From Verrucomicrobiota bacterium (lineage in GTDB: Bacteria > Verrucomicrobiota > Verrucomicrobiia > Chthoniobacterales > SZAS-18): a stretch of DNA of 64,000 nt. The notes under the pieces were generated by a model. The model was not told the DNA's origin and ran no database searches. It saw only the letters and a program-made list of their open reading frames with translations. The position numbers and the translations under genes are program-made. The stretch covers positions 62,001 through 126,000 of the forward strand of contig JANXRG010000112.1 of the NCBI GenBank assembly GCA_025353105.1, given 5' to 3'. Of this stretch, positions 1 to 64,000 are shown in pieces. Each line of letters begins with the position of its first letter. Positions within the stretch are counted from its first letter, which is position 1.

Positions 1-243
1 TCCTTCGATTCGCGCCGCCCGGACGAGAGTCGCCTCGCCCCCGCCGTCCCGGGCCTGCTGCGCGAGCCACTGGAAACGCTCAAAATGCACCGGCAGGTCG
101 GGCAGGACGTGGGCGGACGTTTTGAGCGAAAGCGCGCCAATTTTCTTGAGCTTCCGCCAGAGGGCCACCCGCAGAGCGGTCTTCTTCGAGGGCAGGGCGT
201 AAAGCAAAATCAACCAGCCGTCTGAAGGTTTTGATGTTGACAT
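1..243 (-). CDS. Chromate resistance protein ChrB, N-terminal domain (partial, runs off left edge)
   Basis: The minus strand reads open from ATG at 243 (or ATG at 246) to the window edge, 81 codons. It begins MSTSKPSDGWLILLYALPSK and continues with an Arg/Lys-rich helix and a HFERFQWLAQQ segment. This is the pattern of the ChrB N-terminal domain, which in chromate operons senses chromate and represses transcription. In many genomes the ChrB N- and C-terminal domains are one protein. Here the C-terminal domain is a separate gene on the opposite strand (972-1433), so the pair looks split. The 3' end is outside the window, so whether this is a free-standing N-domain protein cannot be settled. 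Confidence 0.72.
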   Translation of the reverse strand, partial: MSTSKPSDGWLILLYALPSKKTALRVALWRKLKKIGALSLKTSAHVLPDLPVHFERFQWLAQQARDGGGEATLVRAARIEG

Positions 244-316
244 CATAACATGCGAGTAATAGTTATTGCACAACGACGAGGCGTGCGCCACTCAAGAACC
301 CCTGAAAATCTTGTCG

Positions 317-961
317 ATGAAAAAAACCTTCGCGGTGCTTTGCGCCGTCGTGCTCCCGGTGAGCCACGCGCCAGCGGAGTCAGACAACTTTGATCGTGCG
401 CCGCTGGGTCAGACCCCAGCGGGCTGGAAGCCCGCGGTCACGGGCTCCGGTGAATCGAGATGGACGGTTGAACGCGACGCGACCGCGCCCAGTCCGCCCG
501 CAGTTTTAAAGCAATCGGGAGTCGGCACCTATCCGGTTTGCCTCAAGGATGGAACCAATCTCCGCGATGGGTTCGTGGAGGTGAAATTTCGTTCTGTTTC
601 CGGACGCGGGGACCTGACGGCGGGCGTCATCGGGCGCACGCGGGACGCGAACAACTATGACATTTGCCGGGCGAATGCGCTGGGGGACAACGTGGTTCTC
701 TACAAGACCATGAATGGCCGGCGGACGGAGCTCGATATTGTCGGCCGCGCGGGAGGTTACGGCCTCAAGGCCAAGGTCGAGCAAGGACGATGGCACACGC
801 TTCGGGTCGAGTTTGCGGGCAATCGCTTCAAGGTCATCTTCGAGGGGAAGGCCCTTTACGAAGTCGACGACGGGACGTTTCCCGCTGGCGGCATGGTGGG
901 CCTTTGGACGAAGAGCGACAGCGTGATGCTCTTCGATGATTTCAAGTGGGGAACCAGGTAG
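317..961 (+). CDS. Exported DUF1080-like (LamG/concanavalin-fold) protein
   Basis: 214 aa if started at ATG 317, which places a clean signal peptide (MKKTFAVLCAVVLPVSHAPA) at the N-terminus; an upstream ATG at 266 would bury it. The mature part is a beta-rich, Trp/Phe/Gly-patterned domain of the kind annotated as DUF1080 or 3-keto-disaccharide hydrolase: GQTPAGWKP near the start, the core motif GRWHTLRVEF, and FDDFKWG at the end. No catalytic residues can be assigned. A clear paralogue lies at 12974-13594 and shares motif order and length. The gene ends 10 bp before the ChrB C-domain gene, so the two are probably co-transcribed, though a functional link to chromate is not evident. Confidence 0.75.
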   Translation: MKKTFAVLCAVVLPVSHAPAESDNFDRAPLGQTPAGWKPAVTGSGESRWTVERDATAPSPPAVLKQSGVGTYPVCLKDGTNLRDGFVEVKFRSVSGRGDLTAGVIGRTRDANNYDICRANALGDNVVLYKTMNGRRTELDIVGRAGGYGLKAKVEQGRWHTLRVEFAGNRFKVIFEGKALYEVDDGTFPAGGMVGLWTKSDSVMLFDDFKWGTR

Positions 962-971
962 ATTAACAACC

Positions 972-1433
972 ATGAAGTGGATCACACGTGAACGTCCGAA
1001 GGTCGACCGCATGGCCTGCCCGTGGCTGATTGCCCGGTTCGTCGACAAGGAGCCGCAGTTCATTTTCGTCCCGGCGGACGATGTGAGAGCGCGGGCGATT
1101 GAGTTGGATGCCGTGCCGTACGACGTCGATGGCGTTGAGCTGACGCACGACGGACCGCGCTGCAGTTTCGACGCGATTCTGAAGAAATATGCGTTGAATG
1201 ATCCTGCGCTGGGCGCGCTGGCCGTGATTGTGCGTGGAGCGGACACCAACCGCCTCGACCTTGCGCCGCAGTGCGGGGGCTTGCTGGCCATTTCCCTTGG
1301 ACTTTCGAGGTGCTTCAACGACGACCACGAGCAGCTCAAGCACGGTTTCGTCATCTACGACGCGCTCTACGCCTGGCTCCGCGGAGAGCGTGGCGAGAAG
1401 CACGGACGGAGCCCGTCGCGCCTGCCTCCGTGA
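972..1433 (+). CDS. Chromate resistance protein ChrB, C-terminal domain
   Basis: 153 aa from ATG 972, which starts directly with the family's MKWITRERPKVDR sequence and the conserved MACPWLIARFVD block containing the Cys-Pro-Trp motif. Further family blocks are CSFDAILKKY, IVRGADTNRLDLAPQ and the ending YDALYAWLRG. This domain is found alone or as the C-terminal half of ChrB in chromate-resistance loci. It lies between an exported DUF1080-like gene and an MFS transporter; the MFS frame has possible GTG starts overlapping this stop codon, suggesting translational coupling. Its biochemical activity is not known to me. Confidence 0.85.
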   Translation: MKWITRERPKVDRMACPWLIARFVDKEPQFIFVPADDVRARAIELDAVPYDVDGVELTHDGPRCSFDAILKKYALNDPALGALAVIVRGADTNRLDLAPQCGGLLAISLGLSRCFNDDHEQLKHGFVIYDALYAWLRGERGEKHGRSPSRLPP

Positions 1434-1462
1434 ACGTGCCGCCGGGCAACCAGGACGAAGGA

Positions 1463-2692
1463 ATGAGCGGGTCCATCGACGGGCGCGGGCGCCGGTGGGC
1501 GGGATTTTTTGGTCTGCAACGCAATCTTGTTCTTCTGCTCGTTGCCATCGTGCTGATCGGGAGCGGCGAGGAATTGTGGGTGCGCTTCGTGCCGAAGTAT
1601 TTGGAGAGCCTGGGCGCCGGCGTGCTGCTCATCGGCCTTTACGACGGATTGAAAACGCTGCTCGGCGCGGTCTATGCCTATCCGGGCGGCGTGCTCGTGG
1701 ATCGTTGGGGCCACCGGCGGGCATTGATGGCGTTCAATGCCCTTTCGATTGCCGGTTACGCGCTCGTGGCCCTCGTCCCGCATCCGGCGACGGTTATCAT
1801 CGGGATGTTTCTGTATCTGGCGTGGAGTTGTTTGTCGCTGCCGGCGACGTTCTCGCTGATCGGCGCCAGTCTTGGAGCGGACCAACACGCCATGGGCATC
1901 GGGGTCCAGTCGGCGATCAAGCGCCTGCCCATCATCATCGGCCCGATCATCGGTGGACTGCTGATTAATCGTTTTGGCGTGGTGAGCGGCGTTCGCCTGG
2001 CGTTGCTGGTGTCCATCGTGGCCGGCTTTGCCGCGTTTTTCGCCCAAAATCGAATCAAGGACTCTGCCCCGCTCGCGCCTTCGTCGCCGACGGTGGGTTT
2101 TCGGGGGGCGGTGCGACTGTTTCATCCGGCGCTGCGCCGCTTACTCCTGAGCGATATCTTAATCCGCTTTTGCGAGCGGCTCCCGTTCGCGTGGGTCATC
2201 ATTTACGCAATGGACAACCTCGGCGTCAGTGCCGCGCAAGCCGGAATGCTGACCGCGGTCGAAATGATCTTCAGCATCGCCTGCCTGTTGCCAGCGGCGC
2301 ATCTGGCCGATCGCTACGGCCGGGAGCCGTTTGTCCTCGGCACCTTTGTTTTCTTCACGCTGTTTCCACTGACTCTCTGGGCCGCGGGCGGCCTGGCGAT
2401 GTTGACGGTCGCATTCGCGGTGCGCGGGTTGAAGGAATTCGGCGAGCCGGCGCGCAAGGCGCTGATCATCGGTTTTTGCCCCGCTGAATCCCGCGGTGAA
2501 CTGGTCGGCGCCTATTACTTGATCCGGGATTTGATCGTCACCGTCGGTTCGGTGGCGGGTGCGCTGCTTTGGAAGATCGGCGGGCCGTCGGCCAATTTCC
2601 TCACCGCTGCGGCCATCGGCACAGTCGCGACGCTCTTTTTTGCCGCGACACTCCGGCAGAAACATCCGCCGCTGGCCGCCATCGTTTGGTGA
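1463..2692 (+). CDS. MFS transporter, probably chromate/metal-stress efflux
   Basis: 409 aa from ATG 1463, preceded by an AAGGA-type ribosome site; GTG codons at 1430 and 1436 in the same frame overlap or abut the ChrB stop and are alternatives. The protein is about twelve hydrophobic segments. The loop signature VDRWGHRR after the second segment and ADRYGREP at the equivalent site in the second half are MFS inter-helix motifs. MFS carriers are commonly encoded beside ChrB C-domain genes, so efflux related to chromate stress is a context inference; the substrate is not readable from sequence. Confidence 0.82.
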   Translation: MSGSIDGRGRRWAGFFGLQRNLVLLLVAIVLIGSGEELWVRFVPKYLESLGAGVLLIGLYDGLKTLLGAVYAYPGGVLVDRWGHRRALMAFNALSIAGYALVALVPHPATVIIGMFLYLAWSCLSLPATFSLIGASLGADQHAMGIGVQSAIKRLPIIIGPIIGGLLINRFGVVSGVRLALLVSIVAGFAAFFAQNRIKDSAPLAPSSPTVGFRGAVRLFHPALRRLLLSDILIRFCERLPFAWVIIYAMDNLGVSAAQAGMLTAVEMIFSIACLLPAAHLADRYGREPFVLGTFVFFTLFPLTLWAAGGLAMLTVAFAVRGLKEFGEPARKALIIGFCPAESRGELVGAYYLIRDLIVTVGSVAGALLWKIGGPSANFLTAAAIGTVATLFFAATLRQKHPPLAAIVW

Positions 2693-2720
2693 GTGCCTTC
2701 GCGTGGGTCGGTCCGGCCTT

Positions 2721-2746
2721 CCTTGGCCGGGATTCCCGGGCCAAGG
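2721..2746. other. GC-rich hairpin downstream of the MFS gene
   Basis: CCTTGGCC at 2721-2728 and GGCCAAGG at 2739-2746 form a perfect 8-bp stem with a 10-nt loop, extendable outward with one mismatch. It lies 28 bp after the MFS stop. There is no T-run, so it is not a typical intrinsic terminator; it could still reduce read-through or be a small repeat. Confidence 0.4.
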
Positions 2747-2883
2747 GAGGGCAAACAATCGCCAAGATGCGGGGAGCGCCGGACCGAAAACCGCACGAGA
2801 CTCAGAGGGAAATGAAAACGCAATATGGTCAGTACGCGGGAGCCGAACGGCTGAACGCCGGATCCGAGCCCAGTGACCAAACC

Positions 2884-3531
2884 ATGGCCATGAGGACGCA
2901 ATTCCGCGACCGCAGCGAGGCTGGCCAGCTTCTCGCGGAGAAACTGGTCGCCTACGCGAATCGGCGCGACGTGATCGTGCTGGCGCTGCCGCGCGGCGGG
3001 GTGCCCGTGGCGGCGGAAGTGGCGCGCCGATTGGACGCTCCGCTGGATCTTGTGGTGGTGCGCAAGCTCGGGCTGCCGGGCGAGAAGGAGCTGGCCATGG
3101 GGGCGATCGCCACCGGCGGAGTGCGCGTTTTGAATCGCGAGGTCGTGGATTCACTGCGCGTCCCGGACAAGGTCATCGATACCGTCACCGCGCAGGAGCA
3201 GCGCGAGCTGGAGCGGCGCGAGCGGACCTATCGCGACGACCGTCCACCGCCCGTGGTGAAGAATAGAACCGTCATTCTCGTCGACGACGGAATCGCCACC
3301 GGTTCCACGATGTTTGCCGCCATCGCCGCGGTGCGAAATCGGGGCGCAGGCTGCATCGTGGTCGCCACGCCGACGATTTCGCGGGGCACGTACGAAGAAA
3401 TGCGCGAGGTCGCCGACGAGGTCGTGGCCGTCATCGTGCCCGACGCATTCAACGGCGTTGGCCAATGGTATGCGGATTTTTCGCAGACGACGGACGACGA
3501 GGTGCGCCGGCTCCTGGGGTCGGTGGATTAG
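2884..3531 (+). CDS. Phosphoribosyltransferase family protein
   Basis: 215 aa from ATG 2884 (MAMRTQFRDRSEAGQLLA). The type I PRTase PRPP-binding loop is clear: VILVDDGIATGSTM, and the N-terminal block LALPRGGVPVAAEVA with DLVVVRKLGLPG is typical of the ComF-like/YhfE-like PRTases often found near erythromycin-esterase-like or dienelactone hydrolase genes. The substrate base is unknown. It lies 191 bp downstream of the MFS gene, with the hairpin between them, so it may be a separate transcription unit. The open frame extends far upstream but that part lacks similarity and overlaps the MFS gene. Confidence 0.82.
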   Translation: MAMRTQFRDRSEAGQLLAEKLVAYANRRDVIVLALPRGGVPVAAEVARRLDAPLDLVVVRKLGLPGEKELAMGAIATGGVRVLNREVVDSLRVPDKVIDTVTAQEQRELERRERTYRDDRPPPVVKNRTVILVDDGIATGSTMFAAIAAVRNRGAGCIVVATPTISRGTYEEMREVADEVVAVIVPDAFNGVGQWYADFSQTTDDEVRRLLGSVD

Positions 3532-3780
3532 CCGGTATCTCAGGGACGCGCCGCTCTGCGATCACCGGACAATTCACTCGACAAGATTTCCCGGATGCAA
3601 GGGTTCGGCTCGTTGGGCCCGATGCATCCGGCTTGAGGCTTGTCGCGAACGGCGGAGAAGATAGTCTGCCGGGGTCGATGTCTGCGGAATATTAGGTTTT
3701 GCACGGGTCGGTCGATGGCGTGCCCGGCGGCTTTGTAATCCTCTTTCACCGGTAAGAACCCCCACCGTAGAAGATTAACT

Positions 3781-6561
3781 ATGAATCGGACGTCAATTGG
3801 AAGCATCGCCCTGGCGGTCATTTTGTTTTGCCCGCCGCTACCCGCCCAGGTACCGCAATTGATTAGCTACCAAGGCCGCGTCGTGGTGGGGACCACGAAC
3901 TTCGACGGCACGGGCCAATTCAAGTTTGCCCTCGTGAACGCCGCCGGAACGACCGCGTATTGGACGAACGATGGGACGCATCTGGACGGGACCGAACCGA
4001 CTGCCGCGGTCGCGCTCACGGTGACCAAGGGTCTTTACTCAGTCTTGCTGGGAAATTCATCTCTTCCAAACATGTTGGCCGTGCCGGCGAGTGTGTTCAA
4101 CAACCCCGACGTGCGTTTGCGTGTCTGGTTTAACGACGGTTCGAGCGGTTCACAGCGGCTCGCGCCCGATCAGCGCATCGCCGCCGTGGGCTACGCGGTG
4201 ATGGCGGCGGGCGTTCCGGATGGCGCGATCACCGCGCCGAAAATAGCGGCCGGCGCGGTGGGTCAGACCCAACTCGGTGACAATGCCGTTGGCCAAGCTC
4301 AACTCGCCAACAATGCGGTGGGCAGCGCCCAGTTGGCGGACTCTTCGATCACCATGCCCAAGATCGCCCCGGGCGCCGTTGGCAATGCGCAACTCGCTCC
4401 CGGAGCGGTATCCGGTGATATTTGGTTCGCAACGAACGCCGCGGGCGCACCTTTGGCGCGTTTCTCGCAGACGGCGGTTTGGACCGGTAGTGAGATGATC
4501 GTCTGGGGCGGATTCAATGCGATCGCGTTGAACGACGGTGGGCGCTACAATCCGGCGCTGAACAACTGGACGGCGGTCAACGTGGCGGGTGCACCGGCCG
4601 GGCGTTCCCAGCACACCGCGGTCTGGACAGGGAGCGTGATGATCGTCTGGGGTGGAAATGGCAGCGCCGGCCCCTTGAACGATGGCGGACGTTACAATCC
4701 GGGCACGAACACCTGGGCGGCCACGAATCTAAGTGGCGCCCCAAGCGGGCGTCGTTCCCAAACAGCGGTGTGGACGGGCAGCGAGATGATCGTTTGGGGC
4801 GGGGGATTCGGCGGGGGAATTCAGGGTGTGACCAAGCTGAACGACGGGGCACGATACAATCCGATTTCTGACAGTTGGACGGCCACCAGCGGCAGCTTCG
4901 CGCCCACGGCGCGGTATCTCCACACTGCCGTCTGGACGGGCGCTCAAATGATTGTCTGGGGCGGGCTGGGACAGGGTTTTTTGAACGACGGCGCTCGGTA
5001 CAACCCGTTAACCAATAGCTGGAGCGCCACCAACCTCGCGGGCACGCCCTCCGCACGCAGCAGCCACACGGCGATCTGGACCGGGACACAGATGATCATC
5101 TTTGGCGGTAGCAATGCGAGCTCCCTTAACGATGGCGCGCGCTACGATCCGACCGGTGACGTCTGGATGCCGACGGCCAACGCCGCCGCGCCGCGTTACG
5201 AGCACACCGCGGTGTGGACCGGCAGCGAGATGATCATCTGGGGTGGCACGGCAAGTGACAACCCCGTCCGCTCGAACACCGGCGAGCACTACAAACCGGC
5301 GACCAACCTTTGGGCCCCGCTCACGATCACAGGCGCGCCGGTTGGGCGCGATCGCCACACCTCGGTCTGGACTGGCTCGGAGATGATTATTTGGGGAGGT
5401 GCTGGCTCAAACTTTATTCTCGGCGATGGCGCGCGTTTCCGGCTTTCGAATATTTTGCCGGCATCCATCGGGACTTCAGAGCTGGCCGTGCCTCTGCAGT
5501 TTGCCGGTGCCACGCCTTCCGGAAGCATTCTTTCCGGCACCAATGCGGCGTTGGGTGGAACGGGTGTGACGGGCGTGAGCACGGGCGGGGTCAACGGCAT
5601 CGGCGTGTCCGGCGACGGCGGACTCGGCACGGGAGTCAAGGGAGTTGGCAGCGGCTTCTCGAGTCTCGGCGTCTTTGGAATCAGTGACAGCGGGATTGGA
5701 GTCGGGGGCCAATCGACGAGCGCCTCGGGTGTGTTGGGGTCCACGACGACCGGCATCGGCGTTTTTGGCATCAGCTTCGGCAGCGGACTTGCGGCGCGGT
5801 TCGATGGAAACGTGAATGTATTCGGACAGCTCCAGGGATTCCTGGGCGGAAGCTCGGGAGTTGTCGGTGGAAACTCGGCTGGCATCGAGGGCTTTGGGGC
5901 CGGAGGAGTCACTGGCGTGATTGGTCACGGGGGGAGCCCCGGGGGCACCGGCGTCTCGGGCCTCGCAGGCATTAATGGCTACGGCATCTACGGCTCGAGC
6001 AACACCTACGCGGGCTGGTTCGCCGGCGCGGTGAATGTGACGGGAAGCCTTTTCAAAGGGGGAGGCGCCTTCCGGATTGATCATCCGCTCGAGCCCGCCA
6101 ACAAGTATCTCTACCACTCGTTCGTCGAGTCGCCCGACATGATGAACATCTACAACGGCATTATCACGCTCGACGCCAGGGGCGAAGCGGTGGTGGTGCT
6201 TCCCGAGTGGTTCGGCGCCCTCAATAAAGACTTCCGTTATCAGCTCACCTGCCTCGGTGGCTTTGCGCCTGTCTTTATCGCGGAAGAAGTCGCCGGCAAC
6301 CGCTTCAAGATCGCCGGCGGCAAGCCGGGCCTGAAGGTTTCCTGGCAGGTCACCGGCGTCCGGCAGGATGCCTGGGCGAACGCGCACCGCATTCCGGTCG
6401 AAGAAAACAAGGACGGGAAGGAACGCGGATCCTATTTGCATCCGGAACTCTTCGGCCAGCCGCCCGAGCAGAGTGTCGAATTGATGCTGCACCCCAATCT
6501 GATGCCGACGCGCAAGGAACGGCCGGCCGGCTTGCCAGCCGCGCCCAAGCCGGAGAAATAG
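3781..6561 (+). CDS. Secreted kelch-repeat protein with C-terminal intramolecular domain
   Basis: 926 aa with an N-terminal signal peptide (to about residue 22). Order: an N-terminal domain to about residue 150; a run of IAxGAVGxxQL repeats at 150-210, a tail-fibre/collagen-like spacer; seven kelch units at about 220-556, each carrying TAVWTGSEMIVWGG and LNDGARYNP, enough to close a seven-bladed propeller; a Gly/Val/Thr-rich region at 577-757 with repeated GVxGxG triplets; and a conserved C-terminal domain from about 760 (FRIDHPLEPANKYLYHSFVE) seen in large exported proteins of environmental bacteria. Likely cell-surface or secreted; ligand unknown. The downstream enolase-family gene starts only 10 bp after the stop. 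Confidence 0.85.
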   Translation: MNRTSIGSIALAVILFCPPLPAQVPQLISYQGRVVVGTTNFDGTGQFKFALVNAAGTTAYWTNDGTHLDGTEPTAAVALTVTKGLYSVLLGNSSLPNMLAVPASVFNNPDVRLRVWFNDGSSGSQRLAPDQRIAAVGYAVMAAGVPDGAITAPKIAAGAVGQTQLGDNAVGQAQLANNAVGSAQLADSSITMPKIAPGAVGNAQLAPGAVSGDIWFATNAAGAPLARFSQTAVWTGSEMIVWGGFNAIALNDGGRYNPALNNWTAVNVAGAPAGRSQHTAVWTGSVMIVWGGNGSAGPLNDGGRYNPGTNTWAATNLSGAPSGRRSQTAVWTGSEMIVWGGGFGGGIQGVTKLNDGARYNPISDSWTATSGSFAPTARYLHTAVWTGAQMIVWGGLGQGFLNDGARYNPLTNSWSATNLAGTPSARSSHTAIWTGTQMIIFGGSNASSLNDGARYDPTGDVWMPTANAAAPRYEHTAVWTGSEMIIWGGTASDNPVRSNTGEHYKPATNLWAPLTITGAPVGRDRHTSVWTGSEMIIWGGAGSNFILGDGARFRLSNILPASIGTSELAVPLQFAGATPSGSILSGTNAALGGTGVTGVSTGGVNGIGVSGDGGLGTGVKGVGSGFSSLGVFGISDSGIGVGGQSTSASGVLGSTTTGIGVFGISFGSGLAARFDGNVNVFGQLQGFLGGSSGVVGGNSAGIEGFGAGGVTGVIGHGGSPGGTGVSGLAGINGYGIYGSSNTYAGWFAGAVNVTGSLFKGGGAFRIDHPLEPANKYLYHSFVESPDMMNIYNGIITLDARGEAVVVLPEWFGALNKDFRYQLTCLGGFAPVFIAEEVAGNRFKIAGGKPGLKVSWQVTGVRQDAWANAHRIPVEENKDGKERGSYLHPELFGQPPEQSVELMLHPNLMPTRKERPAGLPAAPKPEK

Positions 6562-6571
6562 CAGTTTCACC

Positions 6572-7711
6572 ATGCCAAAAATCCAAGCTGTCGAAGTCGC
6601 GGTCGCTCGCGTGGCGCTGGATCAAGTCACGTCGTTCGCAACGCGCACGGTCACGCATCGCGACTATTGCCTGGTAAAGGTGCGATCGACGGATGGCGTC
6701 GAAGGCATCGGGTTCTGTTACGTGGGCAGCGCCGGGGGGTACATCGCGAAGGTCGCGGTCGTGGAGTTGCTGGCGCCGATGTTGATCGGCGAGGAGTCCA
6801 CCCGGACCGAGGGACTGTGGGAGGAAATGTATCGCCATGCCATCCTGCAGGGTCGCGCCGGCAGCGTGATGCGGGGCCTCAGCATCCTCGACGTGGCCAT
6901 GTGGGATTTGAACGCGCGCTCCGCCCGGCTGCCGCTGCATCAATACCTTGGTTCGTGGGCGAAGGAGACGGTTCCGGCTTACGCGAGCGGCGGATATTAT
7001 CTGGACGGCAAGACGCCCGCCCATCTCGCCAAGGAAGTGGCCGGATATGTCCGGAACGGTTTCAAAGCCGTGAAGATTAAGGTGGGCCGCTTGTCGCCGG
7101 CGCAAGAGGAAACTCGCGTGCGGGCCTGCCGCGAGGCGATCGGCCCGGAAGTCGAATTGATGCTCGACGCCAACAACGCGTGGAGTGACCTCCCGACCGC
7201 GCTGTCGTACGTCCGGCGTTTTGAGCCATACGAGCCGTATTGGATCGAGGAGCCCTTTAGTCCGGACGACATCGACAATCACGCGCGGCTGGCCCAAAAC
7301 TCAAGCATCGCGGTGGCCACGGGGGAGATTGAGGCCGGACGCTGGCGGCACAAGGAACTGTTGGAAAAAGGAGCCGCGGCAATTTTGCAGACCGATGCCG
7401 TGGTTTGTGGTGGCATCACGGAATGGCGACGCATCGCCGCGACGGCCGCGAGCTTTGGCGTCACGATGTCACCGCATTGGTTCCACGACCTGCACATTCA
7501 CCTCGTCGCGTCGGCACCCAACGCGCGCTTCGTCGAATACTTCGCCGATGACCAGGTGTTGAATTTCCGGCGATTGATCGATCGGCAGCTCGAAACCCGC
7601 GGCGGGGATCTGGTCCTGCCGATGACGCCAGGCCTCGGTTTTGCGTTCGACGCTGGTGCGGTCGCGAAATACGCGCCGACCGGCGAGCCGCCGTGGACGG
7701 TCATTCATTGA
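6572..7711 (+). CDS. Mandelate racemase/muconate lactonizing (enolase superfamily) enzyme, probable sugar-acid dehydratase
   Basis: 379 aa. The enolase-superfamily hallmarks are present: the KxK base motif in FKAVKIKVGR (about residue 170), the metal-ligand trio in LMLDANNAW, YWIEEPF and VATGEIEAG, and a His-Asp pair in SPHWFHDLHIH. The likely reaction is dehydration of an acid sugar to a 2-keto-3-deoxy acid. Context supports this: the next genes encode a DapA-family aldolase, an IlvD/Edd dehydratase and a 2-hydroxyacid dehydrogenase. The exact sugar acid cannot be read from these motifs. This is the first gene of the catabolic run; its start is 10 bp after the kelch gene. Confidence 0.87.
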   Translation: MPKIQAVEVAVARVALDQVTSFATRTVTHRDYCLVKVRSTDGVEGIGFCYVGSAGGYIAKVAVVELLAPMLIGEESTRTEGLWEEMYRHAILQGRAGSVMRGLSILDVAMWDLNARSARLPLHQYLGSWAKETVPAYASGGYYLDGKTPAHLAKEVAGYVRNGFKAVKIKVGRLSPAQEETRVRACREAIGPEVELMLDANNAWSDLPTALSYVRRFEPYEPYWIEEPFSPDDIDNHARLAQNSSIAVATGEIEAGRWRHKELLEKGAAAILQTDAVVCGGITEWRRIAATAASFGVTMSPHWFHDLHIHLVASAPNARFVEYFADDQVLNFRRLIDRQLETRGGDLVLPMTPGLGFAFDAGAVAKYAPTGEPPWTVIH

Positions 7712-7754
7712 TTCGACGGCGGACTGCGCCGCGCTAGGTTGTTCGCCCTCCGCC

Positions 7755-8690
7755 ATGGAATCCAAAAAAACCTCCCGCCTGCAGGGTGTGCTCTCGCCTG
7801 TCGTCACCCCGTTCGACCATCAGCTGCGACCAGACGCGCCGCGACTCATCCGGCATTGCCGGTGGCTGGTGAGTCAAAATGTAGGGCTCGCGGTGTTCGG
7901 GACGAATTCCGAGGCGAACTCGATGTCGGTCGCGGAGAAACGCGAACTGCTGGACGCGCTGGTCGAGGGCGGAACGCCACCCGATCGCATGATGCCCGGC
8001 ACGGGTTGTTGCGCGATTCCGGATTCCGTCGAGCTGACGAAGGCGGCGGTCCGGCTCGGCTGCAGCGGAGTGCTGATGCTGCCGCCCTTCTATTACAAGG
8101 GGGTCTCCGATGAGGGGCTATTCCGGAACTACGCGGAGATCATCGAGCGAGTCGGGGACGATCGACTGCGCATTTATCTTTATCACATTCCGCCGGTGGC
8201 AGCCGTGCCGATCACGCTCTCGTTGATCGAGCGCCTGCTGAATACTTACCCCGGCATTATCGCCGGCATCAAGGATAGCTCGGGCGATTGGAACAACACG
8301 CGCGCGATGCTCGAACAATTTCAACCGCATGGATTCGACGTTTTTGCCGGGAGCGAATCCTTTCTGCTGGCCACGCAGCGCGCCGGCGGAGCGGGGTGCA
8401 TCACGGCCACGGGCAACGTCAATCCGGGTGCCATCGCCCACCTTGGCCGCACCTGGCAGGAGCCGGATGCCGACGCGCAACAAGCCAAGCTCGATGCCAC
8501 GCGCGCGATTTTTGCCAAGTTCCCAATGATCCCCGCGCTCAAGGCGGCGATCGCGCATTATTCGTCGGATCCGGAATGGACCGTCGTGCGTCCGCCACTG
8601 GTGGAATTGACGCCGGCTCAGCGTGAGGAATTGGCGCGCAATCTCAATGCCGCGGGATTTGCGATGTCGGGCTTGCCCCGTCCTGCGTGA
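7755..8690 (+). CDS. DapA/NAL-family aldolase or lyase (2-keto-3-deoxy acid aldolase-like)
   Basis: 311 aa from ATG 7755, which gives the normal family start (RLQGVLSPVVTPFD). Class I aldolase signatures are visible: the GTNSEANSMSVAEK region, the tyrosine in YLYHIPPVA, and the Schiff-base lysine in GIKDSSGDW; FAGSESFLL follows. The neighbours are sugar-acid dehydratases rather than lysine-biosynthesis genes, so retro-aldol cleavage (or dehydratase activity) on a 2-keto-3-deoxy sugar acid is more likely than dihydrodipicolinate synthesis. It lies 43 bp after the enolase-family gene and 4 bp before the IlvD-family gene, consistent with one operon. Confidence 0.86.
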   Translation: MESKKTSRLQGVLSPVVTPFDHQLRPDAPRLIRHCRWLVSQNVGLAVFGTNSEANSMSVAEKRELLDALVEGGTPPDRMMPGTGCCAIPDSVELTKAAVRLGCSGVLMLPPFYYKGVSDEGLFRNYAEIIERVGDDRLRIYLYHIPPVAAVPITLSLIERLLNTYPGIIAGIKDSSGDWNNTRAMLEQFQPHGFDVFAGSESFLLATQRAGGAGCITATGNVNPGAIAHLGRTWQEPDADAQQAKLDATRAIFAKFPMIPALKAAIAHYSSDPEWTVVRPPLVELTPAQREELARNLNAAGFAMSGLPRPA

Positions 8691-8694
8691 TGTG

Positions 8695-10431
8695 ATGAGT
8701 GGGAAGAGCGATCCGAAGACCGGGACCGGGGACGGCTCGGAAGGGTTGCGCCGCGGGTTGACGAATTATGGCGACCTTGGCTTTTCGCTTTTTCTACGCA
8801 AGGCATTCATCAAGGGCGCGGGATACTCGGACGACGCGCTGGAACGCCCGGTGGTCGGCATCATCAACACGGGCAGCGCCTACAACCCGTGCCACGGCAA
8901 CGCACCGCAGTTGATCGAGGCGGTCAGGCGCGGCGTGATGCTGAGCGGCGCGTTGCCGATGGAATTTCCGACCATCTCGATCGGCGAAAGTTTCGCCAAT
9001 CCGACGAGCATGTACCTGCGCAATCTCATGTCGATGGACACGGAGGAGATGATTCGCGCGCAGCCGATGGACGCGGTCGTGATGCTCGGCGGCTGCGACA
9101 AGACCGTGCCCGCACAATTGATGGGCGCGGCGTCGGCCGGGATTCCGGCGATTCAACTGGTCTCGGGCGCGATGCTGACCGGTGCGCATCGCGGCGAGCG
9201 CGTCGGGGCGTGCACCGACTGCCGGCGCTTTTGGGGACGGTATCGCGCGGAGGAAATCGACGAGCAGGAAATTTCCGAGGTGAACAACAGCCTCGTGGCG
9301 AGCGTGGGCTTTTGCTCCGTCATGGGTACCGCCAGCACGATGGCGTGTCTCGCCGAGGGACTCGGGATGATTCCGTTTGGCGGCGCCACGGCCCCGGCCG
9401 TCACCGCGGATCGCATTCGGATCGCCGAGCGGACCGGTGTGCTCGCGGTGGAACTAATCACGCGGAAGCTCACGCCGGATCGGATCATGACCGCCGGCGC
9501 GTTTGAAAATGCCCTGCGCGTGTTGTTGGCCATTGGTGGATCCACGAATGGCATCATTCATCTCACGGCGATCGCCGGCCGGCTCGGCCTCCGCATCGAT
9601 CTCGATCGGCTCGACGCCATCGGGCGCGAGACGCCGGTGCTGATCGATTTGAAGCCGTCCGGGCAGTATTACATGGAGGATTTTCACCGGGCTGGCGGCG
9701 TGCCGACGCTGCTGCGGGAGCTGCGGCCGCTGCTCAACCTGGACGTCATGACCGTGACCGGTCGCACGCTGGGAGAGGAGATCGATGGCAGCGCGGCGCC
9801 CTTTCCGCAGGATGTGGTTCGGCCCATGGCAAAACCGATTTACCCGCAGGGCGGTATCGCCGTGCTGCGCGGAAACATGGCGCCCCGCGGCGCGATCATC
9901 AAACAGTCGGCCGCGAGCCCAACCCTGATGGAGCACGAGGGTCGGGCGCTCGTGTTCGAGAACGTCGAGGACATGGCTCGGCGCATCGACGACGACGCGT
10001 TGGACGTGTCGGCCGGGGACATTCTCGTGCTCAAGAACATCGGGCCGGCCGGCGCCCCCGGTATGCCGGAAGCGGGTTACCTGCCCATTCCAAAGAAGCT
10101 CGCGCGGAGGGGCGTGACGGACATGGTGCGGATTTCCGATGGTCGCATGAGTGGGACCGCCGCGGGCACAATCGTACTGCACGTTACGCCCGAGGCCGCG
10201 ATCGGCGGCCCGTTCGCGTTTGTCGAGACCGGCGATCGAATCCGATTGAGTGTCCGGGAGCGATCGATTTCGTTGCTGGTCTCCGAAGCTGTGCTGGCGC
10301 GTCGGGCGACGGAGAAGCGGATTGCTCCGCCCACCGCCGAGCGCGGCTACCGCAAGCTCTTCCTCGAGTCTATCACCCAAGCCGATGAAGGTGTTGATTT
10401 CGATTTTCTCCGCGCGGCCAATTTTCGCTAG
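8695..10431 (+). CDS. IlvD/Edd-family dehydratase (probable aldonate dehydratase)
   Basis: 578 aa from ATG 8695, four bases after the aldolase stop. Iron-sulfur/IlvD-Edd hallmarks are present: NPCHGN near residue 65, MLGGCDKTVPA near 135 and GACTDC near 173 supply the conserved cysteines; VRISDGRMSGTAAGT is the conserved C-terminal block. The family includes dihydroxy-acid dehydratase (IlvD), phosphogluconate dehydratase and pentonate/hexonate dehydratases. The sugar-acid context and the GACTDCRRFWGRY pattern resemble the pentonate/hexonate branch. A role in branched-chain amino-acid synthesis is not excluded but no ilv partner is present. Confidence 0.85.
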   Translation: MSGKSDPKTGTGDGSEGLRRGLTNYGDLGFSLFLRKAFIKGAGYSDDALERPVVGIINTGSAYNPCHGNAPQLIEAVRRGVMLSGALPMEFPTISIGESFANPTSMYLRNLMSMDTEEMIRAQPMDAVVMLGGCDKTVPAQLMGAASAGIPAIQLVSGAMLTGAHRGERVGACTDCRRFWGRYRAEEIDEQEISEVNNSLVASVGFCSVMGTASTMACLAEGLGMIPFGGATAPAVTADRIRIAERTGVLAVELITRKLTPDRIMTAGAFENALRVLLAIGGSTNGIIHLTAIAGRLGLRIDLDRLDAIGRETPVLIDLKPSGQYYMEDFHRAGGVPTLLRELRPLLNLDVMTVTGRTLGEEIDGSAAPFPQDVVRPMAKPIYPQGGIAVLRGNMAPRGAIIKQSAASPTLMEHEGRALVFENVEDMARRIDDDALDVSAGDILVLKNIGPAGAPGMPEAGYLPIPKKLARRGVTDMVRISDGRMSGTAAGTIVLHVTPEAAIGGPFAFVETGDRIRLSVRERSISLLVSEAVLARRATEKRIAPPTAERGYRKLFLESITQADEGVDFDFLRAANFR

Positions 10432-10442
10432 CGCGCCAGGAT

Positions 10443-11396
10443 TTGACATTCCTGAAGGCAGAGCACGCCTGCGCAGCGCTGAGAGACCTGGTTCTCGTCG
10501 GGGCGTTCCCACCCGAATTACAACGCGTCCTCGACGCCGAATTCTGCTGTCATGATCCGGCGGCGGTGCTCGCCGATTCCGATCTCGCGGGGCGCATCCA
10601 CGGCATCATCACGCGCAGCAATGTTTCGCTGTCGGAGCAAGTCGTGGCCGGCCTGCCAAACCTGAAGATCATCGCGACTTGCGGGGTGGGCTGCGACGGC
10701 ATTCCGCTCGCGGCGGCGCGGCAGCGGAGGATCGTTGTGACGAACACGCCGGGCGTGCTGGGCGATGCCGTGTGCGAGTTGGGCATCGGTATTCTCCTGG
10801 CGTTGCTCCGCCGGATTCCCGAAGCGGATCGCTTTACGCGCTCGGGGCAATGGACGGGGGAGACGTTTCCACTCACGACCAGCCTGGCCGGCAAGCGCGT
10901 GGGAATCGTTGGATTGGGTCGCATCGGGCAGGGGATTGCGACGCGCCTGGCGGGTTTCGGGGTGGAGCTGGCCTGCACGGGGTCGCGTCAGGCCTGTGCG
11001 CCGGATCGCCATTGCGAAACCCTCCACGAGCTTGCGCGACGGTCCGATATCCTGTTCGTCTGCTGCCGTGGCGGCGACAGCACCCGGCGATTGATTAGGG
11101 CGTCGGTCCTGGAAGCGCTCGGCTCCGACGGATTTCTCATCAACCTGTCGCGCGGCAGCGTGGTCGATGAACCGGCGCTGATTCACGCCTTGAAGTCCGA
11201 TGCGATCCAGGGCGCCGGGCTGGACGTTTACGAGGACGAGCCCGGAATCGATCCGGCGTTTATCGATTTGCCGAACGCGGTGCTGATGCCGCATGTCGGA
11301 AGCGCGACCAAGGAGACTCGCGCGGTGATGTTGCGCCTGACGCTCGATAATCTGCACGCATTGTTGGGCGGTGCGGCGCCATTGACGCCGGTCTAG
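10443..11396 (+). CDS. D-isomer-specific 2-hydroxyacid dehydrogenase
   Basis: 317 aa beginning at a TTG codon 12 bp after the IlvD-family stop; no ATG fits better. The NAD-binding Rossmann motif is VGIVGLGRIGQG, followed by NLSRGSVVDEPAL, GAGLDVYEDEP and the catalytic-His block LMPHVGSAT, all diagnostic for glyoxylate/hydroxypyruvate-type 2-hydroxyacid dehydrogenases. As the last gene of the sugar-acid operon it probably reduces a 2-keto acid product (for example hydroxypyruvate, glyoxylate or 2-ketogluconate). The hairpin at 11417-11439 follows closely. Confidence 0.86.
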   Translation: MTFLKAEHACAALRDLVLVGAFPPELQRVLDAEFCCHDPAAVLADSDLAGRIHGIITRSNVSLSEQVVAGLPNLKIIATCGVGCDGIPLAAARQRRIVVTNTPGVLGDAVCELGIGILLALLRRIPEADRFTRSGQWTGETFPLTTSLAGKRVGIVGLGRIGQGIATRLAGFGVELACTGSRQACAPDRHCETLHELARRSDILFVCCRGGDSTRRLIRASVLEALGSDGFLINLSRGSVVDEPALIHALKSDAIQGAGLDVYEDEPGIDPAFIDLPNAVLMPHVGSATKETRAVMLRLTLDNLHALLGGAAPLTPV

Positions 11397-11402
11397 AACA
11401 CG

Positions 11403-11784
11403 TTGATGAAACGGTGGGGACGTTTCGCCGAAACGTCCCAAGCATTGCGAATGGGACGTCCCAATCCGCGCCTCAGATCGCAGGACGGAACCGCGTTGCG
11501 GTTCGAACGTGGGCGGGCGTGTACCCAGGGTTGTAACGACCCTTGGGCTGGCAGACGCGACGCCGTTGGCGTCGGTCGAAATGAATCGATACGCCAATCC
11601 AGAGGCCAAGATGGTGAAATGCGATCTCACATCGCGATGCGGCATTGCGCTTGACGAAGGTGGATCGTGACCTCCGGGCACGATGCCACTGGGTTGGCAG
11701 CCCGCGGGCGCGGGCTGCATTTGTTTTGTCAACGCGCTCGGAGATCGCGTTCCACCAGCCGAGCGCCCCAGGTGTGATCCGGCC
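11403..11784 (-). repeat. Composite intergenic repeat, copy A (modules X and Y)
   Basis: This gene-free stretch contains two blocks that recur, inverted, at 41429-41790. Block Y (11481-11574) includes GGGCTGGCAGACGCGACGCC and AACCGCGTTGCGGTTCGAAC. Block X (11655-11758) includes the cccgcgggcgcgggctgc core flanked by ACGATGCCACTGG and GAACGCGATCTC-type arms on the reverse strand. The order of X and Y is opposite in the two copies after orienting them. A perfect 11-bp palindrome, GGGACGTTTCG/CGAAACGTCCC, lies at 11417-11439 right after the dehydrogenase gene and could act as a terminator hairpin. I see no coding frame with support. Confidence 0.75.
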
Positions 11785-12783
11785 CTAGCTGCCGGGGAGG
11801 TCGTGCACCTCGGGGAAGAAAAATTCCTTCCAGCTTTGCGGATTCTGCTTGATGAAACCCGCGCGGAAAAAATACTGGGCGGCTTTCAACAGATTTTGCG
11901 GCGCCGGCGAAAAGACCATATTCGGTTGCTCGAGGATGGCCACGAGTTCATCGACCGTCAGCTTTTCCTTGTTGACCTCAAGATAGATCGTGGCCGCGGC
12001 CCGCTTGTCCTTCGCGATCAGTTCCACCGCCTCCTTAATGGCATCAACGAAGGCCTGGATAATCTTGGGATTTGCGTCGTGAAATTTCGTCGTGCTGTAC
12101 ACCACGCCGTTGGACATCGGGCCCCCGACTACATCGACAGAATCAAGGACCGCGTGCACGCCCGGGATTTTCAGCTCCAGGTTCTGAAAGGGAGGCTGCG
12201 AGAAATGGGCGGTCACGCCGCTGTTCTTGTTCTGGAGGGAAATCAGCGCATCGATATGCGACATGGCGACCTGCAGATTGCTAAATCGCTGGATGCCTTC
12301 CGGCCCAAACTGTTTCTCCGCTGCAAGCCCGAGCACCGCGGGCTGGGTACCGACCTTGATCGTGGGCACCGCGATTTTGTCCGCGTCGGTGAAGTCGGCG
12401 AGTTTTTTTACATTTGGGTTGTTGGTGACAAGGAGCATGGGCAGCGCGCCGGTGGCCACGACCCCTTTGACGTCCCCATTACTTTTCGCCCAAATGATCA
12501 GCATGTTTGGTCCGCCGCTTATCACCATGTCCACGTTGCCCGAAAAAAGCGCGTCGTTGCTGGCGCCTCCGCTGCTCAGCAGGTTCCAGGTCACTTTCAA
12601 ATCCTTGAGGCCGGCGGCGAGGGCATGCTTTTCAACCAGGCCGCGTTTCTCCGCGATGACGGCCGGAAGATAGGAAAGGCCGGGCTGCTTGGCAATCCGC
12701 AGCTCAGTGGTCTGAGCGTGGAGCATGGACGTGCAGAGAAATGCGCCCAGGAGCGAGGCGAGGGGAAGGCGGGGGTGATTCAT
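11785..12783 (-). CDS. ABC transporter substrate-binding protein, NitT/TauT (SsuA/ThiY-like) family
   Basis: 332 aa from ATG 12783, which gives a signal peptide (MNHPRLPLASLLGAFLCTS...HAQ). The mature protein has the two-lobe SsuA/NMT1-like pattern: LRIAKQPGLSYLPAVIAEKR at the start, LLSSGGASNDALFSGNVDMVISG, then VPTIKVGTQPAVLGLAAEK. Such proteins bind sulfonates, nitrate, taurine or thiamine precursors in the periplasm. No permease or ATPase is next to it, so it is an orphan binding protein in this window and the ligand is unknown. Confidence 0.84.
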   Translation of the reverse strand: MNHPRLPLASLLGAFLCTSMLHAQTTELRIAKQPGLSYLPAVIAEKRGLVEKHALAAGLKDLKVTWNLLSSGGASNDALFSGNVDMVISGGPNMLIIWAKSNGDVKGVVATGALPMLLVTNNPNVKKLADFTDADKIAVPTIKVGTQPAVLGLAAEKQFGPEGIQRFSNLQVAMSHIDALISLQNKNSGVTAHFSQPPFQNLELKIPGVHAVLDSVDVVGGPMSNGVVYSTTKFHDANPKIIQAFVDAIKEAVELIAKDKRAAATIYLEVNKEKLTVDELVAILEQPNMVFSPAPQNLLKAAQYFFRAGFIKQNPQSWKEFFFPEVHDLPGS

Positions 12784-12973
12784 ACGATGGGGAGTTGGGA
12801 GTGACAGGGGGACACTGATTACCACGGCGCGTTCCCCGGCGTTCGCAGCGCCGGAGGGTGGCTTTGGGGAACCGCGGTGGGAGGGACGACGTTGATGTCG
12901 ATACTCCTACAGGAAAGTTTAATGCACGGGAAGAGCGGTCGGTTTCCCTTCGGGCGCCCGCGAGTAATTCATT

Positions 12974-13594
12974 TCATCGCGCGCTTCCCCCGTAGCTGAA
13001 GTCGTCGAAAAGCGTGACGCTGTCGGCCTTCGTCCAGACGCCCACCTTGCCCGCATCGGAGAAACTGTCGTCGCTTGCTTCAATGACTTTCCGGCCGTCG
13101 AACGTGACGGTGAATTGGTTGCCCTTGAAATCGACACGCAGCGTGTGCCAGACCCCCGGCGCGACCTTTGTGCTGATGTTCTGAAACGAGACGCGGCTAC
13201 CGTTGATGGTGTGGTAGATGGTCACGTTGTCTTCCAGCGCATTCGCGCGGGCGATGTAATAATTGTCGGCGTCCTTGCAGCGCCAGATGACGCCGCCCGC
13301 TTGATCTTCCTTGCCTGCGATCGGCTTGAACTTCACCGACACAAATCCGTCTCGGACTTTCGTGTCGTCCTTGATGCAGATCGGATAGGTGGCTTCACCG
13401 CTTTGCTTGAGTACATTTGGTTTGCTCGGCGCAGTGTCGTCCCGTTCGACGGTCCATTTCGGATTGCCGGAGCCAGTCTTGGTTGCCGTCCAACCTGCCG
13501 GCGGTGCGCCGACCTTCGCGTCGTCGAAGTTTAGCGGGTCGGCGAACGCGGTAGCGGAGAGGAGCAGGAATGGGATTAGGGTGGTCGCGTTCAT
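12974..13594 (-). CDS. Exported DUF1080-like protein, paralogue of 317-961
   Basis: 206 aa with a signal peptide (MNATTLIPFLLLSATAFA). The same blocks as the gene at 317-961 occur in the same order: APPAGWTA, KWTVERDD, LKQSGEATYPIC, GVWHTLRVDFKGN, GKVGVWTKADSVTLFDDF. This makes the two proteins full-length paralogues. The fold is a LamG/concanavalin-type beta sandwich by family analogy. Function unknown; it stands alone on the minus strand, about 190 bp upstream of the substrate-binding protein gene on the same strand. Confidence 0.78.
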   Translation of the reverse strand: MNATTLIPFLLLSATAFADPLNFDDAKVGAPPAGWTATKTGSGNPKWTVERDDTAPSKPNVLKQSGEATYPICIKDDTKVRDGFVSVKFKPIAGKEDQAGGVIWRCKDADNYYIARANALEDNVTIYHTINGSRVSFQNISTKVAPGVWHTLRVDFKGNQFTVTFDGRKVIEASDDSFSDAGKVGVWTKADSVTLFDDFSYGGSAR

Positions 13595-13808
13595 GGCGGG
13601 CTACGGCACAACTTGACCCCTTTGCGCGTCAATGGCGAGCTCGCCGCTGTTGCTCCCGCCGTTTGCAACTGGCGCGATGACGTCGCACAAAGGGGCCGTT
13701 CTTTTGCAAGCCGTCCCTTCCAAGCGCGCCAGCCGCCGCGTCGAGGACCCGGCGTCCCGAAAATAGCCATCGCCAAGACGGCACGAATCGTGCAATACGA
13801 AGACTCTT

Positions 13809-14051
13809 ATGTCCATTGAACAGGGCGTGAATCTTCCCGAAGCGATCGTCAATACCGAATGGCGGGTGGCGGTGCTGGAACGCATCATCGACCGGATCCT
13901 TGCGGCGGTGCCCGCGGCGGCGGTCTCCGCCAAGGACTTGGAGGACCTGCGACGCGACGCGCTGGCGGAATTGAAGCTCAAGTACCCCGAGGCGGAACTA
14001 CACCGGACCAAGCGCATCCCCCTGCCCGACGACGTGCCGCCGGTGGGGTGA
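13809..14051 (+). CDS. Small hypothetical protein
   Basis: 80 aa starting MSIEQGVNLPEAIV, predicted largely helical (residues 15-60 rich in Ala, Glu, Arg, Leu) with a short Pro-rich tail. Codon third positions are strongly G/C like neighbouring real genes, and no other frame covers the region convincingly. It is convergent with the ABC permease gene at 14088, 36 bp away. I do not recognise the family. Confidence 0.5.
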   Translation: MSIEQGVNLPEAIVNTEWRVAVLERIIDRILAAVPAAAVSAKDLEDLRRDALAELKLKYPEAELHRTKRIPLPDDVPPVG

Positions 14052-14087
14052 AGCCGGCAGCGCGATGACCCGACCCGACCCGGCTGC

Positions 14088-15667
14088 TCAGGCACGGAGC
14101 GCAAACCCGTACGCGGTTTGCCGGACGCGACCCGCAAACGCACAGACCAGGAGCGCAAGCGCGGCGATCAGAAATCGCGTCGGTGTCTGCGACGCGGTCG
14201 TAACGCCGATGAAATCCAAACCGGGCATCGCGTGCGCGGGGCCGATGTACCACCACGCGGTGTAAAGCGATTCGAAGAATTTCCCGTTGCCGGTCCAGAC
14301 GCCGAGCGTGAGCGCGAGCGCAGGCACAAAAGCCATGCCAGCCACCGTCGCGCCCAACGCTTGCGCGTCTCCGTGGATCAGCCCCCGGGCGAGACCAGCG
14401 GATCCCGCGACGAGCGCCAGCGCCATGCCGCCCACGTAGGTTGCCAGCAACTGGGCGCGCGCGGGCGACGGAGCCGAAAACACCATGGCCGCCGTGCCGT
14501 AGCGACGTTCGCGTGTTCCGAGTTGGGACCACAGTGTCACCGGCCAGAGCCAGGGTGCGAGAATGGCCTCGGGTGCAACAAAGCTCGCGATGAGGCAGCC
14601 CGCCATCCCCACGTACCACCACCAGCGCTGACCCAGTAGCAACAGCCGGATCTCACCCTCCACCAATCCGAAAAAGCGCGAGCGCGCGAGCGTGGCGGGC
14701 GCGTTGAGGCCAAGCGCACGCGGGGCTGGTGGCGCGACCGCCCGGATGAGCCCGCCGATTTCTGCTTTCGGCGGGCTGTCCTCCGTCAACGATTTCCCTT
14801 TTCGCGTCTGCCGCAGCTGGATGCGCGATGGATCGAAGCGCTGGAAGGCCAGCGCGGCCGCGAGTGTGAGGGCGATGGCAACGGCCACCCAGATCAGACG
14901 CGTGCGCACGATGGCGGGGGTCCACTCGAGGCCTTCCCACACGAACGTGCGGAGCTCTTCGGCCTTTTCGCCGCCTCCCAGACTAAAAGAAAAGCCACCC
15001 TTGTACCCCGCCGGGTCGAGCGCGCGCACCTGCTCTTGCATGGGTCGGTTCAGGACGCCCAGTCCGGTGAAATCCAGATTCGGATAGTTGATGCCGACGG
15101 CGATCAACGCGGTCCACAAGAAGAACCAGATCACGTTGCCGGCGCCCGAGCGCGTCACCGGAAGATTTTCAAAGAGGACGGCCAGCGCCGCCGTGAAAGC
15201 GAGCGAGGGCAACGCGATGAAGAGCAGCGGTGAAACGAAGGACCAAAACCGAAAGTCGCGCGATTCACCGACGGCGAACTGGAGCACGACGGACCCGGCC
15301 GCGAGCACGAGCAGCATCGTTGCGAGCACCGCGAAATTACTCAGCGCCTTACCGAAGGTGTAACCCAGATTGGAAAGCGGGGCCGCTGCCAGAATCTGCC
15401 CCACCCGCGTGCGTTCGTCGCGCGCGAGGGTGTTCTTCACCAGGTACAATCCCACGAGCGAGAGCAGCACCGCCGTCACCAGCGCCATCATCGTGCCCAG
15501 CCACGCGGAATTGAAAATGCCACGGTAGCGATCGATTTTCAGCAGGACGTTACCATGGGACGTCTGGTACACGAGCCAGCCCATCGCGGCGAGCGTGAGT
15601 AGAAAGCCGTAGCTGCGCGTGCGCTCGAGAAAATCGGCACGCGCTACGTGATAGAGCACGCGCGGAT

Positions 15668-15671
<4 letters not shown>
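14088..15671 (-). CDS. ABC-2 type transporter permease
   Basis: 527 aa beginning at a GTG that overlaps the TGA of the upstream ATPase gene (GTGA), i.e. translational coupling. It has an N-terminal RADFLERTRSYGFLLTLA membrane entry, about ten to twelve hydrophobic segments, and a large extracytoplasmic region around residues 200-260. This layout matches Gld/NatB-like ABC-2 permeases with duplicated membrane halves. It would pair with the ATPase at 15668-16546, but that gene contains an in-frame stop, so whether the transporter is functional is doubtful. Confidence 0.78.
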
Positions 15672-16546
<875 letters not shown>

Positions 16547-16717
16547 GAATGGATTTTGCGGGCGCCGCGGGGACCGTGTCCAGTGAGGATTGCGCACTCT
16601 GCCGCATGATGCGGTCGTACTGGTCCTTCCGAACCATGCACGAAGCGAGCGAACTTTCGGTGGGCGAACGGGCGCGGGACAAGGCGCGAACTTCTGCGAA
16701 GATTCTCGCGGTCACCG

Positions 16718-16924
16718 ATGTTTACGGCCGCAAATCTCTTCGGATCGATCCTCTTCGGATCGATCGGACTCGGGGCGTTTTTTTACGGCCGCAAAGCCGG
16801 CGCGACAAAACCCCTGATCATCGGCTTGGTTTTGATGGTGTATCCCTACCTCGTGTCCGAGACCTGGCTGCTGTACGCGATCGGCGCGGTGGTGACGGCG
16901 TCGCTCTTTTTCTTTCGGGATTGA
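16718..16924 (+). CDS. Small two-to-three-helix membrane protein
   Basis: 68 aa: MFTAANLFGSILFGSIGLGAFFYGRK, a short hydrophilic turn, then two more hydrophobic stretches ending in FFFRD. This pattern (about 65-70 residues, an N-terminal FGSILFG-like helix, a GRK turn and a YPYLVSETW segment) is common among uncharacterised bacterial inner-membrane proteins. It is divergent from the ABC ATPase gene. No function can be assigned. Confidence 0.68.
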   Translation: MFTAANLFGSILFGSIGLGAFFYGRKAGATKPLIIGLVLMVYPYLVSETWLLYAIGAVVTASLFFFRD

Positions 16925-17016
16925 GCCAACTCTTTGCGACCGCTACCCGAACCACCGCGCCAGTCTCGCGGAGGGTTAACGGCCCATAAAATCTGGTCGG
17001 CCATTTTGGCCGCTGC

Positions 17017-17736
17017 TCACAAAGAACGGCCGTCCGGCCCAAGCTGACCTTTGGGACGCGGGCGCGTGGCCGATTGTCGCTCAAACACGAGGGTCGCTTC
17101 ATTGGGATTTCGGCTCGTGCGATCGAGGAAATAGATTTTGCAGCCGGCCCCGTCCTCGAAAAGCAGGGTGAGTTGCTCGCCGATGCCGCTCTTCAACGGA
17201 ACGGTTTGCCAATTCCCGCGCCGCAGCCGGTATTGGACCTCAAACGGATTTACCTGCTGAATCGACAGGATGACATTTGGTCCGCCCAACCGCTTCAAGT
17301 GGACCTGGCTCGGCATCGCAACGGTGCGTTCCAGGCGTTGTACGATTGGGTTTCCACCCCCTGAGACCGTCTGCGGATTGAGCGGGCGGCCCTGTGTCAG
17401 CCCCATTTGATCCTTGATGGTGCTGGTTTCGCGGCGCTGGGTCTCCTTCATGTCGCGCATTTTTTGCTGTTCGCGATGAGCCTCTTCCCGCGCCCCCATT
17501 CTCGGATCATAGGTATACCCTGCGCGATAGTCCTCGGGCATCTTTTCCCAGGGAATGCGGGAGACGCCACCCGTATGGATGACTTCAAATGTCATTCCGT
17601 CGAAACTCTTGATCAGGGGATTTTCCAGGCGCTCCCCGAGGGAGTTCAGGATCGGAGGCCGTTGTGCGATGACCAACGGAGCCGCAGCGAGCGATGCGGC
17701 CAACAGCACCGGGAGAAGGAAAAGGTTTGTTTTCAC
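17017..17736 (-). CDS. Exported hypothetical protein
   Basis: 239 aa from a GTG at 17736, chosen because it puts a signal peptide first (VKTNLFLLPVLLAASLAAAP); an upstream ATG in the same frame would add a long unlikely leader. The N-terminal half contains the pattern FDGMTFEVIHTGGVSRIPWEKMP, reminiscent of the short tether found in Verrucomicrobia proteins that describe translation of a comparison between two lists, but no family is certain. The middle is charged and helical (REEAHREQQKMRDMKETQRRE). The C-terminal part is beta-rich. Probably periplasmic; function unknown. Confidence 0.68.
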   Translation of the reverse strand: MKTNLFLLPVLLAASLAAAPLVIAQRPPILNSLGERLENPLIKSFDGMTFEVIHTGGVSRIPWEKMPEDYRAGYTYDPRMGAREEAHREQQKMRDMKETQRRETSTIKDQMGLTQGRPLNPQTVSGGGNPIVQRLERTVAMPSQVHLKRLGGPNVILSIQQVNPFEVQYRLRRGNWQTVPLKSGIGEQLTLLFEDGAGCKIYFLDRTSRNPNEATLVFERQSATRPRPKGQLGPDGRSL

Positions 17737-17986
17737 GGGATCAGCGCGGAAATGCCGTTTTCCTCTCGTCGGATTTGTTTCGGCGATGGGATGAACCCGC
17801 GCGCGGGTTGGAAGTTGCGCAAAACGGAAACCGAAGATCATAGGTCCTTTCGACCGACCACGCGCGCTGAAATTCCCGATTGGAAAGGTTGAGACATGGG
17901 TTTCGGCGATTTCTCATCTCAGACTTGCCCCGGCCGAGGAGGGGAGACATCGTTTTCAGTTCATTCCCACCCCAAGATCACCCCAC

Positions 17987-19066
17987 ATGAAATCCTCCCG
18001 TCGTGATTTTCTCAAAGTGAGCGCCACTGCGGCGCTGGCTGCGGTCCTGCCGGCCGGCCGTTCTTCTCTAGCGGCCGCCAACCCCGAGGTCGCAAGTGCG
18101 TCCAAACCTCTCCCCGCGCCGAATCCGGCAACCGGAGACCTGCGGCTGTGCACCTTTCTTCCGCACGCCGGCGAGGCGCCGCGGGTTGGCGCGCTCACGG
18201 CCAGCGGGCGCATCGTGGACGTCGGGGCCACCGCCCAGAAAGCGGGGGTGAAACTTCCCTTCGATCCCGCGCAGCTTCTCTCGCTCATCGCGGCGGGCGG
18301 TCCCGCGCTCGACGCGGTGCGGAAAGTCGTCGCGACGGTCACCGGCCAAGGCGCGAGGCCGGAAGACGTTCGGATTCTTGCGCCGATTCCGAAGCTCGAA
18401 CGGAATATTTATGCGGTCGGCTGGAACTACGTGGAGCATTTCAAGGAAGGGGCCGGCCTGCGCCCGGCCGAGCAGAAGGAGTTGCCTGAGCATCCGACGT
18501 TTTTCAGCAAGGCTGCCCATGTGATCAACGGGCCCTACGACGCGATCCCCTTTGATCCGGCCGTTTCGACGATGATCGATTGGGAAGGGGAATTAGCCGT
18601 CATCATCGGCAAACGCGGACGAAACATCCCGGAAGAGAAATCTCTCGACTACGTCTTCGGCTACACCGTCATCAACGACACGACCGCGCGTGATCTGCAG
18701 CAGAAAAAGCACGGGGGCCAGTGGTTCAAGGGAAAGAGCCTGGATGGCCATGGCCCGATGGGTCCTTGGATCGTGACGGCCGGTGAAATCGATCCAGGTA
18801 AGTTAAACATCCTAACGCGCGTCAATGGCCAGGTGATGCAGGATGCGAGCACCGAGCAGATGTATTTCAAGGTGCCGCGCATCATTGCGGAACTGTCGAT
18901 GGGCCTGACACTCGAACCCGGAGACGTCATCGCCACCGGCACGCCGCCGGGTGTGGGGTACGCGCGCAAACCGCCGGTTTTTCTCAAGCCGGGTGACATC
19001 ATGGAAACGGAAATCGTCGGCATCGGGACGATGCGCAATCTCATCGCGGAGGCGACAAATGGGTGA
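17987..19066 (+). CDS. Tat-exported fumarylacetoacetate hydrolase (FAH)-family protein
   Basis: 359 aa. The N-terminus SSRRDFLKVSATAALAA is a classical twin-arginine signal, so export in folded form is predicted. The FAH core is intact: NIYAVGWNYVEHF, DWEGELAVIIGKRGRNI with the metal-binding acidic residues, YTVINDTTARDLQ, KSLDGHGPMGPWIV and LTLEPGDVIATGTPPGVG. Family members hydrolyse or decarboxylate/isomerise beta-keto or 2-oxo acids, usually in the cytoplasm. A Tat leader on this fold is unusual but seen in some soil bacteria. It stands alone between the exported protein gene and the kinase gene; substrate unknown. Confidence 0.87.
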   Translation: MKSSRRDFLKVSATAALAAVLPAGRSSLAAANPEVASASKPLPAPNPATGDLRLCTFLPHAGEAPRVGALTASGRIVDVGATAQKAGVKLPFDPAQLLSLIAAGGPALDAVRKVVATVTGQGARPEDVRILAPIPKLERNIYAVGWNYVEHFKEGAGLRPAEQKELPEHPTFFSKAAHVINGPYDAIPFDPAVSTMIDWEGELAVIIGKRGRNIPEEKSLDYVFGYTVINDTTARDLQQKKHGGQWFKGKSLDGHGPMGPWIVTAGEIDPGKLNILTRVNGQVMQDASTEQMYFKVPRIIAELSMGLTLEPGDVIATGTPPGVGYARKPPVFLKPGDIMETEIVGIGTMRNLIAEATNG

Positions 19067-19247
19067 GCCGATCGGTCGCGAGCGTTGGAATCGAGAGCAA
19101 AGATTGGAAGACGACCCCCCGACCATCTTCCCCGGGCATAACGTCTCCACGTGTTTCCCTTGCCGCGATGAACCCGCCCATCGAATTTACATGGCATTGG
19201 TGATAAGATTTGCCAAGGCCACGCTGCCCTGCGGACCCTGACCGCCC

Positions 19248-22200
19248 ATGTCCTCCGATTCCGACCCCGTCCAGTTTGGCCAGTACGAAGTGCCCCGTCG
19301 CGCTGACGGGACGCTGCTGGAACTTGGTCGCGGCGGCATGGGCATCACCTATCGCGCGTTCGACACCAAGCTGCGCGTCGAGGTAGTCCTGAAGCTCATC
19401 CATCCGCACCTGCTGACCGACGAGCGCATCCAGCGACTGTTCCTGCGCGAGGCGCGGGCGGCTGCGAAAGTGCGCCACCCGAACATTGCCGCGGTGGTCA
19501 ACCTGCACGATGCCCCGCCATTCTATTACGCAATGGAGTTCGTGCAGGGTCGATCGCTCAGCGCGGTGGTCGCGGCGCGTGGCGGCTCGCTGCCGGTAGT
19601 CGAGGCGCTGGATTACGCGGACCAGGTGGCCGCGGCGCTTGGCGCGATGGCGCGCGAGCGCATCGTGCATCGCGACCTGAAACCCACCAATCTCATGCTG
19701 GTGCACGATGACGAGCGGCCGTTCGGCCACGTGATTAAGGTGATCGATTTCGGCCTGGCCAAGGGCTTCAATGTCGACGGCGAAGCGGACGTCGAGACAC
19801 ATCTCTCGAGCAGTCTCTCGCAGGCGGTTTTTTCCGGCACGCCTTACTACGCGAGCCCGGAACAGTGCGCGACCGAACCGACGATCGACACAAGGTCCGA
19901 CCTCTATTCGCTCGGCATCATCCTGTGGGAAATGCTCACTGGAAAACGGCCCTTTGTCGGCCAGCTCGGACAGGTGCTCTCGATGCACCAGACGAAGGAA
20001 CCACCCTGGGAGGAACTGACGGGCCTGCCGGAGTCCGTCGTGGCGATCCTGCACAAGCTGCTCGCGAAGGATCGCAAGGATCGATTTCAGACGCCGAAGG
20101 AACTGCGGGACGCCATTGCGCAATGTTCCGGCACGATGGAGACGGTGTTCGACGGACGCAATCGCGCGCGATCCGGCGCGGAGATCACGGGGGACGACGC
20201 GCCGACGATGGTGGCAACCGAAACCATTCAACTCGGCAGCACGCTCGCGCAGCGCTTCCGGCTCGGGGCGGAAATTTCGTCCGCCGATGGCAGCCGGCTT
20301 TACCAGGCGGCCGACAACCACTCCGACGATCGACCGGTGGCGCTCAAGCTCCTGCCCGATCCTCGCGTGTTCGACCCGACGGTCGTCCCGCAGATCGAAC
20401 GGCAACTGACGCAGATGCGCGAGCATCCGCACGCGGTCGTGCTGGGACCGGCGACCGATGTCATGCGTTCGGGCACGGGCGTATTTTTCACGCGCGAGTG
20501 GGCGGAGGGGTTCTCGCTTCTGGAGTTGATCAAGGCGCGCGGCGAACTGACCGCGTCGGAAGTCTGGCGGTTGCTGAAGGAATTGCCGAACGCGCTCGAT
20601 CACGCGTCGACCCAAAAATTTACGCTGGCGGAACCGCTGCTTCGAAAAATTTTTGTGTGCCCGTCGGCGGGCGCCGTGGCCGACGACGACTGGATGTCCC
20701 TGCGCTCGAAGCCGATTGATACCTGGCCGGATTTTCGCTTGCGGTGGAACGCGGTCAGCGTGCCGTCGCCCACGTCGCAGATTGGGACCGTCTCCCCGGC
20801 GAGCGCGCGCTCGGTCAGTGCGAGCGAGGATCCGGCGGCCGCGCTGGGCGTGCTCGTGCGCGTGTTGCTCGGCGGCGGTCGGGGGGTCATGGGTTCAGCG
20901 CCCGGACCCGTCGGAGTCATACTCGCGCGTGCGCTTGCTCCGGGCGGGGGCACGTTGATTTTCGGCAGCGCGCAAAAATTGTGGGACGCGTTGCTCAATC
21001 CACCCGCCACGGTGGTCGCAGCCGTGGCGACGGCCCCGGCGTTAGCCGGCACGCCCGCGGAGGCCATTGCCGGCGCCGCACAGAAATTCTGGGGCACGCT
21101 CTCGGAACTCGCGGCAAAAGTGGTTCCGCAAACCGCAGCACCGCCTGCTTCGCCCGCGTCCGGTGCGCCCGTGCCGCCGATCACGCCGCCCAAGGCTCCG
21201 ACTCCGGCGGCGTCCGCGCCCGCGAAAGGAAAATCGTCATCGATCCCGGTTTGGGTGATCGTCGTTCTTGGGATCCTCGCGTTCTTCGCGATCTTCAGGA
21301 ACCGCGACCGGACGGAGCAAATGAAGTCGACGGCGGAGAAGGAGACATCGTCGGCGTCGACCGTGAAGGAATCGAAGAGCAAGCTCGCCAGGACCGTGGT
21401 GGAGCAGGTGCGCGCCGCGCGGGAATTTGCGAAACGGATTGGAGAAGAGACGCGCAAGGCCGAAGCGGTGCCGGCCGTTCCCGTTGCTCCGGACGAGCCG
21501 GCGGTGGCACCGGTTCCTCCCGCCGCAGTGTCGGAGCCTTTCGTCAACAGCCTGGGGATGGAATTCGTGCCGGTGACGGGTGTCAACGGTCTTGTCGCCA
21601 TGTGGAAGGCACGCGTGGCGGATTTCCAGGCGTATTGCGAAAGCGCGCCATACGAGCAGACGGGCGGCGTGCACGTCCGCCGAGCCGAACCGAATGACAC
21701 GGGCGGATGGATTGTCACCGACAAGCTGGATCCCGCGGCGAGTTGGAAATCGCCCGGATTCAAACAGGGGTCGAATTGCCCGGTGGTGGGCGTGAGCTGG
21801 AACGAGGCCCACGCGTTCTGCGATTGGCTGACCGCGCGAGAACGGCGCGACGGACGGATCAAGCCGACGCAATCGTACCGCCTGCCCTCCGATGCGGAAT
21901 GGACGGCGGCCGTCGGGAGCAAGAAATATCCGTGGGGCGACGATTGGCCGCCGCCGAAAAACGCGGGAAACTATTTTGATGCGTCAGGGGCCGAGGCCAT
22001 GCCCGGACTGGGAGCGCCGATCCCAGGTGATGACGGCTTCGCGTTTACGTCGCCGGTGGATGATTTTGAGGCGAGCGGAGTCGGCCTCCACGACCTCGGC
22101 GGTAACGCGTGGGAACTTTGCGAAGACGAATACCGACCATCGATGAACGATGAGCAGGCCACCAAGGCAGTGCCGTCGCTGCTCGATGAACGCGCGATCG

Positions 22201-22349
22201 ATGGCAAACCGTTCCGCGTCGGGCGCGGCGGTTCGTGGGCCACGCACCTCCCGCTGATGATGCGCTCGTCCTATCGCGCTCGCGTGCCGGCCACCTATCG
22301 CGATAACCAGACCGGATTTCGCGTCGTGCTTGGATCCGACGCGCGTTGA
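19248..22349 (+). CDS. Serine/threonine protein kinase with pseudokinase-like middle, TM helix and FGE-sulfatase domain
   Basis: 1033 aa. Kinase domain at about 10-295: glycine loop LGRGGMGITYRAF (26-38), Lys49, HRDLKPTN (near 141), DFGLAKG (near 167), GTPYYASPEQC. Residues about 330-460 resemble a degenerate second kinase N-lobe (LGAEISSADGSRLYQAA, PVALKLLPD) lacking HRD and DFG motifs. An Ala/Pro-rich linker follows, then a single membrane helix at 665-681 (IPVWVIVVLGILAFFAIF). The periplasmic C-terminus from about 764 is an FGE/SUMF1-type domain: NSLGMEFVPV, GVSWNEAHAFCDWL, YRLPSDAEWTAAVG, LGGNAWELCEDE, RVGRGGSW. This kinase-plus-FGE layout recurs in PVC bacteria. It probably links an outside ligand-binding domain to cytoplasmic phosphorylation. 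Confidence 0.9.
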   Translation: MSSDSDPVQFGQYEVPRRADGTLLELGRGGMGITYRAFDTKLRVEVVLKLIHPHLLTDERIQRLFLREARAAAKVRHPNIAAVVNLHDAPPFYYAMEFVQGRSLSAVVAARGGSLPVVEALDYADQVAAALGAMARERIVHRDLKPTNLMLVHDDERPFGHVIKVIDFGLAKGFNVDGEADVETHLSSSLSQAVFSGTPYYASPEQCATEPTIDTRSDLYSLGIILWEMLTGKRPFVGQLGQVLSMHQTKEPPWEELTGLPESVVAILHKLLAKDRKDRFQTPKELRDAIAQCSGTMETVFDGRNRARSGAEITGDDAPTMVATETIQLGSTLAQRFRLGAEISSADGSRLYQAADNHSDDRPVALKLLPDPRVFDPTVVPQIERQLTQMREHPHAVVLGPATDVMRSGTGVFFTREWAEGFSLLELIKARGELTASEVWRLLKELPNALDHASTQKFTLAEPLLRKIFVCPSAGAVADDDWMSLRSKPIDTWPDFRLRWNAVSVPSPTSQIGTVSPASARSVSASEDPAAALGVLVRVLLGGGRGVMGSAPGPVGVILARALAPGGGTLIFGSAQKLWDALLNPPATVVAAVATAPALAGTPAEAIAGAAQKFWGTLSELAAKVVPQTAAPPASPASGAPVPPITPPKAPTPAASAPAKGKSSSIPVWVIVVLGILAFFAIFRNRDRTEQMKSTAEKETSSASTVKESKSKLARTVVEQVRAAREFAKRIGEETRKAEAVPAVPVAPDEPAVAPVPPAAVSEPFVNSLGMEFVPVTGVNGLVAMWKARVADFQAYCESAPYEQTGGVHVRRAEPNDTGGWIVTDKLDPAASWKSPGFKQGSNCPVVGVSWNEAHAFCDWLTARERRDGRIKPTQSYRLPSDAEWTAAVGSKKYPWGDDWPPPKNAGNYFDASGAEAMPGLGAPIPGDDGFAFTSPVDDFEASGVGLHDLGGNAWELCEDEYRPSMNDEQATKAVPSLLDERAIDGKPFRVGRGGSWATHLPLMMRSSYRARVPATYRDNQTGFRVVLGSDAR

Positions 22350-22459
22350 GTCGCCGGCCGGACCGGGCCGTCCGTGCGGGCATCCGCGAACCTGATTTGA
22401 CTGGTGACCGCCGGGAGCGCCTGCCACCCTGCGGTTGATTCGCTCAAGAAAACTACAAC

Positions 22460-22918
22460 ATGAAATTCCCGTTTCTCTCCCTCTTTGTCGCGGCCGGTCT
22501 CGGCCTTTGCGCGAGCCCCATTCGCGCGGGAACGCCGGAGCAGGAAAAGGCGTTTCTCGCCAAATATAAGGCGGCTTTCGAGGCGGGTGACACGGCGACC
22601 CTCCAATCGTTCTTGTACACGCCGGGCGCGAATCCGATGGCGTTGCAATTCTACACCATGATGCAGGCGGACGGGGCTGGCGGGAAGATCATCACAATCG
22701 AATTGGCCGATCTCACGCCCGATGACGTGAAGAAAGCCGGCGCCACGATGGATGGACCGGGCGGGCTCAAGATGAGGATGCCTCTTAGACCGGTGAAGAA
22801 ATTGAAAATCTCCATCCTGAAGAAGTCCGGCGACTCCTCTACGACCAGTTCGAGCGAGAATTTCGTGGCGGAAAAGGACGGCAGACTAGTTATCCCGGTT
22901 CCGGTGACGGTGAAGTGA
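22460..22918 (+). CDS. Small exported hypothetical protein
   Basis: 152 aa with a signal peptide (MKFPFLSLFVAAGLGLCASPIRA). The mature region begins with EKAFLAKYKAAFEAGDTATL, a helix pattern like the start of SnoaL/NTF2-like or DUF4864-type domains, then a beta-rich half ending in VIPVPVTVK. It follows the kinase-FGE gene by 110 bp on the same strand. No function can be assigned. Confidence 0.65.
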   Translation: MKFPFLSLFVAAGLGLCASPIRAGTPEQEKAFLAKYKAAFEAGDTATLQSFLYTPGANPMALQFYTMMQADGAGGKIITIELADLTPDDVKKAGATMDGPGGLKMRMPLRPVKKLKISILKKSGDSSTTSSSENFVAEKDGRLVIPVPVTVK

Positions 22919-23098
22919 ATTCCGAACTGCGAATGCGAAATGCCGAATGCGGTCGGCGGAGGAACCACGAATTGACCCGAATTGACGCGAATGAGCGGAC
23001 AGAATGGAACCACAGATTTTCGCAGATTTCTGGTGAATGACGATATTTGCGCGCCGAATAACTCTTAACTCCTAACCCAGAACTATTCCGCCCCCCCC
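22919..23098. repeat. Intergenic stretch with short dispersed-repeat sequence
   Basis: Contains GCGAATGCGAAATGCCGAATGC and the string CACGAATTGACCCGAATTGACGCGAAT, both of the type that occurs as short interspersed fragments between genes; the first resembles one arm of the inverted repeat at 63241-63332. No coding frame or RNA structure is supported. Confidence 0.4.
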
Positions 23099-24991
23099 TC
23101 ACTCCACGACGACCTGATAAAATCGCTGCCCCGGCGCGACCGCCCCGGCATCCGTGACCTGCACGTCGCTGCCGACGATGCAACTGCGCAAGGTCTGCCA
23201 CGTTCCCACCACGAGATCGGCGCGGTACTCGGCGCGGTAGCTTAGTCCCACGACGGATTTGAAATTGAAGCGGATGTCGCTTCCGAAACGATCGGCGGAC
23301 GTGACGCGCATTTCCAATTTATCCAGCGCAGAGTACGCATCGAGCTTGCCTTAGCCCCAGGTCGTGTTGGGCACGGCGCCGGTGAAGGCGTCCGCGCGCG
23401 CCGAGCTTTGCAGCAGCGATTTCACCGCCGTCGAGTTGAGCTTCGGGTTCATCTCCAACATTAGCGCGATGGTGCCGGTGACAACCGGCGCGGCGGCGCT
23501 CACTGCACTGGCCCGACCGTAGAGCCCAAGTCCATCCTGGATCAGGTTGAAGCGAAACGTGGCGAAATAAGACTTCGGGTTGTACGCGGTGAAGATGCTA
23601 TCACCCGGCGCGGCGACGTCGACGCCGAGGCGGCCGTCGAAGGTTGGACCCACCCCGCTGCCCGACCAGATTTGGCCCGGAGTTTCCTGGCCGGAAATCG
23701 ATCGTGCGATGCCATCGACATCGGTCCAAGTGGTGCGGATCACATAGTCGCTGGGGCAGACGTTGTTGAACGCGGTCGCGGCGTCCCAGATGGAACCGGG
23801 GGCGAGGAAATTCGTGAAGGCATTCGCCGTGAAAAGTTTCGATGGATTTAACGTGGCATCGAAGCGTTTCGTCGTGGCGGCCGGCGACTGCGTGAGCGTG
23901 ATCGAATAGGTGCCGCCGCGACCGTCGAGGCGGAGATAGATTTCCCGCTTGTTGCTGGTGGCGTTGAAAAAGTCCGTATTCATCCCGCTGTGATAAAGGT
24001 AGAACTGTCCTGCAACCACGGGATTTACCCAGGTATCTTCGTTCGCCGGCGGGGCATACGGACCGAATGTTCCGTCCGGCGTTTGCACCGTAACGGTCAG
24101 TCCCGCATCGGCCCCGACTGGGTATCATAGGTCCATGACTGGAGACGTGCCGGCAACCTTGGTGATATTCAGTGTGATGCCGCCGCCCGCGGGAATCGTC
24201 CCGCCGGCTCGATTCGGTGAACTTCCGTCGTCGCTCGGGCCCGTGACGAAAATAATGCCGGGATGCGTGGGGCCCGTCACGCTGTCGATTTTGCGCGCCA
24301 GATCGCTCGTGCCGTCGGTCGGGCCCAGGACCGATCCGATGTTGAGTAACATCACGGCGGGCCGGCCGAGCTCAGCGGCCTTGTCGACCACGAAGTCGAT
24401 TGCAATCGGATAAACGGTGGGATCATTGAAAGGCAGCTCCGCGGCCTGATCGTCGTGCGCGGGTGTGCCTTCGCTCGTGATCTTCACGGCGATGATCGTC
24501 GCCCTTGTCGCGACCCCGCGATACTTCGCCAGATTGCGGCCATTGCCAGCGGGGATGGAAGCCGTGTCCGTCCCGTGGCCGACGGCATCGCGCGTGGCAA
24601 GATTCGGACCGACGGTGAGCGCGGTGTTGATCTGCGCTTCCGTATAGATCGTGCCGCGGTGATAGGGATTGCCGGGTGCATTTGCGCCGGTCGCATCGGT
24701 AAGATCAAAGATGTACTTGATCCGCGTCGTACCGTCGGTGTTTCGGAAATCGTTATTCTTCCAATCGATGCCACGATCGAGGAGCGCGACAATCACGCCC
24801 TGGCCGGTGACGCCAAAGCGCGCCACGGCGTCGTCGATGCGCGTTTCGGCCCGCACCAGGTCCATCGCCGGCAGCGGCGTTGGTGCGAGCACCGAGAGGC
24901 CCAGACCGAGTCTGACAAAAAATGGGTAAAGAAAGCGCGGTGGGTGCTGCCGACAGAGCTTGGTAGAGGGGAGAGCGGAATTGTGGCTCAT
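23099..24991 (-). pseudogene. Subtilisin-like (S8) exported peptidase with two in-frame stops
   Basis: One frame of 631 codons from ATG 24991 encodes a complete secreted S8 protease apart from two internal stops. The signal-anchor region FFVRLGLGLSVLAP precedes the catalytic Asp in ALLDRGIDW (residue 72) and the His in GHGTDTAS (139). TGA is codon 289 (24125-24127), between SPVMDL and YPVGADAGLTV, where a Trp is the expected residue. The catalytic Ser lies in AVSAAAPVV at about 498. TAA is codon 547 (23351-23353), between NTTWG and GKLDAYSAL, where Tyr is usual. A beta-rich C-terminal domain follows. The first stop removes the catalytic Ser. Point-mutated pseudogene, consensus errors or read-through. 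Confidence 0.83.
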
Positions 24992-25142
24992 GCTCGATCG
25001 GCGGTCGACAAGCGGGGGAGCTTGGTGCCAGGGGAGGAAGAACGCTGAACAACGACGACCGCTCAAATTGCCAATAACCGCTCCCGGATGACCAGCCAAT
25101 TCCCCGGGTGCCGGCCAGATTCCAATTTCGTTTTGACGCGCG

Positions 25143-26615
25143 CTATGTGAGGCGCACAAAATCGATGAAGCCGCGCTCCACATTCGTGCCGACGAGCTGG
25201 ACGGAAATTCTCTGGCCCACCTTGAGGCCCTCGGCGCCACGGATGAGCATGCCCTCGACCGGCGGGGCGAGGATGCGCACGAAGACACCCTTTGGCGACG
25301 AGCCGGTGACGATGGCGTCGAAACGCTGACCGACACGGGATTCGAGGAGCAGCGCCGCGGCGGACTTGCGCACCTGCCGTTCCACTTTGTTCGCGTTGTC
25401 TTCCTGCTCGGTGCAATGCTTGGCCAGTTCTTCCAGCTCGCCGTTCGAATATGGCGAAGGCCCGCCGTCGAGCGCGGCCTTCAGCAGGCGCGACGTGATG
25501 AGGTCGGGGAAACGACGGTTCGGCGCAGTGGAATGCGTGTAGTCGCGCACCGCGAGTCCGAAGTGACCCACCGGTGCGCCGCCCGGCGTCTCGACGACGT
25601 ATTCGCCCGCTCCCATCAATTTCACGATGACGAGGGAAAGATCCGGGAAGCGCAGCGGGTCAGCCTTCCGGCGCTTCACGAGAAAATTCTCGAGCGCCTT
25701 CGCGTCCGGTTCCGGAGGAAGGGCTTCACCGAGTTCGCGTGCGACATCGACGATACGCTGCCAGCGTTCCGGCGAGCGGACCACGCGACGCAAGGCGGCA
25801 AAGCCATTTGCGGCGAGGAAGCGTGCGGTCACACCGTTCGTGGCGATCATGAAATCCTCGATCACCTGCCGGGCGCGGTTGTGCGCTTCCTGGCGGACAT
25901 CAACGACCTGGTCGCCGTCGAACACCGCCTTGGGCTGGATGGTTTCCAGCTCAAGCGCGCCCTGCTCATGCCGGCGTCCGCGGAGTTTTTGCGCCAGTAC
26001 GTCCTGGGTGCGGAGCTGCACGTCCATGCCGGCCACGGCCTTCGCCGCGGCGGGCTCGTCGCCTTTGCCCTCGAACCACGCGGCCACCGAGTCGTAGGCG
26101 AGCTTGGATTTGTTGCGGACCATTGCGCGATAAATCGTCGAAGACGTGAGCGCAGCGTCGCGGTCGAAAATCATCTCCGTGACGACCGCGAGTCTGTCCT
26201 GATCCGCATTCAACGAGGTGAGGTCCGTCGAGAGTCGCTCGGGCAGCATCGGGAAGATGCGGGCGGCGGTGTAGACGGACGTCGTGTTCGCGCGCGCGTG
26301 GCCGTCGATCGCGGTGCCCTTCCGGACGAGCGCGTCCACGTCGGCGATGGCGACGGAAAGCTTGGTCGAGCCGTCGGGGAGCTCCTCCGAGACGGAGAGC
26401 TGATCGAGATCGCGCGAGTCGTCGTTGTCGATCGAGCACCAGAGCAGCGACGTGAGATCGCGGATGTCGGGTCCGGTCTCGCGCGCGGGGCCGCTGATGG
26501 TGACGAGCTGCTGCTGGACGGCGGGCGGGAACTCCGGCTCGAGACCGCGGTCGGTCATGGCAAGCTTGGCGATCTCGGCGAGGTCGGCTCGATTGTGACG
26601 GCGGAATTGGGACAT
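25143..26615 (-). CDS. RNB-domain exoribonuclease (RNase II family)
   Basis: 490 aa, shorter than RNase R (about 800) because it lacks N-terminal cold-shock domains. The RNB core holds the acidic active-site cluster in SIDNDDSRDLDQLSV (about residues 60-76), followed by VAIADVDALV, FPMLPERLSTDLTSLN, and the C-terminal YTHSTAPNRRFPDLITSR block that is a strong RNase II marker. An S1-like segment ends the protein (VGQRFDAIVTGSSPKGVFVR). Expected role: 3'-5' processive RNA degradation in the cytoplasm. Its first about 35 codons are duplicated at 30853-30990. The subtilase gene lies downstream on the same strand. Confidence 0.88.
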   Translation of the reverse strand: MSQFRRHNRADLAEIAKLAMTDRGLEPEFPPAVQQQLVTISGPARETGPDIRDLTSLLWCSIDNDDSRDLDQLSVSEELPDGSTKLSVAIADVDALVRKGTAIDGHARANTTSVYTAARIFPMLPERLSTDLTSLNADQDRLAVVTEMIFDRDAALTSSTIYRAMVRNKSKLAYDSVAAWFEGKGDEPAAAKAVAGMDVQLRTQDVLAQKLRGRRHEQGALELETIQPKAVFDGDQVVDVRQEAHNRARQVIEDFMIATNGVTARFLAANGFAALRRVVRSPERWQRIVDVARELGEALPPEPDAKALENFLVKRRKADPLRFPDLSLVIVKLMGAGEYVVETPGGAPVGHFGLAVRDYTHSTAPNRRFPDLITSRLLKAALDGGPSPYSNGELEELAKHCTEQEDNANKVERQVRKSAAALLLESRVGQRFDAIVTGSSPKGVFVRILAPPVEGMLIRGAEGLKVGQRISVQLVGTNVERGFIDFVRLT

Positions 26616-26838
26616 GAGGCGACGCTACAGCGGGCCGCCGAAATGTGAAGAACCGTGTCGTCACGTTGATTCTCGGCGGCGCGGTCCGCCGAATGGAAAC
26701 GAAGTTCCGCGTCGACATTCGTTGGTCGACGCGTCAATCTCGCGCTTGCTGCCTTCACTCGCGGGATCCACCGCCGGCATCGGTCGAGAAGCGTGGTGAC
26801 ATGCGGCGCCGAATCTGGTTCCTGACGATTTCCCGGAT

Positions 26839-28071
26839 ATGTCCCCATTCCACGACGACAAAGACGGATCGAAACTACCGCTGCCACTGGAGCGCTTGCG
26901 AGTGCTTGATGTGAGTCAGGTCATGGCGGGCCCGTTCTGCACGATGATGCTCGCCGACATGGGGGCCGACGTCGTGAAGGTCGAACCGCCGGGCACGGGG
27001 GACCAAACCCGCGGCGCCATGGGATTCAAGATGAAGGGCAGCGACAGCATGGGCTTCATCAACTTGAACCGGAACAAGCGCAGCGTGACCTTGAACCTCA
27101 AGAGCGACGGAGGCCGGGAAGCGCTCTACAAGCTGGTCGAGACGGCCGACGTGCTCGTGGAAAACTATCGTCCCGGCGTGATGAAAAAACTGAAGTGCGA
27201 TTACGAAATGCTGCGCCAGATCAATCCGCGGCTGATCTACGCAAGTATTTCCGGATTCGGCCAAACCGGCCCGTGGTCGGATCGACCGGGATTTGATTTG
27301 ATCGCGCAGGCGATGGCTGGCGTGATGAGCGTGACGGGTCATCCGGGCGGTCCGCCCGTGAAGGCTGGCGTCCCGGTCTCCGACATCGGTTGCGCATTGT
27401 TCGCCGTGTACGGAATCCTCAGCGCCTACATCGGGGCGCAAACCACGGGCCGCGGCCAGTACGTCGACGCCTCCCTCTTCGAAGCCGCGATGGCGTTCTC
27501 GATTTGGGACACGTCCGAATACTGGGGCACCGGGATCGTCCCGGGTCCGTTGGGGACGGCCAATCGAATGAGCGCGCCGTATCAGGCGGTTCGGGCGTCG
27601 GACGGATATTTCGTGATGGGCGCAACGAATCAAAAACTGTGGCTGCTGCTCTGCGATCTGGTCGATCGAAAGGATCTGCCTGAGGATCCCCGTTTCGCGG
27701 ACATCTCGTCGCGCCTGGCCAATCGGGAGGTGCTGATTTTGGAGCTGGAAAAGAGCTTTGCGACCAAGTCGGCGGCCGATTGGGTGACGGCGATGCTGGC
27801 GGTGGGAATCCCGGCGGGTCGCCTGAATACCTATCCCGAGGCGTTCGAGAGCGAGCACGCCAAATTCCGGCAGATGCGATTGGAGATCAAACACCCCGTG
27901 GAGGGAACGGTGCCGAACATCGGGTTTCCCGTGAAGATGTCCGGCACCCCGCAGCAGGTGCGTCGTCATCCGCCGCTTTTGGGTGAACACAACGACGAGG
28001 TCCTGGCCGAAGCTGGAATCGACGCGAACCGGCTTGCGGATCTGCGAGCGAGAGGAGCGTTCGAACCATGA
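26839..28071 (+). CDS. CaiB/BaiF (class III) CoA-transferase
   Basis: 410 aa. Family III CoA-transferase hallmarks: LRVLDVSQVMAGPFCTMMLADMGADVVKVEPP at about residues 20-50 (split here for length), NRNKRSVTLNLK, VENYRPGVMKKL, and the catalytic aspartate in GQYVDASLFEA. It would move CoA between a donor acyl-CoA and an organic acid. The stop overlaps the start of the enoyl-CoA hydratase gene (ATGA), and an MFS carrier follows, so the three form an uptake-activation-hydration unit for some carboxylic acid. Substrate unknown. Confidence 0.88.
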   Translation: MSPFHDDKDGSKLPLPLERLRVLDVSQVMAGPFCTMMLADMGADVVKVEPPGTGDQTRGAMGFKMKGSDSMGFINLNRNKRSVTLNLKSDGGREALYKLVETADVLVENYRPGVMKKLKCDYEMLRQINPRLIYASISGFGQTGPWSDRPGFDLIAQAMAGVMSVTGHPGGPPVKAGVPVSDIGCALFAVYGILSAYIGAQTTGRGQYVDASLFEAAMAFSIWDTSEYWGTGIVPGPLGTANRMSAPYQAVRASDGYFVMGATNQKLWLLLCDLVDRKDLPEDPRFADISSRLANREVLILELEKSFATKSAADWVTAMLAVGIPAGRLNTYPEAFESEHAKFRQMRLEIKHPVEGTVPNIGFPVKMSGTPQQVRRHPPLLGEHNDEVLAEAGIDANRLADLRARGAFEP

Positions 28072-28859
28072 GCGCGGTCGCCGGCGAACCAGGCCGGGTG
28101 CAACTCAGCGTCGAAGGCGCCGTTGCGCGATTGACGTTTGACCGTCCGCAAGCGCGCAATGCGATGACCTGGCGCATGTACGATGACCTGGCGGAAGGCT
28201 GCCGGATCATTGACGGGAATTCCGCGATTCGGATTGCGGTGTTGCGCGGCGCCGGTGGAAAATCTTTTGTCGCCGGCACCGACATCGAACAATTTCGCCG
28301 TTTTACCGCAGGGCGGGATGGGGTGGCGTACGAGGAAAAGATTGACGGCTACATTGCCGCGCTCGAGGCGTTGAGGGTGCCAACCGTCGCCGTCGTCGAA
28401 GGCTGGGCCGTGGGGGGCGGACTGGCGATCGCAAATGCGTGCGATGTCCGGATCGCGGCCGCCGGAGCGCGGTTCGGTGTCCCGATTGCGCGTACCTTGG
28501 GAAATTGCCTGTCGCCCTCGAATCTGCGACGGCTGTGCGATACGCTTGGAGTGAGTTGGGTGAAACGAATGGTGCTGATGGCAGAGATGCCGACGGCGGA
28601 AGAGTTGCTGCCGCTGGGCTATCTTTCGGCCGTGGTCCCGGCCGCTGAGCTTGACGCGCGGCTGGAAGACATTTGCCAGCGGCTGCAGGCCCATGCGCCA
28701 GTGACAATGCGGGTGACGCGGGAAATGCTGCGCCGCCTCGCGACCAATCCACACGCGGACGCGAATGATTTGATCGAGTCCTGCTACGGCAGCGAAGATT
28801 TTCGAGAGGGCGTCGAAGCATTCTTTACGAAAAATCCCCCCCAATGGCAGGGCCAATAG
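28068..28859 (+). CDS. Enoyl-CoA hydratase/isomerase family protein
   Basis: 263 aa, starting with an ATG that overlaps the CoA-transferase stop. Crotonase-fold markers: LTFDRPQARNAMTW, the first oxyanion block GGKSFVAGTDIEQF, and the second oxyanion block EGWAVGGGLAIANACDVRIA. The glutamates of classical hydratases are not both obvious, so isomerase, hydrolase or lyase activity is possible. Translational coupling and the following MFS gene argue for a dedicated acid-degradation operon. Confidence 0.87.
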   Translation: MSAVAGEPGRVQLSVEGAVARLTFDRPQARNAMTWRMYDDLAEGCRIIDGNSAIRIAVLRGAGGKSFVAGTDIEQFRRFTAGRDGVAYEEKIDGYIAALEALRVPTVAVVEGWAVGGGLAIANACDVRIAAAGARFGVPIARTLGNCLSPSNLRRLCDTLGVSWVKRMVLMAEMPTAEELLPLGYLSAVVPAAELDARLEDICQRLQAHAPVTMRVTREMLRRLATNPHADANDLIESCYGSEDFREGVEAFFTKNPPQWQGQ

Positions 28860-28925
28860 CCAAAGTACCGATGACTCTGCGCCTCTTTCCCACCAAACCC
28901 CGCCGAAACTAACTCCCCTGAACAA

Positions 28926-30248
28926 ATGCAATACACTCCACCCACCGTCGCGAAGCGTCCCCGCCTGCTCTCGGCGTCGAACATTGTTCTGTTCCTACTC
29001 GGTCTGATGTATCTGCTGACTTATATCGACCGCGTCAACGTATCGACTGCATCGAACGTTTTTGAAAAGGAGCTCAACCTCAGCAAGACCGAAGTCGGTC
29101 TGATCTTTTCCGCTTTTGCCTACCCGTATCTAATTTTTCAGATTGTGGGCGGTTATCTCGGCGATCGATTTGGTCCGCGTCGGGTTCTGACGATTTGCTC
29201 CTTGATTTGGGCGGTGGCGACGATTCTCACCGGGTTCGTCGGGGGGCTGGCCACGATGCTCGCGGCGCGTGTGCTTCTGGGCATCGGCGAAGGTGCGACG
29301 TTCCCGACGGCGACCTCGGCCATGAGCAACTGGGTGCGGCCGGCCGATCGGGGATTTGCGCAGGGATTTACGCATGCCTTTGCCCGCGTCGGTAATTCGA
29401 TCGCGCCACCGCTCATCGTCGCGCTGATGGTCTGGACCGGCTGGCGCGGCTCGTTTTTCGTGATGGGCATCGTCAGCTGCTTTTGGGTGTTCCTCTGGTA
29501 TTTCTATTTCCGCGACAACCCCGCGGAACATCCCGGCATTACCCAGGCTGAGCTCGCGGAATTGACCCCCTACGTCGACAAGGCGACGCGGTTGCGTAAC
29601 CCGGTGCCTTGGGGCCCGCTATTTGTCCGCATGCTGCCGGTCATCTTCGTGTATTTTTGCTACGGCTGGATCCTGTGGCTCTTCCTGAGTTGGATTCCGC
29701 AGTACTTCAAGAATCAACACCACCTTGATTTAAAGAGTTCGGCGCTGTTCTCGATGGGGGTTTTCTTTGCGGGCGTCGTGGGCGACACGGCGGGTGGAAT
29801 TTTGAGCGACCGTGTTTTGCACCGGACGGGTAGCCGACTGAAGGCGCGCAGCTACCTCGTCACGATTTTTTTCCTGTGCTCGCTCCTTTGCCTCGTGCCG
29901 CTGCGCCTGACCAACGACGTCAATATTCTTGCCGTCGCGCTCGCGGGGGCCTTCTTCTTCGCCGAGATGACGATTGGGCCGATGTGGTCCATCCCCATGG
30001 ATATCGCCCCGCGCTATTCCGGCTCGGCCAGCGGAATCATGAATACCGGCAGCGCGCTCGCTGCCATCCTGTCCCCGCTGATCGGCGGTTACATCATCGA
30101 TAAGACCGGAAACTGGAACTATCCGTTTTATGGTTCGATGGCGCTGCTGTTTCTCGGCGCGATCGTGGCCTTTTGGATGAAACCGAACGAAGCTTTCACG
30201 ATTGTCGCCGGGCCCCAGACGGGCACCAGCGACCCAAAGGCTGCGTAG
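28926..30248 (+). CDS. MFS transporter, anion:cation symporter (ACS)-like
   Basis: 440 aa with twelve hydrophobic segments. The first helix ends with YLLTYIDRVNVSTAS, which is the ACS-family signature (hexuronate, phthalate and tartrate carriers). The loop GDRFGPRRVLT after helix 2 and GEGATFPTATSAMSNW in helix 4 also match that family. It follows the CoA-transferase and hydratase genes by 66 bp and likely imports the organic acid that they act on. Confidence 0.87.
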   Translation: MQYTPPTVAKRPRLLSASNIVLFLLGLMYLLTYIDRVNVSTASNVFEKELNLSKTEVGLIFSAFAYPYLIFQIVGGYLGDRFGPRRVLTICSLIWAVATILTGFVGGLATMLAARVLLGIGEGATFPTATSAMSNWVRPADRGFAQGFTHAFARVGNSIAPPLIVALMVWTGWRGSFFVMGIVSCFWVFLWYFYFRDNPAEHPGITQAELAELTPYVDKATRLRNPVPWGPLFVRMLPVIFVYFCYGWILWLFLSWIPQYFKNQHHLDLKSSALFSMGVFFAGVVGDTAGGILSDRVLHRTGSRLKARSYLVTIFFLCSLLCLVPLRLTNDVNILAVALAGAFFFAEMTIGPMWSIPMDIAPRYSGSASGIMNTGSALAAILSPLIGGYIIDKTGNWNYPFYGSMALLFLGAIVAFWMKPNEAFTIVAGPQTGTSDPKAA

Positions 30249-30324
30249 AGCGTCGCCCACCCAAATTCCATGCGGAGCGCGGCCCACCCCCGCATGTCCT
30301 GGCCGTTTCGTGACCGGTCCGGGA

Positions 30325-30597
30325 CTAAACCATCGTCATGTGGCGGCATACCCAGACGGATTCGCCGGTGCCGTCTTCATTTGCGACGACTCGCACCCAC
30401 TGCCACTCGCTGCCGCGGGGGTCCGTGAATTTTCTCGGCTCGGGGTCCGCGTTGGCGTCGTCGGCGGGATTGCGCGCCCGCGCTTCCCCCACATTCAGCC
30501 GGAGGGGGTACGTCCATTCGTAAACCGCGATGGGAGTGGGCGGGGTCAGAAGATCGCCGTTCACGCCCGCCGCCAGCCAGAATTTTCTCGGTACCAT
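30325..30597 (-). CDS. Small hypothetical protein, intact copy of a duplicated locus
   Basis: 90 aa: MVPRKFWLAAGVNGDLLTPP near the start, then a highly charged middle (GEARARNPADDANADPEPRKF) and VWVCRHMTMV at the C-terminus. The whole locus, including about 55 bp upstream of the start, is repeated at 33181-33506. I do not recognise the family. That one copy has kept an open frame while the other has not suggests it was a real gene, although a repeat element with chance coding potential is an alternative. Confidence 0.5.
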   Translation of the reverse strand: MVPRKFWLAAGVNGDLLTPPTPIAVYEWTYPLRLNVGEARARNPADDANADPEPRKFTDPRGSEWQWVRVVANEDGTGESVWVCRHMTMV

Positions 30598-30852
30598 GCT
30601 CTATCCTTCGACCCGACTGACGCAAACGGAAAGGCGAAATGCTGTCACGGGATCAGGGCGCTTCAATTCCGTGTCTGGTCCTGCCTTGGGCGTCTTTGTA
30701 TTCGCCAGCTGCGTGCCGGAGACAAATGAGCTGTGGTTGCTTTCGGTCGCGCGGGAGAGACCAAAGCTTGCGGCAACCTTGATTGGGCAGGTTCAACCAG
30801 CTGTAGCTGCAGTCACTTGGCTGACGATTGTCAATCGGCGCCGAGGTGAATA

Positions 30853-30990
30853 TCATGAAGCTATGGCCAAGTCCCGTTTGCTGCGGCGGTCGACGGCGGG
30901 TGGGAACTCCGGTTCGAGACCGCGATCGGTCATCGCCTGCTTGGCGATCCCGGCGAGATCGGCTCGATTGTGACGTCGGGATTGGGACAT
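30853..30990 (-). pseudogene. 5'-end fragment of the RNB exonuclease gene
   Basis: From ATG 30990 the frame reads MSQSRRHNRADLAGIAKQ, then AMTDRGLEPEFPPAV, which matches the first about 33 residues of the exonuclease at 25143-26615 (MSQFRRHNRADLAEIAKLAM...) with few changes, then diverges and stops at 30853 after 45 codons. About 110 bp of DNA is duplicated. It is a broken copy of the gene's start, 4 kb downstream of the parent. Confidence 0.72.
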
Positions 30991-31061
30991 GTCGCAAGGC
31001 TACCGCGGACACGGATAATAGGAAGAAGGATGAACACCTACCGACCGGACGGTCGGTCGCC

Positions 31062-31436
31062 TTACCGGGACGCGTCTGACACCCCGGCTGCGTCGGTGAG
31101 TTCGGCCTGCAGCTTCTCGACCTCCTTCAACAAGCGGACAAATTTCCGGCCGTAGTCGGTCAGGTGATATTCGACTCGGGGAGGGATCTCGGGAAATTCG
31201 ATCCGCTCAAACAGGCCGGCCCGAGTGAACGTGCGCAAGCGGTCGCTCAGCACCTTCGTGCTGATGCCCACGATGTGGCGCTCGATTGCGCCGGGCCGGC
31301 GCACGCCGGCACTCACGGAGCGGAGCACGCTGATGGACCAGCGGCAGCCGATCACGTCTTCCAGCAGCACTTCCACCCGACCGGAATGCAGTTTGGGCAT
31401 GATCGCTAAATATTTTTTGTCGTTGGCGTTCATCAA
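31062..31436 (-). CDS. HxlR-family winged-helix transcriptional regulator
   Basis: 124 aa. The family core is clear: LEDVIGCRWSISVLRSV, RPGAIERHIVGISTKVLSDRLR as the recognition region, and the wing YHLTDYGRKF. HxlR proteins are small redox- or metabolite-responsive regulators and usually control a divergent neighbour. Here the divergent gene is the YHS-domain protein at 31583, with PNPOx- and DUF1348-type genes after it. The Cys in IGCRW is the usual redox position. Start could be either of two adjacent ATG codons. Confidence 0.87.
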   Translation of the reverse strand: MMNANDKKYLAIMPKLHSGRVEVLLEDVIGCRWSISVLRSVSAGVRRPGAIERHIVGISTKVLSDRLRTFTRAGLFERIEFPEIPPRVEYHLTDYGRKFVRLLKEVEKLQAELTDAAGVSDASR

Positions 31437-31582
31437 TGCACACCGATTTGTGGGTATCCCCCGCGATTGTGCCCTCTAGCGGGACGGAGGCAAGCCCGGC
31501 ATTTTCAGCCGTTCAGAACATGGAGATCGCGGAAAACCCGCCGATTTCCCAAGAGGCAACAAACCAAAATAGAAACTAGAAC
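31437..31582. promoter_or_regulatory. Divergent intergenic region between HxlR regulator and YHS gene
   Basis: 146 bp separating two divergent genes, so it should hold both promoters and any HxlR operator. The sequence is locally less GC-rich near the YHS start (aacaaaccaaaatagaaact). I see no convincing -35/-10 pair or palindrome to name. Confidence 0.4.
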
Positions 31583-32041
31583 ATGAAATTGAAACAACTT
31601 CTCACCATCACCGCAGCCCTGCTGCTGGCGGCAGGAACCGCCGCGGCCGCCGACCTCGTCAATGTGGCCGGCGCGAGCGGGATCGCGGTCGACGGCTACG
31701 ACACCGTGGCCTTCTTTACGGACGGCAAACCGATGCACGGCGACCCCAGCGACAAGTCGACCTACCAAGGCGCGACATACTTCTTCGCGAGCAGGGGGCA
31801 CAAGACGCTCTTTGACGCGAATCCTGCGAAATATGTCCCGCAATTCGGGGGTTTTTGTGCCTACGGTGTGGGGTTGAACGCGCTCTTTCCGGTGGACATC
31901 AGCACCTGGCAGGTCCGCGACGGAAAACTTTATCTCAACCTGAATCCTGAAATCCTCAAGGCCTTCAACGCCGACCTCAGCGGAAATTTGAAGAAAGCGG
32001 ATGGCAACTGGACGGGACTCGTGCAGAAGAACGCAAAATAA
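31583..32041 (+). CDS. Exported YHS-domain protein
   Basis: 152 aa with a signal peptide (MKLKQLLTITAALLLAAGTAAA). The YHS core: VDGYDTVAFFTDGKPMHGD, YQGATYFFASRGHKTLFDANPAKYVP and GGFCAYGVGLNALFPVD. YHS domains are linked to copper/silver or other metal handling and to redox enzymes, but activity is unproven for most. It is divergent from the HxlR regulator and starts a short run with the PNPOx and DUF1348 genes. Confidence 0.85.
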   Translation: MKLKQLLTITAALLLAAGTAAAADLVNVAGASGIAVDGYDTVAFFTDGKPMHGDPSDKSTYQGATYFFASRGHKTLFDANPAKYVPQFGGFCAYGVGLNALFPVDISTWQVRDGKLYLNLNPEILKAFNADLSGNLKKADGNWTGLVQKNAK

Positions 32042-32115
32042 ACATCTCAGCTAAATCCATCCGGGTGCGGGGAGCTGGCATGGTCCGGTTCTCCGCGTCC
32101 AAATCGACCGCGTCC

Positions 32116-32718
32116 ATGGCCACAAAATTTCTCGAAATTACGCTGACCGATTCCGTGCGCCGCGCGCAGGAACATTACTTTGGGCGCGCCCGGCCGGTCG
32201 TGGCTGCCCCGGATCGCGATGGGCTGACGAACGACGAAATTTCCTTCATCGCCTTGCGCGACAGTTTTTATTTATCGACCATCAGTGAGACGGGATGGCC
32301 GTATGTCCAGCATCGCGGCGGGCCCGCCGGCTTTCTTCGGGTTCTCGGTCCAAGCCAGCTTGCTTTCGCCGATTACAAGGGCAATCGGCAGATGATTTCG
32401 ACGGGAAATCTCGCGATGAATGACCGCGTGGCGTTTTTTTTGATGGATTATCCCAATCGCACGCGGTTGAAAATTTTGGGACATGCGCGGGTGGAGGATG
32501 CGCGCGACCAGCCGGAACTGGTGACCTCGATCGCCCAAGCCGAAATGCGGGGGATCGTGGAGCGGATTGTGCTCGTCGAAGTGGTGTCCTTTGATTGGAA
32601 TTGCCCGCAATACATCACGCCGCGCTTTACCGGCGAGGAGGTCCGAAAAATTATCGATCCGCTCAAAGCCCGCATTAGCGAACTTGAATCTCAACCCGCC
32701 GCGAACGACCTCCCATGA
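32116..32718 (+). CDS. Pyridoxamine 5'-phosphate oxidase-like FMN-binding protein
   Basis: 200 aa from ATG 32116. Split-barrel flavoprotein pattern: [48 protein letters not shown] and [12 protein letters not shown]. The C-terminus has a coiled segment ([10 protein letters not shown]). Members reduce or oxidise small molecules with FMN or F420, often in stress response. Its stop overlaps the next start (ATGA). An upstream in-frame ATG at 32080 is possible but adds a leader without similarity. Confidence 0.85.
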
Positions 32719-33143
32719 ATCCGCGACCGCCGCTCCCGCCCTTCACCGAAGAAACCGCCCGCCAGAAAATTCAGGCTGCCGAAGATGCCTGGAACAGTCG
32801 CGATCCCGAGCGCGTGTCGCTGGCGTACACCGAGGACACGGAGTGGCGCAACCGATCCGAATTTCTGCGCGGCCGGGCCGCGGTGGTCGAATTTTTGCGC
32901 CGAAAGTGGGAGAAGGAACTCGACTATCGATTGCGCAAGGAGCTTTGGACGTATCGCGATCATCGCATCGCGGTGCGCTTTGAGTACGAGTTTCACGACG
33001 CCAGTGGCCAGTGGCATCGCGCCTACGGCAATGAGAATTGGGAGTTCGACGAACTCGGCTACATGCGCTCCCGCTTTGCGAGCATCAACGATTTGGCGAT
33101 CGCGGAAGCAGACCGAAAGTTCCATTGGGAGCGCAAAGCGTAG
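32715..33143 (+). CDS. DUF1348 (NTF2-like fold) protein
   Basis: 142 aa, nearly all of it the DUF1348 domain: [42 protein letters not shown], and [23 protein letters not shown]. This is the SnoaL/NTF2-like fold. Function is unknown; it often lies beside redox genes under HxlR-type control, as here. The start overlaps the stop of the FMN-binding protein, indicating coupled translation. Confidence 0.87.
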
Positions 33144-33180
33144 CGCATTCTGGACTAACGCCGGGTGGACGCCCCGCCGG

Positions 33181-33454
33181 TTAAACCATCGTCATGTGCT
33201 TGCACACCCAGGCGGATTCGCCGGTGCCGTCTTCATTGGCGAGGACTCGCACCCACTGCCACTCGCTGCTGCGCGGGTCCGTGAATTTTCTCGGCTCGGG
33301 GTCGGCGTTGGCATCTTCGGCAGGATTTCGCGCCCGGGCTTCCCCCACGTTCAGCCGGAGGGGGTTACGTGCATTCGTAAACCGCAATGGGGGTGGACGG
33401 AGTCAGGAGATCCCCGTTGACGCCCGCCGCCAGCCAAAATCTTGTCGGTACCAT
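33181..33454 (-). pseudogene. Frameshifted copy of the small protein at 30325
   Basis: Starting at ATG 33454 the frame reads MVPTRFWLAAGVNGDLLTPS and then stops after TPIAVYECT. The rest of the homologous protein continues in the next frame from PLRLNVGEAR to WVCKHMTMV and a TAA at 33181. Relative to the intact copy there is one extra T near 33365 (plus strand ggggttacg versus gggtacg). The duplicated DNA is about 330 bp and extends about 50 bp upstream of the start. Confidence 0.75.
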
Positions 33455-33539
33455 GCGTCACCCTTCCGCCGGATTGGCGCAAACCGAAAGGTGAAATCCT
33501 GTCACGGTCCCGCCGTAGCCCGCCTGCGGCGGAAAAACC

Positions 33540-33712
33540 CGAAGCTTCAACCTCGAAACTCGAGAAAAACCCAAAGCGGAAAAACTCGGAAAGTGAAATG
33601 GGGACCACTTTCCGCCGCGACCATTTCAATCATTTTCATCACTTTCTTCGAGACTGCGGCAGGTACAGGGAGGAGGGGGTACATTCGAGTTTAGAAATTC
33701 GAGTTTCCCGTG
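33540..33712. repeat. GGGAAACTCGAA-end interspersed repeat, copy 1
   Basis: An AT-rich island in GC-rich surroundings. It ends on the plus strand with GAAATTCGAGTTTCCCG (33696-33712) and starts with ACCTCGAAACTCGAG, giving loose inverted termini. The C-terminal residues ETRISKLE of the HTH protein gene are read from this repeat. Related islands lie at 56362-56490 and 58930-59128, always with this end facing the 3' end of a minus-strand gene. Confidence 0.6.
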
Positions 33713-34037
33713 CCCGCCACCGCGCGCGCCATGGACGCAGCACGGAATGCAACGGCGTTGCGGTCGGATGCGCGTGCGTGGTGCGGATCAATTCGCGCCG
33801 TCGGAGATTTATCAGCGCCGATTGAATCGCGCTTTTCGAGAGGGCGGTCTCGGCCGCGAGTTCGCGCAGACTCGCCGCCACCGGCCGCCAGCGCGTCCGA
33901 GCCGCGCGGCCGTAGAGAAAAGCATAAACCATGAAGGCCGACGGCTGCTTGTCGTGCCCCACCAGGTCACGCAGAAGCACGTCAAACACGTACGCATCGA
34001 CGGGGACGACCGATCGCGAAAAGAGCATGGACCACAT
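33639..34037 (-). CDS. Helix-turn-helix DNA-binding protein with repeat-derived tail
   Basis: 132 aa from ATG 34037 (34028 is an alternative). The central block is MVYAFLYGR, RPVAASLRELAAETALSKSAIQSALINLRRR, followed by a Pro-containing ending TATPLHSVLRPW; this is a helix-turn-helix pattern (ELAAETALSKSAIQSAL) of a small uncharacterised family. The last about 25 residues (ETRISKLECTPSSLYLPQSRRK) are encoded by the AT-rich repeat, which seems to have removed the original stop. Function: transcription factor by fold, target unknown. Confidence 0.68.
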   Translation of the reverse strand: MWSMLFSRSVVPVDAYVFDVLLRDLVGHDKQPSAFMVYAFLYGRAARTRWRPVAASLRELAAETALSKSAIQSALINLRRRELIRTTHAHPTATPLHSVLRPWRARWRARETRISKLECTPSSLYLPQSRRK

Positions 34038-34128
34038 TCTACTATACCGATAAACGGACAAGACTTTCTTGCGGGCGCCGTCAGTGCTCGCTGGACGCCG
34101 CGGCGGGTCTTCCTACGATGCCGTCATC

Positions 34129-34497
34129 ATGATCACGCAAATCAAATTCATCGGGATTCCGGTGCACGATCAGAATCGCGCCCTCGCATTTTACACCGAC
34201 AAGCTCGGATTCACGATTCTCACCGACCAGCCGTTCGACGAACACCAGCGTTGGATCGAGCTGCGGATTCCGGAGGCGGAGACACGGGTGGCGCTGTTCA
34301 CCCCGGACGGGCATGAAGACCGGGTCGGCACCTTTCACAGCGTTTCGTTTGCCTGCGACGATGTGGAGTCGACCCACGCGGAGCTTTCAGCGCGGGGTGT
34401 GGAATTCATGGGCCCGCCAAAAAAGGAGCCCTGGGGGACCTTTGCGATGTTCAAAGACAGCGAAGGCAACCAGTTTGTGCTCTCAACCGCGCGGTAG
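34129..34497 (+). CDS. VOC/glyoxalase-family protein
   Basis: 122 aa from ATG 34129. Paired beta-alpha-beta-beta-beta modules: FIGIPVHDQNRALAFYTDKLGF, then HSVSFACDDVESTHAELSARGVEF and FKDSEGNQFVLS. Metal-ligand candidates are the Glu/His positions in HQRWIEL, TFHSVSF and GNQF. Such proteins include glyoxalase I, bleomycin-resistance proteins and dioxygenases; small solitary versions are often antibiotic-binding or of unknown role. No operon partner. Confidence 0.85.
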   Translation: MITQIKFIGIPVHDQNRALAFYTDKLGFTILTDQPFDEHQRWIELRIPEAETRVALFTPDGHEDRVGTFHSVSFACDDVESTHAELSARGVEFMGPPKKEPWGTFAMFKDSEGNQFVLSTAR

Positions 34498-34535
34498 CCA
34501 CGGCTCGATTCACGCGCCTGGCTCCGGGAACCGGC

Positions 34536-34979
34536 TCAGAAGCCTGCGGCTCCAGTTCCTTCATCCTGCGCGATCATTTCGAAAATGGTGTCGACGGACC
34601 TGCCTCTCAAATTCGAATACAAAATCGGCTTTACGAGCAGGAGAACGAGATGGCCGGGTCGACCTTTGGCGCCAATCTTGGGCGCAAATTCATTCCACGC
34701 TGCGATGGCCGGGGCGGTGACGGTCGGCTGGGCGAGGAACCAGCTTGCCAGGGTGTCGTCATCCTTTGCGTGGCGCACCCCGCGGAGGAAATTGGCCCGC
34801 GTGAGGCCGAAATGTTTTAGAAAATGTCCATCGATTCCAAGCGCGCTGCAAAACGCCAGACGATAGGAGAGCGGCAACTTGCCGGCGAGCAGCAGGCGCG
34901 CCTTGTCGCTGAATCGCGGCAGCCAACAGCAGCCGGCGAGTTGAACGGTGGGCGGACGGAGTTGGATGGGGAAGGGCAA
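34536..34979 (-). CDS. DUF5069 protein
   Basis: 147 aa, probably from a TTG at 34979; no ATG or GTG gives a full-length family match, so the start is uncertain. DUF5069 features: LAGCCWLPRFSDKARLLLAG near the start, FCSALGIDGHFLKHFGL, DDTLASWF, and the ending RSVDTIFEMIAQDEG. The family is common in Verrucomicrobiota and Planctomycetota with no known function. It lies 31 bp downstream of the tartrate dehydrogenase gene on the same strand. Confidence 0.75.
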   Translation of the reverse strand: MPFPIQLRPPTVQLAGCCWLPRFSDKARLLLAGKLPLSYRLAFCSALGIDGHFLKHFGLTRANFLRGVRHAKDDDTLASWFLAQPTVTAPAIAAWNEFAPKIGAKGRPGHLVLLLVKPILYSNLRGRSVDTIFEMIAQDEGTGAAGF

Positions 34980-35010
34980 AGGGTTGAGAGTTAAGGAACA
35001 GGGGAGGCGT

Positions 35011-36069
35011 TTAGAGGGCGTCGATGACGGCTTGGGTCACGTCCTTCGTTTTCGCCTTGCCTCCGAGATCGGGCGTGAAGACGGCGGCGGCGGTCGTCTT
35101 TTCGATCGCGGCCATCAGGCGCGCCGCCGCGGCCTTTTCCCCGAGGTGGTCGAGCATGAGCACCGTCGTCCAAAACGTGCCGATCGGATTCGCGATGCCT
35201 TTGCCGGTGATGTCGAACGCCGACCCGTGGATGGGCTCGAACATCGACGGAAACTTTCGCGGCGGATTCAGGTTTGCCGTGGGCGCGATGCCGAGGCTGC
35301 CGGCGAGCGCCGCGGCGAGATCGCTCAGGATGTCCGCGTGAAGATTCGTGGCCACCACGGTGTCCAGGCTCCCGGGGTTGTTGACCATGCGCGCGGTCAT
35401 CGCGTCCACCAGCATCTTGTCGCTCGCCACGTCCGGAAACTGAGCGCCGACCTCGGCGGAGATTTCGTCCCACATCACCATGCCATGACGCTGCGCGTTG
35501 CTCTTTGTGACGACGGTGAGTTTCTTGCGTGGGCGCGAGCGCGCGAGCTCATAGGCGAAACGCATGATGCGTTCACAGCCGGCGCGCGTATAGATGGCGG
35601 TCTCGGTGCCGACTTCCTCCGGGAGGCCGCGATGCGAGCGCCCGCCCTGGCCGGCGTATTCGCCCTCGCTGTTTTCGCGCACGATCATCATGTCGAGATC
35701 GCCCGGACCGCGGCCGCTGAGTGGCGAGCGGATGCCCGGCAGGATCCGCGTCGGGCGAATGTTTGCGTACTGATCGAAGCTTTGGCAGATGCGCAGGCGC
35801 AGACCCCACAGCGTGATGTCGTCCGCGATGTCCGGCGCGCCCACGGCGCCGAAGAGAATCGCGTCAAAGGGCCGCAAGGTTTCCAGCCCGCTCGTCGGCA
35901 TCATGAGGCCGTGATGCCGGTAATATTCACTGCCCCATGGGAAGGTCTCGACGCGCAGGCGGAAGCCGCGGTCGCGTTGTTGCAGGACTTTGAGGACTTC
36001 GAGCGCCGCGGGCACGACCTCCTGACCGATGCCGTCGGCGGGAACGGATGCGATGGAATACGTTTTCAT
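35011..36069 (-). CDS. ttuC: Tartrate dehydrogenase/decarboxylase (TtuC/YeaU type, isocitrate-dehydrogenase superfamily)
   Basis: 352 aa. Beta-decarboxylating dehydrogenase motifs: IASVPADGIGQEVV, FGAVGAPDI, the substrate-site block MMIVRENSEGEYAGQGG, AMTARMVNNPGSLDTVVATNLHADILSDL, and FEPIHGSAFDI. ENSEGEYAG and the longer TLWGLRLRICQ segment fit the tartrate dehydrogenase / D-malate dehydrogenase branch better than LeuB. Reaction: NAD- and Mn-dependent oxidation or decarboxylation of tartrate or D-malate. A D-tartrate dehydratase (40259) lies 4 kb away, supporting tartrate use. Symbol is by similarity; DmlA is the alternative. Confidence 0.82.
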   Translation of the reverse strand: MKTYSIASVPADGIGQEVVPAALEVLKVLQQRDRGFRLRVETFPWGSEYYRHHGLMMPTSGLETLRPFDAILFGAVGAPDIADDITLWGLRLRICQSFDQYANIRPTRILPGIRSPLSGRGPGDLDMMIVRENSEGEYAGQGGRSHRGLPEEVGTETAIYTRAGCERIMRFAYELARSRPRKKLTVVTKSNAQRHGMVMWDEISAEVGAQFPDVASDKMLVDAMTARMVNNPGSLDTVVATNLHADILSDLAAALAGSLGIAPTANLNPPRKFPSMFEPIHGSAFDITGKGIANPIGTFWTTVLMLDHLGEKAAAARLMAAIEKTTAAAVFTPDLGGKAKTKDVTQAVIDAL

Positions 36070-36478
36070 AAGGGACGTCGCGCCGCAACGAAGACCGAGT
36101 GTGAAGAGTGAAGGGACGAGAGTCGAGCGTCGAGAGCCAGAGCGTTGCCTTACCCCGAACGACGAGCCGAGGCCAACGGGGTGGGCAGGTCAGCCGTCCA
36201 GCCGCGCACGGGCAGCGGTGCCTGGGCCGGGAGCGCAGGACGCGCCCACCCGCGAGAAAGCGTGGGGCATCGGGCGGGGCGAGCAGATTGATTTTGAATT
36301 CGACCGCGAGCACGTCAGTGCCGGTCAGAGCCAGCGTGTAGGCTGCCTACCCGCATGCGGAATCACCGCGTAGAAGTCCGGCGCGCTCACGCTCACTCGC
36401 GACGTGCGGCAACTTCGCGAATAACACGGTGCGAGAAGGTCTTGCTGGAATTGCGCGGGAAGTGCAGTATACGGACTT
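36070..36478. other. Gene-free region between ttuC and the SWIB gene
   Basis: 409 bp between divergent genes. It includes a purine-rich run (gagtgaagggacgagagtcgagcgtcgagagc) and GC-rich unique DNA. A possible -10-like TATACG occurs at 36471-36476, six bases before the SWIB start, which is too close for an ordinary promoter. I see no open frame, RNA structure or repeat that I can support. Confidence 0.4.
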
Positions 36479-36766
36479 ATGCCTACTGCTAAAAAACCCG
36501 CCCCCAAGAAAAGGACGATGAACGCCGCGTTCGCCAAACCCGTGAAGCCTGATGACAAGCTGGCTTTGGTGGTTGGCGCCGCCCCGCTCCCGCGCACGGA
36601 GTTGACCAAGAAGCTTTGGGAATACATCAAGAAGCACAAGCTTCAGGACACAAAGAATCGCCGGAACATCAACGCCGACGCGAATCTCAAGGCTGTCTTC
36701 AACGGAAAGTCCCAAGTTTCGATGTTTGAAATGACGAAGCTTGTCAGCAAGCACGTTGTCGCCTGA
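36479..36766 (+). CDS. SWIB-domain protein
   Basis: 95 aa. A basic N-terminal tail (MPTAKKPAPKKRTMNAAF) is followed by the SWIB/MDM2 fold: PLPRTELTKKLWEYIKKHKLQD, RRNINADANLKAVFNGKSQV and FEMTKLVSKHV. Bacterial SWIB proteins are best known from Chlamydiae, where one is fused to topoisomerase I; stand-alone forms occur in Verrucomicrobiota and some Proteobacteria. Probably DNA- or chromatin-associated (the basic tail fits). Single gene; function not established. Confidence 0.87.
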   Translation: MPTAKKPAPKKRTMNAAFAKPVKPDDKLALVVGAAPLPRTELTKKLWEYIKKHKLQDTKNRRNINADANLKAVFNGKSQVSMFEMTKLVSKHVVA

Positions 36767-37009
36767 TTCGATTTCGCGATTTCACCGCCGCTCTTCCCGA
36801 GCGTGCCAAAAATGCGGAACTTCCACCGGGACCACTATCCCGGCGCAAACGCCTTGTCGCTCACGGCCGGGGTCCATCCCCCCGGCTGTGGCGACGCCGA
36901 CGCTTCAGACTGAGGTCGCGAGCGATCGCACCGTCGGATGTTGCCTTGACGATGGGTGAATCGCAGCGCGAGGTGGAGAACCTCGGCGCGCTCTCCGCGA
37001 CTGCCCCGA
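36767..37009. other. Region downstream of a truncated TonB-dependent receptor
   Basis: 243 bp where the rest of the receptor gene would be expected. None of the three minus-strand frames continues receptor-like sequence; stops occur in each. It seems to be non-homologous DNA joined after the truncated gene. Confidence 0.4.
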
Positions 37010-38038
37010 TTAACGGGTCCGGCGCGGAATCGTCCGGCGCATTTCGCTGTCTTCAAATCCCATCTGCTTGCCCTCGTCGTAAACCACGCCGACGTCATAC
37101 GTGACGCCTGAGAGGATGGCGCTTGGGGTGGGTATCTGGCCCCTCAGACCAACCGTTGCGCGGTAGTAGCGCGAGCTGAATCCGCGGTCATAAGCGTCCG
37201 TCGTCACCGACGCCGCGGCCCTCGCTGAGCGCGACAAGGGACGGGCGACGCCGTCCACCTTGGTATCCGAGATCAGCAGATCGCCATAAAGCTGCATCGC
37301 CCTTCCATACAGCTTGTAATCAAACGCGCCGAAGTACTGCGTATTTTGGAACGACGCGTTGGCGTACGGCGAATAGCGGACCTCGGACAGCGCGGTTCCG
37401 TCCTGCCGGAAATAACTCGCGCCCACGACCATCGATAGTTTGTCCGACGTAAAGCCGGACGTGAAGGACGCCCCTCGGGATGACCCGCCCTTGCCGGTGG
37501 TCCCATAAAACAAATCGACCTCGGTCCCGTTATACTTTGGGGCGCCCGGGCCGTCGAGCAGCACGAAATTCACGGTGCCCGCGACGGCATCCGAGCCGTT
37601 GGCGATCGATGGGCCGAACTTTGCGACTTCGACACGGCTGATGGCAGCGAGCGGGATGGCGTTGAGCGCGGGGAGACTTAAAGCGCGCCGGCCGTTGATG
37701 AGCGTGAGCGTGCTGCCTGGTCCGAGTCCGAGCAGATTGAGCTGTCCAAATCCGCTCAGGCCGGGAAATCCCACGCCCGCGGAACCGCCGGTCGTCGACC
37801 CGGGCGAAAGCAAGGAACTAGTCGTCGCGGGGTCCGCCGAAAATGAACTGATGACGAGCGGCACATCGCGACTCGCCGCGAGTGAAGCGGAATCCGCAGC
37901 GATCGGTTGGGCCGCGTCCTGCGCGGAAACTGCCGAAACGCCGAGGGCCAGGAAAGTGGCTGCGGCGCCAAATCGAATCAAGAGGCCGCGACGTAGGGAG
38001 GGGCGTGGGCGCCGGTGAGATCGAGCGGGAAAATCCAT
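37010..38038 (-). pseudogene. TonB-dependent receptor, truncated after the plug and first barrel strands
   Basis: 342 codons from ATG 38038. It has a signal region (LLIRFGAAATFLALGVSAVSA), then the plug domain: FPGLSGFGQLNLLGLGPGSTLTLINGRR, PLAAISRVEVAKFGPSIANGSDAVAGTVNFVL. Barrel-like strands follow (GASFTSGFTSDKLSMVVGASY, YRATVGLRGQI), and the frame ends with an unrelated PRRTR stop. Outer-membrane receptors of this type run 800-1100 residues with a C-terminal aromatic strand, so about two thirds is missing. It could be a remnant or a chimeric assembly. Confidence 0.7.
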
Positions 38039-38218
38039 GGGTGCGACTCCTGGCCTTGGGAACATTTATTTTCGGCTGCCCCATAATGTGTCCGCTTTCG
38101 CCCGCCGTGTCCACCCTCGCGGCGTTGGTTCGGTGCGGTGGGCTGCCAGCCGTCCAAACGGTGGCGCAGGTTTGTCTAAGATTCGCCGGGGTCAAATCGT
38201 CTTGTTGGATAAGGACCC

Positions 38219-38848
38219 ATGCCGCTCTATCTCGTGCCCAAGCCCCAGCGCCACCGAATGATGCTCATGACGTCGTGGTCGGTGACGATCCATTTGGGTG
38301 CCATTGGCGGGATGGCCCTGATGCGTCCGGCAGCCACGGGGCCGGAACCGGCGATCGACGCAAGCAAGCAGGGTCGAATTGAGTTCGAGGAGCCACCGGC
38401 GGAACCCGATTCGATGCTGGAACCGGCGATCGAGCGAAAGTTGGAACCGGAAACGCAGAGGGTAAGCGATTGGGCCGATGAGATGCCGACCCCGACGCCG
38501 CCGGCCGCAAAGACGGCGATCCAGTTGACCACGAAGTCACCCAGGCCGTTGGCCGTTTCGCGTGTGACGAGCGCGGTGAATCATTCGATGAATCGACCAG
38601 CGGTCGCTTCAATCGGCGCGTGGGTGACCCCGAAACCGTCTTATCCGGATCAAGCGCGGCGGCGGCGAGTCCAGGGCTCGGGCGCGGTGCGCGTGACGAC
38701 CGGCGCGAATGGCCGGGTGGTGCGCGCCGAGATGGCGCCGGGGATTGAACCCAATCTCGATGCGGCGACGATTAGTTTCGCGCGCGCGGCCTGGATGGGT
38801 CCGCCGAATGCGACGCGCCTCGTCGCGATCACGTTTGTGCTTGAGTAG
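38219..38848 (+). CDS. TonB-like energy-transducer protein
   Basis: 209 aa. An N-terminal hydrophobic stretch (MMLMTSWSVTIHLGAIGGMAL), a Pro/Glu-rich periplasmic linker (residues 40-120), then a TonB C-terminal-type domain: PSYPDQARRRRVQGSGAVRV, followed by DAATISFARAAWMGP and VAITFVLE. The YP-x-x-AR motif is diagnostic. It is divergent from the truncated receptor gene with 180 bp between, so the two once formed a receptor/energiser pair. No ExbB or ExbD gene is nearby. Confidence 0.8.
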   Translation: MPLYLVPKPQRHRMMLMTSWSVTIHLGAIGGMALMRPAATGPEPAIDASKQGRIEFEEPPAEPDSMLEPAIERKLEPETQRVSDWADEMPTPTPPAAKTAIQLTTKSPRPLAVSRVTSAVNHSMNRPAVASIGAWVTPKPSYPDQARRRRVQGSGAVRVTTGANGRVVRAEMAPGIEPNLDAATISFARAAWMGPPNATRLVAITFVLE

Positions 38849-38880
38849 GGCGCCGCCGGCGCGCGTCGCTCCGCCACCTG

Positions 38881-39010
38881 TCATCCTGAGCGAGCGTAGC
38901 GAGTCGAAGGACCTCTATTTTACCCCTGCGCGCGAACGAAGCGGCACATCGGGGCGAATCATCCGAGCCGGAAAGCAGTTTGAGGTCCCTCGACTTCGCT
39001 CGGGATGACA
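38881..39010. repeat. Inverted-repeat intergenic element (TCATCCTGAGCGAG type)
   Basis: Left arm TCATCCTGAGCGAGCGTAGCGAGTCG at 38881-38906 and an imperfect inverted right arm CGACTTCGCTCGGGATGA at 38991-39008 enclose about 85 bp without a gene. Elements with this arm sequence are familiar in the intergenic regions of many bacteria and behave like small non-autonomous repeats or transcription stop/stem-loop units. Confidence 0.7.
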
Positions 39011-39075
39011 AAACGATTTGAGCTCTCGCTTCTCCGCGTCGCCAAACGACATCGCATGAGCGATAATGCCGGGGC

Positions 39076-40251
39076 ATGCCAACTTCCGCGCACCGTAAGC
39101 CGAGGATCATCTGCGCGGTCGTCATTGCCCACGTTCCGGAAAATTCCTCCGGGAACACCTGGGCGTTTCTCAACTGGGCGATCGGCCTCCGCGAGTCCGG
39201 CTGCGACGTGTGGCTCGTCGAGCATCTCGATCGCAAGGCGCTCAAGGCTTCGCCCGACGGCGCCGATGCTGTCAGCCTCAACGAGGGGCTCTGGCATCGC
39301 ATTGTCGAAGAACTTGGCTTCGCAGGACGCGCCACGCTTTTCCTGGATGATCAGGCGGACACCGCAGAAGACTTCACGCGTTGGGCGGCAGAGGCCGACG
39401 CGCTAATCAATCTTTCGGGTCAATTCAAACTCCATCATCGCGTCGCCCATGTGCCGCGGCGAGCTTACGTCGATCTCGATCCCGCCTTCACGCAGTTGTG
39501 GGCCGCGACGCTCGACGTGGACATGAATTTCGCCGGGCACACGGATTTTTTCACCGTGGGCACGCGTCTCGCCGCGGCGGACTTGCCCGCGACCGGCCGC
39601 ACCTGGCGGCCCACGCTCACGCCGGTCAGCCTCGCAAACTGGACTCGCGTGGACGACGCCCCGCTGCCGGTCGATCCGGCTGGCTGTTGGACCACGGTGA
39701 CGCACTGGCACGGTTACAAGACCATGACGTGGCAGGGTCGGCTCTACGGCGACAAACGAGAGAGCTTGGTGGGCGTGCGCGAGCTTCCCCGACAGGGCGC
39801 GAGACTGCTGGTGGCCACCGACATGCAACCGGACTGGACCGACTACCAGGAATTTTCCGCCGCGGGTTGGCGCTTTATTAATGCGGCGAAGATCACCGCC
39901 GACGCGCGCGTTTACCGTCAATTTCTCGCCGCAAGCGTGGGTGAGTTCTCGGTCGCAAAACAAGGCTACGTCTTGTCTCGCTGCGGTTGGTTCAGCGATC
40001 GGAGCGCCTGCTACCTTGCGCTTGGTCGACCCGTCGTGCTCGAGGAAACCGGCTGGAGCGAATTGCTTCCCAATGGCGATGGCCTGCGCGCGTGGACGAC
40101 GGTGGACGAGGCAGCCGAAGCGCTCAAGGATTTCGAGCGCGACCTGCCGCGGCATCGCGCGGCCGCGCGCCGCATCGCCGAGGAATTTCTCGACGCGCGG
40201 AAAGTGACCACGACCTTTCTGGCGCGACTCGACATTCATCCCGGGGAGTAA
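39076..40251 (+). CDS. Glycosyltransferase-like protein (GT-B type)
   Basis: 391 aa. An N-terminal Rossmann-like half (ICAVVIAHVPENSSGNTWAFLNWAIGL, GCDVWLVEHLD) and a C-terminal half with the GT-B donor-site pattern: EFSVAKQGYVLSRCGWFSDRSACYLALGRPVVLEETGWSELLPNGDGL, with the acidic residue after RPVVLEE. The ending is a helical tail (AARRIAEEFLDARKV). Neighbouring genes do not specify a sugar. It is 8 bp upstream of the tarD gene, so they may be co-transcribed. Confidence 0.65.
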   Translation: MPTSAHRKPRIICAVVIAHVPENSSGNTWAFLNWAIGLRESGCDVWLVEHLDRKALKASPDGADAVSLNEGLWHRIVEELGFAGRATLFLDDQADTAEDFTRWAAEADALINLSGQFKLHHRVAHVPRRAYVDLDPAFTQLWAATLDVDMNFAGHTDFFTVGTRLAAADLPATGRTWRPTLTPVSLANWTRVDDAPLPVDPAGCWTTVTHWHGYKTMTWQGRLYGDKRESLVGVRELPRQGARLLVATDMQPDWTDYQEFSAAGWRFINAAKITADARVYRQFLAASVGEFSVAKQGYVLSRCGWFSDRSACYLALGRPVVLEETGWSELLPNGDGLRAWTTVDEAAEALKDFERDLPRHRAAARRIAEEFLDARKVTTTFLARLDIHPGE

Positions 40252-40258
40252 TTTATCC

Positions 40259-41428
40259 ATGCGCATCGTCGATCTTCGCGAAAAGACCGCCCCGATTGCC
40301 TCCTCGATCGCAAACGCCTACATCGACTTTTCGAAGATGACCTGCTCGGTGGTGGCGGTGGTGACCGACGTCGTACGCGATGGCCGGCCCGTGGTTGGCT
40401 ACGGATTCAATTCGAACGGGCGCTACGGCCAGGGAGCACTGATTCGCGAACGGTTTCGGCCGCGTCTGCTCGAGGCGGACCCGGCTTCGCTCGTGGATTC
40501 CGAGCGCGACAATCTCGATCCGCACAAGATCTGGTCGACGATCATGAAGAACGAAAAACCCGGCGGCCACGGTGAACGATCCGTGGCGGTCGGCACGATC
40601 GACATGGCTGTGTGGGACGCGGTGGCGAAGATCGAAGGCAAGCCCCTGTTTCGATTGTTGGCCGAGCGCCACGGCACGGGCGCGGCCGATCCGCGCGTGT
40701 TTGTGTATGCCGCGGGCGGCTACTACGATCACGACAAGGGCCTCGCAGGCCTGCGCGAAGAGATGCGCGGCTATCTCGCGCGCGGCTATTCCGTCGTAAA
40801 GATGAAGATCGGTGGCGCGCCGCTGGCCGAGGATCAAAAGCGGATTGAAGCCGTGCTGGCGGAGCTGGCACCGGGGCAGCGGTTGGCCGCCGACGCGAAC
40901 GGCCGCTTCGATCTCGCCACCGCGATCGCGTACGCCCGCGCCCTCGAGCCGTACAATCTATTTTGGTTCGAGGAAGCAGGCGACCCGCTGGATTACGCGT
41001 TGCAGGCGGAGCTCGCGCAGCACTACAGCGGTCCGATGGCCACCGGTGAAAATCTCTTTTCCACGGCGGACGCGCGAAACCTGATTCGCTACGGCGGCAT
41101 GCGGCCGGATCGCGACTGGCTGCAATTCGATTGCGCCCTGAGTTACGGCTGCGTGGAATATTTGAAGACGCTGGAAATGCTGCGCGAGCACGGTTGGAGC
41201 CCCAGCCGGTGCGTCCCGCATGGGGGCCACCAGATGAGCCTCGCCATCGCCGCCGGTCTGGGACTCGGTGGTAACGAGAGCTATCCGGATCTGTTCCAGC
41301 CTTATGGCGGATTTCCCGACGGCGTGGAAGTGCGCGACGGCTACGTCACGCTGCCCGAGCTGCCGGGCATCGGCTTCGAAGGAAAATCGGATTTGTATCG
41401 CGAACTGAAGAAGCTGAGCGACGTTTGA
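40259..41428 (+). CDS. tarD: D-tartrate dehydratase
   Basis: 389 aa of the enolase superfamily and closely matching characterised D(-)-tartrate dehydratase in all key blocks: MRIVDLREKTAPIASSIANA, YGFNSNGRYGQGALIRERF, EKPGGHGERSVAVGTIDMA, the KxK base site YSVVKMKIGGAP, ADANGRF, the acidic pair FWFEEAGDPLD, MATGENLF, the general His in VPHGGHQMSL, and GGNESYPDLFQPYGG. Product is oxaloacetate from D-tartrate, with Mg. Together with the TtuC-like dehydrogenase it gives two tartrate routes in this region. Confidence 0.92.
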   Translation: MRIVDLREKTAPIASSIANAYIDFSKMTCSVVAVVTDVVRDGRPVVGYGFNSNGRYGQGALIRERFRPRLLEADPASLVDSERDNLDPHKIWSTIMKNEKPGGHGERSVAVGTIDMAVWDAVAKIEGKPLFRLLAERHGTGAADPRVFVYAAGGYYDHDKGLAGLREEMRGYLARGYSVVKMKIGGAPLAEDQKRIEAVLAELAPGQRLAADANGRFDLATAIAYARALEPYNLFWFEEAGDPLDYALQAELAQHYSGPMATGENLFSTADARNLIRYGGMRPDRDWLQFDCALSYGCVEYLKTLEMLREHGWSPSRCVPHGGHQMSLAIAAGLGLGGNESYPDLFQPYGGFPDGVEVRDGYVTLPELPGIGFEGKSDLYRELKKLSDV

Positions 41429-41819
41429 TCTACAAATGGATCAGGCGACGCCAACGGCGTCGAGTCTGCCAGCCCAGGGTTGCCCCAACCCTGGGTTTCA
41501 CGCCAAAAATCAAATCGAACCGCAACGCGGTTCCGTCCTGCCGCTGGGCCTCGAGCTCAACGCGCACGCGTGAAGGCCACAATCACGTTGCGGTTGGAAT
41601 TCGCGGCGCAAAAGACCCGGGGTTGCGGCAAACCCCGGGCTGGCAGAGATCGTTGCTGCATGGTGGAACGCGACCTCCGGGCGCGTTGGCCAGAACAAAT
41701 GCAGCCCGCGCCCGCGGGCTGCCAAATCCCTTCGCATCGTGCCCGGAGGGCACGATCCACCTTGTTCGGCGCCCTGCGGTGTCCCGATTGCGAGGCGACG
41801 TGATTGGGCGCGTCGCGCC
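41429..41819 (+). repeat. Composite intergenic repeat, copy B (modules Y then X)
   Basis: Inverted homologue of 11403-11784. Block Y spans 41446-41540 and includes GCCAACGGCGTCGAGTCTGCC and AACCGCAACGCGGTTCCGTC. Block X spans 41661-41767, with a GCCCGCGCCCGCGGGC core and GATCCACC at its end. Y itself lies in an inverted pair: GTCTGCCAGCCCAGGGTTG (41464-41482) versus AAACCCCGGGCTGGCAGAG (41630-41648). The TldD/PmbA remnant begins immediately after. No gene is supported inside. Confidence 0.75.
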
Positions 41820-42397
41820 CTACACCGCGTCCGAGAGGCTGGTGAAGGTGAAGTCGCGTTGGACCATCGGCGGAATCATGCTGCCGTTCGTGCCTCGGGT
41901 TTTCCGAGCGCCTCTATGTTGTTCAGCATGATCACCGGGCTCTCGTTGAATCGCATGTTCTTGATCGCGTAATTGATCTCACCGTTCTCGATGTAGAGCG
42001 TGCCGTCGCGCGTCAGGCCGGTTTGCAAAAGGGTCTGCGGGTCCACCTCGCGGATGTACCACAGTCGCGTGATAAGCATGCCCCGCTTCACGCCTTTCAC
42101 CAGTTCATCGAGATTGGATTTTCCCCCGGCCATGATGAGCCCGGGATCGCCTTCGAACTGGGCGATGCCGTTCCGGCCGAAACCGCCGCCGAAATTGGGC
42201 GGTGCCTCCTCATCCGCGATGCCCAGCTTTTGCGCCCAAAAGCGGGAGTAACCCAGATTTGCCACCGCGCCGTCCTTGATCGAGGCGACCCCCGGGTTCG
42301 CTCGGCCATCCGGCTCGGCCTGCACCGACGGCGCCATGCGCAGCCGACCAGCGAGAGGGGCCGAGGCCCGCGAGCCACGTCGCCGGCTCGGAGGCAT
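41820..42397 (-). pseudogene. TldD/PmbA metallopeptidase, C-terminal fragment with frameshift
   Basis: Fragment of the TldD/PmbA C-terminus: DGAVANLGYSRFWAQKLG, GDPGLIMAGGKSNLDELVKG, RGMLITRLWYIREVDPQTLLQTGLTRDGT, AIKNMRFNESPVIMLNNIEALGKPE. The frame then shifts: the family ending GSMIPPMVQRDFTFTSLSDAV is in the next frame and ends at a TAG at 41820. One G seems to be missing near 41891 (after CCCGAG). The N-terminal about 250 residues of the family are absent; the frame upstream of about 42330 has no family similarity and runs into the CHAD operon region. Broken gene. Confidence 0.78.
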
Positions 42398-42517
42398 TGG
42401 TCGCGTTGCATTGAGGCGCGTGATATCCTGAACGTTCGATGCTCACCCGGGTTTCGACGGAAGGTCCGTCGAAATCTTGGCGGGCGTTTGGGCAGTCATC
42501 ACGAAACGAGGATCATC

Positions 42518-42703
42518 ATGAAAGCCAAAACCACCACTCCAAGCCGCAAACTCGGCGACGACCGGAACGAGCCCGCGAACAAGCAGCGGAAACGCGATCA
42601 GAATTTTTCCCAGTCGCGCGACGTCCACGAGAACCGGGGCACGGTCCAAAGCCGGCTAGCCGGCGGGACATCCACGCCAAGTGGCAAAACGAAGAAGCGC
42701 TGA
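42518..42703 (+). CDS. Small basic hypothetical protein
   Basis: 61 aa, MKAKTTTPSRKLGDDRNEPA followed by more Lys/Arg/Gln-rich sequence ending TPSGKTKKR. A purine-rich ribosome-binding site (GAGGAT) lies 5-10 bases before the ATG. Disordered and highly charged, it may be a nucleic-acid-binding or stress protein. It is 26 bp upstream of the CHAD protein gene and probably co-transcribed. Confidence 0.5.
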   Translation: MKAKTTTPSRKLGDDRNEPANKQRKRDQNFSQSRDVHENRGTVQSRLAGGTSTPSGKTKKR

Positions 42704-42729
42704 CTCCGTATTTCTGCGGGCGACGAGTC

Positions 42730-43737
42730 ATGAAACACGGGACCACCAGCGCGCGAGTCGATGGCGGGGACGTGCGGCACACGCTGAAGTCAATTTGGGC
42801 GCGCTACCGCCGACGGCTCTCGCGCTGCCAGAGGCGGCTCACGGAGGACGCGCTGCACGACATGCGGGTGCAAGCGCGGCGGCTGTTGGCCTGCGTGGAA
42901 GTCCTTTCGCCGATCGCGGGTGGACTGGCGGAATCCGCGGCCATTCGAATGTCATTGCGAAAACGGCTTTCCGCCCTCGGTCCTTTGCGCGACGCGCAGG
43001 TGCATCTGCGTGATTTCGTCGGCGCGCTGGAGGCGCATCCGGAAATCAGCCCGCTCCTTCATGTCCTGCGGCGGCGTGAACGCCGGCTCTTGAAATCCGC
43101 GAGGTCGAAACTGGATCGGACCGGGACGCGGAAACTCGGTCGACGCATCGCGCGCTTCTCGGATCGGCTCGCCGCCGGTCTCGCTGACGCGGACGCGCCA
43201 GAGAAATTGCGGGGAGCCTTCGCGCGGACCGTGGCAGAGGCGCTGGCGGGATTGAATCGCGAGAGTCAGGCTGACTTTCGGGACCACGACGCCGTCCACG
43301 CCGTGCGGGTTTCACTGAAACAATTGCGCTACGGCGCGGAATGCCTGCCGACGGAGATGCGCTCCATCCGGCCCGCGGAACTCAAGCGCGTGCGGAAATT
43401 TGTCTCGTGGATGGGTCGGATTCACGACGTTGAGGTGCAGTTGGTGCGAATGGAAAAACTGATTGCAAAAGGTCACCTGCCGCGGATCCGCGCGAAATCG
43501 TACCGCACGGAACTAACCCGCCGCCGCGCCGCATTGATCCGGGAGTGCCTTGCGTTTCTGCGCCGGGGCCGGTCGCCCCGCGTGCTCAAGAGCGCGCCGA
43601 CCGATCCGGTTGTGCGTCGGTCGCGTTCGAAAACAATCGCGGGAAATTCGATCCCGGCGGGGCCGATCGGCGTCGCGAACGTTGGAGGTCGGCCGAACGT
43701 CAAACCTTCGGCGTCGGCTTCTTCGCTTCGGGGATGA
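42730..43737 (+). CDS. CHAD-domain protein
   Basis: 335 aa from ATG 42730. The CHAD domain spans most of the protein: the His-containing first repeat DALHDMRVQARRLLACVEV, the Arg/Lys-rich SLRKRLSALGPLRDAQVHL, and the second repeat DHDAVHAVRVSLKQLRYGAE with the partner pattern RIHDVEVQLVRM. CHAD proteins bind inorganic polyphosphate and often localise to polyphosphate granules. The C-terminal about 50 residues are basic and likely disordered, and overlap the start of the opposite-strand membrane protein gene. Confidence 0.83.
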   Translation: MKHGTTSARVDGGDVRHTLKSIWARYRRRLSRCQRRLTEDALHDMRVQARRLLACVEVLSPIAGGLAESAAIRMSLRKRLSALGPLRDAQVHLRDFVGALEAHPEISPLLHVLRRRERRLLKSARSKLDRTGTRKLGRRIARFSDRLAAGLADADAPEKLRGAFARTVAEALAGLNRESQADFRDHDAVHAVRVSLKQLRYGAECLPTEMRSIRPAELKRVRKFVSWMGRIHDVEVQLVRMEKLIAKGHLPRIRAKSYRTELTRRRAALIRECLAFLRRGRSPRVLKSAPTDPVVRRSRSKTIAGNSIPAGPIGVANVGGRPNVKPSASASSLRG

Positions 43738-44041
43738 GGTCCGAATTCCGGATGGCCATCAACACGCCGAAGATGATCACCAGCAGGGGGATCTCGACGT
43801 CGACTCTCAGGTAGCCGAAGGAGCGCAGGAGGGAGAAGAACGAACAGACGAGCAGAAAGACCGCGGGCAGAAACGTGTCGCGGTTGAATCCGCTGACGGC
43901 GATTAGGTAAATGCCAGCCGCAGCGAGTCCGACGGTCCAGAACATCTCCCACGATGAAAGAATCTGCATCCGCTCGAGCAGCCAGCCGAGTCCGACCACC
44001 ACGATGATAAACGGAACGAGATATTTCTTGGTGGGGCTCAT
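43700..44041 (-). CDS. Small membrane protein
   Basis: 113 aa with four hydrophobic segments: YLVPFIIVVVGLGWLLER, MFWTVGLAAAGIYLIAV, FLPAVFLLVCSFFSLL and PLLVIIFGVLMAI. The pattern resembles LiaF-type/DUF5668 transmembrane domains. Its 3' end overlaps the last 38 bp of the CHAD gene on the opposite strand. It is 11 bp downstream of the CapA-domain stop and shares that strand. Confidence 0.7.
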   Translation of the reverse strand: MSPTKKYLVPFIIVVVGLGWLLERMQILSSWEMFWTVGLAAAGIYLIAVSGFNRDTFLPAVFLLVCSFFSLLRSFGYLRVDVEIPLLVIIFGVLMAIRNSDLIPEAKKPTPKV

Positions 44042-44052
44042 GATGGCGAAAT

Positions 44053-46722
44053 TTAAGGGCGAGATTCCTTGATCGTCAATTCCCTACCGGGCTGCGCGGC
44101 GACCGCCGGGTGTCCGCGCTCATCCAATTGAACCGGGATAATCCGGTATGAAGGTCCGACGCCTCGCAATGAGACGCTGAGTTCAACCAGATTGCCCGCA
44201 TTCCAGTCTGGCAGCGTGGGGCCGCCATCGAATACCAGATTCCCCAGCGAATAAAAGATTAGGCAGCCATGGTAAGAGTCGACTGGCTGCACGCAGTGTG
44301 GATGCGAGCCGATCACGGCATCGACTCCATGGTCGATGAGCCATCTGGCAAATTCGCGCTGTTCCGTCGTCGTGCGCCGGGAGTTTTCGTCGCCCCAATG
44401 GACTAGGCAGAAAACCGCCGCCGAGTCGGAGCGCGCCTGCGAAATTGCCTCGGCGAAGGGCTGACGAAAAGTCGCGCTCGCGATGAATCCGGTGGTTGCA
44501 TCCGGACCGGGCGAGGAGACCGCATCGATTGCGAGGACGGCGACCTTTGCTCCATTGGGGAGGCGGAACTTCCGGGCGGCCGCCGCTTCGTCGCTCGTGG
44601 ATCCGGCTCCAAGGGGCGTGACGCCGGCAGCGGTGAGATGCGCCTGCGTGTCGGCCAGCGCCCGCGGGCCAAAGTCGAGTGTGTGGTTGTTCGCCAGGCT
44701 GACCGCGGCAAAACCGGCTTGCCGCAGTGCGGCTGCCGCCTCCGGGGGAGCCCGGAAGATGTAACGGGCATCGGCTTTCGGCGCGCCCGCGTCAGAAATT
44801 ACACACTCCAGATTCGCCATCGCCAAATCCGCTCCCGTCAGGACGCCTGCAATCTCCGCGAGCGGATTGTCGCCGGCTCGAATGGAATCTCCGACGCTTC
44901 AGGCCAGCATCACGTCGCCACCGAAAAGGACCGTCGCGGTGTCCCGCGCCGCCGGTGCGCGATACAAATCGAAATCCTCGCGCGTCCGCGTCCGGAGCAA
45001 TTGTCCGAGCGAAATCAATTCCGGTTTTCCCTCGAGCTGGTGCGCGAGGAGGTCATTCGCGTCCAGCACGCCCAGCGGCGGACGGTCCTCGATGACCGCG
45101 GCGACATGCGTCCCAAGGTGAATAATCACGCCGCTCTCAATCATGGCTTCGTCGATCCGGGCCTGCCCAAGCCGGACCTTCGTGCCAAGCAGATCGAGCC
45201 GGGCGCGCAAGCCCTTGGGATCGGACCACGGAATGCGATGACCCGTGCGTCGCAGTGCGGCGATGACAAAGTTGGCGCAGTCTGCGCCCTGCCTGGTTTC
45301 AGGCCCCGTGTCCGCCTCAATTCGCAGCTCGCCGCCGCCCAGCAGGTAGGGCAGTCCGAACGACTCCAGCACCGCGGACTGGAAGCCGGTTCCCTTTCCC
45401 CGGCGAATTTCGATTTCCTCCGTTTCCCGAATGGTCGCGCCGGTGCGCACTCGTGCCTTTACCCGCACACTTCCAAGCCCTGTGCTCCGATCGAAAAACG
45501 GACGCAGCGACGCAAGATCAAGCGACGGACCCGCGGACCGCAGCAGTGTCTCGGTCCATCTGGGGCGTGGCGGCGCGTCGGCGGCGAAGCCCAGAAACTC
45601 GGCGTTCATCGCGACCAGGTTGCAGCTTGGATACGTGGGCGTGAGAACGATCCATTCCACCTGGCCGGCCTCCGCGTACCAGGGCTTCGCCATCAGCTCG
45701 AGCGTGGCGCTCTCCGATTCCTGGATGCGCCACACGCCATCGGTTGAAGGCTCGCGGTCCTTCAATCCGAGCGCATAGTGCGGCGCCTCGGCCACCCAGC
45801 CGTCGAGTATCTGCTTGAATCGCTCGGGCTGGTGGCGGACGAGAAGTCGGTTGCGCTGCGCGAGCAACAACGACCGCAGCGTCTCAGGCGCCTGCGTCAC
45901 GTCGTAGGCCGGCACCTCCCGGCTCGAGGCGCGGAGTCGCTTGGCCAGCTCGGAGCGATCGTTCGCTATGATGGCGTGCGGTTCGAATTGCACCGACGCG
46001 GTCGGCAGCGACAACGCCGCGCGCAGGGCGAGCTCGAGCAGCCGGTGCGCTTCGGCATCGTCCTTCAAGAATGGCCGCGAGATGGAAATCGTGACCGCGC
46101 GGAGGTTCCGGCGCTCGACGGTCCACCGCCAGATGCGATCGAACGCAGCTTGCTGGCGTTCGGTCGGCAGGCCGGCGAACGAATCCAGGTCGATCGAGAC
46201 CACCAGTGGCGGCCCATCGCGCCAGGTCCGGCGCAACGCTTCAAAGTCCGAAACCCGATAACGTTCGCGAAATGATCCCGTGGCGCGCGGTGCGGCCTCC
46301 AGGTGGCCGTCCAGGAATTCGCGGGCCTCCCGCTCGCGTAACTTCTTCTCATTCGACGGCAATCGCTCGCCAGGAACCCAAATCACATTCGCAAAGGGCG
46401 CCGGCATAAGCGGCTCGATCCAATCGAAACACTGGATGGTTCCGTCGCGCCGCCAAGCATCGAGCACGGCCTGGCGATCCACGATGGACGCGACGCGCCG
46501 GATTCTCTCGCGGATGAAATCGGAATCGAAAATGCCTGACGCATCCGAATGCGCATCGAACAAAATCAGAGTGTGCGGCTCCTCAAGGTCGAGTCGCTGG
46601 GCGAGCCAGTGGAAGGACCCGGCGTGATTGTCCTCGATGTAGATGGGCAGCGTGAGATCGGCGGCTTGTGCCCTCAACGCGATGCACGCGCTGACCAGGC
46701 ACAACCAGCGCGACGCGTTCAT
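44053..46722 (-). pseudogene. UPF0489 - NlpC/P60 - CapA three-domain exported protein with in-frame TGA
   Basis: One 890-codon frame from ATG 46722. A signal peptide ends near residue 20 (ACIALRAQAA). Residues about 25-290 match UPF0489 (IEDNHAGSFHWLAQRL, ILFDAHSDASG, VVSIDLDSFAGL). Residues about 445-560 are NlpC/P60-like: LPYLLGGGELR, the nucleophile in GADCANFVIAAL (about 482), GTHVAAVIED. From about 600 comes a CapA/poly-gamma-glutamate metallophosphatase domain: FGGDVMLA, MANLECVISDA, SLANNHTLDFG, GSHPHCVQPVD. TGA is codon 608 (44899-44901), directly after FGGDVMLA where Arg or Gly is usual (CGA to TGA fits). The gene overlaps the preceding glycan-binding gene (ATGA). Confidence 0.8.
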
Positions 46723-48017
46723 TTTCGACTCACCTTTGGCTTCTTCGTCAACTTGGCGAGGAGACGGACCCGCGAGACGCAGGTGTCGCGAAATTGCGTC
46801 CCGCGGTGAACTTCTGTGATGACCATTTTGACGGTCCGGACTAGCTTGTCGTAGCCACGAATCGCGATGGGATAAAGATCACGAAATTTCTCGTCCGGAA
46901 TTGACGTTCGAAAGGTGCGTTCCCCATTCAAGGTGATCTCAAATTCTGCAACGCGGTTATTGGCTCCCCAGTATTCGGGGTGCTTGGGGTCGTCATAACC
47001 CGGCCCGACGAGAATTGCAGCGAGTGGGCGCGGGTGCCTCACCTTGATCTCCAGGCTCTCGCCGATCCCATCGCCGTCAACTCCCTCCGCCCATGGCTTG
47101 GGATATCCGTGTTTTACGTTTTCCGCCGAGTACTCGCCGGGTTTCTCCGAGTGGAGTTCTGAACTGGCGCTAATATCGAAGTCGGCATGCCGCAGGTAAT
47201 ACTTACCTTCTTCGGCGACGTAGCGTACCTGTCCCGCCTGGGGCGAGTCCGGGTTCGGGCCCGGGTAGTGCTCGTACCCCGGCGCCACCCTGATTTTGAT
47301 GTCATCGTCCAGGGTCGGCCGCAACGCGTTGAATTGCCATACCCAGCGGCGCGGGCCGTCGGACGTGAATCGTCCCTTTGGCTTCTCTACGACGACGCGC
47401 TCGGGGATTGCGCTCCGAACATTGATGACGACGGTTCCCAGGCCGATCGGCTCTTTCCAACCGGCGGCTGGCGAAAGTGCGTACAGAAACTTCGCCGGCC
47501 CGGACTTAGTGTCATCAGAAAAGCTCTCGCCAGCTACGAAGTGTTCGACGCGATATCGGATCACGACCTCTCGCACCTGTTCCTTGCGAAACGGTATTGT
47601 CGAGCGCCTCCAATATCGGATGGGCTTGGCTACAGCGTCCACGAATGGATCCATTCGTTCCGTTGGGGCTGGTTTTCCCCACGCTTCAGAGGCGAGCGCA
47701 TTGCCATCTACTTCAATGACATATTGCTGAGGCTCGCGCAGTCGCCCCTGAACATCCACCGGGAAAAAGAAAGGCTGGTCAACGGCAGGTCCCGTGTTCC
47801 TCATCCGGTATCGCACCTCCACTTCGGCGAAATCCTGATGCAAATCGATTGTAAGCTTTTCCTCTTCGATCGTCACATCGGACTTGGCGGCCGATTCTCC
47901 GGGCGCAGCGCTGCCCGTCCCTGCAACGCCCGTCACCCATGGCCCGCCATTCGCCAGCGACGACGATGCGCAGGCGACGCTGAGACCAAGCACCCGAACG
48001 AGGGATTGGAGGTTCAT
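46719..48017 (-). CDS. Exported protein with NADase-type glycan-binding domain (tandem copy 2)
   Basis: 432 aa from ATG 48017, which gives a signal peptide (MNLQSLVRVLGLSVACASSSLA). The N-terminal part is DUF4424-like: ITIEEEKLTIDLHQ, RYRMRNTGPAVDQPFFFPVD. The C-terminal about 140 residues are the F5/8-type domain first described for NAD-glycohydrolase translocation: LAAILVGPGYDDP, WGANNRVAEFEITLNGERTF, KFRDLYPIAIRGYDK. Sequence is about half identical by eye to the gene at 48063. Its stop overlaps the UPF0489-NlpC-CapA start. Likely binds surface glycans in the periplasm or outside. Confidence 0.72.
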   Translation of the reverse strand: MNLQSLVRVLGLSVACASSSLANGGPWVTGVAGTGSAAPGESAAKSDVTIEEEKLTIDLHQDFAEVEVRYRMRNTGPAVDQPFFFPVDVQGRLREPQQYVIEVDGNALASEAWGKPAPTERMDPFVDAVAKPIRYWRRSTIPFRKEQVREVVIRYRVEHFVAGESFSDDTKSGPAKFLYALSPAAGWKEPIGLGTVVINVRSAIPERVVVEKPKGRFTSDGPRRWVWQFNALRPTLDDDIKIRVAPGYEHYPGPNPDSPQAGQVRYVAEEGKYYLRHADFDISASSELHSEKPGEYSAENVKHGYPKPWAEGVDGDGIGESLEIKVRHPRPLAAILVGPGYDDPKHPEYWGANNRVAEFEITLNGERTFRTSIPDEKFRDLYPIAIRGYDKLVRTVKMVITEVHRGTQFRDTCVSRVRLLAKLTKKPKVSRK

Positions 48018-48062
48018 GGCAGGAGCGTCCCCGCAAATGGCGGTCAACTTGAAATGACTGGT

Positions 48063-49367
48063 CTATCTGGCGCCTTGGACCTTTGGCTTCTTGGCGAGTT
48101 TTGCGCGCAGCGCGAGATAAGAAATGAAGGTATGGCGATCTTCACTCCCCCGGTGAACTCCCGTAATGACTAATTTCAGCGTCTCCACCGGCTTGTTGTA
48201 GCCGCGGATCGGGATGGGGTAGGCGCGCTGAAATTTCTCATTCGGAATGCTGACCCGAAAACTATGTTCGCCGTTCAGCGTGATTTCCACCTCGGCCACG
48301 CGATTGTGGTTCATCCACTGATCCGGGAAATCCGGAGCCCGGAAGCCTGGCATGATCAGAATCGCGGCGAGGGGAAGCGCTCGATTGGAGCGGAGTTTGA
48401 GCGATTCGCCTATCCCGTCCCCCTCAACTCCCGTGCCCCAAGTCGACTTGGGGCCGAAGTATCGGCGCAAGTTCTCGACGGAATACTCGTCCATCTTGTC
48501 GGAATCGAGCGTTGAAGATGCTGAAACCGAATAGTCGGTATGCTCGAGATAGTACTTCGACCCAGCGAGCACATAAATCAGTGCGGTCGAAAGAAAATCT
48601 TCGGATCGTGCGGGACGATAGTAGCTGTCGAATGAAGGCTCGATCACGATGCGCAAGTCGTCCTCCAGAGTCGGTCGGAGATTTGAAAACTGCCACTTCA
48701 GGCGCCCGGGACCGTCCGGCTTGAAGCGGCCATTTGGTTTCTCGACATAGACATCCTCCGGGATTGCGGTGTGCACTTGGATGACGATGGTTCTCTTCCG
48801 GATGGGCTCCTTCCAATGGAAGGCTGGGGACAGAGCGTAGGCGAAGGTGGTTTTGCTTGAATGATCGTCTTCCGACACACTCACCCCCGAGGCCGCGTGC
48901 TTCGATCGGTACCTTATCCGCACGTCGCGCGATTGTCCTCGCGCGAAGGTAATGGTTGAGCGCTTCCAGTTTCGGGCGGGCTTGTTCGGAGACATGTCAT
49001 CTTGGTCGGTGGCAGGAGTCGGTTTGGCGGTTCCCGACGGTTGCCACTCGATGGCTTGGCCATCGACCTCGATTCGGTAATCCTCGAGGTCCTCCTGCCA
49101 GCCCTCCACGGGGAAAAAGAATGGCTGCTCCACCGCCGGGCCGGTATTGCGCATCCGGTATTGAACGTCAACGATTGCGAATTCCTGGTGCAGGTCGATG
49201 TCGAGACGCTCCTCGTCGATGGTCACATCGGTCTTCGCCGCGCGTTCCCCAGTGGCGCCGTTGCCGGTCCCCGCAACGCCGAATTCCCACGGGCCGCCAT
49301 TTGCCAGCAACACGCCATTGGAACCAACGAAGAATATCGCGGCAATAATGCGACTGAGCGGCAGCAC
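48063..49367 (-). CDS. Exported protein with NADase-type glycan-binding domain (tandem copy 1)
   Basis: 434 aa starting at a GTG (MLPLSRIIAAIFFVGSNGVLL signal region). Same layout as the next gene on this strand: TIDEERLDIDLHQEFAI, QYRMRNTGPAVEQPFFFPVEG, a middle region with the conserved SIxHPWKEPI-type turn (AFHWKEPIRKRTIVIQVH), and the C-terminal F5/8-like domain LAAILIMPGF, MNHNRVAEVEITLNGEHSF, NEKFQRAYPIPIRGYNK. A 45-bp gap separates the two paralogues. It starts the 49.4-44.0 kb envelope operon. Confidence 0.72.
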   Translation of the reverse strand: MLPLSRIIAAIFFVGSNGVLLANGGPWEFGVAGTGNGATGERAAKTDVTIDEERLDIDLHQEFAIVDVQYRMRNTGPAVEQPFFFPVEGWQEDLEDYRIEVDGQAIEWQPSGTAKPTPATDQDDMSPNKPARNWKRSTITFARGQSRDVRIRYRSKHAASGVSVSEDDHSSKTTFAYALSPAFHWKEPIRKRTIVIQVHTAIPEDVYVEKPNGRFKPDGPGRLKWQFSNLRPTLEDDLRIVIEPSFDSYYRPARSEDFLSTALIYVLAGSKYYLEHTDYSVSASSTLDSDKMDEYSVENLRRYFGPKSTWGTGVEGDGIGESLKLRSNRALPLAAILIMPGFRAPDFPDQWMNHNRVAEVEITLNGEHSFRVSIPNEKFQRAYPIPIRGYNKPVETLKLVITGVHRGSEDRHTFISYLALRAKLAKKPKVQGAR

Positions 49368-49459
49368 AATACGGTCATCGCAAAATTAGCCGAGCAGGAC
49401 AATCTCGATTCGAATGTCGATCATCTCGACTTTGCCTTACGCCCGACCATCACGGGATT

Positions 49460-50728
49460 TTACCCACCCGGGCCCGCAGGGGGCGGATCCTCGTTCGCGG
49501 CGGCCGGCGTTGTTGGAGTTACCCGGGGCTTGGAGGCCGCTCGACGCGCCGGGGGCGTGGTGGTCGCGGCAGGCGTGGGCTGCGGCCTCGCGCGCCGCGG
49601 TCGCTCGGGCATCTCGGCGACTGGCGCGGGCGACGCACTTGGTCTGACCTCAGCCGCCGCGGGCGTGGACGCGGAAATTGGAGCAGGCGTCGGAGCCGGT
49701 GTCGGTTCGGGAGAAAGCGAGGACGCCGGCTCCGTGACCGCTGAAATAAATCCGTTATTCGTCACGATCGCCTGACCGCCCGCGCCCCGCGCGAAGGCGA
49801 GAAACCGGCCCACCAGCGCATTTTCCGGTGCCGCCGCGGTATACAGGTACAGCCGGCGCGACATCGGGTATTCCCCGTTGCGAATCGTCGCGGCGGTCGG
49901 ACGGGTAAGTCGCGGCTGCGGCTTTCCATCCGAGATCGCAACGACGCGATTGTTCCCCGCAAACGTCTGCGCGACGACCCCGATGCCCCGCGGATCGGCG
50001 GCGACCGCGTCGGAGAGCGAGCGATTGTCGGGCTGACGCGGCGCGTCCGGCGGCAGATCTTCGTCCTCGAGAATGGCGGCCTGGAAGGTCGCGTGCGTTC
50101 CGGATTTCGCGTCGCGGGCGTAGAGGTGAATGGGCCCACTGCCCCCGACCTCCTGCCACGACGTCACGCGGCGGAGATAGATGTCCTTCAATTGCTGGCG
50201 CGTGAGCGACTCGATCGGATTGATGGCATTGACAATCACCGCGACGGCATCGAGCGCGAGGACATGCTCGCACGCCGGCGAGGTCAGGTCGCCCAGACGG
50301 GAGAACTGTCGGACTTCAGCGGGGCGAATGCGGCGCGAGCTCATTGTGAGATCGGCGAAACCCTGGTCGAGCGTGGAGAGCCCGCTTTCGGGATCGGAAA
50401 TCTCGACGTAGACGCTCGCCCGCTTTCCGGCCGGCGAAGGGCGGCCCACAAAGTTGTAAGAAGTTCCACCGGAAGACGGCACACGGCTCACGTCCTTCCA
50501 GCCTTCTGCCTGTAGGAATGGCAGCAACAGTTCGCCCATGAGGCTCGCGCCAATCGTGTCCGAGCCATGCACCCGCAACACGGTGTCGCGCGGGCCCGAA
50601 ACATCTGCGGGGTCCGCCGCGTCCGCGAGGGAAGCTGCGGCGAGGAGCACACCGGCCAACGCGACGGCAAGGGCCGCGCGGGAAAGACGGGCAAGTCGCG
50701 CGGCAGGTCGCAGGGAGGCCGGACGCAT
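49460..50728 (-). CDS. PstS-like phosphate-family substrate-binding protein with Pro-rich tail
   Basis: 422 aa with a signal peptide (LARLSRAALAVALAGVLLAAASLADA). The binding-protein core is clear: VLRVHGSDTIGASLMGELLLPF, LALDAVAVIVNAINPIESL, QLKDIYLRRVTSWQEVGG, SGTHATFQA, and GAGGQAIVTNNGFI. The pattern SDTIGASL and PIESLTRQQLKDIY is typical of the PstS superfamily. Residues about 335-422 are Pro/Ala/Thr-rich and likely disordered or cell-wall/membrane spanning. No pst permease or ATPase genes are nearby, so a role other than transport is possible. Confidence 0.83.
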   Translation of the reverse strand: MRPASLRPAARLARLSRAALAVALAGVLLAAASLADAADPADVSGPRDTVLRVHGSDTIGASLMGELLLPFLQAEGWKDVSRVPSSGGTSYNFVGRPSPAGKRASVYVEISDPESGLSTLDQGFADLTMSSRRIRPAEVRQFSRLGDLTSPACEHVLALDAVAVIVNAINPIESLTRQQLKDIYLRRVTSWQEVGGSGPIHLYARDAKSGTHATFQAAILEDEDLPPDAPRQPDNRSLSDAVAADPRGIGVVAQTFAGNNRVVAISDGKPQPRLTRPTAATIRNGEYPMSRRLYLYTAAAPENALVGRFLAFARGAGGQAIVTNNGFISAVTEPASSLSPEPTPAPTPAPISASTPAAAEVRPSASPAPVAEMPERPRRARPQPTPAATTTPPARRAASKPRVTPTTPAAANEDPPPAGPGG

Positions 50729-50824
50729 GGACGGAAAATCCTGGGAAAAGAATCGCTTCGGGACGCGCCGCGACGGGTGACGGGCGCCTGGGAGCGGATC
50801 GAATCGCAGGCGGGAGCCGATCCG

Positions 50825-51319
50825 TCAAGACGTGCTCCGCAGCATTTGGTCGTACTTTTTCCGGTACTCGCGCGGCGACTTGAATTTCGGTCCGAGAGGC
50901 AGACCCAGTTCCGCGAGCAACTCCGCGAGGGCGGGGAAGTTGTAAGACGGACCGGCGGTGTTCGGGTCCGGCGAGCCCTTGAGGCACTCGAGGCCGAATT
51001 CAAAGACCGCGACGCGGCGTCCCCAGGAATTGTAGAAGATGAAAGCGTGCTGCGGCACATAGCACGCCGTCATCGGATGGATCCGCTGGTGCCCGTTGAT
51101 GGCCGCCAGCAACCGCGCGACCTGCGTGCGACTGAGTTCGACGCCGTCCGGGTTCACGACCGTGGAGTCCAGCTTTTCGTTCCCGTCGATGATGCGGCGG
51201 TCGTGCTCCGACCCAACGTTATAGAAATAGCCGCGGACCACCGCATACTTCACGTCAGGCCAATCCGCGCCCAGCAGTGGGCTGACGCAGCAGAGGCCCG
51301 CGAGCACGGCGAGTTTCAT
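50825..51319 (-). CDS. Exported hypothetical protein
   Basis: 164 aa from ATG 51319, which gives the signal peptide MKLAVLAGLCCVSPLLGA. The mature region has YAVVRGYFYNVGSEHDRRII, YVPQHAFIFYNSWGRRVAVFEFG and LECLKGSPDPN. No family is recognised. A two-Cys pair (CYVPQHAF and FGLECL) might form a disulphide. It is divergent from the SDR gene and about 95 bp upstream of the PstS-like gene on the same strand. Confidence 0.62.
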   Translation of the reverse strand: MKLAVLAGLCCVSPLLGADWPDVKYAVVRGYFYNVGSEHDRRIIDGNEKLDSTVVNPDGVELSRTQVARLLAAINGHQRIHPMTACYVPQHAFIFYNSWGRRVAVFEFGLECLKGSPDPNTAGPSYNFPALAELLAELGLPLGPKFKSPREYRKKYDQMLRSTS

Positions 51320-51451
51320 CTGGGGCAGCATGATCCATTCGCGGCCCGACGAAAGCACGGATTGCGATCCCGCCGAGCGGCGCGAAGAATTCGGGGCTGG
51401 ATCGCACTCCGTCCTTTTGTCTCGCGCGGTCCTCCGGCAATCTCCGACCCG

Positions 51452-52258
51452 ATGAATATTTCGCTCGAGAACCAGACCGCGATCGTGACGGGAGCCAACA
51501 GCGGGATCGGCGAGGCCTGCGCCCGCGCGCTCGCCGCCGCCGGGGCCAACGTCGTGATCAACTACGTCACCAAGCCAGAGGTCGCGGAAAAAATCGCCGC
51601 CGAGATCAACGTCGCCGGGGCCGGGCGCGCCATTGCCGTGGCGGCCGACGTCAGCAACGAGGCGCAGGTCGAGGCGATGTTCGTGCGCTCGCGTGCCGAG
51701 TTCGGCACGGTCGACATCCTCGTGAACAACGCCGGCCTGCAGAAGGACGCGGCCCTCCAGGACATGACGCTCGACGAGTGGAACCTGGTCATCGGCATCA
51801 ATCTCACGGGTCAGTTTTTATGCGCGCGGGCGGCGGTGCGCGAGTTCCTGCGGCGGGGCCCGCGGCCCGAGGTGAGTTGCGCGCTTGGCAAAATCATCTG
51901 CATGAGCAGCGTGCACGAAACGATTCCGTGGGCGGGCCATGCGAACTACGCCGCGAGCAAGGGTGGGATCCTGCAATTGATGAAGACGATGGCGCAAGAA
52001 CTGGCGCCGAAAAAAGTCCGCGTGAACAGCATCGGGCCGGGCGCAATCAAGACGCCCATCAACACCCTGGCCTGGGCCACCCCCGAGGCCGAACACGAGC
52101 TGCTCAAGCTGATTCCGTACGATCGCGTCGGCGAGCCGTCAGATATCGGCAAGGTGTGCGTTTGGCTGGCGAGCGACCAAAGCGATTACATCACCGGCCA
52201 GACCATCTTTGTCGACGGAGGCATGACCCTTTATCCAGGCTTCGCCACGGGCGGATAG
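51452..52258 (+). CDS. Short-chain dehydrogenase, glucose 1-dehydrogenase type
   Basis: 268 aa from ATG 51452. Classical SDR motifs: the cofactor loop VTGANSGIGEA, NNAG (VDILVNNAGLQ), the catalytic Ser in ICMSSVHET, the YxxxK pair in NYAASKGG, and the conserved C-terminal GQTIFVDGGMTLYPGF. IPWAGHANYAASKGG and the ending fit glucose 1-dehydrogenases. It oxidises a sugar or alcohol with NAD(P). It is convergent with ahcY, separated by 80 bp that include a terminator hairpin. Confidence 0.89.
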   Translation: MNISLENQTAIVTGANSGIGEACARALAAAGANVVINYVTKPEVAEKIAAEINVAGAGRAIAVAADVSNEAQVEAMFVRSRAEFGTVDILVNNAGLQKDAALQDMTLDEWNLVIGINLTGQFLCARAAVREFLRRGPRPEVSCALGKIICMSSVHETIPWAGHANYAASKGGILQLMKTMAQELAPKKVRVNSIGPGAIKTPINTLAWATPEAEHELLKLIPYDRVGEPSDIGKVCVWLASDQSDYITGQTIFVDGGMTLYPGFATGG

Positions 52259-52283
52259 GCCCCGGGGCGGCCGCGCGCCCAAC

Positions 52284-52312
52284 AGAAAAGCGAACGACTT
52301 TCGCCGTTCGCC
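52284..52312 (-). terminator. Intrinsic terminator for ahcY (minus strand)
   Basis: GCGAACG at 52290-52296 pairs with CGTTCGC at 52305-52311 with an 8-nt loop. On the minus strand the stem is followed by CTTTTCTGTT, a fair U-tract, and it lies about 30 bp after the ahcY stop. On the plus strand the tail is weaker (CTTTCGGG), so it may also help end the SDR transcript. Confidence 0.6.
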
Positions 52313-52338
52313 TTTCGGGAGAGATGCTTCGTTCGGAA

Positions 52339-53769
52339 TTAGTACCGGTAATTCTCGGCTTTGTACGGCCCGTCGATGTCGACCGAGAGATAATCGGCCT
52401 GTGCCTTGGTGAGCTTCGTGAGCTTCACGCCGATCTTCTCGAGGTGGAGGCGCGCGACTTCCTCGTCGAGCTTTTTCGGCAGGAGATAGACGCCGACCTT
52501 GTACGTCTCGCGATTCGCCCAGAGGTCAAGCTGCGCAAGGATCTGGTTGGCGAACGAGTTGCTCATGACGAACGACGGATGGCCGGTGGCGCAGCCGAGG
52601 TTTACGAGGCGGCCTTCCGCGAGCATGAAGATGCTGTGGCCGTCCGCGAACGTGTACTGATCGACCTGCGGCTTGATGTTGAGTTTCTTCACACCTGGCT
52701 CCGTGTTGAGTCGGTCGATCTGAATCTCGTTGTCGAAGTGGCCGATGTTACAAACGATCGCCTGGTCCTTCATCTTCGCCATATGGTCGAGCGTGATGAT
52801 GTCGCAGTTGCCCGTGCACGTGACGTAGATGTCGCCGCGGCCGAGCGTGTCCTCAATCCTCGTCACCTCGAAACCTTCCATCGCGGCCTGCAGCGCGCAG
52901 ATGGGATCGATCTCTGTGACCACCACGCGGGCGCCGAGGCCCTTGAGCGAATGCGCGGAGCCCTTGCCGACATCGCCATACCCGCACACGACGGCCACTT
53001 TCCCGGCGACCATCACGTCGGTTGCGCGCTTGATGCCGTCGACGAGCGACTCGCGGCAACCGTAAAGATTGTCGAACTTCGACTTCGTGGCGGTGTCGTT
53101 CACGTTGATCGCCGGGACGAGCAACTTGCCCGCGGCGAGCATTTGGTAAAGGCGATGGACGCCGGTGGTCGTCTCTTCCGAAACGCCCTTCCATGACTTC
53201 ACCACTTCATGCCAGCGGTACGGGTTTTCCGTTTTAATTTCGTTGAGGAGATTCTTGATCACCTGTTCCTCGTGGCTGCCGGCCGCGGAGTTCACCCAAT
53301 CGGAACCCTCCTCGAGCTCGTAGCCCTTGTGGATGAAGAGCGTTACGTCGCCGCCGTCATCGACCACGAGCTGCGGGCCCTTGCCGTCCGCGAACGAAAG
53401 CGCTCGGTTGGTGCACCACCAATATTCCTCCAGCGACTCGCCCTTCCACGCGTAGACCGGCACGCCCGCGGCCGCGATCGCCGCGGCGGCGTGATCCTGG
53501 GTCGAGAAAATGTTGCATGACGCCCAGCGCACGTTCGCGCCGAGATCCACCAGCGTTTCGATGAGCACAGCGGTCTGAATCGTCATGTGCAAGGAGCCCG
53601 TGATGCGCACCCCCGCGAGTGGTTTCGCCGCCGCGTGCTTGCGACGGATGGACATCAAGCCCGGCATTTCCGCCTCGGCGATGGTGATTTCCTTGCGGCC
53701 CCATTCGGCCAGCGTGATGTCGGCAACCTTGTAATCAAGACCGACGTTGGATTTGGTGGTGGTGCTCAT
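52339..53769 (-). CDS. ahcY: S-adenosylhomocysteinase
   Basis: 476 aa. Strong family blocks: [62 protein letters not shown], the NAD loop [29 protein letters not shown], and the C-terminal YRY ending ([11 protein letters not shown]) that closes the active site. Reaction: S-adenosylhomocysteine to adenosine plus homocysteine. With metK (59131) and the gamma-synthase-type enzyme (56493) it forms the activated-methyl cycle of this region. A candidate operator lies about 80 bp upstream. Confidence 0.96.
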
Positions 53770-53847
53770 AAATCAGGGTAATTGGCTGCAGGTGAGGCGA
53801 TAATCTTTCGGAGAACGGTCCGTGGTTCCCCACTCTAGATATGGACG

Positions 53848-53867
53848 AATCTTGATACGTTGATATG
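53848..53867. promoter_or_regulatory. Candidate ArsR/SahR-type operator upstream of ahcY
   Basis: On the minus strand the sequence is ATATCAACGTATCAAGAT: two near-identical half-sites TATCAA spaced by CG, in an AT-rich stretch of an otherwise GC-rich region, about 80 bp before the ahcY start. SahR, an ArsR-family regulator with a methyltransferase-like domain, is known to control ahcY and metK in Proteobacteria, and a gene of that architecture lies at 60459. I cannot recall the SahR consensus precisely, so this is a candidate only. I found no second copy beside metK. Confidence 0.35.
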
Positions 53868-53914
53868 TTCCAAAACGAAGTCAAGCGATTTGAGTGCGAG
53901 GGGCTCGTCACCGA

Positions 53915-55456
53915 TCACTCGCTGTACGTCTGCTTCAGCACATTTTTTTGGATCTTGCCCATGACGTTGCGTGGCAATTCTGGCACGACGTGGATGCGTT
54001 TTGGCACCTTGAAATTTGCGATCTGCTGCTTTAGCAATTTGATTATTTCTGCCTCGACGAGGACCGACCCCGGCCGGGCCACCACGGCCGCGATGACCGC
54101 CTCGCCGAAATCCGGATGCGGGACGCCAAAGACCGCGCTCTCGGCCACGCCCGGCAGGGCATCGATGAAACCCTCGATCTCCTTGGGATAAACGTTGAAG
54201 CCGCCCGTGATGATCAAATCCTTGTTCCGCCCGACAATTGTCAGGTAGCTCGGCGGTGCCTTCACGCCCGCGGTCGTTCCGCCGAAGCGGCCGACGTCGC
54301 CGGTCTTGAACCAACCGTCCGGCGTGAAATCCTCCATCGTCTTTTCCGGCGCGCGCCAATAGCCGAGGCAAACGTTGGGACCATGCACCTCGATGCCGCC
54401 AATTTCGCCCGGCGCGCAGAGGTTGCCGCGGTCGTCGACCACGCGGATGGACACGCCCGGGAGCGCCATTCCGACCGTGCCCCCGAGCCGGCCGCCGTGA
54501 TTGGGATCGTACGGATTCGAGGCGAGCATGTTAGTCTCGGTCATTCCGTAACGCTCGAGAATTGTGTGGCCGGTGCGCTCCTGGAATTCGCGGAACGTCT
54601 CGAGCAACAGCGGCGCGGAGCCGGAGACAAACAACCGCATGTTGGCGCAGACATCCTCTCCGAAAGCAGGCTCGGCGAGCAGCCGGCCGTACATTGTCGG
54701 CACGCCCATGAAGACCGTCGCGGTGGGCATCAAACCGATAACTTCCGACGCGTCGAACTTCGGCAGCCAGAGCATGCGGGCGCCGGCGAGCAGCGCGCCG
54801 TGCGCCGCGACGAAAAGCCCGTGGACGTGAAAGATCGGCAGCGCGTGGATCAGCACGTCATCGGCGGACCAGCTCCAATAGTCGTGCAGCGTCAGCGCGT
54901 TCGAGGACAGATTGCGGTGCGAAAGAATCGCCCCTTTGCTCCGCCCGGTCGTGCCCGACGTGTAAAGGATCGCCGCGAGATCGTCCGCTGCGCGCGGCAC
55001 GGTCTGGAATTCCACGGGTTGCCGCTGGGCCTCGTCGATCAGGGTGCCGCTGGCGCCGTCCGCGGCCAGGGTGAGCACGATGGCGCGGCACGTCTCGCGC
55101 GCCACGCGACTCACCCATGCGAGGTTTGCGGGATCGCATACGATGAGCGACGGCCCCGCGTTGTCGAAAAAATACCCGGCCTCCGCTTCCCGGTACGCGG
55201 TATTTAGGGGCAGGAAGACGTAGCCGGCGCGGAGCGTCGCGAGATAAAGCAGGAGCGCTTCGGGCGACTTTTCCACCTGCGCGGCGACGCGGGCGCCCGG
55301 CGGCAGTTTCAGGCTTGCGAGCAGGTTCGCGATTTGCGCCGTGCCGCGTTCCAAATCGTCCCAGGTGTAATGCACGCCGTGCAGTGTCTCGATGCCGCAC
55401 TGACTGCGGTCGGCGGGAAAATGCGACTCGAGGAGCGCGAAGAAATTCTCGTTCAT
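53915..55456 (-). CDS. matB: Malonyl-CoA synthetase (AMP-forming)
   Basis: 513 aa. ANL-superfamily landmarks: the P-loop ILYTSGTTGRSKGAILSHRN, the malonate-binding region HALPIFHVHGLFVAAHGALL, FVSGSAPLL, ERYGMTETNMLASNPYDPN, GWFKTGDVGRFG, and the C-terminal Lys block DLIITGGFNVYPKEIEGFID with GKIQKNVLK. The close correspondence to rhizobial MatB through HALPIFHVHG, MTETNMLASNPYD and PRNVMGKIQKNVL favours malonate or methylmalonate activation. Followed by an enoyl-CoA hydratase-type gene upstream on the same strand (27 bp). Confidence 0.87.
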   Translation of the reverse strand: MNENFFALLESHFPADRSQCGIETLHGVHYTWDDLERGTAQIANLLASLKLPPGARVAAQVEKSPEALLLYLATLRAGYVFLPLNTAYREAEAGYFFDNAGPSLIVCDPANLAWVSRVARETCRAIVLTLAADGASGTLIDEAQRQPVEFQTVPRAADDLAAILYTSGTTGRSKGAILSHRNLSSNALTLHDYWSWSADDVLIHALPIFHVHGLFVAAHGALLAGARMLWLPKFDASEVIGLMPTATVFMGVPTMYGRLLAEPAFGEDVCANMRLFVSGSAPLLLETFREFQERTGHTILERYGMTETNMLASNPYDPNHGGRLGGTVGMALPGVSIRVVDDRGNLCAPGEIGGIEVHGPNVCLGYWRAPEKTMEDFTPDGWFKTGDVGRFGGTTAGVKAPPSYLTIVGRNKDLIITGGFNVYPKEIEGFIDALPGVAESAVFGVPHPDFGEAVIAAVVARPGSVLVEAEIIKLLKQQIANFKVPKRIHVVPELPRNVMGKIQKNVLKQTYSE

Positions 55457-55483
55457 GGCGAATGGGGCAGGGACATCGGGCGG

Positions 55484-56263
55484 TCACTCGCCGCGAAACC
55501 GCGGCGACCTCTTTTCGAGGAAGGCGGCGATGCCTTCACGGTGGTCGTGCGAATCCCAATAGGAAAAACTTTCATCGATCTCGGCGTCCGAGAGCGGCGC
55601 CGCGCCCGGACCCATTCGTCGGATGAGCCGCTTGCTGATCCGGTTGGCGAGCGGCGCCATCGCGGCGATGCGCGCGGCCGTGGCGTACGCCTCGTCGACG
55701 ACGCGGTCATCCACGACCACCCGCGTGACGATGCCTCTTTCGCGCGCCTCGAGCGCGTCAAGAATGCGGCCTTCGAGCAGGAGTTCGAGCACGGTGGCGC
55801 GGCTGACCACCGAGAGCAGGGCGCGCAATTCGTCGGGCGCCATCGCGAAGCCCAACTTGTGGATCGGCGCGCCGAACCGGCTGCTCGCGCCGGCGATCCG
55901 CAGGTCGCAGCAGGCGGCGATTTCGAGTCCGCCGCCTACGCAGAAGCCTTCGATCAGCGCGACCGTTGGATGCGCGCACTCAGCGATCGCCCGCAGTGCG
56001 CCGGCGATGATTTCGCGGTGAAAGACGTGCAACTGGTCGAGACTTCCGCGGACCTCGGGGAATTGTGCGATGTCGGCGCCCGCGGCGAAATTCCCGTCCG
56101 CTCCGCGCACGACGATGCAACGGAGCGATTTGTCCGCGGACAGCGCGGCAAATGTTTGCCCGAGTGCCTGCCACATCTCAACCGAGATGGCGTTCAGCTT
56201 GCCGGGGTTGACGAGCGTGACGGTCGTCACGGCTACTTTTCGATCGGTGGTCAGGGTTCCCAT
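55484..56263 (-). CDS. Enoyl-CoA hydratase/isomerase family protein
   Basis: 259 aa. Crotonase features: LVNPGKLNAISVEMW, the first oxyanion block DGNFAAGADIAQFPEV, the second GFCVGGGLEIAACCDLRIAG, and RFGAPIHKLGFAMAP. Both oxyanion blocks are intact. It starts 27 bp before matB and is transcribed first, so it probably acts on an acyl-CoA linked to malonate or methylmalonate metabolism (hydratase or decarboxylase). Confidence 0.87.
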   Translation of the reverse strand: MGTLTTDRKVAVTTVTLVNPGKLNAISVEMWQALGQTFAALSADKSLRCIVVRGADGNFAAGADIAQFPEVRGSLDQLHVFHREIIAGALRAIAECAHPTVALIEGFCVGGGLEIAACCDLRIAGASSRFGAPIHKLGFAMAPDELRALLSVVSRATVLELLLEGRILDALEARERGIVTRVVVDDRVVDEAYATAARIAAMAPLANRISKRLIRRMGPGAAPLSDAEIDESFSYWDSHDHREGIAAFLEKRSPRFRGE

Positions 56264-56361
56264 GGCGTCGCTGGCGGGCGTTTATGTTCGTATCCCCAAA
56301 GTTCCAACCGTGCCAGCGCATTTGCGTTTCGTTGCCGCCGGCCTCGCTGAGGCCGGGGCGT

Positions 56362-56490
56362 GGGGAAACTCGAAACTCGAAGGAATGGCTGAAAAAGAAT
56401 TGAGCGGGAAAACTTCGAAGGCGATCCTTTACGCTTTCCGAGCTTCTCCTACTTAAACTTTCTTCGAGTTTCTAATTTCGAGTTTCCCGC
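56362..56490. repeat. GGGAAACTCGAA-end interspersed repeat, copy 2
   Basis: Starts GGGGAAACTCGAAACTCGAA at 56362 and ends TTCTAATTTCGAGTTTCCC at about 56487, so the two ends are inverted repeats of GGGAAACTCGAAAtt. The inside is AT-rich and codes nothing. It sits 4-5 bp past the stop of the PLP-enzyme gene on the minus strand. Confidence 0.65.
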
Positions 56491-56492
56491 GC

Positions 56493-57638
56493 CTACGCGG
56501 GCCCAAGCGCGCGGCGCAAATCGTCGATCAAATCCTCGGCGTGCTCGAGGCCCACTGAGAGGCGCAGCAGGTTGCGAGGCGTCGCCGTGTCCGGGCCCTC
56601 GACCGAGGCGCGATGCTCGATGAGCGTCTCCACTCCGCCGAGGCTCGTGGCCCGCGTGATTAGCTTCACGTCAGCCGCGACGGCCATCGCACCGGCCTCG
56701 CCGCCGTGCACCTCAAACGAGAGCATCGCCCCGAAGCCGCTCATCTGCCGCGCGGCGACGTCGTGGTTCGGGTGCGTTGCGAGGCCGGGATAATTCACGA
56801 CTGGCACGCGTGGGTGCGCCGCGAGAAATGTCGCAATCCGCCCCGCCGACTCCGATTGCAGACGCACGCGCGCCGGCATCGTCGGGATGCTTCGCAACAA
56901 CAGCCAGCAGTCAAACGGCGACGGCACCCCGCCGCTCAACCGCTGAATCGCGCGCAGCCGCTCCGCGAGTGGCCCGCCGGGCGCTTCCCGCAGGATCAAT
57001 GCGCCGCCGAGGACGTCGCTGTGACCGCCGAAATACTTCGTGGTGGAATGCATGACGATATCCGCGCCGAATTCCAATGGTCGCTGCAGCAGCGGGGTCG
57101 CCCACGTGTTATCCACGGCGAACAGCGCGCTGTGTTTCTGCGCCACGCCAGCGATCGCAGCGAGGTCCGCAATGCGCAATTGTGGATTCGAGGGCGTCTC
57201 CGCCCAAATCAGCCGTGTGGCCGGGCGGAGAACGGCGCGCAAGGCATCGAGATCCCGCAGGTCGACGAAATCCGCGGCCAAGCCCCAACGCGCCAGCACG
57301 TCGCGCACGAGGTACCGGGTGCCGTGATACAAGTCGGAGGGCAGGATGACGTGGTCGCCGGTGGCAAGTGACTGCAACACGGCGGCCGTCGCGGCCTGCC
57401 CGGAGCCAAACGCCAGCGCGGTCGCGCCGCCCTCCAGCGCGGCGAACGCGGCCTCGAGCGCATCTCGATTCGGATTGCCCGCCCGGGTGTACACGTGTCC
57501 GCTCGGATAGCCGCCGTCGGCGCCGCGTTCGAACGTGGTGGCGAGTGTGATCGAGGGCGTGACCGCGCCGCTGTGAGGATCCGCTGCGCGCCCGGCGTGC
57601 ACGGCGAGGGTTTCAAATCGATGCTTGGTGGAATCCAT
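56493..57638 (-). CDS. Cystathionine gamma-synthase/lyase-type PLP enzyme
   Basis: 381 aa from ATG 57638. Cys/Met-metabolism PLP family: the N-terminal VTPSITLATTFER, TRAGNPNRDALEAAFAALEGG, GSGQAATAAVLQ, SNPQLRIADLAAI, the PLP-Lys in VMHSTTKYFGGHSD, and GGVPSPFDCWLLLRSI. It could make cystathionine from an activated homoserine, or cleave cystathionine or homocysteine; both fit a methionine-cycle neighbourhood with ahcY and metK. The frame continues far upstream but that part overlaps the MFS gene and is not coding. Confidence 0.87.
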   Translation of the reverse strand: MDSTKHRFETLAVHAGRAADPHSGAVTPSITLATTFERGADGGYPSGHVYTRAGNPNRDALEAAFAALEGGATALAFGSGQAATAAVLQSLATGDHVILPSDLYHGTRYLVRDVLARWGLAADFVDLRDLDALRAVLRPATRLIWAETPSNPQLRIADLAAIAGVAQKHSALFAVDNTWATPLLQRPLEFGADIVMHSTTKYFGGHSDVLGGALILREAPGGPLAERLRAIQRLSGGVPSPFDCWLLLRSIPTMPARVRLQSESAGRIATFLAAHPRVPVVNYPGLATHPNHDVAARQMSGFGAMLSFEVHGGEAGAMAVAADVKLITRATSLGGVETLIEHRASVEGPDTATPRNLLRLSVGLEHAEDLIDDLRRALGPA

Positions 57639-57655
57639 GATTCGCGTGGAATAGA

Positions 57656-58861
57656 TCAGCCTTTGCCGCCGGCCAGTCGGGCAGCATCCGCCGAACGACG
57701 CAGCGCGTCCATTGCCCAGATGCCGAGGCCGGGCCCGATCGCCAGCGACGCGAACGCCCACTCCCAACCGACCAGCCGCTCCAGCGGCGGAATCAGGCGA
57801 ATTGTCACGAGCGTGAGCAGAAACCCGACACTCGTCTGCAGCGTTAGGGCCGTGCCAGTGTATTGCGGCTCGCACAGCTCGCTGATGCTGGCGGAGAACT
57901 GCGCGGAATCCGCGATGACGCTCACGCCCCACACCACGCCGAGCAGCGTCACCGCCCACGGCGGACCACCGAAAAGAAATCCCGCTCCGACCGCACACGC
58001 GCCGCTGATCGCCATCGCGCCGATGCAGAGCCGGGTCCGTCCGAGCTGGTCGGCGATGCGTCCCGCCGCGAAACTGCCGATGCCGCCCGCGGCGATTGCG
58101 ACAAACGCCGCAGCCGCGGCCCAATGCGCGTCGACCCCCCGGCGCGCAAAACTCGCGACAAGAAACGCCGGCAACCACGTCCACATCGCGTACAACTCCC
58201 ACATGTGTCCGAGATAACCGAGGTTCGCGAGCAGCAGCGGTCGGTCGGTTGCGAGGCGGCCCGCGTAGCGCCAGTCGAACGGCGGCGAGGCCATGCGGAA
58301 CGGCCCCTCGCTGAGGAAGAATGCCGCGATCAGCGCGCCCACGGCCGCCATGCCCGCGGCGATCCACAACACCGGCCGCCACGCGCTCACGCCGCCGAGC
58401 GCATTCACGAGGTGCGGCGAGGCGGACCCGACCGTGAGCGCGCCGACCAGCAGGCCGATGGCGAGGCCGCGATCCTCGCGCGTCCAGGTGGCGGCGATCT
58501 TCATCCCAACCGGATAAACGCCGGCGAGAAAAACGCCCGTGAGAAATCGAAACGGCAGGGCGAGGGCGAGGCCCTGGGCGACGAACGGAATCGCCGCCGT
58601 GGCGCTCGCAGCGAGGAGCGCACTCGCCGTGAAGAGTCGGGGGGAGGGGATGCGGTCGGCGAGGTTCAGCAGCGCCGAGCCGAGCGCGCCCGCGACAAAG
58701 CCGATTTGGACCGACATGGTAAGCCAGGCGCGGCCGGCGTCGCCGAGCGCCCATTCACGTGCCAGCGCCGGCACCACCGCCGACGCGGAAAACCAGACGG
58801 ACATCCCGAGCAATTCGGCGATGGCAAGCAGGATCAGCGTGCGCCATTTCGCGGATATCAT
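57656..58861 (-). CDS. MFS transporter
   Basis: 401 aa with twelve hydrophobic segments. Helix 1 ends LGMSVWFSASAVVPALA and the loop motif is LADRIPSPRLF with ADQLGRTRLCIG in the second half. Residues SVWFSASAV resemble the CynX/NreB-type or nitrate/nitrite-like MFS carriers with a similar entry, but the substrate cannot be named. It precedes the PLP-enzyme gene by 17 bp on the same strand, so the two are likely co-transcribed. Confidence 0.82.
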   Translation of the reverse strand: MISAKWRTLILLAIAELLGMSVWFSASAVVPALAREWALGDAGRAWLTMSVQIGFVAGALGSALLNLADRIPSPRLFTASALLAASATAAIPFVAQGLALALPFRFLTGVFLAGVYPVGMKIAATWTREDRGLAIGLLVGALTVGSASPHLVNALGGVSAWRPVLWIAAGMAAVGALIAAFFLSEGPFRMASPPFDWRYAGRLATDRPLLLANLGYLGHMWELYAMWTWLPAFLVASFARRGVDAHWAAAAAFVAIAAGGIGSFAAGRIADQLGRTRLCIGAMAISGACAVGAGFLFGGPPWAVTLLGVVWGVSVIADSAQFSASISELCEPQYTGTALTLQTSVGFLLTLVTIRLIPPLERLVGWEWAFASLAIGPGLGIWAMDALRRSADAARLAGGKG

Positions 58862-58929
58862 CCGCGGAGGATACCGAAAGTCGCGCGGGGGGCGAATGCC
58901 GAAGCGCGGGAGGGTACAGGCGTGGTGGC

Positions 58930-59128
58930 ACGCGCTGGAAGATTTTTACAAAATTGCCAAATTTTCCAAATTTACGAAATTGAATTAATTTGGAACTTGG
59001 GAGCCCGCGCCGCCTCGCTCTTTTCCAAATTCTAGATCTTTCGAACTTCCTTCGAACCGATCGAAGCGAGATAGCCCTTCAAACTTATCTCCGAGGTCAA
59101 AGGGCAATTTCGAATTTCGAGTTTCCCG
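58930..59128. repeat. GGGAAACTCGAA-end interspersed repeat, copy 3 (AT-rich)
   Basis: A long AT-rich island with short self-similar runs (ccaaattttccaaatttacgaaattg). Its right end is TTTCGAATTTCGAGTTTCCCGG (59107-59128) next to the metK stop at 59131, the same end as the copies at 33712 and 56490. The left boundary is unclear. Confidence 0.6.
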
Positions 59129-59130
59129 GC

Positions 59131-60300
59131 TCAGGCATGCTTTCGCAATTCGGCGATCTTATCCGTCAGCTCCCACGTCAGGTCCTTGTCGTTCTTGCCG
59201 AAGTGACCGTAGTTCGTCGTCTTCGAATAGATCGGCCGCAGCAAATCCAGCTGCGTGATGATGTCGGCCGGCTTGAAGCTGAACGTCCTCGTCACTGCGC
59301 GCTGGATCTTCGTTTCCGACGCCGTGTTCGTGCCGAAGGTGTCGACGTGGACGCTGACCGGATGCGGGTGTCCAATGGCGTACGCGAACTGCACTTCGCA
59401 CTTCGCGGCCAGGCCCGCCGCGACGATGTTCTTGGCCACATACCGGCCCATGTAGGCCGCGCTGCGATCCACCTTCGAAGGATCCTTGCCCGAAAACGCG
59501 CCGCCGCCGTGGCGCCCCATGCCGCCGTAGGTGTCGACGATGATTTTTCGGCCCGTCAGGCCCGTGTCGCCTTGCGGCCCGCCGATGACGAAGCTTCCGG
59601 TCGGATTGATGAGGTACTCGGTCCGGGCGTTGATCATCCGCTTCGGCAGGACCTTCTTGATGATCTTCTCGATGCAGAATTTCTCGATGTCGGCGTGCTC
59701 GATGTCGGCCGTGTGCTGCGTGGAAATGACCACGTTGGAAATCGCGACCGGTTTGCCGTCCTCGTAGATGACGGACACCTGCGTCTTCGCATCCGGCCGG
59801 AGCCACGGAAACTTTCCGCTCTTGCGCAGCCGAGTGAGTTCGCGGCCGAGCCGGTGGGCGAACATGATCGGCGCGGGCATGAGCTCCGGTGTTTCATTGC
59901 AGGCATATCCGAACATCAGGCCCTGGTCGCCCGCGCCCTGCTCGGCGGTCTTCTTGCCCTTCACTTTCCGGGCATCGACGCCCTGCGCGATGTGCGCCGA
60001 TTGCTCCGTCAGAATGTTCGTGATGAAAACCTTGTCGGCGTGGAACACATCGTCGTCGTGCACGTAGCCGATTTTCCGGATCGCTTCGCGCACGATGCGA
60101 TTAAAATCAATCCAGCCGCGTGTGGTGATCTCACCGCCGACGATGACGATGTTCGACTTGACGTAGGTCTCGCAGGCGACCCGGCTGTGTTTGTCCTGAG
60201 TGAGGCAGGCGTCGAGCACCGCGTCCGAAATGGTATCGCAAACTTTGTCGGGGTGGCCTTCACCGACGGACTCGGAGGAAAAGATGTAGCGACGGGACAT
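59131..60300 (-). CDS. metK: S-adenosylmethionine synthase
   Basis: 389 aa. Diagnostic blocks: the N-terminal [77 protein letters not shown], the Gly/Lys-rich [19 protein letters not shown], and the ending of alpha-helical KHA. It makes S-adenosylmethionine from methionine and ATP. It is divergent from the ArsR-methyltransferase gene with 158 bp of shared promoter space, which suggests regulation by that protein. Confidence 0.96.
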
Positions 60301-60458
60301 GGGAGGGGCGGAGGAGGGGTTGGTAAACGAGGCGCGCAGCTTCGTACCATTCGTGCGCGGCGCAAGATTTTATGTCAGTCCTACCGACGCGGCACCGCCG
60401 GTGGGCGCGTCTGACCATCCTTGCTCAATCCCAGCGCTTTGGTAAGGGAAGAGCTTCC
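60301..60458. promoter_or_regulatory. Shared promoter region between metK and the ArsR-methyltransferase gene
   Basis: 158 bp between divergent genes. It contains CGCGCAGC and GTGCGCG, an imperfect inverted pair about 15 bp apart (60331-60358), a possible operator for the adjacent regulator, although GC-rich DNA produces such pairs by chance. No clear -10/-35 pair can be named. Confidence 0.3.
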
Positions 60459-61403
60459 ATGGCCGCTTCCATCGTCAAGTCCCTGCGCCTGTTGGCGGAC
60501 GCCACGCGGCTCCGGCTGTTGCTCCTGCTTGAGCAGGCGGAACTGACGGTCGCGGAAATCCAGGAAATCCTCGGCATGGGCCAGAGCCGGATCTCGACGC
60601 ATCTCGCGCAGCTGCGGGCCGCGGGGTTGGTGCGCGATCGGCGGGCCGGAAAGAACATTTACTATGGTCCCGCGCCGCTGGAGCCGACCGACCGCTCGCG
60701 CGCGCGGCTGCGCGAGATCGTGCAGGCCAGTGCGGGCGAAATCTCCGAGAGCGCGCAGGATCGCGCGGCGCTCAGCCTCGTGCTGCGCAAGCGGGAGGAC
60801 CGCGCGCGCGACTATTTCAACCGCATCGCCGGCAAGTACGGTCGGAGTCACTGCCCGGGCCGGTCGTGGCGCGCGCTCGCGCATTTGCTGCTGCCGCTGT
60901 TGCCCCCGCTTGTGATTGCGGATCTGGGCGCCGGGGAAGGGGAGCTGGCGCAATTGCTCGCCGGCGGTGCGAAACGAGTGATCGCCGTCGACAGCTCGGA
61001 AAAGATGGTCGAGTTCGGGGCCGCTTCGGCGCGGGAACACGGCTGCAAAAACCTCGAATACCGGCTGGGTGACATTCAGAATCCTCCGATTGACCCAGGG
61101 TCGGTGGACCTCGCACTCTTCAGCCAGGCGTTGCACCACGCGGCGAACCCCGGCGGGGCGGTCGTTGCGGCCCATCGTATTCTCAAGCCGGACGGCCGCG
61201 TGATGATTCTCGACCTCCTCAGCCACGGCTTCGAGCAAGCGCGCGAACTTTACGCGGACCTCTGGCTCGGATTCAGCGAGGTCGACCTTCACCAGATGCT
61301 CGCGGCCGCCGGATTCACCGACGTGAAAATCGCGGTCGTGGCGCGCGACGAGAAGCCGCACCCGTTCCAGACCGTGCTGGCGACCGGACGCAAGGCCGTG
61401 TAA
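60459..61403 (+). CDS. ArsR-family regulator fused to SAM-dependent methyltransferase domain (SahR-like)
   Basis: 314 aa from ATG 60459. N-terminal winged helix: SLRLLADATRLRLLLLLEQAELTVAEIQEILGMGQSRISTHLAQLRAAGLV, with the recognition helix QSRISTHLAQL. From about residue 130 there is a class I methyltransferase domain: VIADLGAGEGELAQLLAGGAKRVIAVDSSEKM (SAM loop), and LFSQALHHAANPGGAV. This two-domain layout matches SahR-type regulators of methionine metabolism. Divergent from metK and near ahcY, which supports a role sensing SAM or SAH. DNA sites remain unverified. Confidence 0.85.
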   Translation: MAASIVKSLRLLADATRLRLLLLLEQAELTVAEIQEILGMGQSRISTHLAQLRAAGLVRDRRAGKNIYYGPAPLEPTDRSRARLREIVQASAGEISESAQDRAALSLVLRKREDRARDYFNRIAGKYGRSHCPGRSWRALAHLLLPLLPPLVIADLGAGEGELAQLLAGGAKRVIAVDSSEKMVEFGAASAREHGCKNLEYRLGDIQNPPIDPGSVDLALFSQALHHAANPGGAVVAAHRILKPDGRVMILDLLSHGFEQARELYADLWLGFSEVDLHQMLAAAGFTDVKIAVVARDEKPHPFQTVLATGRKAV

Positions 61404-61515
61404 GCGCGGGTGGAATCGGGATCCGTTCCGCCCGGGGTGGGGCGGCAAAGGGACCCGCGGGGCGGGATAAACCGCGCCGCGCTCGAAACAATCGGGCAGC
61501 CTTGTGGCGGCGGGC

Positions 61516-61764
61516 TCAGGCCGCGGAGACGGCGTGGGCGGGCTCTGCCTCAGGTTCCGGCTTGCCGGTATCCACCGCGCCGAGCACCTCCTCGAGGGAG
61601 TCGAGGAAATCATCGAGACCGGTACTGGGAATGATGATGGTGTTGCGGCGGCCGTGGGCTTCCTCGGTGATGCGGAGGAACTGGCCTCGTTCGTTTTCGC
61701 GATACTCGATAAAGAAGTGCTTCCGTTCGACTTGGAGCTCCTTCGTAGCAATAATGTTATCCAT
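61516..61764 (-). CDS. PUR-domain (DUF3276-like) nucleic-acid-binding protein
   Basis: 82 aa from ATG 61764. The PUR repeat is clear: ATKELQVERKHFFIEYRENERGQFLRITEE, then RRNTIIIPSTGLDDFLDSLEEV. Pur-alpha-type proteins bind purine-rich single-stranded DNA or RNA. The C-terminal tail (DTGKPEPEAEP) is acidic and likely disordered. Stand-alone PUR proteins of this length are typical of Bacteroidota and the PVC group. Single gene. Confidence 0.8.
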   Translation of the reverse strand: MDNIIATKELQVERKHFFIEYRENERGQFLRITEEAHGRRNTIIIPSTGLDDFLDSLEEVLGAVDTGKPEPEAEPAHAVSAA

Positions 61765-61906
61765 GGTTTTTGGGGAGTGAGGCCGATTCCGTCGGCTCCA
61801 TTTGCACAACCCTGTGTGCAGCTTTGATGCCAAGGACAATTGGGGGAGTCCCTGACGGAGCTGTCGGTCTCAGCGTGCCCCCGTTTACCCCGAAATCCGG
61901 CCAAAC

Positions 61907-62350
61907 TCAAGCCGGGATATTCAGGGAGAACTTCGGGATGCGCACGACCACCGGCCGCTGAGCATCATCGAACCCGAGGTACGCGCCCTCCACCTCTGAG
62001 TCCGCCGCGACTACATGATAGCTGTTGTACGAAAAATTTCCGCCCGGCTCGATCCGCGGACGCTGGCCCACCACCCCGTCGCCCTCGACGACCAGGCATT
62101 TCCCGTCGCCTTCGCGCACGACCCATTTGCGCCCCACGATCGTCACCGCGCTGTCGGAGTCGTTGTGAATCGTGACGTAGTACACGAACGGATGCGGCCG
62201 ATCCGGCGGTGCATCGAGCGCGGGCATGTAGTCCACCTCATCGACGGTGACACGCAAACCGGCGAGTTCGTTCGCCTTCGCCGACAGCTTCGAGTACTCG
62301 GGAAACGGATTCACAACCCCGCAATCTATCGCTCGGATCGCAAAATTCAA
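61907..62350 (-). CDS. apaG: ApaG-domain protein
   Basis: 147 aa from a TTG at 62350 (a GTG at 62314 is possible). The ApaG fold: LRVTVDEVDYMPALD, HPFVYYVTIHNDSDSAVTIVGRKWVVREGDG, VVEGDGVVGQRPRIEPGG, and SYHVVAADSEVEGAYLGF. Bacterial ApaG is linked to magnesium/cobalt resistance and binds phosphates, but its role is unsettled. Convergent arrangement with the PUR gene is absent; it points toward the PUR gene on the same strand. Confidence 0.83.
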   Translation of the reverse strand: MNFAIRAIDCGVVNPFPEYSKLSAKANELAGLRVTVDEVDYMPALDAPPDRPHPFVYYVTIHNDSDSAVTIVGRKWVVREGDGKCLVVEGDGVVGQRPRIEPGGNFSYNSYHVVAADSEVEGAYLGFDDAQRPVVVRIPKFSLNIPA

Positions 62351-62389
62351 ATGGCGACCGAGACCCGCCGTCGCATTAGAGTGTTTCGC

Positions 62390-63223
62390 ATGGCGGAATG
62401 GACCGATTTCTCACCTCCCGTGGCGCTGACCATCGCCGGCTCGGACAACTCTGCTGGCGCCGGCGCCCAGGCGGATCTCAAGACGTTCAGTGCCGCGGGC
62501 GTTTACGGTCTAACCGCGATCACCTGCGTCGTGGCCGAGGTGCCAGGTCGCGTCGCCGCGATTCAAGCGGTCGATTGCGCCATCGTCCGCCACCAGATCG
62601 AATTGCTCTCGAATAATTATCCGATCCGCGCGACCAAAACAGGCCTGCTGCACTCGGCCGGGGTGATCGCGCTGGTGGCCGACATTTATGGAGCGAGGCG
62701 CTCGACCAAAAATCGTCCCCGGCTGGTCGTTGACCCGGTGATGGTGGCGAGCAGCGGCGATCTGTTGTTGGAACCCGACGCCGTCGACGCCTATCGCGAA
62801 AGGCTTTTCCCGCTCGCGACGCTGGTCACGCCGAATCTCGATGAAGTGGTCGCGCTCCTGGGCCGGCCCGTGACAAATCTTGCGGCGATGCACGAGGCCG
62901 GACTCGAGCTGGCGGACACGTTCGGCGTGCCGTTTCTCGTGAAGGGCGGTCACCTCGGAGGCGAGGTCGCGGTCGATTTGCTCGTCTTCCCGGGCGGCCG
63001 AATCGAAGAGTATTCCGCGCCCTTCACCCACGGCGTGTCCACACATGGCACCGGCTGTGCCTATTCCGCGGCGATCACGGCGCATCTCGCGCGCGGGACG
63101 GAACTGGTCGACGCCGTGCGCGAGGCGAAGGCCTACGTCAGCGCGGCCATCCGGCATCATTTCCGCTGGCAGCACCGCGACGCCCCGGAAATCGACGCTC
63201 TCAATCACTTTCCACCGGCCTAA
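62390..63223 (+). CDS. thiD: Hydroxymethylpyrimidine/phosphomethylpyrimidine kinase
   Basis: 277 aa from ATG 62390 (a second ATG at 62351 is possible). ThiD/PfkB-like: PVALTIAGSDNSAGAGAQADLKTFSAAGVYG (split), PRLVVDPVMVASSGDLLLEPDAVDAYRERLFPLA, TLVTPNLDEV, and the C-terminal anion-hole and base block TGCAYSAAITAHLARG (within GVSTHGTGCAYSA). It phosphorylates the pyrimidine moiety of thiamine. Stand-alone thiD; no thiC or thiE seen. It ends 18 bp before a perfect inverted repeat. Confidence 0.88.
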   Translation: MAEWTDFSPPVALTIAGSDNSAGAGAQADLKTFSAAGVYGLTAITCVVAEVPGRVAAIQAVDCAIVRHQIELLSNNYPIRATKTGLLHSAGVIALVADIYGARRSTKNRPRLVVDPVMVASSGDLLLEPDAVDAYRERLFPLATLVTPNLDEVVALLGRPVTNLAAMHEAGLELADTFGVPFLVKGGHLGGEVAVDLLVFPGGRIEEYSAPFTHGVSTHGTGCAYSAAITAHLARGTELVDAVREAKAYVSAAIRHHFRWQHRDAPEIDALNHFPPA

Positions 63224-63240
63224 GAAAAGGAACAGTTCTC

Positions 63241-63332
63241 AATGCCGAAGTGCGAATGCCGAACGTCGAAGTGAGAACGTCAGCTCTTGGCCCCGTTGGC
63301 AATTCGGCGTTCGGCATTCGCACTTCGGCATT
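63241..63332. repeat. Perfect 25-bp inverted repeat after thiD
   Basis: AATGCCGAAGTGCGAATGCCGAACG at 63241-63265 is matched base for base by its reverse complement at 63308-63332, with a 42-bp loop. The arm sequence resembles the short GAATGCCGAA dispersed motif at 22919-23098. It could fold into a strong hairpin ending thiD transcription or be a small mobile repeat. Confidence 0.75.
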
Positions 63333-63396
63333 CCGGCCGGTTCCTTGTTCCTTGCGATGTTTGACATCGCAATGCCCCGACCTTAGGCGTGCCCGC

Positions 63397-64000
63397 ATGA
63401 TAGGAGCGCGCTCGATGATGTTGCTGGTCGCGCTGGCGGTCGCGCTGGGCGGTTGCGAAACGCCCCCGCGTCAGGCGCCGGTGACCGGCACCTCCGTCCG
63501 CGTCGAGTGGATCGGGCACAATTGCTTTCTCGTGACGTCCGCGCTCGGCCTCGGCGTGTTGCTCGATCCGTACGACACGAAATATCTCGACTATCCCGTG
63601 CCGAATAATCTGCGACCCGACGTGATTCTAGTTTCCAGCGAGCAGCCGCAGGTGAGCAATGACGAGCTCGCCCGCAATTCGCCGCCGGTCTTTCGTGATC
63701 GCGCCGCCATCGGATCATTCAGTGCGCGAGGTATCGCGTTTCGCGGGGTGTCGACGTCCGACCAGGAAACGACCGGGGCCGACGTGAACGTGGCATTTGT
63801 CTGGAAGATGGACGGCATCGTGTTTTGCCATCTTGGCCTGCCCTCGGGACCGCTCACCGCCGAGGCCGCCGCGCAGATCGGTCGGGTCGATGTGCTTTTC
63901 CTACCGGTCGGAAATCCATTTCTCCTAAACGATGCGGCGCGCGCTCAAATAGTCACGCAGTTGGCCCCGCGCATCGTTGTTCCGATGAGCTACGCCAATG
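63397..64000 (+). CDS. Lipoprotein with degenerate metallo-beta-lactamase fold (partial, runs off right edge)
   Basis: Open from ATG 63397 through the window end, 201 codons seen. The N-terminus MMLLVALAVALGGC ends in a lipobox, so a lipoprotein is predicted. The body matches UlaG/YtkL-type MBL-fold proteins (VEWIGHNCFLVTS, GVLLDPYDTKY, HLGLPSGPLTAEAAAQIG, VDVLFLPVGN, RIVVPMSY), but metal-ligand motifs are missing: the usual HxHxDH site reads SSEQPQVSN, and the usual Asp and His in HLGD and PMHY are replaced. Probably non-catalytic or with a changed role. The downstream part is outside the window. Confidence 0.76.
   Translation, partial: MIGARSMMLLVALAVALGGCETPPRQAPVTGTSVRVEWIGHNCFLVTSALGLGVLLDPYDTKYLDYPVPNNLRPDVILVSSEQPQVSNDELARNSPPVFRDRAAIGSFSARGIAFRGVSTSDQETTGADVNVAFVWKMDGIVFCHLGLPSGPLTAEAAAQIGRVDVLFLPVGNPFLLNDAARAQIVTQLAPRIVVPMSYAN

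What the first reader, a model, noticed from the sequence alone, without database searches (positions are those of the whole stretch)
44053..49367. Envelope cluster: two tandem NADase-type glycan-binding proteins overlapping a UPF0489-NlpC/P60-CapA protein
Seen: three genes on one strand, two of them paralogues, with an ATGA overlap between the second paralogue and the three-domain protein, so translation is coupled. The large protein joins a UPF0489 (arginase-like) domain, an NlpC/P60 cysteine peptidase and a CapA-type metallophosphatase, a combination I do not recognise. Known: NlpC/P60 cuts peptidoglycan or amides, CapA-type proteins act on poly-gamma-glutamate or capsule, and NADase-type domains bind glycans. 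Inference: an exported glycan-recognition and envelope-remodelling unit. This is my best candidate for an undescribed system, though one gene has a stop codon.
Basis: partly seen in the sequence, partly recalled or inferred. Interest (0 to 1): 0.55.

Follow-up and report, generated by a model that had tools for sequence, protein, structure and literature searches.

The report
Exported arginase-epimerase enzyme with arginine-tailed partner
Bacteria of several phyla carry an undescribed pair of genes, apparently for secreted proteins: a partner protein ending in a fixed arginine, and an enzyme whose parts resemble an arginine-to-ornithine converter, a peptide cutter and a peptide mirror-image converter, so the enzyme may rewrite the partner's tail.

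Summary
The three genes, the ATGA overlap and the in-frame stop are real. The unit is a conserved module that I found described nowhere. Its enzyme gene (P3) lies immediately behind a DUF4424 + NADase-type discoidin gene ("NAD") in 49 of 55 testable loci (within 9 kb in 3 more). Both families occur in the same 7 of 387 genomes sampled from the phylum.

UPF0489 is the family of peptide arginases: P3's first domain matches OspR (Z 17) and keeps all six metal ligands in 49 of 49 sequences. The CapA domain's nearest solved structure is the epimerase MslH (Z 32), which acts on a C-terminal residue. NlpC/P60 lies between. The partner ends in arginine in 67 of 70 C-termini, mostly as P-x5-R, also in copies away from P3. 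In 65 related proteins from genomes without arginase-type P3 the tail occurs in none. Two arginase-less versions have partners without it.

Best reading: P3 converts the partner's C-terminal Arg to Orn and epimerises the C-terminal residue; NlpC/P60 cuts or transfers an amide there. The reaction is inferred. In this window a TGA cuts P3 inside CapA and the nearer partner ends in Lys, so this copy may be degraded or arginase-NlpC only.

The parts
48063..49367 (-). NAD1: probably exported DUF4424 + NADase-type discoidin (F5/8C) protein, distal partner copy
   Evidence: fold of the paralogue NAD2
48066..48086 (-). C-terminal tail of NAD1, P-x5-R, terminal Arg codon 48066-48068
   Evidence: sequence; tail family
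46719..48047 (-). NAD2: proximal partner copy; ends Ser-Arg-Lys instead of the terminal Arg seen in nearly all relatives
46719..46722 (-). ATGA overlap: stop of NAD2 and start of P3
   Evidence: a 4-base stop/start overlap is also possible in 22 of 50 relatives
44899..46722 (-). P3 first open frame (607 aa): hydrophobic N-terminus, peptide-arginase-type domain, beta-rich middle, NlpC/P60 domain, first motif of the CapA/MslH domain
   Evidence: model of the L019 homologue
45763..46659 (-). peptide-arginase-type (UPF0489, PF12640) domain, residues about 22-320; metal ligands H33, D56, H58, D60, D178, D180
   Evidence: (8brp Z 17.0 on the L019 homologue)
44959..45396 (-). NlpC/P60-type domain, residues 443-588; Cys482, His539
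44899..44901 (-). in-frame TGA that cuts P3 inside the CapA/MslH domain
   Evidence: intact copies exist in relatives
44053..44898 (-). remainder of the CapA/MslH-like domain, frame still open to its TAA
   Evidence: (PGA_cap 2e-56)

Best explanation
A two-component exported modification system. The partner (NAD; DUF4424 sandwich plus discoidin domain) and the enzyme (P3) are made from one mRNA and exported (inferred from gene overlap and N-terminal hydrophobic segments). P3's peptide-arginase-type domain hydrolyses the guanidino group of the partner's conserved C-terminal Arg, giving ornithine and urea. The MslH-like CapA domain, where present, inverts the alpha-carbon of the C-terminal residue. 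The NlpC/P60 cysteine enzyme between them cuts or transfers an amide bond at the same tail, or at peptidoglycan beside it. Shown here by computation: conserved gene pair and co-occurrence, domain folds, invariant catalytic residues, conserved arginine tail that largely tracks the arginase-bearing P3. Inferred: that the tail is the substrate, the order of steps, the stereochemistry, the NlpC/P60 role, and the physiological purpose (fixing or maturing a surface protein).
For: Pairing: of 57 loci, 2 are cut by contig ends; of the other 55, 49 have NAD immediately upstream and L038 at 1.5 kb, L044 at about 6.8 kb and L065 at about 8.6 kb on the same strand, L026 on another contig, L071 and L072 none nearby. 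Co-occurrence: the same 7 of 387 phylum genomes hold P3 and strong NAD matches (over 270 bits); the best match in the other 380 is 89 bits. 3 of 3 Spirochaetota genomes with full P3 also have the partner. Folds: OspR Z 17.0, 3.7 A over 211 residues; MslH Z 32.3, 2.3 A over 267 residues, next other protein (YmdB) 19.8. OspR is the best profile hit of the arginase domain in the whole PDB (E 0.005). Motifs: six arginase ligands 49/49, NlpC Cys 49/49; MslH residues D11, E44, N87, H88, D91, H259 and H295 kept in 46/47, 45/45 (five residues) and 44/44. [quoted passage not shown] Tail: 67 of 70 C-termini end in Arg, 66 with P-x4/5-R, against 9 of 65 and 0 of 65 controls and 29 of 207 neighbouring genes. 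It holds for upstream tandem copies over 1 kb from P3 and for five copies farther off, so the gene overlap does not explain it. Natural controls: G499 and G629 have NlpC-type proteins without an arginase domain, and partners without the tail. The P3 tree needs three changes of phylum, and in those five loci the partner lies upstream on the same strand.
Against: No activity is measured. The experimentally known peptide arginase OspR and epimerase MslH act on precursor peptides of natural products, OspR on internal arginines; sequence similarity to OspR is weak (E 0.005 at best). One MslH metal ligand, H261, is Gly in 43 of 45. Exceptions to the tail: this window's NAD2 ends in Lys; G643's partner has seven more residues after the Arg; two of five A. 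glycaniphila copies lack the tail. L071's genome (G421) has a stand-alone arginase-half gene, while its distant NAD relatives, at least one of them two-domain (L125), lack the tail, so there the arginase part must do something else. Eight loci with weaker NAD relatives in P3-related genomes (L115, L117-L120, L122, L123, L125), left out of the count by the 150-bit cut, lack the tail too. G1055 has a partner fragment ending in Arg, without the Pro, in a genome where no P3 was found. Only 14 of the 65 controls match both domains (0 of 14 with the tail, 3 end in Arg). NlpC/P60 accompanies partners without the tail, so its job cannot depend on it everywhere.
Confidence: 0.5

Rival explanations
1. 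P3 works on something else (peptidoglycan stem peptides, gamma-glutamyl polymer or foreign peptides), and the partner's arginine tail is only a docking or retention signal for P3.
For: NlpC/P60 enzymes usually cut peptidoglycan (recalled), and a CapA homologue occurs in the poly-gamma-glutamate cluster (PMC9266682, passages). NlpC-type versions without arginase keep an adjacent discoidin partner without the tail. A stand-alone arginase half occurs without a tailed partner (L071).
Against: The conserved feature of the tail is the residue that a peptide arginase consumes, at the position on which MslH acts. In the two arginase-less pairs found, the tail is missing too.
Confidence: 0.27
2. One reading: a glycan-binding and envelope-remodelling unit in which NAD targets the enzyme to a sugar and P3 trims capsule or peptidoglycan.
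For: NCBIfam calls the discoidin part 'NADase-type glycan-binding'; the proteins look exported. One A. glycaniphila locus has a gene that looks by eye like a murein-peptide ligase directly downstream (L065).
Against: Glycan binding was not testable here. I know of no role of OspR- or MslH-type domains on glycans. No capsule or cell-wall family is among those that recur in 4 or more of 57 loci (judged by eye).
Confidence: 0.15
3. The gene pair is real, but the arginase- and MslH-like domains are inactive scaffolds that hold the NlpC/P60 enzyme.
For: Sequence similarity to characterised enzymes is low, and CapA is missing in some lineages.
Against: All six arginase ligands are invariant in 49 of 49 sequences, and seven of eight MslH active-site residues are kept.
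Confidence: 0.06

Closest known systems
OspR-type peptide arginase (PF12640; PDB 8BRP)
   Same: fold over about 211 residues (Z 17), six metal ligands, similar motifs
   Different: OspR is a stand-alone maturase of a RiPP cluster acting on a precursor peptide; P3's domain is fused to others, apparently exported, and paired with a protein of about 440 aa; it scores below Pfam's cut-off
MslH lasso-peptide epimerase / CapA family (PDB 8GQ9, 8ITG; PF09587)
   Same: fold (Z 32.3, 27% identity) and seven of eight active-site residues
   Different: H261 is Gly; no lasso-peptide context seen; fused behind NlpC/P60; absent in some lineages
NlpC/P60 endopeptidases (RipA/RipB)
   Same: Cys and His in the expected order, PY..G and DC.N motifs; RipB is the first profile hit in the PDB but weak (E 0.15; RipA 0.7-1.4; unrelated proteins score alike)
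   Different: sits between two peptide-tailoring domains; substrate unknown
lpg2210 (DUF4424, PDB 4G2A) and the Streptococcus NADase translocation domain (PDB 7JI1)
   Same: folds of the two halves of the partner
   Different: I know of no pairing of either with an enzyme of this kind, nor of the arginine tail in them (not searched)
Braun's lipoprotein Lpp (C-terminal Lys joined to peptidoglycan; recalled)
   Same: analogy only: an exported protein whose C-terminal residue would carry a free side-chain amine after Arg to Orn
   Different: no kinship claimed; L,D-transpeptidases, not NlpC/P60, attach Lpp (abstract start); nothing here shows attachment

Membership tests
Peptide arginase (UPF0489, PF12640) | six Asp/His metal ligands in three motifs | tested here: met
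   49 of 49 for each ligand; window H33, D56, H58, D60, D178, D180
Peptide arginase (UPF0489, PF12640) | Pfam profile above the gathering score | tested here: not met
   no hit for the window domain; 25 of 40 members hit at E<=1, best 3e-4; the scores printed (11.6-19.3 bits) are below the cut-off of 27
Peptide arginase (UPF0489, PF12640) | OspR fold | tested here: met
   VIA Z 17.0, 3.7 A over 211 residues on the L019 homologue; PDB profile E 0.005
Peptide arginase (UPF0489, PF12640) | Arg to Orn activity on a peptide | not testable with these tools
   needs enzyme assay
CapA / MslH peptide epimerase | PGA_cap profile and MslH fold | tested here: met
   45 of 49 members PGA_cap; Z 32.3
CapA / MslH peptide epimerase | MslH metal and acid/base residues D11, E44, N87, H88, D91, H259, H261, H295 | tested here: inconclusive
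   seven kept, H261 is Gly in 43 of 45
NlpC/P60 peptidase | catalytic Cys and His in order | tested here: met
   Cys 49/49, His 48/49
NlpC/P60 peptidase | profile score | tested here: inconclusive
   14 of 40 members hit at E<=1, best 2e-5; window member E 0.25, 11.8 bits, under the cut-off of 23
RiPP biosynthesis system | short leader-core precursor gene beside the maturase | tested here: inconclusive
   no recurrent gene besides NAD among ORFs of 90 aa or more nor among 1573 ORFs of 20-89 aa within 1.5 kb of the core in 57 loci (largest families in 5 loci); divergent precursors could be missed, and the tail carrier found is a two-domain protein of about 440 aa
Anti-phage defence (PADLOC) | match to a PADLOC model | tested here: not met
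   no hit for 5 proteins at E<=0.01

The most novel reading that the evidence does not exclude
P3 is a one-polypeptide C-terminal anchoring machine. It turns the partner's terminal Arg into (D-)Orn, and its NlpC/P60 domain, acting as a transferase, joins the new side-chain amine to a gamma-D-Glu of peptidoglycan. That would be an ornithine-based counterpart of Braun's lipoprotein linkage, spread across phyla by gene transfer. The window's NAD2, ending in Lys, would then need no arginase step.
Probability: 0.12. Interest if true: 0.93.

Novelty: categorically new. Interest (0 to 1): 0.76.

Why it matters
The peptide arginases and MslH-type epimerases characterised so far come from natural-product clusters. 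Finding both kinds of domain fused in an apparently exported enzyme that travels with an arginine-tailed protein points to a post-translational pathway at bacterial protein C-termini. It gives a testable substrate and a mass shift (-42.02 Da for Arg to Orn, as in the OspR paper) for proteins so far labelled UPF0489, DUF4424 and 'NADase-type glycan-binding', in named Verrucomicrobiota such as Rubritalea marina and Akkermansia glycaniphila.

Tried and rejected
Chance neighbourhood: rejected. Gene-overlap artefact for the terminal Arg: rejected, since non-overlapping, distal and distant copies keep it. Idea that CapA-less enzymes go with a penultimate Gly (L050, L062, L074): dropped, because L107 has Pro-Gly-Arg in a genome whose P3 has CapA. 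Prophage or virus origin: no relatives in viral contigs. Defence system: no PADLOC hit. Wider conserved operon: no recurring family besides NAD; the largest flank families sit in 6, 5 or 4 of 57 loci (the 5-locus one, directly downstream, looks by eye like a fructose-bisphosphatase). Short precursor genes: none recurrent. Reassigned TGA: NAD2 itself ends in TGA and intact P3 copies exist, so not pursued. Selection on the window's part behind the stop: third-position differences are still highest (0.44, 0.38, 0.60 against 0.38, 0.31, 0.59 before the stop, against the same-genus relative); at 41% identity this cannot date the stop. Literature: searches (open-access library only; one search listed 10 papers of a very loose search) showed no description of this fusion or pair; subscription journals are not covered.
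Full report
OBSERVATION. The window holds three - strand genes as described. NAD1 is 48063-49367, NAD2 is 46719-48047, and the enzyme gene P3 runs from 46722 to 44053 with one in-frame TGA at 44899-44901. NAD2's stop and P3's start share ATGA at 46719-46722. Pfam and NCBIfam name the C-terminal part of both paralogues NADase_transloc / 'NADase-type glycan-binding', and Pfam names the part of P3 behind the stop CapA. On the window protein alone UPF0489 and NlpC/P60 stay below Pfam's cut-offs, so relatives were needed.

DISTRIBUTION. In 387 genomes sampled from the phylum P3 is found in 7 including its own, and also in the same-genus genome G001. The six relatives and G001 have one or two NAD genes directly upstream. 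A scan of 84,980 species genomes gave 57 loci; 50 titles name Verrucomicrobiota or subgroups, the rest Riflebacteria, Anaeromyxobacter, Spirochaetes (3), Deltaproteobacteria and Bacillota. L027 and L073 are cut by contig ends. Of the other 55, 49 have NAD immediately upstream on the same strand and L038 has it 1.5 kb upstream. L044 and L065 have it about 6.8 and 8.6 kb upstream on the same strand, L026 on another contig. L027's genome has NAD ending about 200 bases from a contig end, as if the pair were split by the assembly. In the genomes of L072 and L073 none was found; that of L071 has only distant relatives. The L071 and L072 proteins are partial: the arginase half in one, the middle and NlpC part in the other. 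A 4-base stop/start overlap is available in 22 of 50 loci. Strong NAD matches (over 270 bits) occur in the same 7 of 387 phylum genomes; the best in the other 380 is 89 bits. These weaker matches include 12 divergent proteins, from genomes of one unnamed genus (g27), that match both regions but have no tail. No other family recurs in more than 6 of 57 loci. On a P3 tree the five non-verrucomicrobial rows need three changes of label among verrucomicrobial ones. Transfer between phyla is the simplest reading, but four of the five rows are MAG contigs whose binning I could not check. No viral relatives were found.

ENZYME ANATOMY. An alignment of 48 relatives and the window (A5) was made from 50 complete ORFs, with L046 and L052 dropped for frameshifts. 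It gave an AlphaFold model of the L019 homologue with mean pLDDT 91.7. In the structural second look, residues 590-874 match the lasso-peptide epimerase MslH (Z 32.3, 2.3 A over 267 residues, 27% identity; next other protein Z 19.8), and residues 32-309 match the peptide arginase OspR (Z 17.0, 3.7 A over 211). By sequence profile MslH is at 2e-33. The arginase domain alone (40 of the 49 rows) finds OspR first in the whole PDB at E 0.005. The NlpC part finds RipB first, but weakly (E 0.15), with unrelated proteins close behind. Pfam scans: CapA in 45 of 49, UPF0489 in 25 of 40 domain sequences, NLPC_P60 in 14 of 40, the last two at E<=1. UPF0489 is PF12640, the family of the peptide arginase OspR, which turns peptidyl Arg into Orn and urea; its motifs are EEH(N/H)EAF, DXHXD and LDIDLDYFSC (PMC10028609, passages). 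All six ligands are invariant in 49 of 49 sequences, the window included. NlpC Cys is 49 of 49 and His 48 of 49. Of the MslH active-site residues named in PMC10406935 (passages), D11, E44, N87, H88, D91, H259 and H295 are kept in 46/47, 45/45 (five residues) and 44/44, rows with gaps set aside, while H261 is Gly in 43 of 45. MslH inverts the C-terminal residue of its peptide, and its metal site lies around the substrate's C-terminal carboxyl group. CapA is absent in L050, L062 and L074. A hydrophobic N-terminal segment is present in 42 of 49 P3 and 45 of 48 NAD sequences against 1 and 2 internal controls, which suggests export.

PARTNER ANATOMY. NAD consists of DUF4424 (45 of 48 members) and the NADase-type discoidin domain (48 of 48). 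The model of NAD2 (pLDDT 86) matches lpg2210 and the Streptococcus NADase translocation domain; its last residues have low confidence. The unexpected feature is the C-terminus. I took unique ORFs of the family with over 150 bits from the window, L012-L075, L106-L125 and L161: 73, of which three are front pieces of frameshifted genes (L024, L033, L070). Of the 70 others 67 end in Arg; 64 have P-x5-R and 2 have P-x4-R. Exceptions: the window's NAD2 (Ser-Arg-Lys), G643 (Arg followed by seven residues) and one A. glycaniphila copy; another A. glycaniphila copy ends in Arg without the tail. Weaker relatives on eight of those loci (L115, L117-L120, L122, L123, L125), left out by the score cut, have no tail. 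Upstream tandem copies over 1 kb from P3 and five copies farther off keep the arginine tail, so it is not a by-product of the overlap. Controls: 65 proteins with an NADase-type discoidin or DUF4424 match on the fetched best-match loci, from genomes where no arginase-type P3 was found, end in Arg in 9 and show the tail in 0 (P3 absence). Only 14 of the 65 match both domains (3 end in Arg, 0 with the tail). Of neighbouring genes 29 of 207 end in Arg. Two Spirochaetota loci are sharper controls: G499 (two-domain NAD ending in IILK) and G629 (discoidin protein, cut at its front by the contig end) sit beside NlpC-type proteins with no arginase domain, and neither partner has the tail. Against this, G1055 has a partner fragment ending in Gly-Arg without Pro, in a genome where no P3 was found, and L071's genome has a stand-alone arginase half but no tailed partner.

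MECHANISM. The enzyme joins a peptide-arginase-type domain and an MslH-type domain, and travels with a protein whose C-terminal residue is arginine, at the position on which MslH acts. The simplest account is that the partner's tail is the substrate: Arg to Orn, inversion of the C-terminal residue, and an amide cleavage or transfer by NlpC/P60. That the tail is modified is inference (about 0.5). A docking role for the tail, with another substrate, is the main rival (0.27). The boldest reading is covalent anchoring to peptidoglycan through the new ornithine amine, by analogy with Lpp's C-terminal lysine (recalled; PMC8263019 and PMC10653827 seen only as listings with the start of the abstract). 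It predicts that a Lys ending, as in the window's NAD2, could bypass the arginase.

THIS COPY. The window's P3 would be a 607-aa arginase-NlpC protein, comparable in domain content to the natural CapA-less forms. The rest of the CapA frame is still open and still shows most differences at third positions. Together with NAD2's Lys ending this may be early decay, a real variant or an assembly error; intact copies exist in relatives.

NOVELTY. No paper found describes the fusion or the pair (open-access library only). PMC12703449, on peptide arginases of cryptic RiPP pathways, was seen as an abstract start and one passage; 'Verrucomicrobi', 'NlpC' and 'signal peptide' do not occur in its main text. 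PMC9266682 and PMC3848476 were seen as passages. The parts resemble known families, though the arginase part stays below Pfam's cut-off. No recurrent short precursor gene was found, so I do not file the system under RiPPs, while not excluding a divergent precursor. I rate it categorically new as a system, with the mechanism unproven.

Noticed in passing
G420:C18:5567-12635 (Akkermansia glycaniphila; loci L114, L116, L121, L124, L191): Five tandem NAD paralogues about 8.6 kb upstream of P3; three keep the arginine tail and two have lost it, a possible sign of subfunctionalisation.
   Followed up: partly
L065 8662-10071: The gene directly downstream of the A. glycaniphila P3 looks by eye like a murein-peptide ligase (Mpl type), a cell-wall recycling enzyme; noticed in this one locus only.
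   Followed up: no
L188 5395-8327 and L189 1865-4647: In two Myxococcota genomes a relative of P3's middle and NlpC part, without arginase or CapA, directly follows a gene that looks by eye like a cobalamin-binding radical SAM enzyme: perhaps another peptide-tailoring pair.
   Followed up: no
L071 5767-9702: Spirochaetales gene holding only the arginase half of P3 (367 aa), followed by a 919-aa probable lipoprotein; no tailed NAD was found in its genome.
   Followed up: partly
L161 303-3484 (G643): A partner whose conserved Arg is followed by seven extra residues, next to a P3 without CapA: a natural test of whether the Arg must be C-terminal.
   Followed up: partly
L018 (=L046), L024, L033, L052, L070: Several relatives also have a frameshift in P3 or NAD, including the same-genus genome; assembly errors and real decay could not be told apart.
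   Followed up: no
window 49460-50728 and 43700-44041: Same-strand neighbours: a phosphate-binding-protein-like gene (PBP_like_2) upstream and a small LiaF-type membrane protein downstream; neither kind was seen among the recurring flank families.
   Followed up: partly
L013 2942-5062, L015 4077-6137: Genes that look by eye like TonB-dependent receptors lie just upstream of the pair in two genomes.
   Followed up: no
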